Positions 1-34,970 of a stretch of DNA of 34,970 nt are shown here, in pieces. Positions within the stretch are counted from its first letter, which is position 1; every line of letters begins with the position of its first letter. The translations under genes and the position numbers were made by a program. Source of the stretch: a virus; the IMG/VR virus record IMGVR_UViG_3300048573_000222, positions 1 to 34,970 of that record; one strand, 5' to 3'. Below the pieces are notes generated by a model. It worked only from the letters and a program-made list of their open reading frames with translations, made no database searches and was not told where the DNA came from.

Positions 1-101
1 CCGTTGAAGAAATTATAAACGACAATCCAAACATATACGATTCTGATAGATTAAATTTTAATTATTGGAACGAAGTTAAAAATCAAATTGAACTTCTTTA
101 G
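1..101 (+). CDS. 3' part of the 73-residue cassette protein gene (terminal redundancy)
   Basis: This is the last third of the gene that is complete at 34608-34829. Bases 1-127 are identical to 34729-34855, so it is the same gene seen across the circle junction. It ends in TAG just before the cassette site at 120-249. No known family was recognised. Confidence 0.75.
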   Translation, partial: VEEIINDNPNIYDSDRLNFNYWNEVKNQIELL

Positions 102-119
102 GCGGTTACACTACGGTTT

Positions 120-249
120 CCGCTAACGTTCCGCTGCCTGTGGTCTGTTGTGGGATTTCGTAACCAGAGTATTTTCGGATTACCGAAAATATGATTGCGA
201 AACGGTAATTCCACTAAATTCCACAATAGCCACAGACAGCTGTTAGGGC
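120..249 (+). repeat. attC-like recombination site 8
   Basis: The outer boxes are CCGCTAAC (120-127) and GTTAGGGC (242-249). Between them an imperfect inverted repeat starts with GTTCCGCTGCCTGTGG on the left and ends with CCACAGACAGCTG on the right. The left arm has the extra bases GTTC next to the core and one unpaired T, and the right arm has only CTG. All full sites of the array share this asymmetry. The interior holds a second small palindrome (ATTTTCGG/CCGAAAAT). The left box is complementary to the start of the preceding gene unit (34554-34561), and the right box is complementary to the end of the following unit (797-804). This is the arrangement expected of integron gene cassettes. Confidence 0.75.
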
Positions 250-804
250 TTCGGTTTTTTATTTATTCCAATTTTCACGTTTCAATTTTCGGTTACGCTT
301 CTGCACCGTTTTTAAGTCAGAAGTAATTTTAAATTATTTAGTTATGGTTTTCTTTCGTAAGTCTTTTTGGATTTCAGTAGTTCGTTTTCCACTTTCAATA
401 TTCTCACTTGATTTTCAAGGTTGGTGTTTGATAGGTATAATACTTTGTTTTTCAATTCGTATATATCACGATCGTTTTTTTTGGTTTCAAATATGGGAAT
501 ATATTCTTTTAAAACTGGCACAATAGATATGAACGCAAAAATCAAAGCAAGTATAGTTAGTTTTCTGTTGTTTCTGAATTGTTTTTCCGCATTTTTTGAT
601 TGCAATTCTGCTAACTCAAACTGTTTTATTCCGCTTTCTTTTAAAAAATCTAAAATATCTTGCGTTGTTATTAGATTTAAATCAGAAGTATTTAAAACAT
701 TGAATTTAGGATGCGCATCTCGTCCTGTATGTAAAGGGATATTTATTTTTCCAAATAAGTTATTCATATTTTCGTTTTTTCGGTTCTGTAAACTGAGCCC
801 TAAC
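128..804 (-). mobile_element. Gene cassette present in one copy of the terminal repeat and absent from the other
   Basis: The sequence up to 127 recurs at 34729-34855, and the sequence from 805 on recurs at 34856-34970. Bases 128-804 (677 bases) are missing between them at the contig end. The breakpoint falls in a shared CTAAC at 123-127 and 800-804. Read on the minus strand, the unit starts TTAGGGC, carries a gene in the same direction, then GCCCTAAC, an attC-like inverted repeat, and ends at G before TTAGCGG. This is the exact anatomy of a circular integron cassette cut between G and TT. Five bases of microhomology alone could also produce a deletion, but the match to the site cores makes site-specific excision or insertion much more likely. 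Confidence 0.75.
342..767 (-). CDS. Cassette-borne single-pass membrane protein with coiled coil
   Basis: This 141-residue protein of unknown family has a hydrophilic N-terminal half and one likely membrane helix near residues 70-87 (ILALIFAFISIVPVL). A charged C-terminal stretch rich in Leu, Asn, Lys and Glu probably forms a coiled coil. It is the only gene in the array on the minus strand, and the only one known from this window to be carried on a variable unit (128-804). No promoter of the TAnnTTTG type was seen in front of it. Its lack of signal or enzyme motifs leaves the function open; an accessory or host-interaction role is a guess from context. Confidence 0.7.
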   Translation of the reverse strand: MNNLFGKINIPLHTGRDAHPKFNVLNTSDLNLITTQDILDFLKESGIKQFELAELQSKNAEKQFRNNRKLTILALIFAFISIVPVLKEYIPIFETKKNDRDIYELKNKVLYLSNTNLENQVRILKVENELLKSKKTYERKP

Positions 805-857
805 TACTTACTAACACCTATAATACTATACATTACTTTATTAAAAATCAATACATT

Positions 858-1079
858 ATGGTAGTACAAGTTAATTTTTTAGTTAAATGGCAATTTAAAG
901 AATATCCACATTATAAGATTTCAACTTGTAAAAAGATAATTAATTGTAAAACGGGTAAGATTATAAAATGTACAAAGTCAGGCGGGTCAATTGGTTATTT
1001 TATTTCGGGAAAGTTTTTTAAAAAAACCGATATAAATAATTATATTGAAATAATGCCTAAAAATGAATGTCCTTTTTAA
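858..1079 (+). CDS. Small protein resembling a NUMOD4-type DNA-binding domain
   Basis: The 73-residue protein has a middle segment (YPHYKISTCKKIINCKTGK) that resembles the NUMOD4 motif found in front of HNH homing endonucleases. It lacks any HNH catalytic part. It sits on the fixed side of the cassette array junction (805), facing away from the array, and is followed eight bases later by a strong terminator. Its first 21 codons recur at the window end. The assignment rests on motif resemblance only; it may be a free-standing small DNA-binding protein or an unrelated phage protein. Confidence 0.65.
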   Translation: MVVQVNFLVKWQFKEYPHYKISTCKKIINCKTGKIIKCTKSGGSIGYFISGKFFKKTDINNYIEIMPKNECPF

Positions 1080-1086
1080 AGCAAAA

Positions 1087-1116
1087 GACCCCCGCAAGTG
1101 CGAGGGTCTTTTTTAG
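1087..1116. terminator. Bidirectional terminator
   Basis: The hairpin has arms GACCCCCGC (1087-1095) and GCGAGGGTC (1100-1108) with one C.A mismatch. It is flanked by an A run on the left and a T run on the right. It ends the plus-strand gene 858-1079 and, on the other strand, the RNA unit that starts at 1408. Confidence 0.85.
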
Positions 1117-1119
1117 AAT

Positions 1120-1242
1120 TTCGTTTCTTTTTACGGTTTACGATGCCAATCTCATTGGCTCGTTAAACAAGTTTATAACTTTGTCGGTTATTTTTTCAGT
1201 TCTCTTATTCACTCTTATTTGCAGTCAAAACCAGTCGCCCCT
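1120..1242 (-). ncRNA. ssrA: 5' (tag-coding) part of a permuted tmRNA
   Basis: On the minus strand the RNA starts AGGGGCG, then ACTGGTTTTGAC, which closely matches the 5' end and D-loop-like part of bacterial tmRNAs. AGGGGCG (1242-1236) pairs at six of seven positions with CGCCTCC (1353-1347), including the G3.U70 wobble that alanyl-tRNA synthetase recognises. CAAATAAGAGT (1221-1211) pairs over 11 positions, with G.U pairs, with ATTTTTGTTTG (1384-1374), as helix P2 would. GAACTG (1202-1197) pairs with CAGTTC (1404-1399). Next come a hairpin at 1175-1191 and a long hairpin at 1136-1168. The long hairpin contains an open frame ending Met-Arg-Leu-Ala-Ser-stop (TAA at 1140-1138), a plausible tag end. 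The resume codon could not be fixed. Confidence 0.6.
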
Positions 1243-1250
1243 ATTTTTAA

Positions 1251-1323
1251 CAACTGTTATAGGATTTGCACCTATATTCTCCGATTTAGAAGGTCGGGAT
1301 TTTTTTATTTAAACTAAACAGTT
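1251..1323 (-). tRNA. tRNA-Arg(UCU), divergent elbow
   Basis: The cloverleaf has a perfect 7-bp acceptor stem (AACTGTT 1323-1317 with AACAGTT 1258-1252), T8 and A9, and a 4-bp D stem GTTT/AAAT. The anticodon stem CCGAC/ATCGG has one mismatch, and the loop CTTCTAA gives anticodon UCU. The T stem ATAGG/CCTAT is perfect, and the discriminator is G73. The D loop (AAATAAA) lacks the conserved GG pair, and the T loop is TGCAAAT, with G in place of the conserved T55. The two changes match, because G18 normally contacts position 55. AGA is the usual Arg codon in AT-rich genomes. It lies between the two tmRNA parts. Confidence 0.7.
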
Positions 1324-1345
1324 GCTGCCACTTACACGTGTTTTG

Positions 1346-1404
1346 TGGAGGCGGTGGGAATCGAACCCACGTCCAAACAAAAATCATAAATCGTCAATGA
1401 ACTG
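1346..1404 (-). ncRNA. ssrA: 3' (acceptor) part of a permuted tmRNA
   Basis: On the minus strand this contains P2 strand ATTTTTGTTTG, then GGAC, T stem GTGGG, T loop TTCGATT, CCCAC, acceptor strand CGCCTCC and discriminator A73. This is a standard tmRNA 3' end without an encoded CCA. It lies before the 5' part (1242) in the transcript, so the gene is circularly permuted. A -7 promoter box ends four bases upstream of its first paired base. The alternative reading, a phage attachment site copied from the 3' end of the host ssrA gene, does not explain the pairing 5' part or the promoter, and no integrase is present. Confidence 0.65.
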
Positions 1405-1407
1405 ATG

Positions 1408-1415
1408 CAAATATA
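1408..1415 (-). promoter_or_regulatory. -7 promoter box of the tmRNA/tRNA unit
   Basis: The box reads TATATTTG on the minus strand, matching the Bacteroidota consensus TAnnTTTG. Transcription would start just inside the acceptor part of the tmRNA and run through the tRNA to the terminator at 1087-1108, giving a precursor of about 320 bases. Confidence 0.65.
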
Positions 1416-1418
1416 ATG

Positions 1419-1574
1419 CTATTTTTTTATTTTAATACCTAAGTTATTCTTTAATTTATTCAGTCGCTTAATCCATCTTAAAATGCGTCCAACCAATGTC
1501 GTTGGTGCTTTATCGCTTATTAATTCGGTTGCAATGTCTAATACTAAATTTGGGTCAATTTTCTCTTGGCTCAT
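1419..1574 (-). CDS. Small basic protein, last gene of the late operon
   Basis: The 51-residue product has a strongly basic C-terminal half (RILRWIKRLNKLKN). Its ATG overlaps the TGA of the preceding tiny membrane protein gene by the ATGA arrangement, which fixes the start. It follows the endolysin and may belong to the lysis module, but no family was recognised. The promoter of the tmRNA unit begins immediately after its stop. Confidence 0.6.
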   Translation of the reverse strand: MSQEKIDPNLVLDIATELISDKAPTTLVGRILRWIKRLNKLKNNLGIKIKK

Positions 1575-1654
1575 TTGTTTATGTATAAATAGATTAATAT
1601 TAGTATTACTAAATTCTTCCAGTAATTGTAAACGATGTCTTTTAAGATTTCCAT
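1571..1654 (-). CDS. Tiny membrane protein in the lysis module
   Basis: This encodes 27 residues with a hydrophobic helix at about residues 14-25 (NLVILILIYLYI) after a short charged N-terminus. The ATG lies inside the end of the endolysin gene in another frame, and the TGA overlaps the next ATG. This tight coupling is the main reason to believe in so short a gene. A spanin-like or holin-accessory role is possible from position only. Confidence 0.5.
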   Translation of the reverse strand: MEILKDIVYNYWKNLVILILIYLYINK

Positions 1655-2181
1655 TTTGCTAATAATTCAATTCTATGATTAATACCATTCAAACCGCCAT
1701 TTACACGTTTAGTAATTCCGATAATATCGTCTTTATCAGCGAAAGAATTAAGGTTGTTTTTCTTCCAAAACCACAATGCACTAATCATTGCATTTGCTTC
1801 TTCAAGTAACAGATCGGGGTTGTTTAAAAAATCAATTCTAGTGTCTTTTGATAGCAATAAATAATTTTCACGACCTGTAATTTGCAGAAAACCACGCCCA
1901 CGAAATTTCCAGCCGTCGCCTGATTGCTCATTTCCGTTACCCATACGATTTGCATAAACTCTATTGGCGATCATTTCTGGTTTACGTTCATACGCTTGAG
2001 CCGTTGCCATATCTTTAAAGTATTTTTTAAAAGTTTCTGTCAAACCTAAGCGACTATAATTAAGATTTTCGCTAATGGGTTTTAGTCCACTTTCGTGTTC
2101 AATCTGAGCCATAAAATGCGCAATTCTTAACGGTGTATTTATTCCGTAATTGTTTAGTAATGTGCGGTATTTGTTTATCAT
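1642..2181 (-). CDS. GH19-like endolysin (chitinase/lysozyme fold)
   Basis: The 179-residue cell wall hydrolase probably cuts the glycan strands of peptidoglycan. The motif AHFMAQIEHESG at about residues 21-32 carries the catalytic Glu region of the glycoside hydrolase 19 family. ANRMGNGN and GRGFLQITGRENY further on are typical of phage GH19 enzymes. The start chosen (2181) overlaps the TGA of the upstream tiny gene as ATGA; an in-frame ATG at 2211 would lie deep inside that gene. There is no signal peptide, so release depends on the nearby holin. Confidence 0.85.
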   Translation of the reverse strand: MINKYRTLLNNYGINTPLRIAHFMAQIEHESGLKPISENLNYSRLGLTETFKKYFKDMATAQAYERKPEMIANRVYANRMGNGNEQSGDGWKFRGRGFLQITGRENYLLLSKDTRIDFLNNPDLLLEEANAMISALWFWKKNNLNSFADKDDIIGITKRVNGGLNGINHRIELLAKWKS

Positions 2182-2258
2182 TCTTTCTTGTTTTTTTCGA
2201 GCATATACCATCTACGGGCAGTATATCCTACTGTTAATATAAATACTATTATTTTCAT
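2178..2258 (-). CDS. Tiny membrane peptide upstream of the endolysin
   Basis: The 26 residues start MKIIVFILTVGYTARRWYM: a hydrophobic N-terminal segment followed by basic residues. The stop overlaps the endolysin ATG. It could be a signal-arrest peptide, a holin regulator or only a translational coupler. An in-frame extension to 2378 exists but would overlap the holin gene. Confidence 0.45.
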   Translation of the reverse strand: MKIIVFILTVGYTARRWYMLEKNKKE

Positions 2259-2322
2259 TACTATTTCGCACTCGCTAAAAGATAGCGTAAAAAAAATAAA
2301 TGTCGAAAACATTACTTTTATG

Positions 2323-2493
2323 TCAATTAGATTTTGGTTCATTTTTAGAAAAGAAAAAATATTGTAAAATAGTACCAACGTACCCTATTATTGCGCCTTT
2401 AATCATATCTTCGATGTGTACAAATATAAGACTTGCCATTCCAAAAACAACAACAAAAACCGCTAAAATATTTTTTATATTATATTTTGTCAT
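2323..2493 (-). CDS. Holin candidate
   Basis: This 56-residue protein has two predicted membrane helices (about residues 8-26 and 32-48) separated by a short turn with charged residues (HIEDMIK), and a charged C-terminal tail. Size, topology and place, between the fibre gene and the endolysin, fit a class II holin that forms the membrane lesion releasing the endolysin. It starts four bases after the fibre gene stop. There is no sequence-family match to name. Confidence 0.6.
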   Translation of the reverse strand: MTKYNIKNILAVFVVVFGMASLIFVHIEDMIKGAIIGYVGTILQYFFFSKNEPKSN

Positions 2494-2496
2494 AAT

Positions 2497-4152
2497 TTAT
2501 CTAGTTAATGTTAATTTTGCGCTAATAAAATCTACATCGATTAAAGCCGTTGCAGTAGTTCCACTATTGGTCGTAATTGCGCAAATATTCAAAGCTCTTG
2601 TATTATTTGGAATATTGGTTGTTTGCGTTACGCTTGCTATCAAAGTGCCACTAGCATTAAATAATTCGCCTAATACACTTGTAGCATTCGCATTTACCGT
2701 AAATCGTACTTTATACCAAGTATTTGTGGTTAATGTCGCTATTGTTGCGCTTGTGGTTTGAATACTATTATCTGCCGTTACTAATGTCAAATCTCCGTTT
2801 CCTGAATATCTAAATAACACACCATTTGCAGGAATTGAACTCGAAGTACTATCGTGAAATCCTAATCTTGAAGTAGTATTAGCAAAAGTCAAAGGATTGA
2901 ATATATAAGTAAAAACTTCATTACCTTTTAATCGTAATAGTAAACTAGAACTTCTTATACCAACTCCGCTATTGGCAGTTGTAGAGGAATTTAATCGGTG
3001 AACGCCTACGTTATTTGTTGTTGGTGTTCCCGCGCTAGTTGTGCCAGAATTTGCTGATACTATTGCGAAATCTTGACTGTTAGCCGCACTTAAAAATTCG
3101 TGACTTAAATAAACATTGTTCTCGTTGTTGTCTCCTGTGTTTGTTCCTGATAGATTTGTTGCTGTTATTGGACCTGTAAAATTTTGTCCAGCTATATTTG
3201 CTTTTAATGTCAAAGCGAATATCAAATCGGTGTTTTGTTTTTGTAGTTTCCCAATAGCTATCAAAAAGGAATCGGCTGCGGTTACTGCTGTGCCTATAAC
3301 AAAAGAAATACCGGTTAACAAAGTCGATAAAACCCTTGCAGTTGTGAAATATAAATTTGTACTACCTTCAATTAATGTGTCGGTACTTGTAGCACCCGCG
3401 CCCGTTCCACCTAATACCCATCCATCTTCTAAATCATAATTATAATTTCGCACCAACGACCCTGCGCCCGCGTCAACTTGCGCATAATCGCCTGTACTTG
3501 CAGTAGGTAAAGCCGTTTCTAGTTGCTGTAATGTCGTGAATTTCCCTTTAAATCTATCGTTGTATGCTGATGCATCTAGTTTGGTTGCTAGTGCTGAATC
3601 AACATAAATCTTTTGAGTATAGTCTAGGTCGGTGATGTTGCTAGAAAAATTTTGACTACTAGAAAAACCTCTTGATGTTAAATTATTTGTATCAATTTGC
3701 ACTCCATCTGATGAAAAAGTTAACGAAAATAAAACAACTCCGTTATCAACTCTTAATAAAATAGTTCCATCATCTTCAAATGATATAATTTTTATGCCTC
3801 CTAATGATGGAATTTGTTTTAACGCAAAAGCAGAACCATTTCCAGCGAACTCCAAATCTCCCGTAATAGGCTTACCTACTGCCGTTCCTGAAAGTGGTAT
3901 GGCATTTTGTGCAGATGCTTCCAACTGCCCCAAATTTACCGCTTGGTCTGCTGTTGTTGCAGTTGGTACTATTGGCGATTGTACGAAAGTTTTAACGCCT
4001 GCGATTGTTTGGTTTGTAGTTAAATCAACTGAATTACCACCTCCACCGCCTCCAGAATTAGTAATTACATTTACAGTAGTTAAATTTTCAGTCACCACAA
4101 TTTCAACTTGTTCAATTGTTGGCGTTACGTTTATGTCAATTATATCGCTCAT
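2497..4152 (-). CDS. Tail fibre / receptor-binding structural protein
   Basis: The 551-residue protein has a short conserved N-terminus (MSDIIDINVTPTIEQVEIVV), which may anchor it to the tail. A six-Gly linker near residue 34 and long Ser/Thr/Asn-rich beta-type repeats typical of fibres follow. A compact C-terminal domain (about 340-551) looks like a jelly-roll binding domain. It overlaps the stop of the 106-residue gene upstream. Its place at the end of the structural genes, just before lysis, supports a role in host recognition. No chaperone gene was recognised. Confidence 0.65.
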   Translation of the reverse strand: MSDIIDINVTPTIEQVEIVVTENLTTVNVITNSGGGGGGNSVDLTTNQTIAGVKTFVQSPIVPTATTADQAVNLGQLEASAQNAIPLSGTAVGKPITGDLEFAGNGSAFALKQIPSLGGIKIISFEDDGTILLRVDNGVVLFSLTFSSDGVQIDTNNLTSRGFSSSQNFSSNITDLDYTQKIYVDSALATKLDASAYNDRFKGKFTTLQQLETALPTASTGDYAQVDAGAGSLVRNYNYDLEDGWVLGGTGAGATSTDTLIEGSTNLYFTTARVLSTLLTGISFVIGTAVTAADSFLIAIGKLQKQNTDLIFALTLKANIAGQNFTGPITATNLSGTNTGDNNENNVYLSHEFLSAANSQDFAIVSANSGTTSAGTPTTNNVGVHRLNSSTTANSGVGIRSSSLLLRLKGNEVFTYIFNPLTFANTTSRLGFHDSTSSSIPANGVLFRYSGNGDLTLVTADNSIQTTSATIATLTTNTWYKVRFTVNANATSVLGELFNASGTLIASVTQTTNIPNNTRALNICAITTNSGTTATALIDVDFISAKLTLTR

Positions 4153-4469
4153 TCTGTTATTTTGTCAGTTATTAAAAAATTGAATTGACCGCCCCACGTT
4201 TCAACGTCTCCATTAGCGAAAGTAATTCTAATGTCGTAAAGATAATTAAAAGGCTCGATGTCGATTATTTGCTTATTTATTTTCCATTGACCTAAAACCG
4301 CATTTGTGATAGTAATAGTTGGTTCAAAAAATACAACACCGCCCGCAACTTTTCGCAATTGAATTTTGATAATTGCACCGGTTAAATTAATTGCTACAGT
4401 GTTTTTTTTGTACTCAAAAGGCATTTCTTTAAACGTTGTCCCTCTGTAGTGTTTTAGGTTTAGGCTCAT
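4149..4469 (-). CDS. Small tail structural protein (BppU-like fold suspected)
   Basis: The 106-residue protein is beta-rich. Its pattern (GTTFKEMPFEYKKNTVAINLTGA ... GQFNFLITDK, given here in parts) resembles small baseplate or fibre-base proteins that carry an immunoglobulin-like domain. It is translationally coupled to the fibre gene (ATGA overlap) and probably helps attach it. The family assignment is tentative. Confidence 0.5.
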   Translation of the reverse strand: MSLNLKHYRGTTFKEMPFEYKKNTVAINLTGAIIKIQLRKVAGGVVFFEPTITITNAVLGQWKINKQIIDIEPFNYLYDIRITFANGDVETWGGQFNFLITDKITE

Positions 4470-4542
4470 TTTCTATTTTTTTTAAAAATATTTCTAATTT
4501 CTTTTCGTTTTCGGTTTTCGGTTTATAAGTTGTATTTTTCAT
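4429..4542 (-). CDS. Very small Lys/Glu-rich protein
   Basis: The 37-residue ORF starts MKNTTYKPKTENEKKLEIFL. Its ATG overlaps the TGA of the connector gene, and its end overlaps the next gene by 41 bases in another frame. Start coupling supports expression, but it may simply carry ribosomes to the next gene. Function unknown. Confidence 0.4.
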   Translation of the reverse strand: MKNTTYKPKTENEKKLEIFLKKIENEPKPKTLQRDNV

Positions 4543-5042
4543 CTCAAAAACCACCCTCCAAAGTTCGTGCTTAATGTCGGATATTGTTCACCAATTGTAG
4601 CATTGTAATACTCGGGATATAGTCCATAATTTACTAGCATATAATCTATAAATTTTTGCGTGTAATTTTGTGCTATTTGTCGTTCCTTTTCTATCAAAAA
4701 ATCTACCTCGCCTTTTTCTACAGTTGTGCTGTTTTCGCTATTGTGTTTGAATACTCCTTTGTTACCGATTTGATACGCAACAAAAGGCATTATTTCAACC
4801 ATTGCCCAATGAATAACCATCGGTTTGATATAATCATTAAGCAAAGTTACGTAATTTCCTGCCAAAGTACCCGCCACAATATCGTCGTTAATTTTCTTGA
4901 ATAGCTTTGACCCAAGAAAATTATAAATGTGTGTGTCCTGTGCTATTTTTAAAAATTGTTCAAGTCGATCATTGTCAATATTACCGTTTAGAGCGGTAAA
5001 TTGTTTCAATTCTTTTAGTGTTATAAAAAGTGCATTTGCCAT
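4539..5042 (-). CDS. Head-tail connector / adaptor protein
   Basis: This 167-residue, mostly alpha-helical protein begins with a pattern (ITLKELKQFTALNGNIDNDR, then FLKIAQDTHIYNFLG) seen in head-completion adaptors of Bacteroidota phages (DUF6712-like). It lies two bases after the portal gene, the usual place of the adaptor that docks beneath the portal ring. The family name is given from memory of the pattern, not a search. Confidence 0.6.
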   Translation of the reverse strand: MANALFITLKELKQFTALNGNIDNDRLEQFLKIAQDTHIYNFLGSKLFKKINDDIVAGTLAGNYVTLLNDYIKPMVIHWAMVEIMPFVAYQIGNKGVFKHNSENSTTVEKGEVDFLIEKERQIAQNYTQKFIDYMLVNYGLYPEYYNATIGEQYPTLSTNFGGWFLR

Positions 5043-5044
5043 AA

Positions 5045-6745
5045 TTACATATCGTGGGGTGCTACATACCCTCTTTTGTCGTTTGTTGGTGCAATCTCTC
5101 CCGCTTTTCTTACGTCTGCGGGCGTTGATTGTTGCGCTGCTGTATTTTTACCCGTTCCAATTTTTCTATACATTTCGCGCGTCCAGAAATGCTTACAAGT
5201 TCCGAAGTTGTAATTGTCGCTTAACTTACCACCGCCTTTCCAAAGAAAAATATCATACGGTTTATTTGGGGTAGGTGCCATACCAAATCCAGGATTAACA
5301 TTGTCTTTTGACATCGCCTCAATATCTTCTTTTCGGTACAACTTATTCGCCTGCATCATTTTTTTGCAGAATTCACGCTCGGGGTTTGGATTTCCACTAT
5401 AACGGTAACGCGTTATATATTTTTGCGTGTCCTCTCTTGAAGGACTTTTTGTTTTAGCAACCCCCGTACTTGCGAAATTCCAAAGTTTAGATAATAAAGT
5501 AGGCTCGTTTAATTTCTTTAAATCCAAATCTAGTTGGCTTTCTGTGTCGTAATTAACCGCGTCGGCACTTACTAGCTCCCATTCGTTTGAATCCAAATCG
5601 TGACCGTAAGAATCAATTACAATAGCTGACATTTTCACGGGTTCGATCGGTGCAACTATTGGTAAATCGTAGTCTAGTAAAGGATTTAAAGGCTTTAAAT
5701 ATAAATCTAAACTAACACCATTAAAAGCTAAAATCTTGTCTAATTGCTCGCAAATAAACTCTTGTGGTGGTTTTATTACGTTGTTTTGAAATAGTAAAAA
5801 AGCGTTTTTCATTTCGTCGGCATTTGAACTGAAACCACCCGCGCTTGGAATACCAAAAAGAAGTCCTGAAGTTACACCGTGTGAGAGCATAATCTTACCT
5901 CTTGCTTCATTGCTGATATATTCATATTGCTGTGATGCATTGTCTAACGGTACGCTGTCGATTGTAGTCTTTTTGGTTTCATCTGAATTAAAAGCCACAA
6001 TTATTTTGTCTCCACTAGCTCCAGTTGCTTTCTTCTTTATACTTTCGACGGTTAATCTTTGCGTTTCCTCGTCCGGTACACCATTGTTGAAATTTATAAT
6101 TTTCAAAGGCGAAAATTGGCTTTCAACTAATGAAATCAAATACTCGGATATATTTTCTTCTAATTTTGCATACGGTAAACCACCGATATAAGAAACGTTT
6201 GAAAAATATTTTTGCCCAATTGTATATTGACCGCAAACCATAATTTCTAGCGACTTATTTCCGCTACCAAAAGTAGGTAGCGGCATAGGTGGAAAATCTC
6301 TCAACTTATTCCAATTATCTGAGTAGTAATAATTTTCAATTACGCCATCAGCATTGCATTTTTCAGGTCTTAAATTTTGAATTGGCAAATGCTGAATTTC
6401 AACTATCTTTTTTTTATTTCTCGAGTAGATAATTTGTAACGCAAATTGACCAAGTAAATAATAGTCCGTTATTGCTTTACGCATTGTATCTTTTGAAAAT
6501 AACATTTTCATTTGAGCGTATTCGTTTGGCTTTCTAAATCCATCACGCGCATCTAATCCTTTGCCATAAATCAGTTTAACAATGTTATTAATTACTTGGT
6601 TATTGGTAGTAGAGTTGTTGTAACGATCAATTAAAAATTGATAATAATCATTTTTTTCACCATACTTTACCCATTTATCCTGTCGGCTTTCGACTGCTTT
6701 AGGTGGATTGTATGCCGCTAATTCAATCACATGTGTATTACTCAT
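5045..6745 (-). CDS. Portal protein with a C-terminal Cys/His domain
   Basis: The 566-residue protein forms the dodecameric ring at the capsid vertex through which DNA is packed. Residues 1 to about 400 have portal features: an N-terminal WVKYGEKNDYYQFL region, INNIVKLIYGKGL, and SHGVTSGLLFGI before the clip/stem part. Residues about 430-566 form a separate domain with TRYRYSG, EFCKKMM, YRKEDIEAMS and CKHFW. This resembles the C-terminal domain of phage minor head (MuF-like) proteins. The usual separate MuF gene is absent, so the two may be fused here. It overlaps the 94-residue gene upstream by eight bases. Confidence 0.75.
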   Translation of the reverse strand: MSNTHVIELAAYNPPKAVESRQDKWVKYGEKNDYYQFLIDRYNNSTTNNQVINNIVKLIYGKGLDARDGFRKPNEYAQMKMLFSKDTMRKAITDYYLLGQFALQIIYSRNKKKIVEIQHLPIQNLRPEKCNADGVIENYYYSDNWNKLRDFPPMPLPTFGSGNKSLEIMVCGQYTIGQKYFSNVSYIGGLPYAKLEENISEYLISLVESQFSPLKIINFNNGVPDEETQRLTVESIKKKATGASGDKIIVAFNSDETKKTTIDSVPLDNASQQYEYISNEARGKIMLSHGVTSGLLFGIPSAGGFSSNADEMKNAFLLFQNNVIKPPQEFICEQLDKILAFNGVSLDLYLKPLNPLLDYDLPIVAPIEPVKMSAIVIDSYGHDLDSNEWELVSADAVNYDTESQLDLDLKKLNEPTLLSKLWNFASTGVAKTKSPSREDTQKYITRYRYSGNPNPEREFCKKMMQANKLYRKEDIEAMSKDNVNPGFGMAPTPNKPYDIFLWKGGGKLSDNYNFGTCKHFWTREMYRKIGTGKNTAAQQSTPADVRKAGEIAPTNDKRGYVAPHDM

Positions 6746-7022
6746 AAATTACGTATGTATTTTCGTTAATTGTGTAGTTTTTAAGTTCTTGACTTGTGCA
6801 AAAAACTTTGTCAAGATAAACCACTTTGTCAACATTCAAGACTTTTAAATCATAAAATTCGCCCTCTTTTAAATCGAAAACGGATGATGCAATTAAATAA
6901 TATTTGTCAATATAAAATTCAACCGCGTGACTAATGCCGTTCAAAGTAAGCGAAGTAGCCTTTAATTCTTTTGGAATAAATTTGATTGTTTGAATATCGG
7001 TTGTCGGTCTTAAATGTATCAT
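6738..7022 (-). CDS. Small structural protein of unknown family
   Basis: The 94-residue, beta-rich protein (MIHLRPTTDIQTIKFIPKEL at the start) has no recognisable family. It precedes the portal with an eight-base overlap. Its 5' flank carries the motif TTTTACGTTTACAA, shared with the gene at 17245, and it is the first late gene after the plus-strand insert at 7054-7283. It may be a tail or connector component. Confidence 0.55.
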   Translation of the reverse strand: MIHLRPTTDIQTIKFIPKELKATSLTLNGISHAVEFYIDKYYLIASSVFDLKEGEFYDLKVLNVDKVVYLDKVFCTSQELKNYTINENTYVIYE

Positions 7023-7024
7023 AC

Positions 7025-7041
7025 ATTGTAAACGTAAAATG
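7025..7041 (-). promoter_or_regulatory. Repeated upstream motif, copy 1
   Basis: On the minus strand TTTTACGTTTACAATGT lies directly before the ATG at 7022. A near-identical copy precedes the ATG at 17245. TACGTTTA resembles the Bacteroidota -7 box TAnnTTTG with its last base changed. It could be a late promoter producing an almost leaderless mRNA. Confidence 0.4.
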
Positions 7042-7053
7042 TCTTTTTTGTTT

Positions 7054-7061
7054 TATCTTTG
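7054..7061 (+). promoter_or_regulatory. -7 promoter box of the first plus-strand insert
   Basis: TATCTTTG matches TAnnTTTG. The start codon follows 12 bases later, so the leader would be only a few bases long. Confidence 0.7.
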
Positions 7062-7073
7062 TAAAAAAAAAAT

Positions 7074-7256
7074 ATGAAAAATTATTTGGTATTTTACGGT
7101 GGTGATTTTTACCCGCTTGGTGGTATGTTTGATTTTAAAGAAAGTTTCGATACAAAAAAAGAAGCCAATGATTTTTTAGAAATCAACAAAGAAAAATATT
7201 GCTGGTGCCATATTTACGACTTGGATTTATCTGAAATTGTTTATAAAATTGAATAA
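7074..7256 (+). CDS. Self-contained accessory gene (moron-like)
   Basis: The 60-residue protein of unknown family is compact, rich in aromatic residues and acidic (GGDFYPLGGMFDFKESFDT near the middle). It lies on the plus strand between minus-strand late genes, with its own -7 box 12 bases upstream and its own terminator directly after the stop. This is the classical layout of a phage moron, an accessory gene that can be transcribed independently, including in a lysogen if one forms. Function cannot be deduced. Confidence 0.75.
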   Translation: MKNYLVFYGGDFYPLGGMFDFKESFDTKKEANDFLEINKEKYCWCHIYDLDLSEIVYKIE

Positions 7257-7258
7257 AA

Positions 7259-7284
7259 AAAGCCATCAATTACGATGGCTTTAA
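7259..7284. terminator. Terminator after the plus-strand insert
   Basis: Arms AAGCCATC and GATGGCTT (7259-7281) enclose the loop AATTAC. An A run precedes and Ts follow. It ends the plus-strand gene and may also reduce late minus-strand transcription through this point. Confidence 0.85.
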
Positions 7285-7302
7285 TTCTCCTTTCTTTTAA
7301 AA

Positions 7303-7827
7303 TTATGTTCCTAATACAATCGTGAATCCTGCACCCGTCAAAGTATTATCAATAAAATTCGCTGCTATTGGCTCTTCACCTTTTAATTCTAAGGTGTATC
7401 CGGATGCATCGCCCAAGTTGGTACCTGTTGCAATTGTTCCGCCCGTTACTTCCATTCCTCTTTTTAAACCACAATAGAAAAAATTGCCGTTGTTATCTTC
7501 AACAATTACTTGTGGTTTTCCCCACGTTAAAAGTTTCAATTCTTTGTGGTCCTTCATTGTTAACTTTGCTAAAGTCAACTTTAAATTTTGCTCAAAAAAA
7601 GTAGTCCCTGCATCTCGTGAACTTACAATCGTTTGGTCAAAACTATTCGCTCCTTTTAAATTGAACTTAAAGGCTTGTGGAGTTCCTAATACTGTCGCTA
7701 TTGCATCGGTATCGGTTACATCATAAGTTACGCCTGTAGCATCACCATCATTCACAAAATAAACGGCTCTTAAACCTCCAACCGAATTTTTGTCTGGATC
7801 TAAACGACCCGCTGTAATATCTGCCAT
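7303..7827 (-). CDS. Major tail protein (tail tube)
   Basis: The 174-residue protein starts MADITAGRLDPDKNSVGGLR. Its composition (Gly/Thr/Asp/Val-rich, beta-type, few Cys) and size fit the tube protein of siphovirus tails. It lies directly after the capsid gene with its own A-rich start region. The identification is by size, composition and position rather than a strong motif; a head decoration protein is the main alternative. Confidence 0.6.
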   Translation of the reverse strand: MADITAGRLDPDKNSVGGLRAVYFVNDGDATGVTYDVTDTDAIATVLGTPQAFKFNLKGANSFDQTIVSSRDAGTTFFEQNLKLTLAKLTMKDHKELKLLTWGKPQVIVEDNNGNFFYCGLKRGMEVTGGTIATGTNLGDASGYTLELKGEEPIAANFIDNTLTGAGFTIVLGT

Positions 7828-7875
7828 ATCTTTATATTTTAAAAGGGCTATATTTCAAGCCCTTGTTAATTTTTC

Positions 7876-8910
7876 TTATCCTACGTATAAAACGTTAAAC
7901 TTTTGGTTTGCTACGTGCGCTCCGATTGACATTACAGATTTGATAAACATATCTTCTCTGTTGTTTGCTATCTTTTCGATTTTCAAAGTATTGTTATCGC
8001 TTTCCAAATCAGTTGCCCAAATAACGTGCGATTTCAACATTGCTATTACTACATTGTTTGGAATTGGCACGAACTCGATTTTAACACCGTTAAAATAAAA
8101 GTTAGTTGCACTAGCATCTACGTCGAAAGGTTTTTTAAAGTCTGTAACAACATTGTTAGCCGCAACAATCATTTGTTTAAGATTCTTTGGAGCGTAAATA
8201 GTTGGTTGTTCAGAACCCGCTAAAACCTCAGCAGGAATAGCCAAATAAATTTTGTCAAATTCAGCTTTTATGTTTCCAACTGTCAAAGTCGTTCCAGCTA
8301 CTTTTACTCTAGTACCTAATGAAGGAGTTGATGTTGCATTTGAGCTATTGTAAATCATTTTTGATACAACTCCGTCAAGTTGTAAAGTTCCACCCGCTGG
8401 AGTTAAAGAAGCAATTAATGTTTTTTCAGCTGCTCCAACTTGATTTTGAGCCGTTCCCGCTGTTAATGCTGCAACTGCTGTTTGAGTAGTTGTTTTAACA
8501 CCGCTCCAAAACAAAGTTTCTAATGCTGATGACATTTTTTTAGAATAAACGCCACCAATTAGAACTCTTTCGAATTCGCTTGAAGTTGCATTCCACGCAC
8601 CCGCTGCCATATCTCTTTTGAAACGTGAAAATCTGATAGCGTGCGGGTCAAATTCTTGGTAAAACATACCTTTGTCAGGAGTTACTACTGTATCAAATGC
8701 GCTTAAAGTACCCGCGCTTGTTGGCGCTCCTGATACAAATTGTTGCAAAGTCGCTAATGCGCTTGCCTCTGTGAAAATTGATTCCGCTTTTACATCGGTT
8801 TCAAAGGTCACCAAACCCTTTTCTATTGTATCATTTGCGAAAATGATTTCTTCCAAGATAGGCTCATAAGCCTTTCCTCTAATATCTACTGAATTGTAAG
8901 CTATTGGCAT
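7876..8910 (-). CDS. Major capsid protein
   Basis: The 344-residue protein follows the protease gene. The N-terminal part (IRGKAYEPILEEIIFANDT) is followed by an extended Ala/Thr-rich body (AVAALTAGTAQNQVGAAEKT). A P-domain-like segment ends in NVVIAMLKSHVIWATDLE near residue 295. Size and order (protease, then capsid) fit an HK97-fold capsid protein. A stretch of Gly/Ala-rich codons with a higher GC content than neighbouring genes is usual for highly expressed shell proteins. Confidence 0.75.
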   Translation of the reverse strand: MPIAYNSVDIRGKAYEPILEEIIFANDTIEKGLVTFETDVKAESIFTEASALATLQQFVSGAPTSAGTLSAFDTVVTPDKGMFYQEFDPHAIRFSRFKRDMAAGAWNATSSEFERVLIGGVYSKKMSSALETLFWSGVKTTTQTAVAALTAGTAQNQVGAAEKTLIASLTPAGGTLQLDGVVSKMIYNSSNATSTPSLGTRVKVAGTTLTVGNIKAEFDKIYLAIPAEVLAGSEQPTIYAPKNLKQMIVAANNVVTDFKKPFDVDASATNFYFNGVKIEFVPIPNNVVIAMLKSHVIWATDLESDNNTLKIEKIANNREDMFIKSVMSIGAHVANQKFNVLYVG

Positions 8911-8936
8911 AATTTTTTATTTTTATTTGTTAATTT

Positions 8937-9977
8937 TTATTTTGATGCTCTGAACTTTTCAAGAGCTGTCATTGGTTGTCTATTTATTTCTTTTGCTTCT
9001 GGATTCGCAACAATTGCCTTAGCTCCCGCTTCTGAAAGTTCAATTTTCAATGCAGAAAGTTCCGCTTTCAAAGTTTTGATTTCGTTGTCTTTCGATTCAA
9101 TTTCAACTTTTACACTCTCGAAAAAAGTTTCCTTTGATACCGTTTCAACTACTTTTTTTGCACTTGACATTTCAGGCTCTACTACCTCAGCTGGTGCAGC
9201 TTCTTTGGCTTTTACCTCTGAAATTTGACCCTCTACAGTTACAACAATAATGCTGCCGTCTGTGGTTTCATACTCTCCAATCGGTGCTGGTATAGCTCCT
9301 TCTTCTGTAACTATTCCGACTGAATAGCCCGCTTCAAAGCTCTCGGCTTCTAAGGTCGTGACACCATCAACAAGTTTCATTTGCTCTAGTTTCACTTCCA
9401 AAGAAAGCAAGGCTTTGACCTTATTTAACAAATCTTTGTACTCCATATCTAATTTATTTAATGTTAATTTTTCCTCAGCTTCTTGAAAGATTCCCTCGAT
9501 TGAGAAACCTTTTATTTCGCCTGATATTATTTTCTTTTTTATGTCATCGTCTTCAACTTTCATTGCGACCATCCACGTATTAATTGGATAATCAAACCCG
9601 TATTTTACACTTTTGTCGTGGACCGCATGTTCTTTGAGCCAAGTCTCAACAACTACAACGCCTTTTACATCGCTTTTGTGTTGTAATGTAATGTTGCTTT
9701 GATTCCCTTGCTGCATATATTTATGTGCAACTTTTGTAATCGTTTCACCACTTAAAAAGATTTGAAATATTTCACCATCTTTTGCTTTGCGGTCTATCAA
9801 CATATCCGGAATTAAAACAGCTCCCAAAATTAAATTACGCTCAACTTCTTTGAACTCAATTTTATGTTCTTTTGAAAGTGCAATGAAATTCTCTTGAATA
9901 GCAGGCGATTCCACCAAACTAATAGCGTAAACCCCATCGTTATCCTCTTGTAAAATAAGTTCAACTATTCCTTTCAT
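8937..9977 (-). CDS. XkdF-like prohead protease with scaffold tail
   Basis: The 346-residue protein has an N-terminal domain (1 to about 170) carrying XkdF-family features: VYAISLVESPAIQENFIAL, GAVLIPDMLIDR, ETWLKEHAVHDK and GFSIEGIF. This family is predicted to mature proheads. Residues about 260-330 form a charged coiled coil (VKVEIESKDNEIKTLKAELS), the pattern of a scaffold fused to the protease. It stands first in the head module, before the capsid gene, as expected. Catalytic residues were not assigned. Confidence 0.75.
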   Translation of the reverse strand: MKGIVELILQEDNDGVYAISLVESPAIQENFIALSKEHKIEFKEVERNLILGAVLIPDMLIDRKAKDGEIFQIFLSGETITKVAHKYMQQGNQSNITLQHKSDVKGVVVVETWLKEHAVHDKSVKYGFDYPINTWMVAMKVEDDDIKKKIISGEIKGFSIEGIFQEAEEKLTLNKLDMEYKDLLNKVKALLSLEVKLEQMKLVDGVTTLEAESFEAGYSVGIVTEEGAIPAPIGEYETTDGSIIVVTVEGQISEVKAKEAAPAEVVEPEMSSAKKVVETVSKETFFESVKVEIESKDNEIKTLKAELSALKIELSEAGAKAIVANPEAKEINRQPMTALEKFRASK

Positions 9978-10073
9978 ATTGTGTTAACGAAAAAAAAAGT
10001 TTTTGTTTTATATTGGTAAAAACGCTCAAATGTTAAATTTTAATTAAAGTATTGTTTATATTAAATAAAGCCT

Positions 10074-10081
10074 TATATTTG
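10074..10081 (+). promoter_or_regulatory. -7 promoter box of the four-gene plus-strand insert
   Basis: TATATTTG, with a TTG at 10052-10054 (19-base spacing), matches the two-part Bacteroidota promoter. It drives 10119-10711 and faces away from the protease gene. Confidence 0.75.
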
Positions 10082-10118
10082 TACCAGCAATAACGCTAAA
10101 AGAAAAAATATAGGAATT

Positions 10119-10259
10119 ATGGAAACTACAATGAAATTAGCAATCGAAACTTACTCAAACTTAATGAACTATTCTTTTGAATATGTAGTAAATGAGTGTT
10201 TAAATGGAAACCAAGTAATCACAGAATCAATACAAAAATTAATGTTTTCAGTTTCGTAA
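10119..10259 (+). CDS. Accessory gene 1 of the plus-strand insert
   Basis: The 46-residue, probably helical protein starts METTMKLAIETYSNLMNYSF. The start is preceded by an A-rich leader (AGAAAAAATATAGGAATT) and lies 38 bases after the -7 box. It ends in TAATG shared with the next gene. No family recognised. Confidence 0.65.
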   Translation: METTMKLAIETYSNLMNYSFEYVVNECLNGNQVITESIQKLMFSVS

Positions 10260-10438
10260 TGAGAGAGCTAAACGAAAAGCAAAAGAAAATACTTGAAGTA
10301 TTAAATAGAAGAAAAAGGCACTTAGAAAATTCAAAAGAGTGCCTTTTAGAAAATCTAAAACCGATACTTGAAGATTTAGATAATATAAGAATTTCTATTG
10401 ATAAAATTGAAATAGAAAATAAATATGGCGATAACTAA
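10259..10438 (+). CDS. Accessory gene 2, coiled-coil protein
   Basis: The 59-residue protein starts MRELNEKQKKILEVLNRRKR and is almost entirely a charged coiled coil. The start at 10259 is chosen because TAATG couples it to the preceding gene; a longer in-frame start at 10196 lies inside that gene. Function unknown. Confidence 0.65.
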   Translation: MRELNEKQKKILEVLNRRKRHLENSKECLLENLKPILEDLDNIRISIDKIEIENKYGDN

Positions 10439-10556
10439 ATATAAACTAAGATGCCGAAAAAATGGAATCTTAGTTTGCTTTGAAAACGAATTAAATTTAT
10501 TTGATATTGTTTGGAAAAGAATTTTTAACCCTGAAATATATCCATTAGATAAATGA
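10425..10556 (+). CDS. Accessory gene 3
   Basis: This 43-residue basic protein (MAITKYKLRCRKNGILVCFE) overlaps the end of gene 2 by 14 bases, and its TGA overlaps the ATG of gene 4. The unbroken overlaps make it a believable member of the operon. No family recognised. Confidence 0.55.
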   Translation: MAITKYKLRCRKNGILVCFENELNLFDIVWKRIFNPEIYPLDK

Positions 10557-10711
10557 ATCTTAAAAAAGCAGGCAGACCACCAACCCCTTATGATTCAAAG
10601 TACTTACAATTTAAAGTACCCACCGAATTGGCACCCGAATTAAAACGCGAAATTAGAATTATAATCAAACCCATTATTAAAGAGTATTTGGGTAAATTAA
10701 AAGCCAATTAA
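10553..10711 (+). CDS. Accessory gene 4, small basic protein
   Basis: This 52-residue protein starts MNLKKAGRPPTPYDSKYLQF. The AGRPP motif resembles AT-hook or ribbon-helix-helix N-termini, and the rest is one amphipathic basic helix (ELAPELKREIRIIIKPIIKE). A DNA-binding regulator is plausible but unproven. The stop codon lies inside the terminator stem. Confidence 0.6.
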   Translation: MNLKKAGRPPTPYDSKYLQFKVPTELAPELKREIRIIIKPIIKEYLGKLKAN

Positions 10712-10726
10712 TTATTGGCTTTTTTT
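10700..10726. terminator. Bidirectional terminator between convergent units
   Basis: Arms AAAGCCAAT and ATTGGCTTT (10700-10722) flank the loop TAATT, with a T run to 10726. It ends the plus-strand insert and lies just downstream of the tape measure gene on the other strand. Confidence 0.85.
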
Positions 10727-10727
10727 A

Positions 10728-12398
10728 TTATCCCACACTAGCAGAACTCACAATATTTCTTGTCAATCCCTGCTGCGTTGTAACGTCTCCCGCTACTACA
10801 TAGGCTTTAATTGGTGGCTGTTCTCTGTTCAATGTTTGAGCTATTTGATTCTGTCCGCTTGTCCCTACTACGTTGAAATTTGGTATTTGCGAAACTGACC
10901 TACCGCCATCAACACTAGGAGCTGCACCACCGCCTCCACCACCTGCACCAAGTATCGCTTTTGCTTTTCCAACCGCTCCAAAAACTGCCGCAACCTGTGT
11001 CGCATAGAATAAAGGGAACGCAAATGCCGCTGCTGGACCCGTTCCTTTTGCGGATTTTTGAGCAATATCCAAACCGTTTATTAATCCTGTCGCTGTACCA
11101 ATTGCAACCTCTGCAAGTGCCGCTCCTTTTGCGGCTGCTGTTCCTTTTTTAAATACATTACTTAGTCCACCAAGTGCGCTAGCTGTTTGATTCCATAAAC
11201 TAATTTTTAAATCAAAAGTAGATTGTTCAATTGCTTTCTTTTTATCGGCTTCGGCTTGTGCATCTGCCGTGGCTTTAATACTAGCTTCTGCTTCTTTTGA
11301 TCTGTATTCTAATTCTAAATTGTTAAGATTATTTTTGTGTTGTTGTTCAAGTTCAAGGGTTGATAAATTATTAGCATCTAAAACTGCTTTCTTTTCCTCA
11401 AATTCCCTTTGCTCTTTTTGCGCTGGTGTTTCTACGCTCTTTTTCAGTTCGTCCAATATTGAAATAGCATCTTTTGCCGACTGCATTTCAATTTCAAGTT
11501 TTGCTTTTGCTTCGTCTGCTAATTTTTGCTTTTGTTCTTCAATTTCTTTTTTATTTTGTTCTTTTCTTTTTTCGCTTGCAGCTTTATTAGCCTCGTTAAT
11601 TTTATCCTGTTCGTCTTTTGCTTTTTTATTTTTTTCGACTTGTCGATCTGAATCCGATTTGGCAATTTCACGGTTTGCAGTTTCACGAAGTATTTTTAAT
11701 TTTTTTAATTTTTCCTCTTCGCTTAATGTTTCATCTTCGTTAATGTCTTTTACGTGTTGAGCATATTTATTATTAGCTTCAATTTTTCTTTTTGTATATT
11801 GGTCATAAGTATCTCCGTAAGCTTCTAATGCGAATTTATTTTTTGACAAAGTGGCATCCGCTTCTTTCCCTAATTTACCTAATTCCCTTGACGCTTCCGA
11901 AGTAATGCCTACAAAATCAGTAACCGTTTCAACAAGACCTGTAAATATATCGCCTATTACAGAAAGTCCAGGCACTAAGTTTAATACCGCTTTTTTTACT
12001 TTGTCAAAATTCGAAATCAATAAACCTAAACCAACTACAATTGCACCAATTCCCGTTCCTACCAATGCTAACCTAAACACCTTCATTGCACCCGTAGAAG
12101 TACCCACAACGGTTGCGTATGCGGCTTGAATTGTCGTAGATATTTTACTCTGTTTAGCAAATAAAGCAGTTGCTTCTACTGCATCTTTTACAGTCATTGC
12201 TAAACCGCCCGTAGCATCGTTAAGCAATCCCATTGCACCGCCATTTTCTAAAACGGATAAACTAGAATCCTTCATTGAGCCAGAAACATTATTGGATGAT
12301 TCCTCTAATTTACCCAATGATTTGTCTAACTGTTTGATGTCTTTGTTTACATCGTCAAAATTCGTGTTAACTTTTAATTCAATTACCTTTGTTTCCAT
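10728..12398 (-). CDS. Tape measure protein
   Basis: The 556-residue protein sets tail length and is ejected with the DNA. The N-terminal half contains hydrophobic, membrane-like stretches (LALVGTGIGAIVVGLGLLIS near residue 115). The middle (about 200-390) is a long Lys/Glu/Ala coiled coil. The C-terminal part is Gly/Ala-rich with a GAGGGGGGAAP linker. At about 0.15 nm per residue, the usual rule for tape measures, the tail would be around 80 nm. It is the last tail gene before the plus-strand insert. Confidence 0.85.
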   Translation of the reverse strand: METKVIELKVNTNFDDVNKDIKQLDKSLGKLEESSNNVSGSMKDSSLSVLENGGAMGLLNDATGGLAMTVKDAVEATALFAKQSKISTTIQAAYATVVGTSTGAMKVFRLALVGTGIGAIVVGLGLLISNFDKVKKAVLNLVPGLSVIGDIFTGLVETVTDFVGITSEASRELGKLGKEADATLSKNKFALEAYGDTYDQYTKRKIEANNKYAQHVKDINEDETLSEEEKLKKLKILRETANREIAKSDSDRQVEKNKKAKDEQDKINEANKAASEKRKEQNKKEIEEQKQKLADEAKAKLEIEMQSAKDAISILDELKKSVETPAQKEQREFEEKKAVLDANNLSTLELEQQHKNNLNNLELEYRSKEAEASIKATADAQAEADKKKAIEQSTFDLKISLWNQTASALGGLSNVFKKGTAAAKGAALAEVAIGTATGLINGLDIAQKSAKGTGPAAAFAFPLFYATQVAAVFGAVGKAKAILGAGGGGGGAAPSVDGGRSVSQIPNFNVVGTSGQNQIAQTLNREQPPIKAYVVAGDVTTQQGLTRNIVSSASVG

Positions 12399-12529
12399 TG
12401 TCTTTTTATTTGTTCAAATCCTTGTTTATAAGTTTTTGGAATAGAATATTTTCCTTTTGCAATTTCGATATTTTCCGACTGATTGTAATGCGGGTCTAAT
12501 GCGAGTAATTTTAATAATTCTTTTATCAT
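12383..12529 (-). CDS. Small protein coupled to the tape measure gene
   Basis: The 48-residue protein (MIKELLKLLALDPHYNQSEN) starts by ATGA overlap with the stop of the 675-residue gene and ends 16 bases inside the tape measure gene in another frame. The place just before the tape measure suggests a tail assembly role. There is no family match. Confidence 0.55.
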   Translation of the reverse strand: MIKELLKLLALDPHYNQSENIEIAKGKYSIPKTYKQGFEQIKRQWKQR

Positions 12530-14553
12530 TGTCTAAAGTCTGTTAATAGTTCTAGTTGTACTTCTCCCGTTGTTAGGTCTGTGGTCATTGAATTAATTAT
12601 AAATTTTTTATCTCGAATAATTAGGTTGTCATTTAATTTTAAAGATGTCAAAATACTAATTGGAAATATTGCAACCGCTTTATAAATCCGTGCTTTGAAA
12701 CTAAAAATGTTAGCGAAATAATTTTCGTAGTATTGATTATAAAGACTTTTTGAAATTAGTTCGTTTGTTATTGTTGATTGTTGGCTGTTAAAATTTAGGC
12801 TAAAATCTGAATACTCTTGACCAAATGCTTTATAGCTTGTGTAATTTACACCGTTGCCGTTAAGATCGGTAGAAAAATGATAGTTTGCATCCGTCAATGC
12901 GGTCAATGCATCAGGATTGAAGTCGTAAAGTATAACGGGTTTAGGCACGTACTTAGCCAAATCGCTTTTCAAAGCAAATCCTACCTGAAATTTATCCTTT
13001 AAATTACTAAAATTTAGATTTTCAAAGGGTAATTTAATCGAATATTCTTCGCCTTCGTTACTTGTGCTGTACAAAAGCGACCCATATTCCACCCCGTTGG
13101 CAGCTAAAAAGCCAACATTTACAATACTTTCGCTTTTTTCATACTCGAAATTTATCTTTTTAAACGTTTTTACGCGGTTTAAATTGATATTATCTGACTT
13201 GATATACTTAGTAATGTCTCTAACCGCTCCTGAATTATAGTAAGTTTCTAACTGCTCAACTGTGAAATTAATTCCATCTTCTGAAAAGCAAGTAAGGTTA
13301 AACATTTTTAGAATCCCGCTGAAAAAATCCTCGATTTTTATTTGTGGCATAATAGAGCCTACCAATAAATCGCCATTATAAGTATAGTTTGGTATTGTTA
13401 CGTTTGTATTCTCATAAAGAAAATAAGAGCCAAAAGATCCGTTAAAAGAACTATAATTAAAAGCAACGTTTGTTAATGACGCTGATACTTCAAGACTAAA
13501 TTTATAAGTATAATTACCCTCTGGAATACTATCTGAATTAGGATTGAAAATTGAAAAATTAGGCAATGCACTCGCATAAATCAAACCAAAAGAAGTATTG
13601 TTTTGAACTATCTCCTCTGTTAAACTTACTCGCTGACCGTTTAATAAAATTTCAAACCAAAACTTTTTTCCTATTAATGTATTAGGCACTCTTGCTGTAA
13701 AATATGCAGAGCATAACATTTGACCAAATCCCGCGCTAGGGTTTGGATTGACATAATTAAAAGTATTAGTTGATACATCAAATGTCGAAATTGACCTACC
13801 TAAATTATAAGAAACCGCACTAGATATAAAACTGTATCCCGTGAATAAAGGGTTAAATAAATCACCACTTTTCAACCACAAATAAGCATTCGTAAATCTT
13901 GCGTCATTCAAAAAATCACCATTAAAATTAATATCCCATTTTGAATCTCTTGCGATCATATCAAACACCGCCTTAACTCTTAATGCAGGAAATAATTCAT
14001 TGTAACGAATTGGATGAGAATTTACATTTACATCTTGACCACCGCTGCCATAACTCCAATACCTATCTGAACTAACCAAAGGAAACATAACATCGGCACT
14101 CAAAGCGGTTGCGGTTACTTTGTCGCGCACAACATTTGCAGTATAATTGAAATCGTAAAACGTACTGTCTAAATCCTTCAAAAATAATCCGGCGAATTTA
14201 TCTTTAAGACTTGCCAATGAACCGATAAAAGTAATAGAATAATTTTGTGGCTGTCCGTCAATTATAGTGCAACTTTCTAGCTGAACTTTTCCACGTCGAA
14301 ATAAAACAGTATCTAATTCAATGTAAGCATCAGCCTTTACATTTGTACTGAATTGACTATCTAAACTATTTTCGTACCAATGTAAAAAAATACGATTGTT
14401 TTTTTTCGATGCTGGAACCGTAAATGTTTGGGAGTAATCCGTGAATACTTTTGAAATGTCATTTATATTTTGGATCGAACTAGTGACGCTTATTTTTTCG
14501 TCATCAAATAATTCAATGCGCTCGTTATTTATAAAAACACCAACTGAAATCAT
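12526..14553 (-). CDS. Large tail tip / baseplate protein
   Basis: The 675-residue protein is beta-rich, starting MISVGVFINNERIELFDDEK, with many Asn/Ser/Phe residues and no enzyme motifs seen. Size, composition and location, between a similar 349-residue gene and the tape measure, suggest a tail hub or distal tail protein. Both ends overlap neighbours by four bases. The exact component (Dit, Tal or other) cannot be decided from the sequence alone. Confidence 0.6.
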   Translation of the reverse strand: MISVGVFINNERIELFDDEKISVTSSIQNINDISKVFTDYSQTFTVPASKKNNRIFLHWYENSLDSQFSTNVKADAYIELDTVLFRRGKVQLESCTIIDGQPQNYSITFIGSLASLKDKFAGLFLKDLDSTFYDFNYTANVVRDKVTATALSADVMFPLVSSDRYWSYGSGGQDVNVNSHPIRYNELFPALRVKAVFDMIARDSKWDINFNGDFLNDARFTNAYLWLKSGDLFNPLFTGYSFISSAVSYNLGRSISTFDVSTNTFNYVNPNPSAGFGQMLCSAYFTARVPNTLIGKKFWFEILLNGQRVSLTEEIVQNNTSFGLIYASALPNFSIFNPNSDSIPEGNYTYKFSLEVSASLTNVAFNYSSFNGSFGSYFLYENTNVTIPNYTYNGDLLVGSIMPQIKIEDFFSGILKMFNLTCFSEDGINFTVEQLETYYNSGAVRDITKYIKSDNINLNRVKTFKKINFEYEKSESIVNVGFLAANGVEYGSLLYSTSNEGEEYSIKLPFENLNFSNLKDKFQVGFALKSDLAKYVPKPVILYDFNPDALTALTDANYHFSTDLNGNGVNYTSYKAFGQEYSDFSLNFNSQQSTITNELISKSLYNQYYENYFANIFSFKARIYKAVAIFPISILTSLKLNDNLIIRDKKFIINSMTTDLTTGEVQLELLTDFRQ

Positions 14554-15599
14554 ACTACATCATTTATAAGGTTAAACGAATATTTAAAGTCAATTTCGTA
14601 ATTGATATTTCTATCTTTCAAATGCGTTTTTAAAACTGAACTTTGCGTCACAACCTCAGCAGGTTTTCCATCTAATAAAACGGTTTCACTTAAAAACAAA
14701 TCGGTAATTAATTCGCTGTAATTCTCATCTACCCAACCGGTGTTTAGTTTTACGCTTTGAGTCCCGTTAATATTAAATTTTTTACTTTGACCTTTGGAAA
14801 CATCATAATTAATTGACTCGGATAGTAATTTAAAAGAAGTTCCTTTCACTTCAATTGTATCTGTTTTAGCTTTGAAAAAAGTTAAGAATTGCGCGCCACC
14901 GTAACGATTAACGAACTGACAAACCACAGGCGAATACTTTGACTCTTCAATTGGTTCGCAAAAAAAGCTAGTAAAAGTACTTGCTCCAAAACGCAATTCC
15001 AATTCATTACCATTATCAAAATTTGCATTTGTTGTGGTTATTGGTATCTTGAAATTGTATTGACCACTTGGATCTGTTGTTGCTAAAACAGTAACGTTTA
15101 CAATCGTTGCACCTTTTTTATATCTTGCTATAATTGAATCACCTAATATAGAATCTCGTACTACTTCGATATAAGGAAAGTTCGTATTTGACCTATCGTA
15201 ATAAGTAATTATGTTTGTATTTTGCAATACTTTGTCTTCAGCATCAAAATTATATCCATCTGTAAAAAGAGTATAACCGTTAACAGCTAAATATAAAACA
15301 GTATCCAATAAAGTGAAAGTACCTGTTGATTTGTAACGTTTTACTTTGACCCTACACCAATTCTTTGCATCGTTTGCCGTTGGTCCTGCAACATAAGTAA
15401 TCGAATTTTCAATAAATTCTTGAATAAAGTTTGAAATATTATAATCCGTTCTTTGACTTATATCTTTCGTGAAAGAATAAGTTGGTGTCATTGGTTCAGT
15501 CGTGCCATCATTCCAAATAAATAACTCAATTTTACTACCAACTTGTCCGACTTCATTGACCGTAATAAAATACGGACTTCTTATATTTAATATTTTCAT
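14550..15599 (-). CDS. Tail tip structural protein
   Basis: The 349-residue protein (MKILNIRSPYFITVNEVGQV) is predicted mainly beta, with repeated Gly/Thr/Tyr/Asn strands. Four-base overlaps join it to both neighbours, so it is made together with the 675-residue protein. It is probably part of the tail tip or distal tail. No conserved motif was recognised. Confidence 0.55.
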   Translation of the reverse strand: MKILNIRSPYFITVNEVGQVGSKIELFIWNDGTTEPMTPTYSFTKDISQRTDYNISNFIQEFIENSITYVAGPTANDAKNWCRVKVKRYKSTGTFTLLDTVLYLAVNGYTLFTDGYNFDAEDKVLQNTNIITYYDRSNTNFPYIEVVRDSILGDSIIARYKKGATIVNVTVLATTDPSGQYNFKIPITTTNANFDNGNELELRFGASTFTSFFCEPIEESKYSPVVCQFVNRYGGAQFLTFFKAKTDTIEVKGTSFKLLSESINYDVSKGQSKKFNINGTQSVKLNTGWVDENYSELITDLFLSETVLLDGKPAEVVTQSSVLKTHLKDRNINYEIDFKYSFNLINDVV

Positions 15600-16096
15600 T
15601 TTAACGAATTTACCATTAATTTTTCAACGTCCAATGCAAACGCTTTTTCTAGTTCAACATCAATATATTTTTTATATCCAGCTTCAAATGGCTTGGTAAA
15701 AAATAAACTTGGTTTAATTCCGTGAAGGAATATCTTTTTAGCAATTGCGAATTTCAAACCCTCTCGACTCACAAATTTTCCTTGTGCGTTTCGTGGTGCA
15801 ATTCCTTTTTTTACTATCCATTTGTCGAATGCTTTAGGAGGTGGCATTTTATCTTTATAACTAAAAGGTGTATTAAATTTTGTCTTAACACCTGAAACTC
15901 CTTTGTCCTGGAATTGTCCATACATTGGCATCGTAAAGCCCAATTGAAAACTATTTTTACTTACTTTTACAATGCTATTATCTAATGATTTCGATAGCGT
16001 TCCAAAAGTATTTTTAGACAATAGATTTTGTTTGGCATTACTCACCACATAGTCCCGAAAATCGCTCAGACTTTTGTATGTTTGTTCGGGTACCAT
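15596..16096 (-). CDS. HK97 gp10-like tail completion protein
   Basis: The 166-residue protein has the helical N-terminus and the basic middle part (KFAIAKKIFLHGIKPSLFFT) typical of gp10-like neck or tail-completion proteins. The start at 16096 is chosen because TAATG couples it to the upstream gene; a start at 16147 would lie inside that gene. It may close the head side of the tail tube. Confidence 0.6.
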   Translation of the reverse strand: MVPEQTYKSLSDFRDYVVSNAKQNLLSKNTFGTLSKSLDNSIVKVSKNSFQLGFTMPMYGQFQDKGVSGVKTKFNTPFSYKDKMPPPKAFDKWIVKKGIAPRNAQGKFVSREGLKFAIAKKIFLHGIKPSLFFTKPFEAGYKKYIDVELEKAFALDVEKLMVNSLK

Positions 16097-16524
16097 TATC
16101 TTATTGGCATTTCGTTTGGAATCAACACATCGAAAGTAACAACGCACCCAGCCACTTTGTCTTCAAATCTATCCGTAAATAACTCATAACTATCAGACCC
16201 ATCTACTAATTGGTATAAATCAGCGTGTAAATTACCCCTTTTTGCAAGTTCAATCATCCTTAAATTTACAAATGATTGCGTGTTCTTGACGTACTCTTCA
16301 TTCGATTCGTCTTCTTTAACCAAATCCATAGAAATAACACTAATATTATAGCTTATTGCATACCCTATAGGTCTAAATGAATTAACCATTATGTGAGATA
16401 GCGGGTATATTTGCTGTTTATTGGTAGCGATTTTGTAAATATCGCCACGTGTAACTGCCTTACAAAACGGATCCTGCAACAATTGAGCTTCAATTTTATC
16501 TAAAACATTTATGTATCCTATCAT
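16096..16524 (-). CDS. Tail terminator / minor tail protein
   Basis: The 142-residue protein has size and position (before the gp10-like gene) fitting a tail terminator. Recognisable sequence motifs are lacking. Its ATG overlaps the TGA of the -1 frame extension of the chaperone gene (16523-16521), which supports both the start and the frameshift. Confidence 0.55.
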   Translation of the reverse strand: MIGYINVLDKIEAQLLQDPFCKAVTRGDIYKIATNKQQIYPLSHIMVNSFRPIGYAISYNISVISMDLVKEDESNEEYVKNTQSFVNLRMIELAKRGNLHADLYQLVDGSDSYELFTDRFEDKVAGCVVTFDVLIPNEMPIR

Positions 16525-16595
16525 TTCTTAATCATTTTCATTTCTAAATCAGTTTTTTGTTTCTCGAAAGTAAGGAAGGTTAAAGCCGTAAAAAG
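16521..16595 (-). other. Probable -1 ribosomal frameshift site and extension of the chaperone gene
   Basis: Near the stop, the zero frame reads AAC TTT TTA CGG CTT TAA. Slipping back one base at C TTT TTA (16595-16589) enters a frame open for 22 codons. It ends in TGA exactly overlapping the ATG of the next gene (ATGA). The long form would have about 241 residues. The -1 frame is closed just upstream (TGA in TGTGAA), so the slip must occur within about 40 bases. The heptamer is not the perfect X XXY YYZ type. Confidence 0.55.
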
Positions 16596-17245
16596 TTGAA
16601 GTCTTCCGACTGCCTCAAAGTTTCGCACATCTCCTCTAGCAAGTGCATAGTAGCTACTATACCATCCCCACCGTTTGCCAAACTGTGATTGTTCACTATA
16701 CTCAGTTCCGCTTTGTGTTTCTGGAAATAACTCATCGAACTTTTTAATAACTCGTTCGTTAAATTGTAAAAAAAAACAATCGAACCAAGTACAACATCAA
16801 GTGGTGCGTGTTTCATTATCTCGGAATATTCAGCAGTATTTTTGTAGGGTTCAATAGTATATTTATCCGATAGCTTTTCTGTAATTGGTCTAAACATAAC
16901 AGCCATTGCTTTATGCATATTACTAAAGTCATTTATGTAGGTTGTAATATCTACGTATTCGTCTAGGGTAATATTCTCTAAGTTCGGAATGAAACCAAAC
17001 TCAGTTGTACCAATTTTAAAACGCTGTATAAATTTGTGTTCTTTGGCAAACATCGAAATAATGTTGGTAGTAATTTCTTCAACATTATTATATTTCATTT
17101 GTGCAACATCTTTTGGGTTAACGTTGCAAAATATCTGTATCATTTTTTGTTGTAAAAATTCATCATTTGCAATATCTAAGAATTTTTGATACTGCAAAAG
17201 TTTGATTTCTTTTAGCTCGGTTGGTATGTTTATCTCGATCTTCAT
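16580..17245 (-). CDS. Tail assembly chaperone (short form)
   Basis: The 221-residue, mostly helical protein (MKIEINIPTELKEIKLLQYQ) has the pattern TLDEYVDITTYINDFSNMHK near residue 120, as in tail assembly chaperones. These proteins hold the tape measure unfolded during tail assembly and often come in a short and a frameshifted long form. A -1 open frame continues after its stop (see 16521-16595). The start lies directly after the repeated motif TTTTACGTTTACAA. Confidence 0.6.
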   Translation of the reverse strand: MKIEINIPTELKEIKLLQYQKFLDIANDEFLQQKMIQIFCNVNPKDVAQMKYNNVEEITTNIISMFAKEHKFIQRFKIGTTEFGFIPNLENITLDEYVDITTYINDFSNMHKAMAVMFRPITEKLSDKYTIEPYKNTAEYSEIMKHAPLDVVLGSIVFFYNLTNELLKSSMSYFQKHKAELSIVNNHSLANGGDGIVATMHLLEEMCETLRQSEDFNFLRL

Positions 17246-17262
17246 ACCTTGTAAACGTAAAA
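17246..17262 (-). promoter_or_regulatory. Repeated upstream motif, copy 2
   Basis: On the minus strand TTTTACGTTTACAAGGT directly precedes the ATG at 17245. It differs by one base in 17 from the copy before 7022. It may be a late promoter. Confidence 0.4.
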
Positions 17263-17265
17263 GTT

Positions 17266-17406
17266 TTATTTTGTTTTATTGGATAAAAGAATTAGAAAAT
17301 GTTGTAACGCTTTTGTATATCCAACTTCCTGTTCAGATACATTTTTTAAAGAATCGTATTTTAAAAGCGATGCTTCAACTTTATTTATTATCTCTTTTCT
17401 TTTCAT
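17266..17406 (-). CDS. Small protein between terminase and chaperone
   Basis: This 46-residue, helical, basic protein (MKRKEIINKVEASLLKYDSL) starts 12 bases after the terminase stop with an A-rich start region. It is on the same strand and spaced like an operon member. No family was recognised. Confidence 0.55.
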   Translation of the reverse strand: MKRKEIINKVEASLLKYDSLKNVSEQEVGYTKALQHFLILLSNKTK

Positions 17407-17417
17407 AATTTTATTTA

Positions 17418-18641
17418 TTAGTACACAAAATATTTGCCTTTGTTGGGGTTGTCTAAATGAAATATTACATTGTAACGGATAGCATCAATTATGTGATTCC
17501 AGTCATCAATGTATAATTTTGAAGTCTTGTTTAGGTAACAATAGTTATTAAATTCTTTTGCTATTGCGTCGCTGTTGGGTTCTACGATTATTTGAAAGTC
17601 CTGCATCCGAACCACACCGCTTTCAATCGTTCCCTTCTTAACGGCTTGTATATTTATACCTAAATGTTTCAAGTCGTCAATCAAACGAGGTTCTGCACTA
17701 TCAGCAATTATAAGTCCGTTGTTTGCTTTCTCTTTTATTAATTCAGCTAAAATATGGGTCTTTAAACCACGTTGATAAATGTGCTGTTTAACATAAATAA
17801 TCTTTTTAGTTTTATCAATCGCAACCTCTGCCAACGCATCAGGGTCAATACTAAATCCAAAATCCATTCCAAAAGAAGTCTGCAATTGGTTGGGATTAAA
17901 TTCGCCAAACTTCCAATTTGTAAATACAACTCCTTCTGCTTTATCGAGCCACGCTCCAAGATATTTATGTAGGTATTTTTTAGTCTCTGAAATTCTTATT
18001 TCCTCAATCTTTTCTAAAATACTTTCGCTTAAATAATGCTTTGCAATATGGTATGTAGTATGTATCGCCTCAACGTTTTTGTGGTTTGAAGTAATCACAT
18101 CGAAGCCTTCAATATTTAAAATCTTTGGTGTTTTATCGACCCATCTTTTGTGGATAAAATGATCAATAGTACTAGGATTTTGAATCCAAATAATACGGTT
18201 TTGTTTTTCGTTTGTTCGTATTGAATCGTCAATATCATCAAAGGTTTTTTCGTCTTTGAAATCTTCACCCTCGTCAATTACCCACGTCGTAATTCCTGCG
18301 AGTGATTTTAAATTTGCTGTTTGGTCTCCGCTTGATGTTTTGATTCCGCTAAACAAAATAAACGAACCTGTTAATTTGTTTGTTATTTTACTGCTGGTAA
18401 TTATGAAATCATTGATTGATCCATTACGGGTTGCAACTATTTTAAATTCAGGAATGATTGACTTTTCTGCTGATGTCATTGTGTATCTTGTAACTAAAAT
18501 ACCATGACCTTTATCGTATGTAAGTCTTGAAATAAAATCGTGAACGGACGTAGATTTCAAAGAGCCTCGCCCGCCTGTTATAAAGAAGTATCTCTTTTTT
18601 GAAGTGTAAAGAGGTTTGAATGCTTCATTAATCTTGTACAT
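17418..18641 (-). CDS. terL: Terminase large subunit
   Basis: This 407-residue motor-nuclease packages DNA into the prohead. The N-terminal ATPase has Walker A GGRGSLKST (23-31) and Walker B with catalytic acid VIDEGED (121-127). The C-terminal RNase H-like nuclease has the expected acids in FGMDFGFSIDPD (near 245), IIADSAEP and DDWNHIIDAIRY. The pattern fits the PBSX-type Terminase_3 family. It overlaps the small subunit gene by 14 bases. Confidence 0.93.
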   Translation of the reverse strand: MYKINEAFKPLYTSKKRYFFITGGRGSLKSTSVHDFISRLTYDKGHGILVTRYTMTSAEKSIIPEFKIVATRNGSINDFIITSSKITNKLTGSFILFSGIKTSSGDQTANLKSLAGITTWVIDEGEDFKDEKTFDDIDDSIRTNEKQNRIIWIQNPSTIDHFIHKRWVDKTPKILNIEGFDVITSNHKNVEAIHTTYHIAKHYLSESILEKIEEIRISETKKYLHKYLGAWLDKAEGVVFTNWKFGEFNPNQLQTSFGMDFGFSIDPDALAEVAIDKTKKIIYVKQHIYQRGLKTHILAELIKEKANNGLIIADSAEPRLIDDLKHLGINIQAVKKGTIESGVVRMQDFQIIVEPNSDAIAKEFNNYCYLNKTSKLYIDDWNHIIDAIRYNVIFHLDNPNKGKYFVY

Positions 18642-19005
18642 CTGTTGTTGTCCAATCTATTGGTTTGATTGAAATTTTATTCTTATTAGTGTTCTCACTT
18701 TCAACAAATTGCATTGATAACTTTTTCAATTCCTCAGGCGTTGCTATCAATTTCATTAATGCCATTTGTAAAGCTGGAGCGTTTGAAGTGTACCATTTAG
18801 AACGCATTGAAACCTTTAAGGTTGTTCGATTTACTTCAAGTAATTCTTTTAGTTCGTTCAGTTCGTTAGAGTCGGGCGGAAAGAAATCATAAAATGTAGG
18901 CTTTGCACAAGGCAGGAACGAAACGATATCCTCCACAAAAAACAACTTGTGTTTAACTATCATTTCCTTTGCCTGTAGGAAGATTTTATTGCGGTCGTAT
19001 GCCAT
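18628..19005 (-). CDS. terS: Terminase small subunit
   Basis: The 125-residue helical protein precedes and overlaps terL. It has an N-terminal helix pair (FLQAKEMIVKHKLFFVEDIV) followed by PTFYDFFP, a DNA-recognition type region seen in small terminases of Bacteroidota phages. It selects the packaging site and stimulates TerL. The assignment rests on position and pattern. Its ATG overlaps the stop of the methyltransferase gene. Confidence 0.75.
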   Translation of the reverse strand: MAYDRNKIFLQAKEMIVKHKLFFVEDIVSFLPCAKPTFYDFFPPDSNELNELKELLEVNRTTLKVSMRSKWYTSNAPALQMALMKLIATPEELKKLSMQFVESENTNKNKISIKPIDWTTTDVQD

Positions 19006-20138
19006 TACGCTTTAAATTCATTAGTACAATCAACTCCGTTTCTTTTAACTATTAAAGTATCATCAAGTTTTATCATTCGCTTTACTATTACATCGCAATA
19101 CTTCGGGTCAAGTTCCATACCATAGCATTTGCGTTTTGTATTATGACTTGCAACCATTGTAGTTCCAGAACCTAAAAATAAATCTAAGATATTATCTTGT
19201 GCTTTGTAATTAGTAAATGACCATTCTACTAATGCAATTGGTTTTTGTGTTGGATGAACTCTTTTTTCGCCCATCTCACTACCTTTTATCATTCCGTGCC
19301 ATTGATGTCTAAATACATCTACTTTAACTCCTTTATTTACGAAAGCTAATTCTGCACCACTAAAAGTATCTCCTTCTCTTTGCTTATCCCAAACTAACCA
19401 ACCAAATCCATTAGGCAAACAAGATGAATAATAATTTGCTCCCCAAAATATCATTGTTGCATCGCTAAATAAAGATTGACACAAATTATAAGCATCTATT
19501 GCAACTGTTACATCATTATCTCCTAATATCTCACCAAAATCATTTTCTTTAGCATTACCCTTTATTCCTTTACCACTATGTGAGATTCCATAAGGTGGGT
19601 CAGTAAATACCATATCAGCCTTTTGTCCATTCATTAATTTTGCCACTTGGTCGCTATCAGTACTATCTCCACATAACAATCTATGCTCTCCAATTTCGTA
19701 AAGGTCTCCTAAAACTGTTTTAGGTTCTTCTGGAGGAGTAGCATCGAAATCATCTTCGGTTGCTTCCAATACTTCATCAGTTTCAAACGCTGGAATATCC
19801 AATCCCCACGCTTCCAACTCCTCGCTGTTCCATTCATTGGCTAATACTTCCCAATCCCATTCGCCACCAGAAGTATTGTCTTTGATTAAAAATTCTCTTT
19901 GTTGATCTTCGGTTAGGTCTGCAATAGTAACTGGAATTTCTTTCAATCCAATTTCTTTAGCTGCCTTATATCGCATATTTCCACCTAATATAATCATATC
20001 TTTGTTTACGACTATTGGGCGAAGTTCGAGCATCTCTGGAAAATCCTTTAAAGATTGACAAAGTTTTTTAAATTTATCGTCTTTGATTAATCGAGGATTA
20101 TTCGGGTTTGGTTTAATTTCTGATAGTTTCATCTGCAC
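19005..20138 (-). CDS. ParB-like domain fused to a DNA methyltransferase
   Basis: The 377-residue protein has a ParB/sulfiredoxin-type domain at residues 1 to about 100 (IKPNPNNPRLI, IILGGNMRYKAA). The C-terminal part is a DNA N4-cytosine/N6-adenine methyltransferase with the catalytic motif DPPYG (180-184) and the cofactor motif FLGSGTT near 320. That is the beta-class order. Such fusions are common in phages and probably protect phage DNA from restriction or mark it before packaging, in line with the adjacent terminase genes. The recognition sequence is unknown. Confidence 0.9.
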   Translation of the reverse strand: MQMKLSEIKPNPNNPRLIKDDKFKKLCQSLKDFPEMLELRPIVVNKDMIILGGNMRYKAAKEIGLKEIPVTIADLTEDQQREFLIKDNTSGGEWDWEVLANEWNSEELEAWGLDIPAFETDEVLEATEDDFDATPPEEPKTVLGDLYEIGEHRLLCGDSTDSDQVAKLMNGQKADMVFTDPPYGISHSGKGIKGNAKENDFGEILGDNDVTVAIDAYNLCQSLFSDATMIFWGANYYSSCLPNGFGWLVWDKQREGDTFSGAELAFVNKGVKVDVFRHQWHGMIKGSEMGEKRVHPTQKPIALVEWSFTNYKAQDNILDLFLGSGTTMVASHNTKRKCYGMELDPKYCDVIVKRMIKLDDTLIVKRNGVDCTNEFKA

Positions 20139-20365
20139 TCCCCAATTTTAGGTATATAATTATAATAGTTTCTTCTGTCTGACAAACCAGTACAGTCGTT
20201 TACAGTCCAAACGAATCCTTGAATACCACCGTTAAGAACGATTATAGGAGCATAATCTACTACTCGATTGCAATTACAGTCTTTTTTTTCTGCTGCTGGT
20301 TCTACTGTGCAACTTGCAAATAATGCAATTGCTAAAATACTAAATATTTTTTTCATTGTCTTCAA
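20129..20365 (-). CDS. Small lipoprotein
   Basis: The 78-residue protein has a signal peptide (MKTMKKIFSILAIALFASC) ending in the lipobox LFASC. After lipidation, the mature part of about 60 residues would be anchored in a membrane, with two CxC-type cysteines (DCNCN). It sits between regulatory and packaging genes. Phage lipoproteins often alter the host surface or block superinfection, but that role is inference here. Confidence 0.75.
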   Translation of the reverse strand: MKTMKKIFSILAIALFASCTVEPAAEKKDCNCNRVVDYAPIIVLNGGIQGFVWTVNDCTGLSDRRNYYNYIPKIGECR

Positions 20366-20513
20366 ATATAATTAAATAATTAAACGGTATAATTGCTACT
20401 GTTTTATTTTCTCTCATTAAAAAATACGCATCCTCAGCTATTTCTGACGTGAAAGAATCAATAATAACTGTTGTAATCGGTTCGCTGTTATAATATATTG
20501 TTGCTTTTTTCAT
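20340..20513 (-). CDS. Small acidic protein
   Basis: This 57-residue protein (MKKATIYYNSEPITTVIIDS) overlaps the end of the sigma-like gene and the start of the lipoprotein gene, each in another frame. The chain of overlaps is typical of this operon. No family recognised. Confidence 0.55.
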   Translation of the reverse strand: MKKATIYYNSEPITTVIIDSFTSEIAEDAYFLMRENKTVAIIPFNYLIIFEDNEKNI

Positions 20514-20934
20514 AATCTTTTATTTTTTGTTCGCAATTTTTAATCGTATTGTAAATTGAATTGAAACCAATTCCCGTCTCTCTAGCTATCTTACGCATAG
20601 AATAGCCGTTTTTAACCAATAAAAACAATTTTCTATCATACCAATACCAAGTATCAATATATTCTAAAATATAGCCTTTAAATGGTTTTTCTTTGTATTG
20701 CTCGTCAAAGATAATTAAATTATCATCTAGTTCTGATATTTGATGTTTATTTTTTTGCCTTTGTAGGTTTACAGTTAGGCTTCTAAGTAACGACCAAAAG
20801 TAACTATCGTTTACATTTTCTTTTTTGTCAATGTAGATATAAGCTTCCATCACAATGTCTTCAGCTAAAAAATCCTCTCCAAAATTTCGGACTACATTTA
20901 CCCATTTTTTATGATTCTTGTAAAATTGGAGCAT
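20488..20934 (-). CDS. Sigma-70-like transcription factor
   Basis: The 148-residue protein shows a region-2-like part (KKWVNVVRNFGEDFLAEDIV near residue 10). A C-terminal helix-turn-helix (YSMRKIARETGIGFNSIYNT) matches sigma region 4. It is shorter than bacterial sigma factors, as in other Bacteroidota phages. It lies directly upstream of the late genes, so it could direct host RNA polymerase to late promoters such as the TTTTACGTTTACAA motif. Confidence 0.65.
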   Translation of the reverse strand: MLQFYKNHKKWVNVVRNFGEDFLAEDIVMEAYIYIDKKENVNDSYFWSLLRSLTVNLQRQKNKHQISELDDNLIIFDEQYKEKPFKGYILEYIDTWYWYDRKLFLLVKNGYSMRKIARETGIGFNSIYNTIKNCEQKIKDYEKSNNIL

Positions 20935-21059
20935 ATATACCTTGTCGGTTTTTTATCTTTAAATTTCAAAGATAGTTCTTTTGCTTCACATTTCAAACGA
21001 TGTTCAAATTCTTGAAGCGTTTCTTTTTTTGATTCGGGACGTTTTGGGGTTGCGCTCAT
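20898..21059 (-). CDS. Small Lys-rich protein
   Basis: The 53-residue protein (MSATPKRPESKKETLQEFEH) couples by ATGA overlap to the preceding gene and overlaps the sigma-like gene start. It is highly charged. No family was recognised. Confidence 0.55.
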   Translation of the reverse strand: MSATPKRPESKKETLQEFEHRLKCEAKELSLKFKDKKPTRYICSNFTRIIKNG

Positions 21060-21211
21060 AGTTTATTTTTAAATTTCAAACATTCCGCATCGACCAAAGA
21101 AAGGCAAAGGTCGTAAATTTCTGCTGGAACTGTTTTGTTAATTCTTTTTGTAATGTAGGGAGTTTTCTTTCTCCCTACATTTTCTTTTGATCCTGAGCCT
21201 CGTGTTTTCAT
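21056..21211 (-). CDS. Small basic protein
   Basis: The 51-residue protein (MKTRGSGSKENVGRKKTPYI) has a basic N-terminus and a helical C-terminus. It starts five bases after the end of the 64-residue gene and overlaps the next gene by ATGA. Function unknown. Confidence 0.55.
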   Translation of the reverse strand: MKTRGSGSKENVGRKKTPYITKRINKTVPAEIYDLCLSLVDAECLKFKNKL

Positions 21212-21216
21212 ATTAA

Positions 21217-21411
21217 TTAGATTTTTACTTGTCGTCTTAATTCAATAAGATCTATTTGTTTAGGATATTCTTCGGTTCGTGTTTTGTCGATAATTTCCAT
21301 ATCTGTAATGGTTCTGGAATAACGACTTTTACCGTTTTTTGTTACATAATCAACTAAATAATGACCTGCACCAGTAAATTTAAATCTAAATTGTTGTTTT
21401 GAAATTGCCAT
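21217..21411 (-). CDS. Small conserved-type phage protein
   Basis: This 64-residue protein (MAISKQQFRFKFTGAGHYLV) is basic and beta-rich at the N-terminus, ending in a charged helix. It is the first gene after the -7 box at 21450-21457. It resembles small proteins of flavobacterial phages without known function. Confidence 0.6.
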   Translation of the reverse strand: MAISKQQFRFKFTGAGHYLVDYVTKNGKSRYSRTITDMEIIDKTRTEEYPKQIDLIELRRQVKI

Positions 21412-21449
21412 AATGTTTGATTTTTTTGTTGTTAGCTTTATTGCTAATA

Positions 21450-21457
21450 CAAATATA
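21450..21457 (-). promoter_or_regulatory. -7 promoter box upstream of 21411
   Basis: TATATTTG lies on the minus strand in the 53-base gap. It is followed by a short hairpin (TTAGC, loop AATAAA, GCTAA) at the transcript start. It probably drives the middle operon with the sigma-like gene. Confidence 0.65.
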
Positions 21458-21464
21458 CAACTAT

Positions 21465-21659
21465 TTATTTAATGTTCAATAAATAAATCAAATAATTTGC
21501 ATTATTTTTTGTTCCGTATGTTTTGAACTCTTTTACTGCGTCGAGATATACCATATCGAGCCAGTAATGTAATCGTTGTACTTTTACCCCATTTTTGAAT
21601 TCGTGGTCACCTTTGCCGTGTTTGGATTTGTAGGCTTCAATTTGTTCTGCTAGTTTCAT
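21465..21659 (-). CDS. Small protein after the VRR-NUC nuclease
   Basis: The 64-residue helical protein (MKLAEQIEAYKSKHGKGDHE) overlaps the nuclease gene by four bases. No family was recognised. Confidence 0.55.
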   Translation of the reverse strand: MKLAEQIEAYKSKHGKGDHEFKNGVKVQRLHYWLDMVYLDAVKEFKTYGTKNNANYLIYLLNIK

Positions 21660-22003
21660 AGGTAACTATCAATTAACGGTTCAACTTTTGCAATAAAATC
21701 TTCTAAGCTATAAACTACAATGTAGTGGCAATTTATATTTTTCAAAAAACTTTCAATCTTTATTTGATTTGGAGATTGTTTTTCTCCTGGTATTTTAACT
21801 TCAACATCAATGAATATTGAATTAGGTAGTTTAATGGTTAAATCAGCAATTCCTGAAAGCGTACCTGTTGCCGTTAGTTTTTTTGCCTCTACAACATTCC
21901 TACTACCTCCATTTGGTGTTGAATGTATTATTGCCAATCCGTGCATTTGATACTTGTTTCTAGCGTGCATGATAATTTTTGCTTGAATTTGGTCTTCTGT
22001 CAT
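21656..22003 (-). CDS. VRR-NUC domain nuclease
   Basis: The 115-residue protein covers a whole VRR-NUC domain (PD-(D/E)XK superfamily). The signature NGGSRNVVEAKKLTATG (about 31-47) is followed by GIADL and the catalytic strand DVEVKIPGEKQSPNQ (about 66-81). Phage versions often act in recombination or resolve branched DNA. It lies between the candidate origin and the middle operon. Confidence 0.88.
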   Translation of the reverse strand: MTEDQIQAKIIMHARNKYQMHGLAIIHSTPNGGSRNVVEAKKLTATGTLSGIADLTIKLPNSIFIDVEVKIPGEKQSPNQIKIESFLKNINCHYIVVYSLEDFIAKVEPLIDSYL

Positions 22004-22014
22004 AGATGTATAAA

Positions 22015-22124
22015 ATTAGTGGTATAAAAGGTATGGTATAAACCCTATCTATATATAGGGTTTTATACCATTATACCAGTATAGTGGTATAGTATAGTGG
22101 TATAATGTGTTTTATACCACTTAT
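22015..22124. repeat. GGTATA repeat block, candidate replication origin
   Basis: This gap of about 135 bases between two replication genes holds about eight copies of GGTATA or its complement. It includes a direct repeat AGTATAGTGGTATA (once shortened), a long hairpin at 22035-22069 (GGTATAAACCCTAT against ATAGGGTTTTATACC) and an outer inverted repeat (TTAGTGGTATAAAA with TTTTATACCACTTA). Iterons plus AT-rich DNA next to an AAA_25 ATPase fit an origin. A multi-site operator is the alternative. Confidence 0.6.
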
Positions 22125-22138
22125 TAACAATATTTTTA

Positions 22139-23224
22139 TTATAAAAAACCTTCATTTTCGCTCTCAAAAGTACCAATATAATACTTGTTATCTGTCACAC
22201 TTTTAAGTACATAGGACGTATCAATTAAATCTTTAATAAAGTCTTTTGCGTATGCTTCCCCAATCGTCTCATCAGACTTAGTTAAATAAGCTCTTTTAAA
22301 ATGATCCAATAATTGACCATATCCAATACCTAAATCCTTTGAGGTGTTGAATATATCTAAAACAATATCCTCTTTATAAATTTGGTACAATTCTTTTTTA
22401 GTCAATTTTCTTTCGGGTTTATTGGATGCCTCAAAATCTGAAATATAAGGTATTCCGTTTTCGTCAATTTCAAAAGCAAATGATTGTGGCTCGATATTAC
22501 GGCACATTTCAGCGTTAACTATACTAACCATAGGATTGTCGGCAGACTTGCTAACAGATAGCACGGTTTCGGCTTTATTGTTTAGTTCCGTGCCAATATG
22601 TCCTCGTGCGTTGGTATCGCTTTTATTCTGATGCAGTACTGTTGTTATAAGTATGTTTTTTTCCTCAGACCACTTCATTAGCTTACTGACTATCATAGTA
22701 GCTTGTTCTTCATCGTTTATTGAAGTTATAAGGTCTTTTATACCATCTATAAAAATAATGCCTAATTCGGGCGTGTTGTATATTGCATACTCAATAAGCT
22801 CTAATCTTTCGCTGGGTGTTAATGCTCGAAGTCCGTAAACATTTAAGTTGTTTGGTTCTTGCACTCCTACTATCTTGCAAATACGTTTTAATGCTAATTG
22901 TACGTGATATTTACCTTGTTCTGTATCAAAATATAAAACACGCCTTTGTTTAGTAGGTAGTTCGTTTTTTAGCACCGAAATAACATTTTTAGATGATACA
23001 GCAGCACTAACAGCCATACCGATAAAGAATGATTTACGGCTTTTTGCTTTACCAATAATAGACAAAATATTCCCTAAAGTTCCGATAATTGCATCGTCAA
23101 TGCGAAGCGCAACCTCTGGAGGTGGAATTTTATCGAGTGCTTTTATTTCATAATCTAAAAGCTTTTGAGACAAATCAACTGATAATGATTGTTCTTCTTT
23201 ATTTATAATTATTGGTTCAAACAT
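22139..23224 (-). CDS. AAA_25 / RepA-like RecA-fold ATPase (replicative helicase type)
   Basis: The 361-residue protein has Walker A GKAKSRKS (58-65) after an ILSIIG strand, then the RVLYFDTEQGKY strand, Walker B IIFIDGIKDLI near 160, and the sensor segment VLHQNKSDTNARGH. This is the AAA_25 pattern of plasmid RepA and phage replicative helicases. The C-terminal part (about 270-361) is helical and may bind DNA or partners. It probably opens or unwinds the replication origin that follows it. Confidence 0.85.
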   Translation of the reverse strand: MFEPIIINKEEQSLSVDLSQKLLDYEIKALDKIPPPEVALRIDDAIIGTLGNILSIIGKAKSRKSFFIGMAVSAAVSSKNVISVLKNELPTKQRRVLYFDTEQGKYHVQLALKRICKIVGVQEPNNLNVYGLRALTPSERLELIEYAIYNTPELGIIFIDGIKDLITSINDEEQATMIVSKLMKWSEEKNILITTVLHQNKSDTNARGHIGTELNNKAETVLSVSKSADNPMVSIVNAEMCRNIEPQSFAFEIDENGIPYISDFEASNKPERKLTKKELYQIYKEDIVLDIFNTSKDLGIGYGQLLDHFKRAYLTKSDETIGEAYAKDFIKDLIDTSYVLKSVTDNKYYIGTFESENEGFL

Positions 23225-23723
23225 TATTTTTGAAGTTTTGAATTGACAAATTAATCTGATTTTCTAATTGATAAATAACAGATTGTTTATCCCAATTATT
23301 ACCACACTTTGCAAACTCAATAGCGTTCAACTCTGGAAGCTTATCAATATATCTTGCGTGAATTTCCTCTAGTTCAGAAAAGGTTTTTGTTTTAAGAAAA
23401 GGATCAAGAATATTTTTTCGTTTAAAATAGTTTTGTAATTCCATATTTTTTAATCTTAACTGCAATTTTTCAATACAAATAGGTTCAGATAATACTTTGT
23501 TGATTTCTTTGTTAGCGAAGTCAATGTCTGTGTAGTACGATAGTAGTTCAGATAAAGTGAAACAGTATAGCTTTGCGAATAGTAGATTATCTTGAATGAT
23601 ATCTTTGTGATGCAACTCGAAGTATTTGCTAATTTCATTAAATGCATCTGCATCGGTTTGGTTCGGTTTATTTTGTTTTGATATAGTAAATCTTAATCTC
23701 TTAAAAGCTTCTATTAATTTCAT
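23217..23723 (-). CDS. Helical protein paired with the replication ATPase
   Basis: The 168-residue, nearly all-helical protein (MKLIEAFKRLRFTISKQNKP) overlaps the ATPase gene by eight bases and the HTH gene by four. Its size and pairing with a RecA-fold helicase suggest a loader or origin-binding partner, but no motif supports this directly. Confidence 0.6.
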   Translation of the reverse strand: MKLIEAFKRLRFTISKQNKPNQTDADAFNEISKYFELHHKDIIQDNLLFAKLYCFTLSELLSYYTDIDFANKEINKVLSEPICIEKLQLRLKNMELQNYFKRKNILDPFLKTKTFSELEEIHARYIDKLPELNAIEFAKCGNNWDKQSVIYQLENQINLSIQNFKNNV

Positions 23724-23878
23724 AGTAAAATATTTTTTAAACGTTGTTCTACATCATAAGGCATATTTCTTTGTCCGTTTAAATACATCGACAAAGTAGG
23801 TTGGGAAATATTTAATTTTTCAGCAATCCAACTTATTTTTAATCCTTTTTGCTTAATAAGCATTTTGTATTTTTTCAT
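23720..23878 (-). CDS. Small HTH DNA-binding protein
   Basis: This 52-residue protein consists of one Cro/CI-type helix-turn-helix (WIAEKLNISQPTLSMYLNGQ at about 17-36). It is too short to carry a repressor oligomerisation domain. It starts the replication operon and may control it or help initiation. Its stop overlaps the next start as ATGA. Confidence 0.75.
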   Translation of the reverse strand: MKKYKMLIKQKGLKISWIAEKLNISQPTLSMYLNGQRNMPYDVEQRLKNILL

Positions 23879-23911
23879 ATTGTGTTATAATTTTATTACA
23901 AATTCTAGTTA

Positions 23912-23933
23912 ATAAAACCGCATCTTATTGCGG
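23912..23933 (-). terminator. Terminator of the helicase transcript
   Basis: On the minus strand CCGCA (23933-23929), loop ATAAGA and TGCGG are followed by TTTTATT. The stem contains the helicase stop codon. Confidence 0.7.
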
Positions 23934-25460
23934 TCGTGTAAAGATAATAATTTTTTTATATTTTTTAATTATTTGTTCGCAAAAAGTAAAATATTTTACT
24001 CGCTTACCATCTTCCAACATCGAGCCTAAAATTTTAAAATAAACGGGTCGTAAAAGTACGTTAAATCTTTTCTGAATATTTGCGTTAAAAGATTCAATTG
24101 TAAAATCTTGAGCTAATAAAAATTTTAACCATTTTTCTTTTAGGACTTTTAAAGTTTCAAATTTCGTTTTGCCTTTATTAATAAAAAAGTTGAGGTCGAT
24201 ACTAGGAATTTCAAGTTTGTTTTTTTTTCCTTGAATTATAAATTCCTTTTGTTCTTTTTCTTGCTCTTCGCCCAATGGTTTTTCATAACCACAATTTGGG
24301 CAAATCTTTTCTTTTGCCAAAGAAGTGAAACCGCACTCGTCACATTCTTGAATGTCATCAACAATATTTTTAATTTTTCGGTCGCTAAAAATCTTGTACC
24401 AATCTCGATCGAAGCTAAATATTTGATGCTCTTCATTATTATTTCCACCGTCAATTAAAGTGAAGTAAGGCTTTTCTATTTTATTTGTTGTTCTTGCACC
24501 ACGTCCCGCAATTTGAATCCAAAGAGAAAGGCTTTTAGTTGCTCGCGCCATTAAAATAACCTCAACATCGCAAACATCAAAACCTTTTGTAAAGCATCCA
24601 GTATTAATTAAAACTGCATCCCTTTGATTTTTAAACCAATAAATAACCTCGGTTCGCTCTTTGCTTTCGTTGTTTACGCTATCATAAGTTCGTACATTTT
24701 TATCTTTAAAAAGTTCCGCATAAATAGCGTTTGTTTCAGTTGAACTTGTAAAAATCATTGTTTTTTTACCATCGCAAAGTTTATCAAAAGTTTTGCGAAG
24801 TGCTGTTTTATAAGATTCGGATTGAAAAACCTCTTTAAGACTTGAAGCCGTGAACTCTCCTGAAGCATCAGTCTTTAATGGCGTACTATCAAACTCGATA
24901 TACTCGTTTTTTTCCCGAACCAAATAGCCGTTTTCCATTAACCAACTTATTGGTTTGCCACAAATAATATCATCATAAACATCTGACATTGTTTCTACTG
25001 CTGATTGAAATTCGTCAATTTTATATCTTTTCAATCTTACGGGAGTTGCTGTAAATCCTATAATTTTGCAGTCTTTTAGAAAAGGGAATAATTTGTTCCC
25101 TTCCCACAAATGGCACTCATCGTAAATGCAATAATCAAACTTTGGCATCTTTGCTTTTCTATTCCAAAGACTTTTTACCATCGCTACAATTACCAAATTT
25201 TCAGGAAATTTTTTATTACCTGCCAAAACACATCCCACGTCAATACCTTGCTTTTTGAAAGTGTCAACTGTTTGATGCACTAAATCAATGCTGTCAACTA
25301 ATATTAAAGTTTTGGTATTTAGTTGTGAAACTAATTCGGTAAATATTACTGTTTTACCTCCTCCAGTCGAGAGTTGAACGCATAAACGGTCAACTATTTT
25401 TATCTTTTCAAAAATACCATCAAGCAACTCTTGTTGGTAAGGTCTTAATGTTTTTTTCAT
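23925..25460 (-). CDS. SF2 DEAD/DEAH-box helicase
   Basis: The 511-residue DNA helicase has the motifs in order: LRPYQQ, Walker A STGGGKT (31-37), DECH, GFTATPVR and QIAGRGART. Two zinc-binding CxxC pairs (CDECGF ... CPNCGY) follow at about 375-395. Enzymes of this type act in replication, recombination or repair. Its mRNA carries the kissing-hairpin leader (25471-25546), and transcription ends at 23912-23933, so it forms its own unit within the early region. Confidence 0.9.
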   Translation of the reverse strand: MKKTLRPYQQELLDGIFEKIKIVDRLCVQLSTGGGKTVIFTELVSQLNTKTLILVDSIDLVHQTVDTFKKQGIDVGCVLAGNKKFPENLVIVAMVKSLWNRKAKMPKFDYCIYDECHLWEGNKLFPFLKDCKIIGFTATPVRLKRYKIDEFQSAVETMSDVYDDIICGKPISWLMENGYLVREKNEYIEFDSTPLKTDASGEFTASSLKEVFQSESYKTALRKTFDKLCDGKKTMIFTSSTETNAIYAELFKDKNVRTYDSVNNESKERTEVIYWFKNQRDAVLINTGCFTKGFDVCDVEVILMARATKSLSLWIQIAGRGARTTNKIEKPYFTLIDGGNNNEEHQIFSFDRDWYKIFSDRKIKNIVDDIQECDECGFTSLAKEKICPNCGYEKPLGEEQEKEQKEFIIQGKKNKLEIPSIDLNFFINKGKTKFETLKVLKEKWLKFLLAQDFTIESFNANIQKRFNVLLRPVYFKILGSMLEDGKRVKYFTFCEQIIKKYKKIIIFTRPQ

Positions 25461-25470
25461 ATTAAAGTAA

Positions 25471-25546
25471 AAACCCCATTTAGGGGCGGTGGACGTCGCT
25501 TGCCTAAATAGGGTTTGATAATATTGTTATGTAGCGTCCACTCTAC
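25471..25546 (-). ncRNA. Kissing-hairpin 5' leader, copy A (before the helicase gene)
   Basis: On the minus strand hairpin 1 is GTAG-AGTGGACG-CTAC (25546-25531), five bases after the -7 box. A 14-bp outer stem follows: AAACCCTATTTAGG (25516-25503) with CCTAAATGGGGTTT (25484-25471), one T.G pair. It encloses hairpin 2, GCG-ACGTCCAC-CGC. The loops share seven complementary bases, GTGGACG with CGTCCAC. TTTTT follows the outer stem, and the ATG comes 10 bases after it. The outer stem plus U tract looks like a terminator placed before the gene. Copy B has the same architecture with different bases, so attenuation or ligand sensing is likely. Confidence 0.65.
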
Positions 25547-25551
25547 AAATG

Positions 25552-25559
25552 CAAATATA
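25552..25559 (-). promoter_or_regulatory. -7 promoter box of the helicase unit
   Basis: TATATTTG on the minus strand lies just inside the short gap after the 73-residue gene. The leader RNA starts about five bases downstream. Confidence 0.7.
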
Positions 25560-25563
25560 TTAA

Positions 25564-25785
25564 TTATTTATTTAAAATTTCATTTTGCCCTTGAAAATTA
25601 TGTCCTTGTTCTTTTAAATAAATATTTAAAACGTCTATCGTCTTTTTTATATCGGTTAAAAACTCTCCTTTTTTCCTGCAGCGAACGATTCTTTTAACAA
25701 CTTCAAATTCGTAACTATTCAAATCTTGGTCATCGCAAAACTTATAAATTGAACCTTTGCTATTATCGTAGTGGTTATTCTGCAT
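25564..25785 (-). CDS. DUF3310-like small protein
   Basis: The 73-residue protein carries the pattern SYEFEVVKRIVRCRKKGEF followed by a helix ending in IYLKEQ. This is typical of the DUF3310 family, found in phage nucleotide metabolism clusters. It overlaps the MazG-like gene by 11 bases. The function of the family is unproven. Confidence 0.7.
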   Translation of the reverse strand: MQNNHYDNSKGSIYKFCDDQDLNSYEFEVVKRIVRCRKKGEFLTDIKKTIDVLNIYLKEQGHNFQGQNEILNK

Positions 25786-26083
25786 CCTTCAAAAATTGTC
25801 CATTAACCATTTTACCAGTCCTTTTTGAAATAACATTATAAGCGATTTCTAAGCATTCTACTAAATCCAAACCTTGCATTTCTGCTTGAATTATTACAGT
25901 TACTAGAATATCGCCTATTGCATCAATTATCTCGGGTCTATCTCCTTTGCGTATTGCTTCAATAAGTTCGTTTGTTTCCTCAAGTGTTTTCAAGGCTTGT
26001 CTTTCGGGTGTACCATATTCCAAGATCCCTTTTTGACTTGCCCAAGAAATCACTAAGGCTTTTAATTCGTTGAATGATTTCAT
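25775..26083 (-). CDS. MazG-like nucleotide pyrophosphohydrolase
   Basis: This 102-residue helical protein has the metal-binding signature EETNELIEAI (about 35-44) followed by DAIGDILVTVII (about 54-65), as in the MazG all-alpha NTP pyrophosphatase family. It may hydrolyse (d)NTPs or alarmones to support phage growth. It is half the length of bacterial MazG, as usual in phages. Confidence 0.82.
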   Translation of the reverse strand: MKSFNELKALVISWASQKGILEYGTPERQALKTLEETNELIEAIRKGDRPEIIDAIGDILVTVIIQAEMQGLDLVECLEIAYNVISKRTGKMVNGQFLKDAE

Positions 26084-26132
26084 AATTGTTTTTTATTATG
26101 GCACCTCAAATTAATGAGGTGCCGTTTATGAT

Positions 26133-26483
26133 TTAGAAGGGTAAATCGTCTGTTTGTGGTTGCGTTGTTGGTGCTGATGGAATTGGTGCAGGACTTTGTT
26201 TTGAGGTGTCTTGTGCCTTAATTTTCCAACCCTGAATCGTATTAAAATACGATGTTTCACCTTGCTGATTTGTCCATTCACGACCCCGTAAATTAACGCC
26301 AATTTCAACACTTTGCCCAACGTGGTAACCATCCAAAACAGCGCATTTATCTTGCACAAATTGCACTAAAATATGCTGTGGATATTGTTCTTCAGTTGTT
26401 ACTACAATGTCTCTTTTTTTGAACCCCGACGATCCCACCTCTTTAGTATTGTCGATAAATTTGATTTTTCCTGTTACTTCCAT
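26133..26483 (-). CDS. SSB-like OB-fold protein (DUF3127 type)
   Basis: The 116-residue protein has an N-terminal OB-type domain (MEVTGKIKFIDNTKEVGSSG ... GREWTNQQGETSYFN). A Pro/Gln/Ser linker and the acidic tip TDDLPF at the very end follow. This tip is the mark of bacterial SSB proteins, which use it to recruit partner enzymes. It probably coats single-stranded DNA during replication and recombination, next to the YqaJ nuclease and the helicase. Confidence 0.8.
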   Translation of the reverse strand: MEVTGKIKFIDNTKEVGSSGFKKRDIVVTTEEQYPQHILVQFVQDKCAVLDGYHVGQSVEIGVNLRGREWTNQQGETSYFNTIQGWKIKAQDTSKQSPAPIPSAPTTQPQTDDLPF

Positions 26484-26485
26484 TT

Positions 26486-26653
26486 TTATTTATTGTTTTT
26501 AAAATTAAACTTCGCTGCTTTTTTTTCGTCTTTTGTAAAATAGCTTTGAGCCTTTACAAGATAATTCGTTTTGTCATTGTTGAATAGAAAATTTCTAACG
26601 ATGTTTGTACCGTCTTTTTTTCTTTCGATTACATGCGTTACTGTGATTTCCAT
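26486..26653 (-). CDS. Small protein between SSB-like and exonuclease genes
   Basis: The 55-residue, highly basic protein (MEITVTHVIERKKDGTNIVR) ends three bases before the SSB-like gene starts. It probably belongs to the recombination operon. No family recognised. Confidence 0.6.
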   Translation of the reverse strand: MEITVTHVIERKKDGTNIVRNFLFNNDKTNYLVKAQSYFTKDEKKAAKFNFKNNK

Positions 26654-26659
26654 AATATA

Positions 26660-27310
26660 TTAAAATTTTAAATTGTTTAATTCGATTTCTATTTGTTCTT
26701 TTAATTTTTCTGCTTCTATTTTAGCGATTACAACCCATTCAGAAATAGTTTTAAATATTGGTTTTGCTTTAGTTCCTAAATTTACCAAACTATCTCTAGT
26801 CAATTCCTTTACAAAAATCGGCTTGTAAATATTCTCAGGTCTATAACTACAAAAGTAATGCTTTTGAAGTTTAGGATTAACCGTGAAATAATGCAAACAT
26901 TGATGTATATTATCGCTTGGAATTTCGTTTGTCAAAATAGTTTTTAAATGTTTTTTTGAATTTGGACATTTTATTTCAGCAGAAATAGTTTGACAATCTG
27001 TTATCCCATCTGGCGAAATTCCGATATATTCGTTTTCTTCGCATTGCAACCATCCGACTTCTTTTAATTCAACTCCTAAATAAGCACTCAAGGCTTTTCT
27101 TGCTTCAGGTTCTAATTCGGAACCTCTTTGCATATCGAATGATTGATAGTTTTCTTTTAAGTCAAACTCTTCACAGATTTCACTTAAAACGTCCTCTAAA
27201 AGAGTATCAGATTTTACAAATAATCCTTTAGATAATGTACCGCCAATCTTTGCGTACCTCGCTTTGTGCCAATCTTCCGAATGCTGTTCAATGTCGTATC
27301 TTGCTATCAT
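26660..27310 (-). CDS. YqaJ-family (lambda exonuclease-like) recombination nuclease
   Basis: The 216-residue protein has RGSELEPEARKAL near residue 63, GISPDGITD near 117 and EIKCPNSKKH near 131. These give the PD-(D/E)XK catalytic acids and lysine in the YqaJ order. The enzyme digests one strand from double-strand ends to make single-strand tails for annealing. It is coupled to the 177-residue gene upstream, its likely partner. Confidence 0.87.
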   Translation of the reverse strand: MIARYDIEQHSEDWHKARYAKIGGTLSKGLFVKSDTLLEDVLSEICEEFDLKENYQSFDMQRGSELEPEARKALSAYLGVELKEVGWLQCEENEYIGISPDGITDCQTISAEIKCPNSKKHLKTILTNEIPSDNIHQCLHYFTVNPKLQKHYFCSYRPENIYKPIFVKELTRDSLVNLGTKAKPIFKTISEWVVIAKIEAEKLKEQIEIELNNLKF

Positions 27311-27840
27311 TTTAAAGTAGTTTTTAGTTTTTCTTTAAGTGCGATTACTGTTGGTAAATGTTGCTCTGTTGGTGTTAATATTTTCCACGCTATTTGCAAT
27401 GCTTCTAAAGACGTGCATAATTTTAATGCTGAAATTGCAACCGCATCGCTAACCACTTTTTTAACTACAGGCTTTACTTTAATACCACCCGTTACTTTTC
27501 CCATCATTTTAACGCTTGGATCAAACCATAAGTCAATTTGAATACCATTCCAACTAGGTAACATTCTACTTTCAGCACTTGAACATCCAAGTTTTTCTTT
27601 TACAATGTCGTTAATGATTTTACGGTTGCCACTATTTGCAACCATATCTTTTACGGGTTCGACAAAAGAAATAAAATAACCATCCGTTTTATTTCCTGAA
27701 ACATCTACACCCCTATCGTAAAATGCTTCTTTAATTGTTAAAATGCAATTGCCTTTTTCTTCAACAATTGCTTCGACATCGATACCCGCTAAATGCGTAG
27801 ATTTTCGATACTTCATTGAGTCAATTTCTGTCTCTTTCAT
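27307..27840 (-). CDS. Probable recombination partner of the YqaJ nuclease
   Basis: The 177-residue protein (MKETEIDSMKYRKSTHLAGI) has no clear motif. It overlaps the nuclease gene by four bases, and such genes often encode a single-strand annealing or end-binding partner. It is the first gene of a unit with the kissing-hairpin leader copy B. A lysine-rich C-terminus and a VKPVVKKVVSD linker suggest nucleic acid contact. Confidence 0.6.
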   Translation of the reverse strand: MKETEIDSMKYRKSTHLAGIDVEAIVEEKGNCILTIKEAFYDRGVDVSGNKTDGYFISFVEPVKDMVANSGNRKIINDIVKEKLGCSSAESRMLPSWNGIQIDLWFDPSVKMMGKVTGGIKVKPVVKKVVSDAVAISALKLCTSLEALQIAWKILTPTEQHLPTVIALKEKLKTTLK

Positions 27841-27859
27841 AATACTTTTAAATTTAAAA

Positions 27860-27938
27860 ACCCTTCCAAAAATTACGGGTCAGCGTAAAAGTCAGAAGGG
27901 TAAAAAATGATTTTCAGTTAGAAGTTCTGACCAACTTC
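27860..27938 (-). ncRNA. Kissing-hairpin 5' leader, copy B (before the recombination operon)
   Basis: On the minus strand hairpin 1 is GAAGTT-GGTCAG-AACTTC (27938-27921), six bases after the -7 box. An outer stem follows, ACCCTTC (27901-27895) with GAAGGGT (27866-27860), then TTTTT. It encloses hairpin 2, TTACG-CTGACC-CGTAA (27888-27873). The two six-base loops, GGTCAG and CTGACC, are perfectly complementary. The layout equals copy A but the bases differ in all helices, which is covariation-like support for the structure. Confidence 0.68.
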
Positions 27939-27943
27939 GAGTG

Positions 27944-27951
27944 CAAATATA
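27944..27951 (-). promoter_or_regulatory. -7 promoter box of the recombination operon
   Basis: TATATTTG on the minus strand lies in the 140-base gap upstream of the 177-residue gene. Confidence 0.7.
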
Positions 27952-27980
27952 ATACTTTTATTTATACAATTGCTAAAAAA

Positions 27981-28109
27981 TTAGAAAAGTTTTTGTTGCG
28001 CTACGTGGTTGTTTATTCGTTCCATTGATTTATCAAAATACTCTTTGTCAAGTTCGCAAGCCGTCAAATCAAATCCGTAATCGTGGCAGGCTATCGCTAT
28101 ACTTCCAGT
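27981..28109 (-). pseudogene. C-terminal stump of a DNA methyltransferase
   Basis: About 42 codons read TGSIAIACHDYGFDLTACEL and end DKEYF...AQQKLF. This matches the last part of phage DNA modification methylases (GSGSTAIAA...G.E.D.EY motif I region and C-terminal helix). Nothing recognisable as methylase precedes it in the frame, and there is no catalytic DPPY motif. It is therefore the remnant left by a deletion that joined it to another gene. Confidence 0.7.
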
Positions 28110-28248
28110 TTTTTTCTGTTTGAGACAAAGATGCATCAATACTAGCCAATTTTTTACTTTTACGCTCTGCAATTAAAACCTCTTTTTTTAGTAAAATTAA
28201 AGATTTTTGAGCATTTTCAATTTCGGTTATTTTTTTTTGGTAGTTCAT
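28069..28248 (-). CDS. Helical protein overlapping the methyltransferase stump
   Basis: The 59-residue ORF (MNYQKKITEIENAQKSLILL) is a charged coiled coil for its first 40 residues. Its last 14 codons read the methyltransferase remnant in the wrong frame, so the protein was probably truncated by the same deletion. The start overlaps the TGA of the preceding gene. Confidence 0.5.
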   Translation of the reverse strand: MNYQKKITEIENAQKSLILLKKEVLIAERKSKKLASIDASLSQTEKNWKYSDSLPRLRI

Positions 28249-28361
28249 AAATAATTCATTTTTGATTCGACAATATAGTAACCATCTTTTATCTCTACTT
28301 TTGGAATAAATTTAGGTTCTTTTTGTTTTGCTTTTTCGGCTTCTTCTTTTGTGTATTTCAT
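28245..28361 (-). CDS. Small Lys/Glu-rich protein
   Basis: The 38-residue protein (MKYTKEEAEKAKQKEPKFIP) overlaps both neighbours by four bases. Function unknown. Confidence 0.5.
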   Translation of the reverse strand: MKYTKEEAEKAKQKEPKFIPKVEIKDGYYIVESKMNYL

Positions 28362-28564
28362 AATTTCTCGAATATTCGTCTCACAAAATAACCTCTTATA
28401 ATCGATACAAAAAAGAATACCAAGGTAATTACAACGTTTTGCGAAAATGTTACCGGAATACCCATCATTGGATATAGAATTACTTGAATTAAAATAGAAG
28501 TTCCCAAACCTATAAAGGTCTGGGTGATGCTCTCGATTAGTGATTTTTTAGGTGATTGTTTCAT
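28358..28564 (-). CDS. DUF7220-like membrane protein
   Basis: The 68-residue protein has two membrane helices (ILIQVILYPMM and VVITLVFFFVSIIRGY regions). The pattern SLIESI...GLGTSILIQ...R.YFVRRIFE is typical of the DUF7220 family of small phage membrane proteins. The role is unknown. Confidence 0.7.
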   Translation of the reverse strand: MKQSPKKSLIESITQTFIGLGTSILIQVILYPMMGIPVTFSQNVVITLVFFFVSIIRGYFVRRIFEKL

Positions 28565-28905
28565 TTCAATATCTTTTTTGTGATTCCTTCAATACTTTTT
28601 GGATCTTTATAATAGGCGTTTATAATAGTTGATAAATTCTGCATATCCCAAACGGGTACGCCAGCAACATCTTTATAAAAAGAATCCATTATATCATAAC
28701 AAACAGTTACAGCTTTTTCTTGACTTTTAATCGATGGATCAAAGTGCTGGGTTTCTATGTTTATCAAATGTTTAATTAGATTATTGCAAAATTGTTTAAA
28801 CGTTCCGGTAAAAAAAGACTTGTTTTTTGCTTTAAAATCGGTTAAATAATTTAGCTGTATTTGTGCTAAAATCTTGATGTGTGTTAATTGTTCTTGTTGG
28901 TTCAT
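28561..28905 (-). CDS. Helical protein of unknown function
   Basis: The 114-residue, all-helical protein starts MNQQEQLTHIKILAQIQLNY. It overlaps both neighbouring genes by four bases. No family was recognised. Confidence 0.6.
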   Translation of the reverse strand: MNQQEQLTHIKILAQIQLNYLTDFKAKNKSFFTGTFKQFCNNLIKHLINIETQHFDPSIKSQEKAVTVCYDIMDSFYKDVAGVPVWDMQNLSTIINAYYKDPKSIEGITKKILK

Positions 28906-29114
28906 AATCCTTTTTCTTTTTTATAGATTTCTAGTAGTTGTTTATTTGATATTCTAAGATACATTTCATTTGTGCAAATAGTTCTTTGGTGTATTAAATA
29001 CCATCCTAGAAACCCAATAGCATAATCATCAGCAATTTTTTCATAACCTACAATTCTGTTTAGATCCTCATCATAGGTAAAAGGTGCGTTTTCAAATTGT
29101 TGTTGTAGTGTCAT
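28902..29114 (-). CDS. Small unknown protein
   Basis: The 70-residue protein (MTLQQQFENAPFTYDEDLNR) overlaps both neighbours by four bases in the early operon. No family was recognised. Confidence 0.58.
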   Translation of the reverse strand: MTLQQQFENAPFTYDEDLNRIVGYEKIADDYAIGFLGWYLIHQRTICTNEMYLRISNKQLLEIYKKEKGL

Positions 29115-29299
29115 AATACTTCTTTTAAATTTTTAATTTGATACGAATTTCTTATACCATTATCCCAAAGTACAATTATAGGGTTGTATTTTCCATTACG
29201 GTTAACAATTGTACCCTCAATACCAATAGGATTGTATTGGTCACGTTTTACGCTTCCGTTGGCGTGTATATTCTTTACGTTGTCTATTATTACTCTCAT
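29111..29299 (-). CDS. Small beta-rich protein
   Basis: The 62-residue protein (MRVIIDNVKNIHANGSVKRD) contains EGTIVNRNGKYNPIIVLWDN, a small SH3-like barrel pattern. The start at 29299 is chosen for its ATGA overlap with the upstream gene; an ATG at 29326 also exists. Confidence 0.58.
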   Translation of the reverse strand: MRVIIDNVKNIHANGSVKRDQYNPIGIEGTIVNRNGKYNPIIVLWDNGIRNSYQIKNLKEVL

Positions 29300-29433
29300 A
29301 ATTTTTCGTTTAATTTTCTGTAACATTCTTTTAAGTCTTTTCGTAGTTGGTTGTTTTGCTGCAGTAAGACCCCATTAGCAATCAAAACTAAGCATATACC
29401 CGTTACTATTAAAATTATTGCTATTGTTTCCAT
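29296..29433 (-). CDS. Small single-pass membrane protein
   Basis: The 45-residue protein (METIAIILIVTGICLVLIAN) has one membrane helix at residues 3-22 followed by a charged coiled coil. The start lies two bases after the preceding stop. A start at 29490 would lie inside that gene and is not preferred. Confidence 0.58.
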   Translation of the reverse strand: METIAIILIVTGICLVLIANGVLLQQNNQLRKDLKECYRKLNEKL

Positions 29434-29435
29434 GA

Positions 29436-29708
29436 TTATTGTGTTATTTTGGTTAGTAGTTGTTCGATATCGTAACCATAAGCCCCGCACTCTACTTTGT
29501 CATAAATCTTGTTCAACAATTCAAACATTTCAGGAGCTGATGCGATTATTTTGGCGTTTGCAATCCCTATTGTGTCAGGCAGTAATTTTCCTCTTCTGTC
29601 GTGTTCAAAAGTCATTAGATGACAGCCTCCAATTATTCTTCTTGTTTGTTTGTTCATAATAGTTAGCCCGTCATTGAACCACTCTCCCTTTGTTCCTTTA
29701 AATTCCAT
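29436..29708 (-). CDS. Small conserved-type phage protein
   Basis: The 90-residue protein ends in a helix with ANAKIIASAPEMFELLNKIY, a pattern found in many short phage proteins of unknown role. Confidence 0.6.
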   Translation of the reverse strand: MEFKGTKGEWFNDGLTIMNKQTRRIIGGCHLMTFEHDRRGKLLPDTIGIANAKIIASAPEMFELLNKIYDKVECGAYGYDIEQLLTKITQ

Positions 29709-29710
29709 AG

Positions 29711-29977
29711 TTATAAATTTACGTTAATTTCATTAATTTTTTTATCAAAATTTGGGTCGTATTCTTTTGTTGATTTTCGCTCAAAAGAATTAATCAACTT
29801 ACATTCATAACTTGCTTGTTTTTCTCTTTTTGCCATTTCAAACAAGAAATTTGCTTTTACCTTTTCAAATAAATCTAACGCTTCCATTGTTGAATTTTGA
29901 ACAATTAAAAGTTCTGTAATCAAATCGAGTTTACTTTTTTGCTCGATGGTCCTAAATAATTTTTGTAGTATTTTCAT
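29711..29977 (-). CDS. Helical protein of unknown function
   Basis: The 88-residue, charged, helical protein (MKILQKLFRTIEQKSKLDLI) overlaps the upstream gene by four bases. No family was recognised. Confidence 0.58.
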   Translation of the reverse strand: MKILQKLFRTIEQKSKLDLITELLIVQNSTMEALDLFEKVKANFLFEMAKREKQASYECKLINSFERKSTKEYDPNFDKKINEINVNL

Positions 29978-30357
29978 AATTTCTCAAATGTTATAACGGC
30001 TTTCATTCCGTTTTCGTTAGCTTTTTTGTTTAATGCTTCGATTTCTGTAGAGTAGTCTGGGGTTGGTTTGATTCTGATACTATCTTGGTTCGGTACATCA
30101 ACCCATCTTCCGTATATTTGATATTGAAAAACAACTTTCGGATTCCCAAACTCCGCTAAAAATTCTTGCTCGGATACTTCGGTGTATGCTGAACATACAA
30201 ATAACATAATATGGTATCCTGAATTAAAACCTTCTAAATCTATAAAGTTTGGAAAATGAAAATATTTATCATTAGAATCAATATAATATTGAAACCCAAA
30301 ATCTTCTTTAATCCAAGCCAGAATCGCTGGCGTTAACTTTGTTGCTAATTTTTTCAT
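29974..30357 (-). CDS. Protein of unknown function
   Basis: This 127-residue mixed alpha/beta protein (MKKLATKLTPAILAWIKEDF) has no recognised family. It is coupled by four-base overlaps to both neighbours. Confidence 0.58.
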   Translation of the reverse strand: MKKLATKLTPAILAWIKEDFGFQYYIDSNDKYFHFPNFIDLEGFNSGYHIMLFVCSAYTEVSEQEFLAEFGNPKVVFQYQIYGRWVDVPNQDSIRIKPTPDYSTEIEALNKKANENGMKAVITFEKL

Positions 30358-30494
30358 AATTTCTTTACATTTATTTTTGTTGCTGTTGGATACATTTGTT
30401 TTGCAAATTTTGTAGCATAAATTGCGTCTATTGCTTCGATTTCGATGGTCTCAAATTCCGTTGTTGAGTGCCAAATTTCAATTTTAAATTTCAT
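30354..30494 (-). CDS. Small unknown protein
   Basis: The 46-residue protein (MKFKIEIWHSTTEFETIEIE) has a strand-strand-helix pattern and four-base overlaps with both neighbours. Confidence 0.55.
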   Translation of the reverse strand: MKFKIEIWHSTTEFETIEIEAIDAIYATKFAKQMYPTATKINVKKL

Positions 30495-30757
30495 ATTAAT
30501 TCTCTTTTGATTGCTAATAATTGATTGATAATAAATGTGTTTTCAGAATGTGCCATTGCGTCTAATGAAAATACTATTTTTTCCATCGCTTTTTTTACCT
30601 TAGTTTCATGCAGAAATATTGCATTTTCTAGTGGTTCAAAATCTTGCGTTTCTTTTGCGTAATCTAAACATTGGCTTAGGTCGTCGCTTTCAAATACTTC
30701 TAATCGGTCTATCCAATTAGTTGGGTTTTCTGGGCTGTGTTCTTCAAATGTGTTCAT
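30491..30757 (-). CDS. Acidic protein, first gene of the early operon
   Basis: The 88-residue, strongly acidic protein (MNTFEEHSPENPTNWIDRLE) follows the -7 box at 30774-30781 by 17 bases. First early genes with such acidity often counter host defences as DNA mimics, but this is inference from charge and position only. Confidence 0.6.
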   Translation of the reverse strand: MNTFEEHSPENPTNWIDRLEVFESDDLSQCLDYAKETQDFEPLENAIFLHETKVKKAMEKIVFSLDAMAHSENTFIINQLLAIKRELI

Positions 30758-30865
30758 ATCGTTTATTTTTTTACAAAGATAGACATTAATTTTATTTAAC
30801 TACTATTAAAAAAATATTTTTTTATATCATTTTTATTTTTATCTTTGCCAAAACAAATAATAACT
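30758..30865. promoter_or_regulatory. Divergent promoter region
   Basis: TATCTTTG occurs on the minus strand at 30781-30774 (early operon) and on the plus strand at 30840-30847 (50-residue gene and cassette array side). The 108-base region is over 80 percent A+T. It is the only divergent intergenic region and may be the control point between phage genes and the array. Confidence 0.7.
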
Positions 30866-31018
30866 ATGGGAAGAAATAAGCTGCCACAAGGCGAAAGAAA
30901 GGACAAAGTAGATGTATTCGTAAAGAGTAAAACAATCGAAAAGATTGGTTATAAAAAGTGCGCTGAAATAGCTGTGACGGCTATTGAAAAGGAATACTTT
31001 AAATTTGAGAAATTATAA
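30866..31018 (+). CDS. Small ribbon-helix-helix-like protein
   Basis: The 50-residue protein (MGRNKLPQGERKDKVDVFVK) has a basic N-terminus, one short strand (VDVFVK) and two helices, the outline of a ribbon-helix-helix DNA-binding protein. It is transcribed from its own promoter 19 bases upstream, divergent from the early operon, the usual site of a phage regulator. Its TAA is part of the first array core (TTATAAC). Confidence 0.6.
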   Translation: MGRNKLPQGERKDKVDVFVKSKTIEKIGYKKCAEIAVTAIEKEYFKFEKL

Positions 31019-31047
31019 CGTTTTGCGGCTATACGAGGTTGTTGCCG
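31013..31047 (+). repeat. Half attC-like site 0 (left end of the array)
   Basis: The left half only, TTATAACGTTTTGCGGC followed by TATACGAGGTTGTTGCC, is the standard left arm. The matching right arm ending in CTGTTA is missing, and the next gene starts after an A-rich stretch. This marks one end of the array. Confidence 0.6.
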
Positions 31048-31090
31048 AATTAAAAACCGACCTCACAAACACAAACTAATATTTAAAATT

Positions 31091-31297
31091 ATGACTGAAA
31101 TTTCAAAAAATGCCGAATTGCAACAATCTTGTATAACCGCTGTTATCACTCGTTTTTCTGGAGATGAAAGATTGAAGTTGCAAAAACATTTTACAAGCCT
31201 TTATGGAACAAATGAAATTGCACAAGAAAAAGCTAACAGTTTTGCTGTTGGTTTTGGAAAAGCGTGTGATATGATTATTTCGGCTCTAAATGAGTGA
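31091..31297 (+). CDS. Cassette protein 1
   Basis: The 68-residue helical protein (MTEISKNAELQQSCITAVIT) is followed directly by site 1, whose core shares the stop region (GTGATAAC). No family was recognised. Confidence 0.6.
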   Translation: MTEISKNAELQQSCITAVITRFSGDERLKLQKHFTSLYGTNEIAQEKANSFAVGFGKACDMIISALNE

Positions 31298-31373
31298 TAA
31301 CGTTTCGCAGCCTTGTACTGCCGCCTATGCGGTTGCGTAAATTCGGCGGTAGTTCAAGACTGCTGTTAGTAGC
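31295..31373 (+). repeat. attC-like site 1
   Basis: The shortest site (79 bases): left core TGATAAC and arm GTTTCGCAGCCTTGTACTGCCGCC. The right arm is GGCGGTAGTTCAAGACTGCTG, then G/TTAGTAGC. Arms pair over about 18 positions with the usual left surplus (GTTT) beside the core. Confidence 0.75.
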
Positions 31374-31404
31374 TGGACGGATTAATTAAAAACTAAATAT
31401 TATT

Positions 31405-31647
31405 ATGGAAACAGAACGAAAAATATGGAAACTGACTTTAAGTCAATGTTGTAAAAAACCAATATTTTCTATAAAAGATACAGTTGGAAAAGGCTTCTTT
31501 TGCACAAATTGCAAAAAACCTGTTTACAGTACAATAGATAGAAAATACTGGAATAAAATTTCTAAAGAACCGAAAAGCGTAGTCTTGCTACTAACGTACT
31601 GCATCTTCACGCAGTTGCGGTGGATGATGACCGAAAATAACAAATAA
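31405..31647 (+). CDS. Cassette protein 2, small zinc-ribbon-like
   Basis: The 80-residue protein has cysteines in CCKKP and, 17 residues on, FCTNCKKP, an arrangement suggesting a zinc ribbon. Its last 17 or so residues are encoded by the recombination site that follows (31587 onward), so the C-terminus depends on which site sits there. Confidence 0.55.
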   Translation: METERKIWKLTLSQCCKKPIFSIKDTVGKGFFCTNCKKPVYSTIDRKYWNKISKEPKSVVLLLTYCIFTQLRWMMTENNK

Positions 31648-31726
31648 TAACAAAACTTAAAATTTAGCCTTATGCTTGAAAATAAAGAACAGCCCCCGCA
31701 ATTGAGTGAAAATGTTGTTAGTGGCA
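31587..31726 (+). repeat. attC-like site 2
   Basis: Left core GCTACTAAC is complementary to the start GTTAGTAGC of its own unit. Arm GTACTGCATCTTCACGCAGT pairs with the right arm ending GAGTGAAAATGTTG/TTAGTGGC. The next gene appears to begin inside the interior. Confidence 0.72.
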
Positions 31727-31869
31727 GTTTTGTAAAAAAACGATATATGAAATGCCCTCATATCGACAAAAAATGTCAATGGAGGATGGCACCTGAACAT
31801 CAAAAAGGATACGAATATTTGAATGGTGCTTGTTATTTGGCTGGAAGTTTCATTTTGGAATGTCCGTAA
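31672..31869 (+). CDS. Cassette protein 3, Cys-rich
   Basis: The 65-residue ORF's first 15-25 residues lie in site 2, and an internal ATG at 31747 gives a 40-residue form. The latter part holds CPHIDKKC and GACYLAGSFILECP, possibly metal binding. Which start is used is undecided. Confidence 0.5.
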   Translation: MLENKEQPPQLSENVVSGSFVKKRYMKCPHIDKKCQWRMAPEHQKGYEYLNGACYLAGSFILECP

Positions 31870-31872
31870 AAT

Positions 31873-32010
31873 TGCCACTAACGTTATCTCGCTTGGCGAG
31901 GTTGCTGACTTCGGAAAAATAAATTTTCAATTTAAAAATAAATATGATGCGAAACGAAAACGTGAATGAACCACAAAATCAGCAATCTTGCCAAACGAGT
32001 GTTAGTAGCT
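31873..32010 (+). repeat. attC-like site 3
   Basis: Left core TGCCACTAAC is complementary to its unit start GTTAGTGGCA. Arm CTCGCTTGGCGAGGTTGCTGA pairs with TCAGCAATCTTGCCAAACGAG. The right core is G/TTAGTAGC. Confidence 0.78.
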
Positions 32011-32141
32011 GTGTTTTTACTTGTATTTGTCCGAGTGGATTGAAATACACAAAAGACCACGTAAAAGCTATGAAAGAATGGCGAAAAATAGTAATGAATT
32101 ATTTAAAAATTGAACGACTTTACAAAACTATAAATCAATAA
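31944..32141 (+). CDS. Cassette protein 4a
   Basis: The 65-residue ORF begins (ATGATGCGAAAC) inside the interior of site 3 and runs through its right arm. It has cysteine-containing CVFTCICPSGLK and a helical C-terminus. If real, site and gene must travel together. It ends three bases before the next gene. Confidence 0.45.
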   Translation: MMRNENVNEPQNQQSCQTSVSSCVFTCICPSGLKYTKDHVKAMKEWRKIVMNYLKIERLYKTINQ

Positions 32142-32144
32142 ATT

Positions 32145-32465
32145 ATGAAAACAGAAATCACATTAATCGTTTTAGGAATTTTAATAACTGCTTTAGTTAT
32201 AAATGTAGTAATTGGAAATATTAAAAAACGTGCTTATTTAAAAGGATATAAACAAGCCGAATTTGATATTACTGCAAATATGTTAGATGTTGCTACTTGG
32301 TTTGGTGGCAGAAAACAGATTTACAACTCACTTTATTTATTTGCTGTTAGATATAGAAATAAAAACCACGTTTCAGCACATTATTTCAGAGAAGATATTT
32401 TGAATTTGGGCGAAAATAGAATTACAGATTTGTCAAATGAAAAATATAAGCAGTTAGTTGAGTAA
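32145..32465 (+). CDS. Cassette protein 4b, membrane-anchored
   Basis: The 106-residue protein has an N-terminal membrane helix (LIVLGILITALVINVVIG at about 6-23) and a soluble C-terminal part of about 80 residues. It shares one cassette with 4a and is followed by site 4. No family was recognised. Confidence 0.62.
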   Translation: MKTEITLIVLGILITALVINVVIGNIKKRAYLKGYKQAEFDITANMLDVATWFGGRKQIYNSLYLFAVRYRNKNHVSAHYFREDILNLGENRITDLSNEKYKQLVE

Positions 32466-32468
32466 CAT

Positions 32469-32608
32469 AGCTACTAACGTCCTAGTGCTTGGCGAAGAAG
32501 CGGATAAATAAGCCTAAAACTTCGATTAAGCACCGAACTAACAAAAAATAAACAAACTTTAAATTATAAACCGAACTCGCTTTTTTGCCAAACACTTGTT
32601 ATGTGAGG
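32469..32608 (+). repeat. attC-like site 4
   Basis: Left core AGCTACTAAC is complementary to its unit start GTTAGTAGCT. Arm AGTGCTTGGCGAAGAAGCGG pairs with TCGCTTTTTTGCCAAACACT. The right core is G/TTATGTGAG. The loop is long and A-rich. Confidence 0.77.
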
Positions 32609-32633
32609 TTGTGGGTCGATAAAACAAAAATCT

Positions 32634-32858
32634 ATGTGTAATTCAATAATAATAAATTTAGGAGAAAAAGAAATTGCAACCCCAAGAGAGTTTTTAGAAC
32701 ATTTTGGATTTGTTCCATATGATGTAGAAGCAGTATTAATGGACGAATGTTTATGTTATTGTGACCTTGAAAAAACTTTAAACGAACATAAAATACCATT
32801 TAAAAATGATTGTGGGGATTTATATGTTGGGATGTTGGAAAAAATAAAATGGACTTAA
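32634..32858 (+). CDS. Cassette protein 5a
   Basis: The 74-residue acidic protein (MCNSIIINLGEKEIATPREF) has the cysteine pair CLCYC. It is followed after three bases by 5b in the same cassette, a two-gene unit. No family was recognised. Confidence 0.6.
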   Translation: MCNSIIINLGEKEIATPREFLEHFGFVPYDVEAVLMDECLCYCDLEKTLNEHKIPFKNDCGDLYVGMLEKIKWT

Positions 32859-32861
32859 ATA

Positions 32862-33140
32862 ATGGAAATGATAGAATATTTTAACAGATATAGTGATACT
32901 GATTTACCTGATAAAATGGGTAGATGGGCAAGAATAGGGATTTATAATAATATCCGAGTTTCTTGGATAAGTAGAGTTCAAACAAAAGATAAAGTAGTTT
33001 TTTGCGCAAGTTGTCATTTTCCTACTATGCAAAATGATACGGCCAATGAACATAAAACTTTTGAAACATTTGAAAATGCAAAAGACTTTGTTTCTGAAAG
33101 ATGGAATTGGTTTTTAAATGCAATAAAACAGCCTGAGTAG
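32862..33140 (+). CDS. Cassette protein 5b
   Basis: The 92-residue mixed alpha/beta protein has CASCHFP in the middle and a C-terminal helix rich in Trp (ERWNWFLNAI). No family was recognised. Confidence 0.6.
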   Translation: MEMIEYFNRYSDTDLPDKMGRWARIGIYNNIRVSWISRVQTKDKVVFCASCHFPTMQNDTANEHKTFETFENAKDFVSERWNWFLNAIKQPE

Positions 33141-33167
33141 CTTTGGTTACAAAGTTGCTCGAAGCTG

Positions 33168-33306
33168 GAATATAACGTTTTGTAGCTTGTTGCAGTGGCG
33201 TGCAAGTAAGCGAGTAGTTTCGGTTTAAAAACTATAATAACAGAGAAGCCAAATCATTAAATTAAACAACAACCAAGCCATTGCTACAAACTACTGTTAT
33301 GTGAGG
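33168..33306 (+). repeat. attC-like site 5
   Basis: Left core ATATAAC with arm GTAGCTTGTTGCAGTGGCGTG pairs with CAAGCCATTGCTACAAACTAC. The right core is G/TTATGTGAG. Here the left core does not mirror its own unit start beyond TAAC, which suggests past recombination between different cassettes. Confidence 0.75.
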
Positions 33307-33329
33307 TGCGGTTACTTAAAACTAAAATT

Positions 33330-33917
33330 ATGGGTTGCGACATTCATTTATTTACGGAAAGAAAAAGAAACATTAATAATGAAGAAAAATGGGTTAATGT
33401 TGATAATTGGAAACTAAATCCTTACTACGACAAAAATGACGAAGAAGAAAGAAAGTACAAGTTAAATTCTGCTTATAGAAATAGAAATTATACTTTATTT
33501 TCTTTATTGGCTGATGTTAGAAATTACGATGATAACAAAATAATTTCAGAACCAAAAGGATTTCCAACAGATGCAAGTGAAATTGTGAAAAAACAAAACG
33601 AATATTGGGAAGGAGATGGTCATTCACATAGTTTTTTTACAATGAAAGAACTTTATGATTTTTATGAAGAAAATAAAACAGTCAACTTTACTGGATTAGT
33701 TGACCAAAAAGGAGTTAAAGAAATAGAAAACGGACAAATGCCAAGTTGGTGGTGTAAAGCAAGTACGCAAGAAGATTTAGTTTATAAAGAATGGGACTTT
33801 GAAAACTTGACTTTAAAAGATTTTATTGATAAATTGGAAAGTCATTTTAAGTCTGAATATTATGATAAAGAAAGAGATTGCGAAAAATTCAGAGTTGTTT
33901 TCTGGTTTGACAACTAA
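33330..33917 (+). CDS. Cassette protein 6, MGCDIH family
   Basis: The 195-residue protein starts MGCDIHLFTERKRN, with DVRNYDD, a SEPKGFPTD segment and GDGHSHSFF. These conserved pieces occur in a family of phage and bacterial proteins of unknown function, rich in possible metal-binding His, Asp and Cys. The start at 33330 is chosen because the family begins with MGCDIH; an ATG at 33306 is unlikely. Confidence 0.75.
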   Translation: MGCDIHLFTERKRNINNEEKWVNVDNWKLNPYYDKNDEEERKYKLNSAYRNRNYTLFSLLADVRNYDDNKIISEPKGFPTDASEIVKKQNEYWEGDGHSHSFFTMKELYDFYEENKTVNFTGLVDQKGVKEIENGQMPSWWCKASTQEDLVYKEWDFENLTLKDFIDKLESHFKSEYYDKERDCEKFRVVFWFDN

Positions 33918-33926
33918 ACGTAGCAT

Positions 33927-34069
33927 CTCACATAACGTTCCGCAGCTACACGAGCGGTTGGGGCAAAAAACGCCTGGTCTTTCGGAGTTGAACCAGACCT
34001 TAAAAACAAGAACAAAAAATTGAATTAATAACCAAACCCCAACTGTCGTGTAACTGCTGTTATGTGAGG
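33927..34069 (+). repeat. attC-like site 6
   Basis: The outer cores CTCACATAAC and GTTATGTGAG are perfectly complementary. Arm GCAGCTACACGAGCGGTTGGGG pairs with CCCCAACTGTCGTGTAACTGC with one unpaired G on the left. This is the clearest site of the array. Confidence 0.82.
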
Positions 34070-34096
34070 TTGTGGGTCGCTAAAACTAAATCTATT

Positions 34097-34423
34097 ATGA
34101 AAACAGTATTGATAGTAGGAAAGCCAATAGAGGTCGCTGTATTATGTAATTATCCGCATTTATTTAAAAGATATGTATTTGATTATGGAAAGATTAATGA
34201 AAACTATACATTTATAAGAAATAAAGAAATGTGTAATGGGAAAATATTTGATAAAATAGTTTATACGGTTGATTGGCACGATATGGATAATTTTCAAGAA
34301 GTTGAAAAACACGTTATTTCAAGAGTGAAAAAAAATATATGTGATGTTTGCGGATGCGAAAAAGAAAAAGACAAAGATTGTGATTATTGTATTAGACAAT
34401 ATGCTCTTTCTTGGGGTTTGTAG
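34097..34423 (+). CDS. Cassette protein 7, C-terminal zinc finger-like
   Basis: The 108-residue protein (start MKTVLIVGKPIEVAVLCNYP) ends in CDVCGCEKEKDKDCDYC, a CxxC...CxxC pair fitting zinc binding. The start at 34097 is preferred over 34064, which lies in the site core. Confidence 0.65.
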   Translation: MKTVLIVGKPIEVAVLCNYPHLFKRYVFDYGKINENYTFIRNKEMCNGKIFDKIVYTVDWHDMDNFQEVEKHVISRVKKNICDVCGCEKEKDKDCDYCIRQYALSWGL

Positions 34424-34427
34424 CAAT

Positions 34428-34561
34428 CTCACATAACGTATCGTGTCTTGGTGCAGGCGGAAAAAGTACACCAGAATAATAGAATAATAACTAAAAATAA
34501 AGACACAAAATGAACATTGAATCAAACCCGAAATCCGCTTGCTCCAAAACGCTGTTAGCGG
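34428..34561 (+). repeat. attC-like site 7
   Basis: Left core CTCACATAAC is complementary to its unit start. Arm GTGTCTTGGTGCAGGCGG pairs with CCGCTTGCTCCAAAACGC. The right core is G/TTAGCGG. Confidence 0.78.
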
Positions 34562-34607
34562 ATAGCCGTTTTTAAATACAAATATTAATCAATTAAATAA
34601 ATAAATT

Positions 34608-34829
34608 ATGACACCAAGTAAAAAAGCTAACGAATTAGCGAACAAAATGTATCGTGGAAATGTTTTTGAAAAATCAAAAGAAGAACATTTAAAAGAACTT
34701 TTAGAAGCAAAAAAATATGCTATAATTGCCGTTGAAGAAATTATAAACGACAATCCAAACATATACGATTCTGATAGATTAAATTTTAATTATTGGAACG
34801 AAGTTAAAAATCAAATTGAACTTCTTTAG
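34608..34829 (+). CDS. Cassette protein 8
   Basis: The 73-residue helical protein (MTPSKKANELANKMYRGNVF) ends FNYWNEVKNQIELL. It is the last cassette before the fixed flank in the array version at the window end, and lies before the variable cassette in the version at the window start. No family recognised. Confidence 0.65.
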   Translation: MTPSKKANELANKMYRGNVFEKSKEEHLKELLEAKKYAIIAVEEIINDNPNIYDSDRLNFNYWNEVKNQIELL

Positions 34830-34970
34830 GCGGTTACACTACGGTTTCCGCTAACTACTTACTAACACCTATAATACTATACATTACTTTATTAAAAATC
34901 AATACATTATGGTAGTACAAGTTAATTTTTTAGTTAAATGGCAATTTAAAGAATATCCACATTATAAGAT
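34729..34970. repeat. Terminal redundancy with a 677-base difference
   Basis: 34729-34855 equals 1-127, and 34856-34970 equals 805-919. The circle is therefore 34,728 bases with the variable cassette or 34,051 without it. Confidence 0.9.
34909..34970 (+). CDS. 5' part of the NUMOD4-like gene (terminal redundancy)
   Basis: This is the same gene as 858-1079, cut off by the window end. Confidence 0.65.
   Translation, partial: MVVQVNFLVKWQFKEYPHYK

Follow-up and report, generated by a model that had tools for sequence, protein, structure and literature searches.

Does a pair of leaders that share one architecture but not their bases, each standing ahead of replication or recombination genes in the same phage genome, represent a selected RNA device, and what could such a device do? 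The question is raised by the window analyzed here (the whole 34,970-nucleotide stretch of virus record IMGVR_UViG_3300048573_000222). Direct reading of the window sequence revealed that the leader before the recombination operon (copy B) is real and runs on the minus strand (27951→27838), with the −7 box, hairpin H1, outer stem around hairpin H2, U tract and start codon in the order given by the original prediction (Table 1). Its loops, GGTCAG and CTGACC, had been described as fully complementary and unlike those of the other leader; they are exact reverse complements, and the second leader (copy A, 25559→25458, minus strand), located ahead of an SF2 helicase gene, carries GTGGACG and CGTCCAC instead.

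Table 1. Coordinates of the leader elements, the genes behind them and the palindromes of the window
Feature	Position	Strand	Sequence or remark	Basis
Copy B −7 box (Bacteroidota)	27944..27951	−	TATATTTG	sequence
Copy B spacer		−	CACTC, five bases between −7 box and H1	
Copy B H1	27921..27938	−	GAAGTT-GGTCAG-AACTTC, 6 bp	folding, sequence
Copy B kissing loop 1	27932-27927	−	GGTCAG	
Copy B linker	27902..27920	−	TAACTGAAAATCATTTTTT, A/U-rich, 19 nt	sequence
Copy B outer (terminator) stem, 5′ arm	27895..27901	−	ACCCTTC	folding, sequence
Copy B H2	27873..27888	−	TTACG-CTGACC-CGTAA, enclosed by outer stem	folding, sequence
Copy B kissing loop 2	27883-27878	−	CTGACC	
Copy B outer stem, 3′ arm	27860..27867	−	GGAAGGGT	folding, sequence
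Copy B U tract	27850..27860	−	TTTTTAAATTT	sequence
Copy B start codon	27840-27838	−	ATG, 19 nt past outer stem	
Copy B first gene	27307..27840	−	177 aa, phrog_21613; heads YqaJ exonuclease/SSB operon	
YqaJ-type exonuclease	26660..27310	−	downstream of copy B	
Single-strand binding protein	26133..26483	−	phrog_4932, DUF3127; downstream of copy B	
Copy A −7 box	25552..25559	−	TATATTTG	sequence
Copy A H1	25530..25547	−	TGTAG-AGTGGACG-CTACA	sequence
Copy A kissing word 1	25541-25535	−	GTGGACG	
Copy A linker	25515..25529	−	TAACAATATTATCAA	sequence
Copy A outer stem, 5′ arm	25503..25514	−	ACCCTATTTAGG	sequence
Copy A H2	25486..25499	−	GCG-ACGTCCAC-CGC	sequence
Copy A kissing word 2	25495-25489	−	CGTCCAC	
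Copy A outer stem, 3′ arm	25473..25484	−	CCTAAATGGGGT	sequence
Copy A U tract	25467..25472	−	TTTTAC	sequence
Copy A gene, SF2 (DEAD/ResIII) helicase	23925..25460	−	511 aa; start codon 10 nt past parsed outer stem	
Palindromes	31013-31148, 31876-32006, 32470-32606, 33168-33305, 33928-34067	+		

The first T of the copy B U tract (27860) is also able to pair with the outer-stem base. Folded as a single sequence and without the loop–loop helix (the kiss), copy B reached −23.4 kcal/mol, a value equalled or bettered by 4 of 200 shuffles (z −2.43), which taken alone is modest support; the weight is carried by the comparative data.

The first relatives were fetched via the 177-aa protein and via the helicase. 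Inspection by eye of 17 relatives of the 177-aa gene revealed a leader directly upstream in only four (L003, L010, L011 and L012), the remaining ones being preceded by other, mostly coding, sequence. The loops of copy B were retained in L003, L010 and L011 on altered H1 stems (GAATCT/AGGTTC, GAAGTT/AGCTTC and GGATTT/AAATCC, respectively), and L012 carried a different loop pair, CGCCAA/TTGGCG. Complementary loops were seen, again by eye, at the same place in all six of the first helicase loci. A descriptor requiring two hairpins with loops complementary over at least 6 nt, the second hairpin enclosed by a stem that a U tract follows, was used to scan 1.35 Mb; combined with a full −7 box and a score of at least 55, it gave 40 matches (overlapping contigs included) versus none in five dinucleotide shuffles, and without the promoter condition 75 matches versus 10.4 in shuffles. 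The loci of helicase relatives yielded 47 matches, versus a mean of 2.0 in two shuffles. The original prediction was to be abandoned if there were no further members and folding was no better than that of shuffled sequence; it survived both comparisons (40 versus 0; z −2.43). The leader is a recurrent element of Flavobacterium-type phages, not a two-copy curiosity.

Before members were counted (76 parsed matches; 73 members), all matches in L113, L114, L118, L163, L180, L192, L206, L210, L218, L240, L245, L269 and L270 were left out by eye. Also left out of the 73-member set were L141 −5978, L143 +7289, L150 −7472 and L268 +4235, judged by eye to be probable products of chance, of tandem repeats or of the opposite strand; the doubtful row L215 −5531 was kept. 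A list compiled blind to the U tract served for H2 lengths, ATG distances and BLAST with masked words, and rows from L001, L010 (minus), L012 (907) and L046 were removed from it by eye. Duplicates from overlapping contigs were removed only if the core sequence was identical.

Two cultured virulent phages carry the leader, snusmum6-1 (host Flavobacterium sp. LMO6) in three copies, located at 9707-9823, 13648-13751 and 14683-14802, and mumin6-1 in two; these isolates are described in PMC7077304. Among 199 genomes of the genus of G001, model R1 (see below) gave no chromosomal member and model R2 a single match, located in the phage-like contig of L107, which, with 18 candidates scored per genome and strict filters, is weak evidence of absence. 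Convincing devices were present only in L107 among 18 genome loci with helicase relatives.

The kiss was also recovered by approaches blind to it. Among candidates chosen by promoter, hairpin, terminator and ATG, 56 of 91 (a set that includes a few devices entered twice via two neighbouring boxes) had a loop–loop complement of at least 6 nt, versus 5.4% of 8,190 mismatched pairings. The covariance model R1 was built from subclass A7 without loop–loop pairs, and neither copy from the window was in its training set; a search of 80 hand-chosen sources, several of them picked as known carriers of the device, returned 60 matches at E ≤ 0.1, both window copies included. After 12 rows with identical cores had been dropped, complementary loops of at least 6 nt were present in all 48 distinct matches, which held 25 different words, versus 20% of mismatched pairs, a background that recurring related words push upward. 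A BLAST search in which the words were masked revealed four cases of relatives with a changed word, three of which keep all seven pairs and the fourth six contiguous ones. One of these cases is copy A and its ortholog in L107 (a Flavobacterium MAG), in which GTGGACG/CGTCCAC corresponds to GTGGAAG/CTTCCAC, a compensatory change. The Watson–Crick complement between the loops is kept through such changes, as in a kissing-loop complex.

Covariation was found in all parts of the leader, namely the loops, H1, H2 and the outer stem. In the A7 alignment 96.3% of cells are paired, 16 of 20 pairs show double changes and the covariation score is 0.764; shuffling lowers it to 0.276, and slid partners give no more than 0.128. 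Subclass A6, that of copy B, gave 94.1% paired cells, double changes in 16 of 22 pairs (among them all six pairs of H1 and all six of H2) and a score of 0.584, versus 0.223 shuffled. Kiss pairs changed on both sides number three of four in A7 and two of six in A6, the other four being invariant; in A6 the kiss is nearly constant while the underlying stems vary freely. These compensatory changes demonstrate the structure of the leader, and they lend strong support to the earlier view of it as a selected RNA device. G·U pairs occupy 31 cells of the two alignments versus 2 for A·C, a count biased by the choice of stems with G·U allowed. An element acting at the DNA level (an origin or a protein-binding palindrome) was rejected because U tract, promoter and start codon share one orientation.

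The leader is linked to a promoter: the TAnnTTTG box lies −2 to 11 nt, mostly 0–6, before H1 in the 60 scanner matches with a full box, and H1 therefore presumably lies near the 5′ end of the RNA. Kissing words comprise 6 to 10 bp (73 members), H2 often has just 3–5 bp (U-tract-blind list), and the linkers measure 11–34 nt, averaging 19 nt (76 parsed matches), often with AAGAYATT-like stretches. In one subclass (L086, L091, L050, L079 and L031) the linker additionally holds a small hairpin with AACCGA-like bases after it. Between outer stem and H2, the internal loop reads AGUA/GAA in 16 of 73 members (5.6 expected if independent), which we take to be a bulged-G or loop E motif; in 19 it is UGAU/UGAU-like (tandem G·A), and 38 have neither motif. 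The conserved non-helical features of linker and internal loops could be structural.

These same features might form the pocket of a small-molecule riboswitch, between the outer stem and H2, and both the linker stretches and the frequency of the two loop motifs would suit it. We nevertheless consider a riboswitch very improbable: more than half of the members (38/73) lack either motif, the genes served have no metabolite in common, and no Rfam riboswitch was matched. No loop base is conserved family-wide, linker and internal loop are conserved in part, and the idea of a riboswitch class lacks support. Rfam 15 matched only tRNA and permuted tmRNA in the whole window, with nothing for the leader, and gave only a chance match to snoZ196 for five device loci at E ≤ 1; no family scored above its curated cut-off for the leader, in agreement with the earlier remark that this is not a recognised riboswitch class. 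Purine, lysine and guanidine-II riboswitches have loop–loop contacts or kissing hairpins, sometimes a terminator, and invariant pocket bases. They resemble the leader as leader RNAs with kissing loops, but its words vary (25 of them) whereas their pocket does not.

The outer hairpin and the tract that follows have the structure of an intrinsic terminator, a stable hairpin directly before a run of U. The mean MFE of the terminator hairpin is −16.6 kcal/mol, with all 73 members at or below −8 kcal/mol; the T frequency at the first four post-stem positions is 0.76, 0.96, 0.93 and 0.90 (72 members); and at least four T in seven are present in 48 of 54 unique devices found without requiring a U tract, versus a background of about 26%. 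The tract as a mere translation enhancer is disfavoured, because it stays at the stem even when the ATG is 41–50 nt away (L003, L034, L039 and L073). A leader-peptide attenuator was likewise rejected: 11 of 73 leaders have an ATG ahead of their outer stem, versus 34.8 expected from shuffles, and a leader peptide is therefore not indicated.

Three of the leaders (L003 6606+, L039 12549+ and L073 9826+) have an extra conserved stretch like AATAGTTTATCGGTAACTTAAAACCGTTAT between the U tract and a small MAK... gene. At 9707-9827 of MN812234 (L025), the annotated start of snusmum6-1 gene gp033 (9791) falls within the device, whereas the leader architecture points to 9827 as the start.

The first downstream proteins of the 73 members fall into 25 clusters, with one member lacking an ORF; families were searched for cluster representatives only. 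They comprise 23 SF2 helicases, six GIY-YIG and six NUMOD4-HNH endonucleases, five proteins of the phrog_21613 cluster, four of a cluster with RecT-like and AAA_24 proteins, three primase/DUF3987 proteins, an ERF protein, replication-initiation-like proteins and unknowns, some of them small. Most of these genes are thus replication, recombination or homing-endonuclease genes. That the leader precedes replication and recombination genes had been recognized correctly, but its breadth had been underestimated, as the endonucleases, primases, replication-initiation-like and small genes and the cultured phages reveal. Joint coordination of replication and recombination genes by the leaders is no more than a conjecture, given that loop words differ from copy to copy and that no common signal emerged.

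Kissing words are not tied to genes. The helicase cluster alone has 12 of them, and CGGGCAGG is found ahead of several different genes. Within each of 13 loci holding two or three devices the words are all different; across phages GGTCAG recurs in nine and CGGGCAGG in eight of the 73 members. Such recurrence, with the perfect complementarity of the loops, would be compatible with a trans-acting pair, in which the terminated RNA of about 100 nt would kiss further transcripts from its locus and adjust them in a dose-dependent way. However, a single molecule carries H1 and the outer stem at a distance of 11–34 nt, which should favour pairing in cis, and we give the trans-acting pair little credence. 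Kissing or complementary stretches gate expression between two RNAs in pT181, in ColE1 (RNAI/RNAII) and in the c4 RNA of phages P1 and P7, the c4 RNA being processed from the same transcript as its partner. The leader shares their gating complements but has both partners close together in one RNA.

Rop recognises the RNAI/RNAII kissing helix of ColE1, and a phage protein (SSB, the helicase or a dedicated regulator) might similarly recognise the shape of the kissing helix and autoregulate its gene. The shape is conserved while the letters are not (25 words), and the genes served bind nucleic acids; but no single protein stands behind all copies, given the 25 clusters, and a protein-binding leader appears improbable to us.

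We propose instead, with a probability of roughly 55%, that the leader attenuates transcription close to the promoter, acting as an intrinsic terminator that a kissing loop within the same RNA controls and that is read through when kissed; termination in vivo, the direction of the effect and the shifting signal are predicted parts of this proposal. RNA polymerase would start at the −7-box promoter and make H1 almost at the 5′ end of the RNA. Transcription of linker, 5′ outer arm and H2 would follow, and the H2 loop could pair immediately with the H1 loop over 6–10 bp, before the 3′ outer arm completes the terminator, its U tract just ahead of the start codon. An intact kiss would most likely tether H2 to H1 via the short linker and hinder the last outer-stem pairs, resulting in read-through, and on loss of the kiss the terminator would close. 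Polymerase speed, a protein, temperature or another RNA are candidates for opening or closing the kiss. Since every copy has its own word, each leader would act on itself only, and the device could serve as a portable cassette heading replication, recombination and homing-endonuclease genes. Two considerations underlie the proposal: (i) the terminator is strong alone, and the kiss is therefore most simply a modifier of it, and (ii) the kiss is kept by selection though the terminator is stable without it, and therefore must change an outcome.

The geometry leaves the sign of this effect less certain. The rod has a near constant length of 31±3 bp (76 parsed matches), and in a rigid-rod estimate the ratio of linker contour to rod length averages 1.42, being below 1 in 7 of 76 and at least 1 in 69 of 76. 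Kiss and full outer stem are compatible in most members, and geometry therefore does not demand steric antitermination; a kiss that helps termination fits equally. It would speed or stabilise the H2/outer hairpin, and an RNA-binding protein or helicase opening the kiss would turn the genes on. The constant rod and an H2 of often just 3–5 bp, which would gain from the kiss, are in its favour, but the terminator hairpins are strong already and added stabilisation seems unneeded. We therefore rank a kiss that hinders the terminator first and a helping kiss, which we regard as unlikely, second.

If the leader folded as one unit, longer rods might be expected to go with longer linkers, but this test was negative: no increase of linker reach with the length of the rod was seen (Spearman −0.32, p 0.005; 76 parsed matches). 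The rather fixed motifs of linker and internal loop suggest more than a bare tether. Of a classical antiterminator, in which the 5′ outer arm is sequestered before the 3′ arm is made, there is no sign, since the paired fraction of that arm is 0.40 versus 0.49 shuffled. By eye, an alternative pairing between the H1 loop region and the outer 5′ arm (GTCAGAA/TTCTGAC) was noticed in copy B and its closest relatives and in no other subclass.

According to the accessible part of PMC9378689, the put RNA of phage HK022 is about 70 nt long with two stem-loops, occurs in two copies (putL and putR), one of them just after PL, and forms a V-shaped RNA bound to the β′ zinc-binding domain of RNA polymerase. 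The leader resembles it as a two-hairpin RNA of similar size near the 5′ end of the transcript, right after a promoter (H1 mostly 0–6 nt past the −7 box), in several copies per genome. It might thus be an antiterminator of this type: once kissed, the RNA would attach to the elongating polymerase close to the promoter and cause this and later terminators to be ignored. However, put as described in that text has neither loop–loop complementarity nor a built-in U tract, whereas here the loops pair mutually and H2 lies inside a U-tract terminator; cis action, demonstrated for put, is inferred for the leader. Loop and stem sequences here vary almost freely, which leaves few bases for sequence-specific contact with polymerase. 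Put-like antitermination is the nearest precedent by position and build; as the actual mode of action of the leader we think it improbable. Another promoter-near terminator is that of lambda pR′-tR′, where read-through occurs only upon modification, Q acting via a DNA site and a sigma-dependent pause; in the leader it is RNA structure that is conserved.

A search of the open-access PMC literature yielded no description of the leader and no regulatory RNA of Bacteroidota phages. The leader was likewise not found in the accessible parts of two surveys of candidate structured RNAs (PMC2864571 and PMC8040213), the second of which mentions, and is cited here for that mention rather than for a structure, HMP_4078, a palindromic Bacteroidetes candidate near phage domains. 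Until function is measured, the leader would best be regarded as an attenuator or leader RNA with an architecture for which we found no record, rather than as a new principle.

The window contains further elements. At 22069-22181 (minus strand) there is a weak third R1 match (E 0.039) with repeated TATACCACTATAC units, possibly a different element; the gene behind it is putatively VRR-NUC-like, a name assumed from the annotated gene order of snusmum6-1. A permuted tmRNA (Rfam, 48.9 bits) at 1047-1435 (minus strand) overlaps a tRNA-Arg(tct) call and has a TATATTTG box upstream; it could be a tmRNA of the phage or, alternatively, a tRNA extended by chance. The plus strand of 31013-34070 holds at least five imperfect palindromes of about 130–140 bp with ends TAACG.../...GTTA, between small plus-strand ORFs. 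Folding clearly surpassed that of shuffled sequence for two of them (z −3.65 and −3.13), the other three reaching −0.4 to −0.8; their form is reminiscent of integron attC/VCR-type sites, and the region may be a cassette-like phage array. Inside one palindrome, 31901-31986 is 86% identical to unannotated stretches of Flavobacterium psychrophilum phages.

To our knowledge, gene regulation in Bacteroidota phages has been little explored, and the leader realises one architecture in dozens of independent sequences, with copies in the cultured virulent phages snusmum6-1 and mumin6-1 that are open to immediate laboratory study. If the leader is indeed an attenuator, a phage would be able to time its replication and recombination genes by promoter-proximal RNA alone, and many natural, mutually orthogonal kissing pairs would be available for engineering. 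A broader reading, which we advance tentatively, is that the leaders form an RNA-only switch class of Flavobacterium-type phages, a portable cassette in which an intramolecular kiss with private words decides between termination and read-through without a dedicated protein or ligand; such a class would supply attenuators that are naturally orthogonal to one another and coupled to the replication–recombination–homing programme.

Follow-up and report, generated by a model that had tools for sequence, protein, structure and literature searches.

The window, by which we mean the whole stretch of viral DNA analysed (34,970 nucleotides; IMG/VR record IMGVR_UViG_3300048573_000222), carries between 31016 and 34855 eight full recombination sites and a terminal half site, all on the + strand. 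They delimit a series of cassettes, each composed of a small gene or gene pair and one site of about 126 nt. The host group given for this virus is Flavobacterium-type bacteria. Upstream of the array is a promoter-like box resembling the Bacteroidota -7 box (consensus TAnnTTTG), with a divergent copy recognised by sequence. The genes and boxes are:

30774-30781, - strand: divergent copy of the -7-like box
30840-30847, + strand: promoter-like box, TATCTTTG
31091-31297, + strand: cassette 1 ORF (68 aa)
31405-31647, + strand: cassette 2 ORF (80 aa, CxxC pairs)
31672-31869, + strand: cassette 3 ORF (65 aa)
31944-32465, + strand: cassette 4, two ORFs (of 65 and of 106 aa)
32634-33140, + strand: cassette 5, two ORFs (one of 74 aa, with a 64% relative in the L005 array, and one of 92 aa)
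33330-33917, + strand: cassette 6 ORF (195 aa, PHROG 10141)
34097-34423, + strand: cassette 7 ORF (108 aa)
34608-34829, + strand: cassette 8 ORF (73 aa; viral contig L097 has a relative)

Pfam, PHROGs and PADLOC provided nothing useful concerning the functions of the cassette proteins, and a plasmid search with the array DNA gave no match.

Site architecture and the polymorphic cassette

The sites share a common layout: TAAC, five unpaired nucleotides, arms of about 20 bp, one nucleotide and GTTA, forming a conserved hairpin of about 126 nt. A ninth full site, absent from the initial annotation, is located near the start of the window.

124-245, + strand: S0, site of the polymorphic cassette in the cassette-plus form (E 9.5e-13)
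31016-31145, + strand: S1, full, 130 bp, right arm within ORF 31091-31297 (E 8e-19)
31298-31368, + strand: S2, 71 bp, short loop (E 4e-9)
31592-31720, + strand: S3 (E 2.5e-17)
31879-32004, + strand: S4 (E 3e-23; DNA fold z -5.4 on the + strand, -3.9 on the - strand)
32475-32601, + strand: S5 (E 4e-22)
33173-33299, + strand: S6 (E 3e-21)
33933-34062, + strand: S7 (E 5.5e-19)
34434-34557, + strand: S8 (E 2e-17)
34852-34890, + strand: attI-like array end, the half site TAAC core (34852-34855) and then TACTTACTAACACCTATAATAC; in the cassette-minus form, the point of insertion

This attI-like end is analogous to the host attI (TAACTNGTNTATA) and to an attI that is fixed in nine phage isolates (TAACTACAATATTAC). 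The latter is a degenerate equivalent of the host attI, which it resembles weakly. The exact window motif gave four chance matches in unrelated viral contigs and nothing else.

The initial annotation had proposed eight full sites and a half site in the array, an asymmetry between left and right cores and, in most units, flanks complementary across the gene. Both an arm scan and a covariance model confirm the count. The asymmetry is real: in all window sites except one (6/2), 5 nt separate TAAC from the left arm and 1 nt separates the right arm from GTTA. Arm scores range from 27 to 42, whereas shuffling the whole window (n = 20) produced no site with a score of at least 26 in 19 cases and one in the other. 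The purpose-built covariance model recovered all nine full sites, with E values from 4e-9 to 3e-23 (four of the nine were among its training sequences). A common structure, on which the initial annotation had turned, was found as a covarying hairpin: covariation is 0.604 compared with 0.139 after shuffling, and double-change cells number 368 compared with 104, indicating strong compensatory change. Complementary flanks are present in 8 of the 9 window cassettes (the exception is unit 32475-33172) and, among adjacent site pairs from many genomes, 130 of 166 show full complementarity over the first five positions (3.5 expected). At the sequence level, the structure, conservation and covariation of the sites are established.

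Folding of the DNA of three sites was better for the + strand than for the - strand. In the cases inspected, one conserved position of the flanks forms no pair other than G.T. Rfam contains no family covering these sites. A further weak 'site' (32185-32349) was not counted because its offsets are wrong and it is located within a gene.

The contig is circular and its ends overlap as follows:

1-127: overlap copy, equal to 34729-34855 (127 nt)
128-804: polymorphic cassette (S0 and gene), 677 bp, missing at the other end of the contig
342-767, - strand: the gene within the polymorphic cassette (product of 141 aa, coiled/membrane-type; host-type polarity)
800-919: overlap copy after the extra cassette, equal to 34851-34970

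The two ends differ only by this 677-bp insertion, which is exactly one cassette, cut at the TAAC core. We take the presence of both forms in a single contig to be a natural with/without polymorphism. The cassette has relatives, sites included, in Flavobacterium chromosomes.

Cassette movement in phages and the host loci

The same site family occurs in isolated virulent Flavobacterium phages (Lillamyvirus and Muminvirus), with 10 to 15 copies in each. One 439-bp cassette is internal in lillamy9-1, occupies the leading array end in lillamy9-3 and 9-7, and is absent from sniff9-2 compared with sniff9-1; these sister phages show 0 to 3 other differences. Moving the cassette to the attI end turns lillamy9-1 into lillamy9-3 except for 3 mismatches over 8101 bp (without the move there are 2842), and sniff9-1 minus the cassette equals sniff9-2 with 0 mismatches. 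A difference of one unit was also found for each of snork6-2 and morran9-1. The rearrangement breakpoints fall within the 5-7 bp core. These comparisons show that single cassettes are precisely lost, gained and relocated between phages at the sites. The relatives carry different genes in different orders, which favours the cassette reading of the initial annotation. Its further claim, site-bounded gene cassettes on a phage lacking an integrase, is supported: neither the window phage nor the eight isolates examined encode a tyrosine recombinase (PF00589). Cassettes of the isolates include DNA methyltransferases. In the text of Nilsson et al. 2020 (PMC7077304) on Baltic Flavobacterium phages the words 'integron' and 'cassette' do not occur.

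On the chromosomes of Bacteroidota, a tyrosine recombinase gene and a conserved attI lie next to the same sites. At 11 host loci attI is about 90-150 nt from this gene, and in 10 of them the first cassette shows complementarity at 5 of 5 positions. Of 198 sampled Bacteroidota genomes, 105 contain the site family and 70 the recombinase; sites are present in 64 of the 70 genomes with the recombinase but in 41 of the 128 without (p 5e-17). The recombinase is encoded by roughly half of the Flavobacterium genomes sampled. Among 150 of these, the median number of sites is 19 in genomes that encode it and 4 in the others (p 9e-11; at most 23 sites counted per genome), although 8 or more sites are still present in 17 of the 64 that lack it (drafts may be incomplete). 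Recombinase and sites have a fixed mutual orientation in the bacterial loci, the gene being transcribed toward the array in most of them. Such sequence comparisons also establish the linkage of recombinase, attI and array in the hosts.

The linked recombinases are 345-400 aa long, with an N-terminal domain of about 70 aa, and in none of them does the catalytic domain contain the IntI-specific insert. They score 169-219 bits with TIGR02249 (cut-off 265), above which no match was found in 12 site-bearing genomes, and 191-231 bits with NCBIfam NF040815, around its cut-off of 220. In a small tree with long branches, four IntI proteins group at 100/99 to the exclusion of the linked recombinases, and the Xer proteins of Flavobacterium itself form a separate clade. 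A structure model (mean pLDDT 81, pTM 0.51) confirms the fold, with XerA and IntI4 as best matches, but informs little on the N-terminal domain. We regard the enzyme as an IntI-related but non-IntI protein. A shorter relative of it (268-275 aa) is encoded beside the arrays of three viral contigs (L011, L038 and L099).

Proposed mechanism and alternatives

The polarity of genes relative to their site is opposite in the two pools, one orientation accounting for 72 of 77 phage cassettes and 9 of 144 host cassettes. Given the reversed polarity of the phage pool, newly captured cassettes would land at the far end of the phage operon. Only two weak matches to host cassettes were found among 114 phage ORFs in the sampled arrays. 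The polymorphic cassette of the window, with its host polarity and host relatives, provides the one good case of a cassette shared between phage and host.

We consider it very probable that the array consists of integrase-less mobile cassettes of a Bacteroidota integron-like system, moved in trans by a host recombinase. The single strand of a site (the + strand of the window) would fold into a hairpin with TAAC/GTTA as its R-type stem; in a circular cassette, the flanks of that cassette would lengthen this stem. The candidate host tyrosine recombinase would act in trans on this folded strand and excise cassettes by recombining one site with another within the GTTA core; these would then be inserted at the fixed attI-like end of the phage. 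The host enzyme is apparently the agent of phage cassette movement, and the cargo may help the phage. Four points count against this: the linked recombinase has no IntI insert, which is described as essential to the working of integrons; 17 of 64 Flavobacterium genomes have many sites but no recombinase; few cassettes are common to the sampled phage and host arrays; and the phage attI is only weakly similar to that of the hosts.

Recombination might instead be due to the enzyme of a co-infecting phage, in view of the shorter relatives on the three viral contigs. This is unlikely, since the window phage and eight isolates have no recombinase and the host form is far commoner. Alternatively, the array could be a CALIN of canonical attC sites on which a true IntI acts, supplied by the host or by a mobile integron. 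This would agree with the recombination of the Polaribacter phage site P12002L_attC2 with attI1 via IntI1 in E. coli (PMC9892861). Our own site model gives weak matches (E 2e-4 and 7e-4) flanking a methylase gene in P12002L, probably the published sites. However, the TIGR02249 result, the missing insert, the position outside the IntI clade, the failure of the site model to match classical attC and the single complete Bacteroidetes integron of the IntegronFinder 2 survey (PMC9024848) make this quite improbable.

The sites are repeats of one family and the window phage encodes a RecE-like exonuclease, as might suit a rearrangement of the units by homologous recombination between these similar repeats, or by replication slippage, in which no site-specific enzyme takes part. 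Breakpoints would then be expected throughout the sites, whose arms differ, rather than in the 5-7 bp core, and reinsertion occurs at the attI end, which has the core alone in common; we give this explanation very little credence. That the hairpins lie between short genes of a phage without a catalytic gene could also suggest that they are fixed terminators, or repeats of the MITE type, and do not serve to delimit cassettes. This is extremely improbable: the moving unit is gene plus site and not the hairpin alone, end complementarity spans the gene, and arrays of near-identical phages differ in content, with cuts at the cores. An Xer/dif module was also rejected (the sites are hairpins of about 126 nt, not 28-bp dif-like sequences, and the linked recombinase is apart from Xer).

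Returning to host-driven movement, there is probably a phylum-wide, non-IntI class of integron in Bacteroidota, with sites missed by standard attC models and with a separate phage pool of reversed polarity that the host enzyme shuffles in trans.

Comparison with known systems

No description of the host system, of cassette movement between phage isolates or of the reversed polarity was found in the open-access literature. Integrons were thought almost absent from the phylum, with one complete Bacteroidetes integron in the IntegronFinder 2 survey, and a widespread Bacteroidota integron-like system appears to have been overlooked by standard integron surveys. If it works, integron-type cassette capture would be possible without the insert called essential. 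Virulent phages would also exploit a host gene-shuffling machine to exchange accessory genes (for example, DNA methyltransferases).

The initial annotation called the array integron-like. This holds for the cassettes, but the sites are apparently not canonical attC and the recombinase is not IntI. As in integrons, including sedentary chromosomal integrons, a cassette is a gene with one hairpin site, the core is GTT and the complementarity of the cassette ends spans the gene; small unrelated genes form long arrays and host genes read away from attI. Of the features of strict integrons, an attI adjoining the recombinase gene (11 host loci), an exact cassette unit and insertion at attI are found; the IntI-specific insert and a place within the IntI clade are not. 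Unlike integrons, the recombinase has the N-terminal domain and is mostly transcribed toward the array. The sites, although of the same general plan as attC, have a 5x1 internal loop, and at E<0.05 the site model has no match on a class 1 array or the Shewanella phage integron. Because of this loop, the failure to match classical arrays and the non-IntI recombinase, we conclude that the sites are probably not canonical attC. The enzyme resembles the XerA-like NF040815 family ('site-specific tyrosine recombinase/integron integrase'), whose name, however, brings no cassette system with it.

Phage arrays without an integrase had been thought undescribed, mistakenly, since Qi et al. 2023 (PMC9892861) report integrase-less attC clusters on phages, including one of the Bacteroidota, Polaribacter phage P12002L. 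Those CALINs and the arrays studied here are alike in being integrase-less clusters on virulent phages, with methyltransferase cargo; the window itself has a cluster of sites and no PF00589 protein, and would be a CALIN if its sites count as attC. The present arrays differ in their 8-15 sites of one family, fixed phage attI and candidate host recombinase, in cassette movement between isolates, and in a gene polarity opposite to that of host cassettes.

Cassette sites and the unit that moves

The viral contig (34,970 bp) carries genes that include those for tail, portal, terminase, methyltransferase, helicase, RecE-like exonuclease and endolysin. At its right end, small genes alternate with eight sites on the + strand, and the array closes with a solitary TAAC core at 34852. 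Each site opens with TAAC and five unpaired bases (GTNNN), continues with two arms of approximately 20 bp that enclose a loop, and closes with one base and GTTA. Seven of these eight span 124-130 bp and the remaining one 71 bp. Scanned for this layout, the window sites score 27-42, and a single match of 26 or more arose across 20 shuffled versions of the entire window. All nine window sites (these eight and S0, at 124-245) were recovered on the + strand, with E values of 4e-9 to 3e-23, by a covariance model built from 70 sites, a training set that included four of the nine.

The structure of the sites is genuine and under constraint. Of the cells in the alignment of 70 sites, 92% are paired, 19 of 24 pairs have changed on both sides and 368 cells show a double change (104 in shuffles), figures for pairing and covariation that are favoured by the site scan, which selected on arm complementarity. 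Shifting the partner by one column reduces pairing to 36-44%. Among 343 collected sites, 265 are 125-129 bp long, and in 314 the two unpaired sides are offset by four. DNA folding of three sites gave a more stable structure for the + strand than for the - strand each time, although in one of them neither strand was clearly beyond shuffles.

The mobile unit is a circular cassette. Over 166 adjacent site pairs, the bases following GTTA of one site and those preceding the next TAAC are approximately 90% complementary at positions 1-5, and 130 pairs are complementary at all five (3.5 expected). This is expected if the flanks of a single cassette join on circularisation. Position 7 is complementary in 2% of the pairs and is G.T in the cases inspected. 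In the window, only the unit at 32475-33172 has non-complementary ends (GTTATGTGAGG and GGAATATAAC); it is perhaps two cassettes fused after loss of a site.

Cassette movement among phages

The window contig is circular: positions 1-127 are the same as 34729-34855, and 800-919 the same as 34851-34970. Removing 128-804 makes the left end identical to the right end, letter for letter. The excised 677 bp correspond to one whole cassette:

124-245, + strand, site S0
342-767, - strand, cassette gene
the TAAC core that follows

We infer that the 127-base overlap is what de Bruijn assembly at k=127 would produce, and the simplest reading is therefore a mixed population of phages, some carrying this cassette and some lacking it.

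Isolated Baltic Flavobacterium phages, described as lytic in a paper that makes no mention of integrons (PMC7077304), carry 10-15 sites each. Lillamy9-1 and lillamy9-3 have equal genome lengths. If one 439-bp cassette of lillamy9-1 (5637-6079) is moved to the leading end of the array, the two differ by 3 mismatches in 8101 bp, compared with 2842 without the shift; the same relocation is present in lillamy9-7. Sniff9-1 without this same 439-bp cassette is sniff9-2 (0 mismatches), the first cassette of snork6-1 is absent from snork6-2 (1 mismatch), and morran9-1 is lillamy9-1 with one additional unit (2 mismatches). The breakpoints fall within the GTTAT core. The leading end, TAACTACAATATTACATG, is identical in nine isolates and adjoins differing first cassettes. 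A second contig of the window phage lineage, 98.9% identical over 1.7 kb around the endolysin, carries another array, which includes a single related gene. These genome comparisons indicate that cassettes move.

The host of the window phage is likely to be Flavobacterium or a relative, judging from the phage relatives and the polymorphic cassette. The window also has an Rfam match to permuted tmRNA (RF04321; 1138-1403, - strand; 48.9 bits, cut-off 47), which overlaps a tRNA-Arg call (1250-1324) and is possibly a phage-borne permuted tmRNA.

Host arrays, their candidate recombinase and separate cassette pools

Searched as an exact pattern, the left arm matched at least 119 bacterial genome stretches, almost all from Flavobacterium. 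In twelve of these genomes the integron-integrase model gave no match reaching its cut-off; in most, its top match was a tyrosine recombinase of 345-400 aa adjoining the array or a contig end. In most host loci inspected, the side of the array and the directions of sites and recombinase follow one constant arrangement; Halpernia is an exception, as are one or two loci from the phylum sample. A conserved TAACTNGTNTATA lies between the recombinase and the first cassette, whose end is complementary to it at 5/5 positions in 10 of 11 loci. In 150 Flavobacterium genomes, the median number of sites (counted up to 23) is 19 with the recombinase and 4 without. In 198 Bacteroidota genomes, sites occur in 105 and the recombinase in 70; sites are present in 64 of the 70 with it and 41 of the 128 without. 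The genomes in both comparisons share descent, so that p-values overstate independence.

Several observations extend this distribution. A Chryseobacterium plasmid (NZ_CP041688.1; L301, 8001-9044), a candidate mobile version of the system, encodes a family recombinase and has at least one site; neighbouring genes include Crp/Fnr, RidA and metallophosphoesterase. A 580-aa recombinase variant (L289, 4302-6044) has, in its N-terminal part, a W-rich motif that may resemble HARP domains and is repeated about three times, and similar forms of 580-615 aa occur in other site-rich genomes. Flavobacterium-type sites or site patterns are also found in contigs titled Bifidobacterium breve and Candidatus Nitrotoga (L215 and L119); the title of L215 is probably wrong, since its genome groups with Flavobacterium in the whole-genome set.

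Phage cassettes are a separate pool. The longest inter-site ORF lies on the + strand of the site in 72 of 77 cassettes from phages, compared with 9 of 144 from bacteria. Bacterial cassette genes are read away from attI, an orientation shared with classical integrons, and those of phages towards it; in phages, incoming cassettes are therefore placed distal to the promoter. The polymorphic cassette of the window departs from the phage pattern in having host polarity. Among 299 Flavobacterium genomes, two contain relatives of its gene (76% and 70% over an 86-aa stretch). One shares 92.8% identity across 209 bp of the gene and approximately 90% across its own site arms; the other is flanked by two family sites. 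Capture from a bacterial array best explains this cassette.

Searches of the window and of eight isolates found neither a protein of the recombinase family nor a PF00589 domain. A small number of further viral contigs encode a relative of 268-275 aa adjoining arrays, and three of these are apparently complete phage-borne systems:

L011, 6559-7386, short family recombinase beside an array
L038, 7774-8580, short family recombinase beside an array
L099, 1433-2239, short family recombinase beside an array

Proposed mechanism and relation to integrons

In the mechanism we propose, the linked recombinase would perform cassette recombination, presumably on a folded single strand, and would work in trans on phage DNA; the cargo may benefit the phage.

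Sites of a Polaribacter phage that IntI1 can recombine (PMC9892861) resemble short members of the site family; the matches are weak and are probably the published sites. On sequence criteria, the linked recombinase is not IntI. It lacks the IntI insert, considered essential for integron function in a classification paper (PMC8138268), scores 169-219 bits where the integron-integrase model requires 265, and, in a small tree, branches outside the group formed by four IntI. Our site model found no match on a class 1 array or on the Shewanella phage integron. The system is thus integron-like in the way it would work, and falls outside the integrons in the strict sense.
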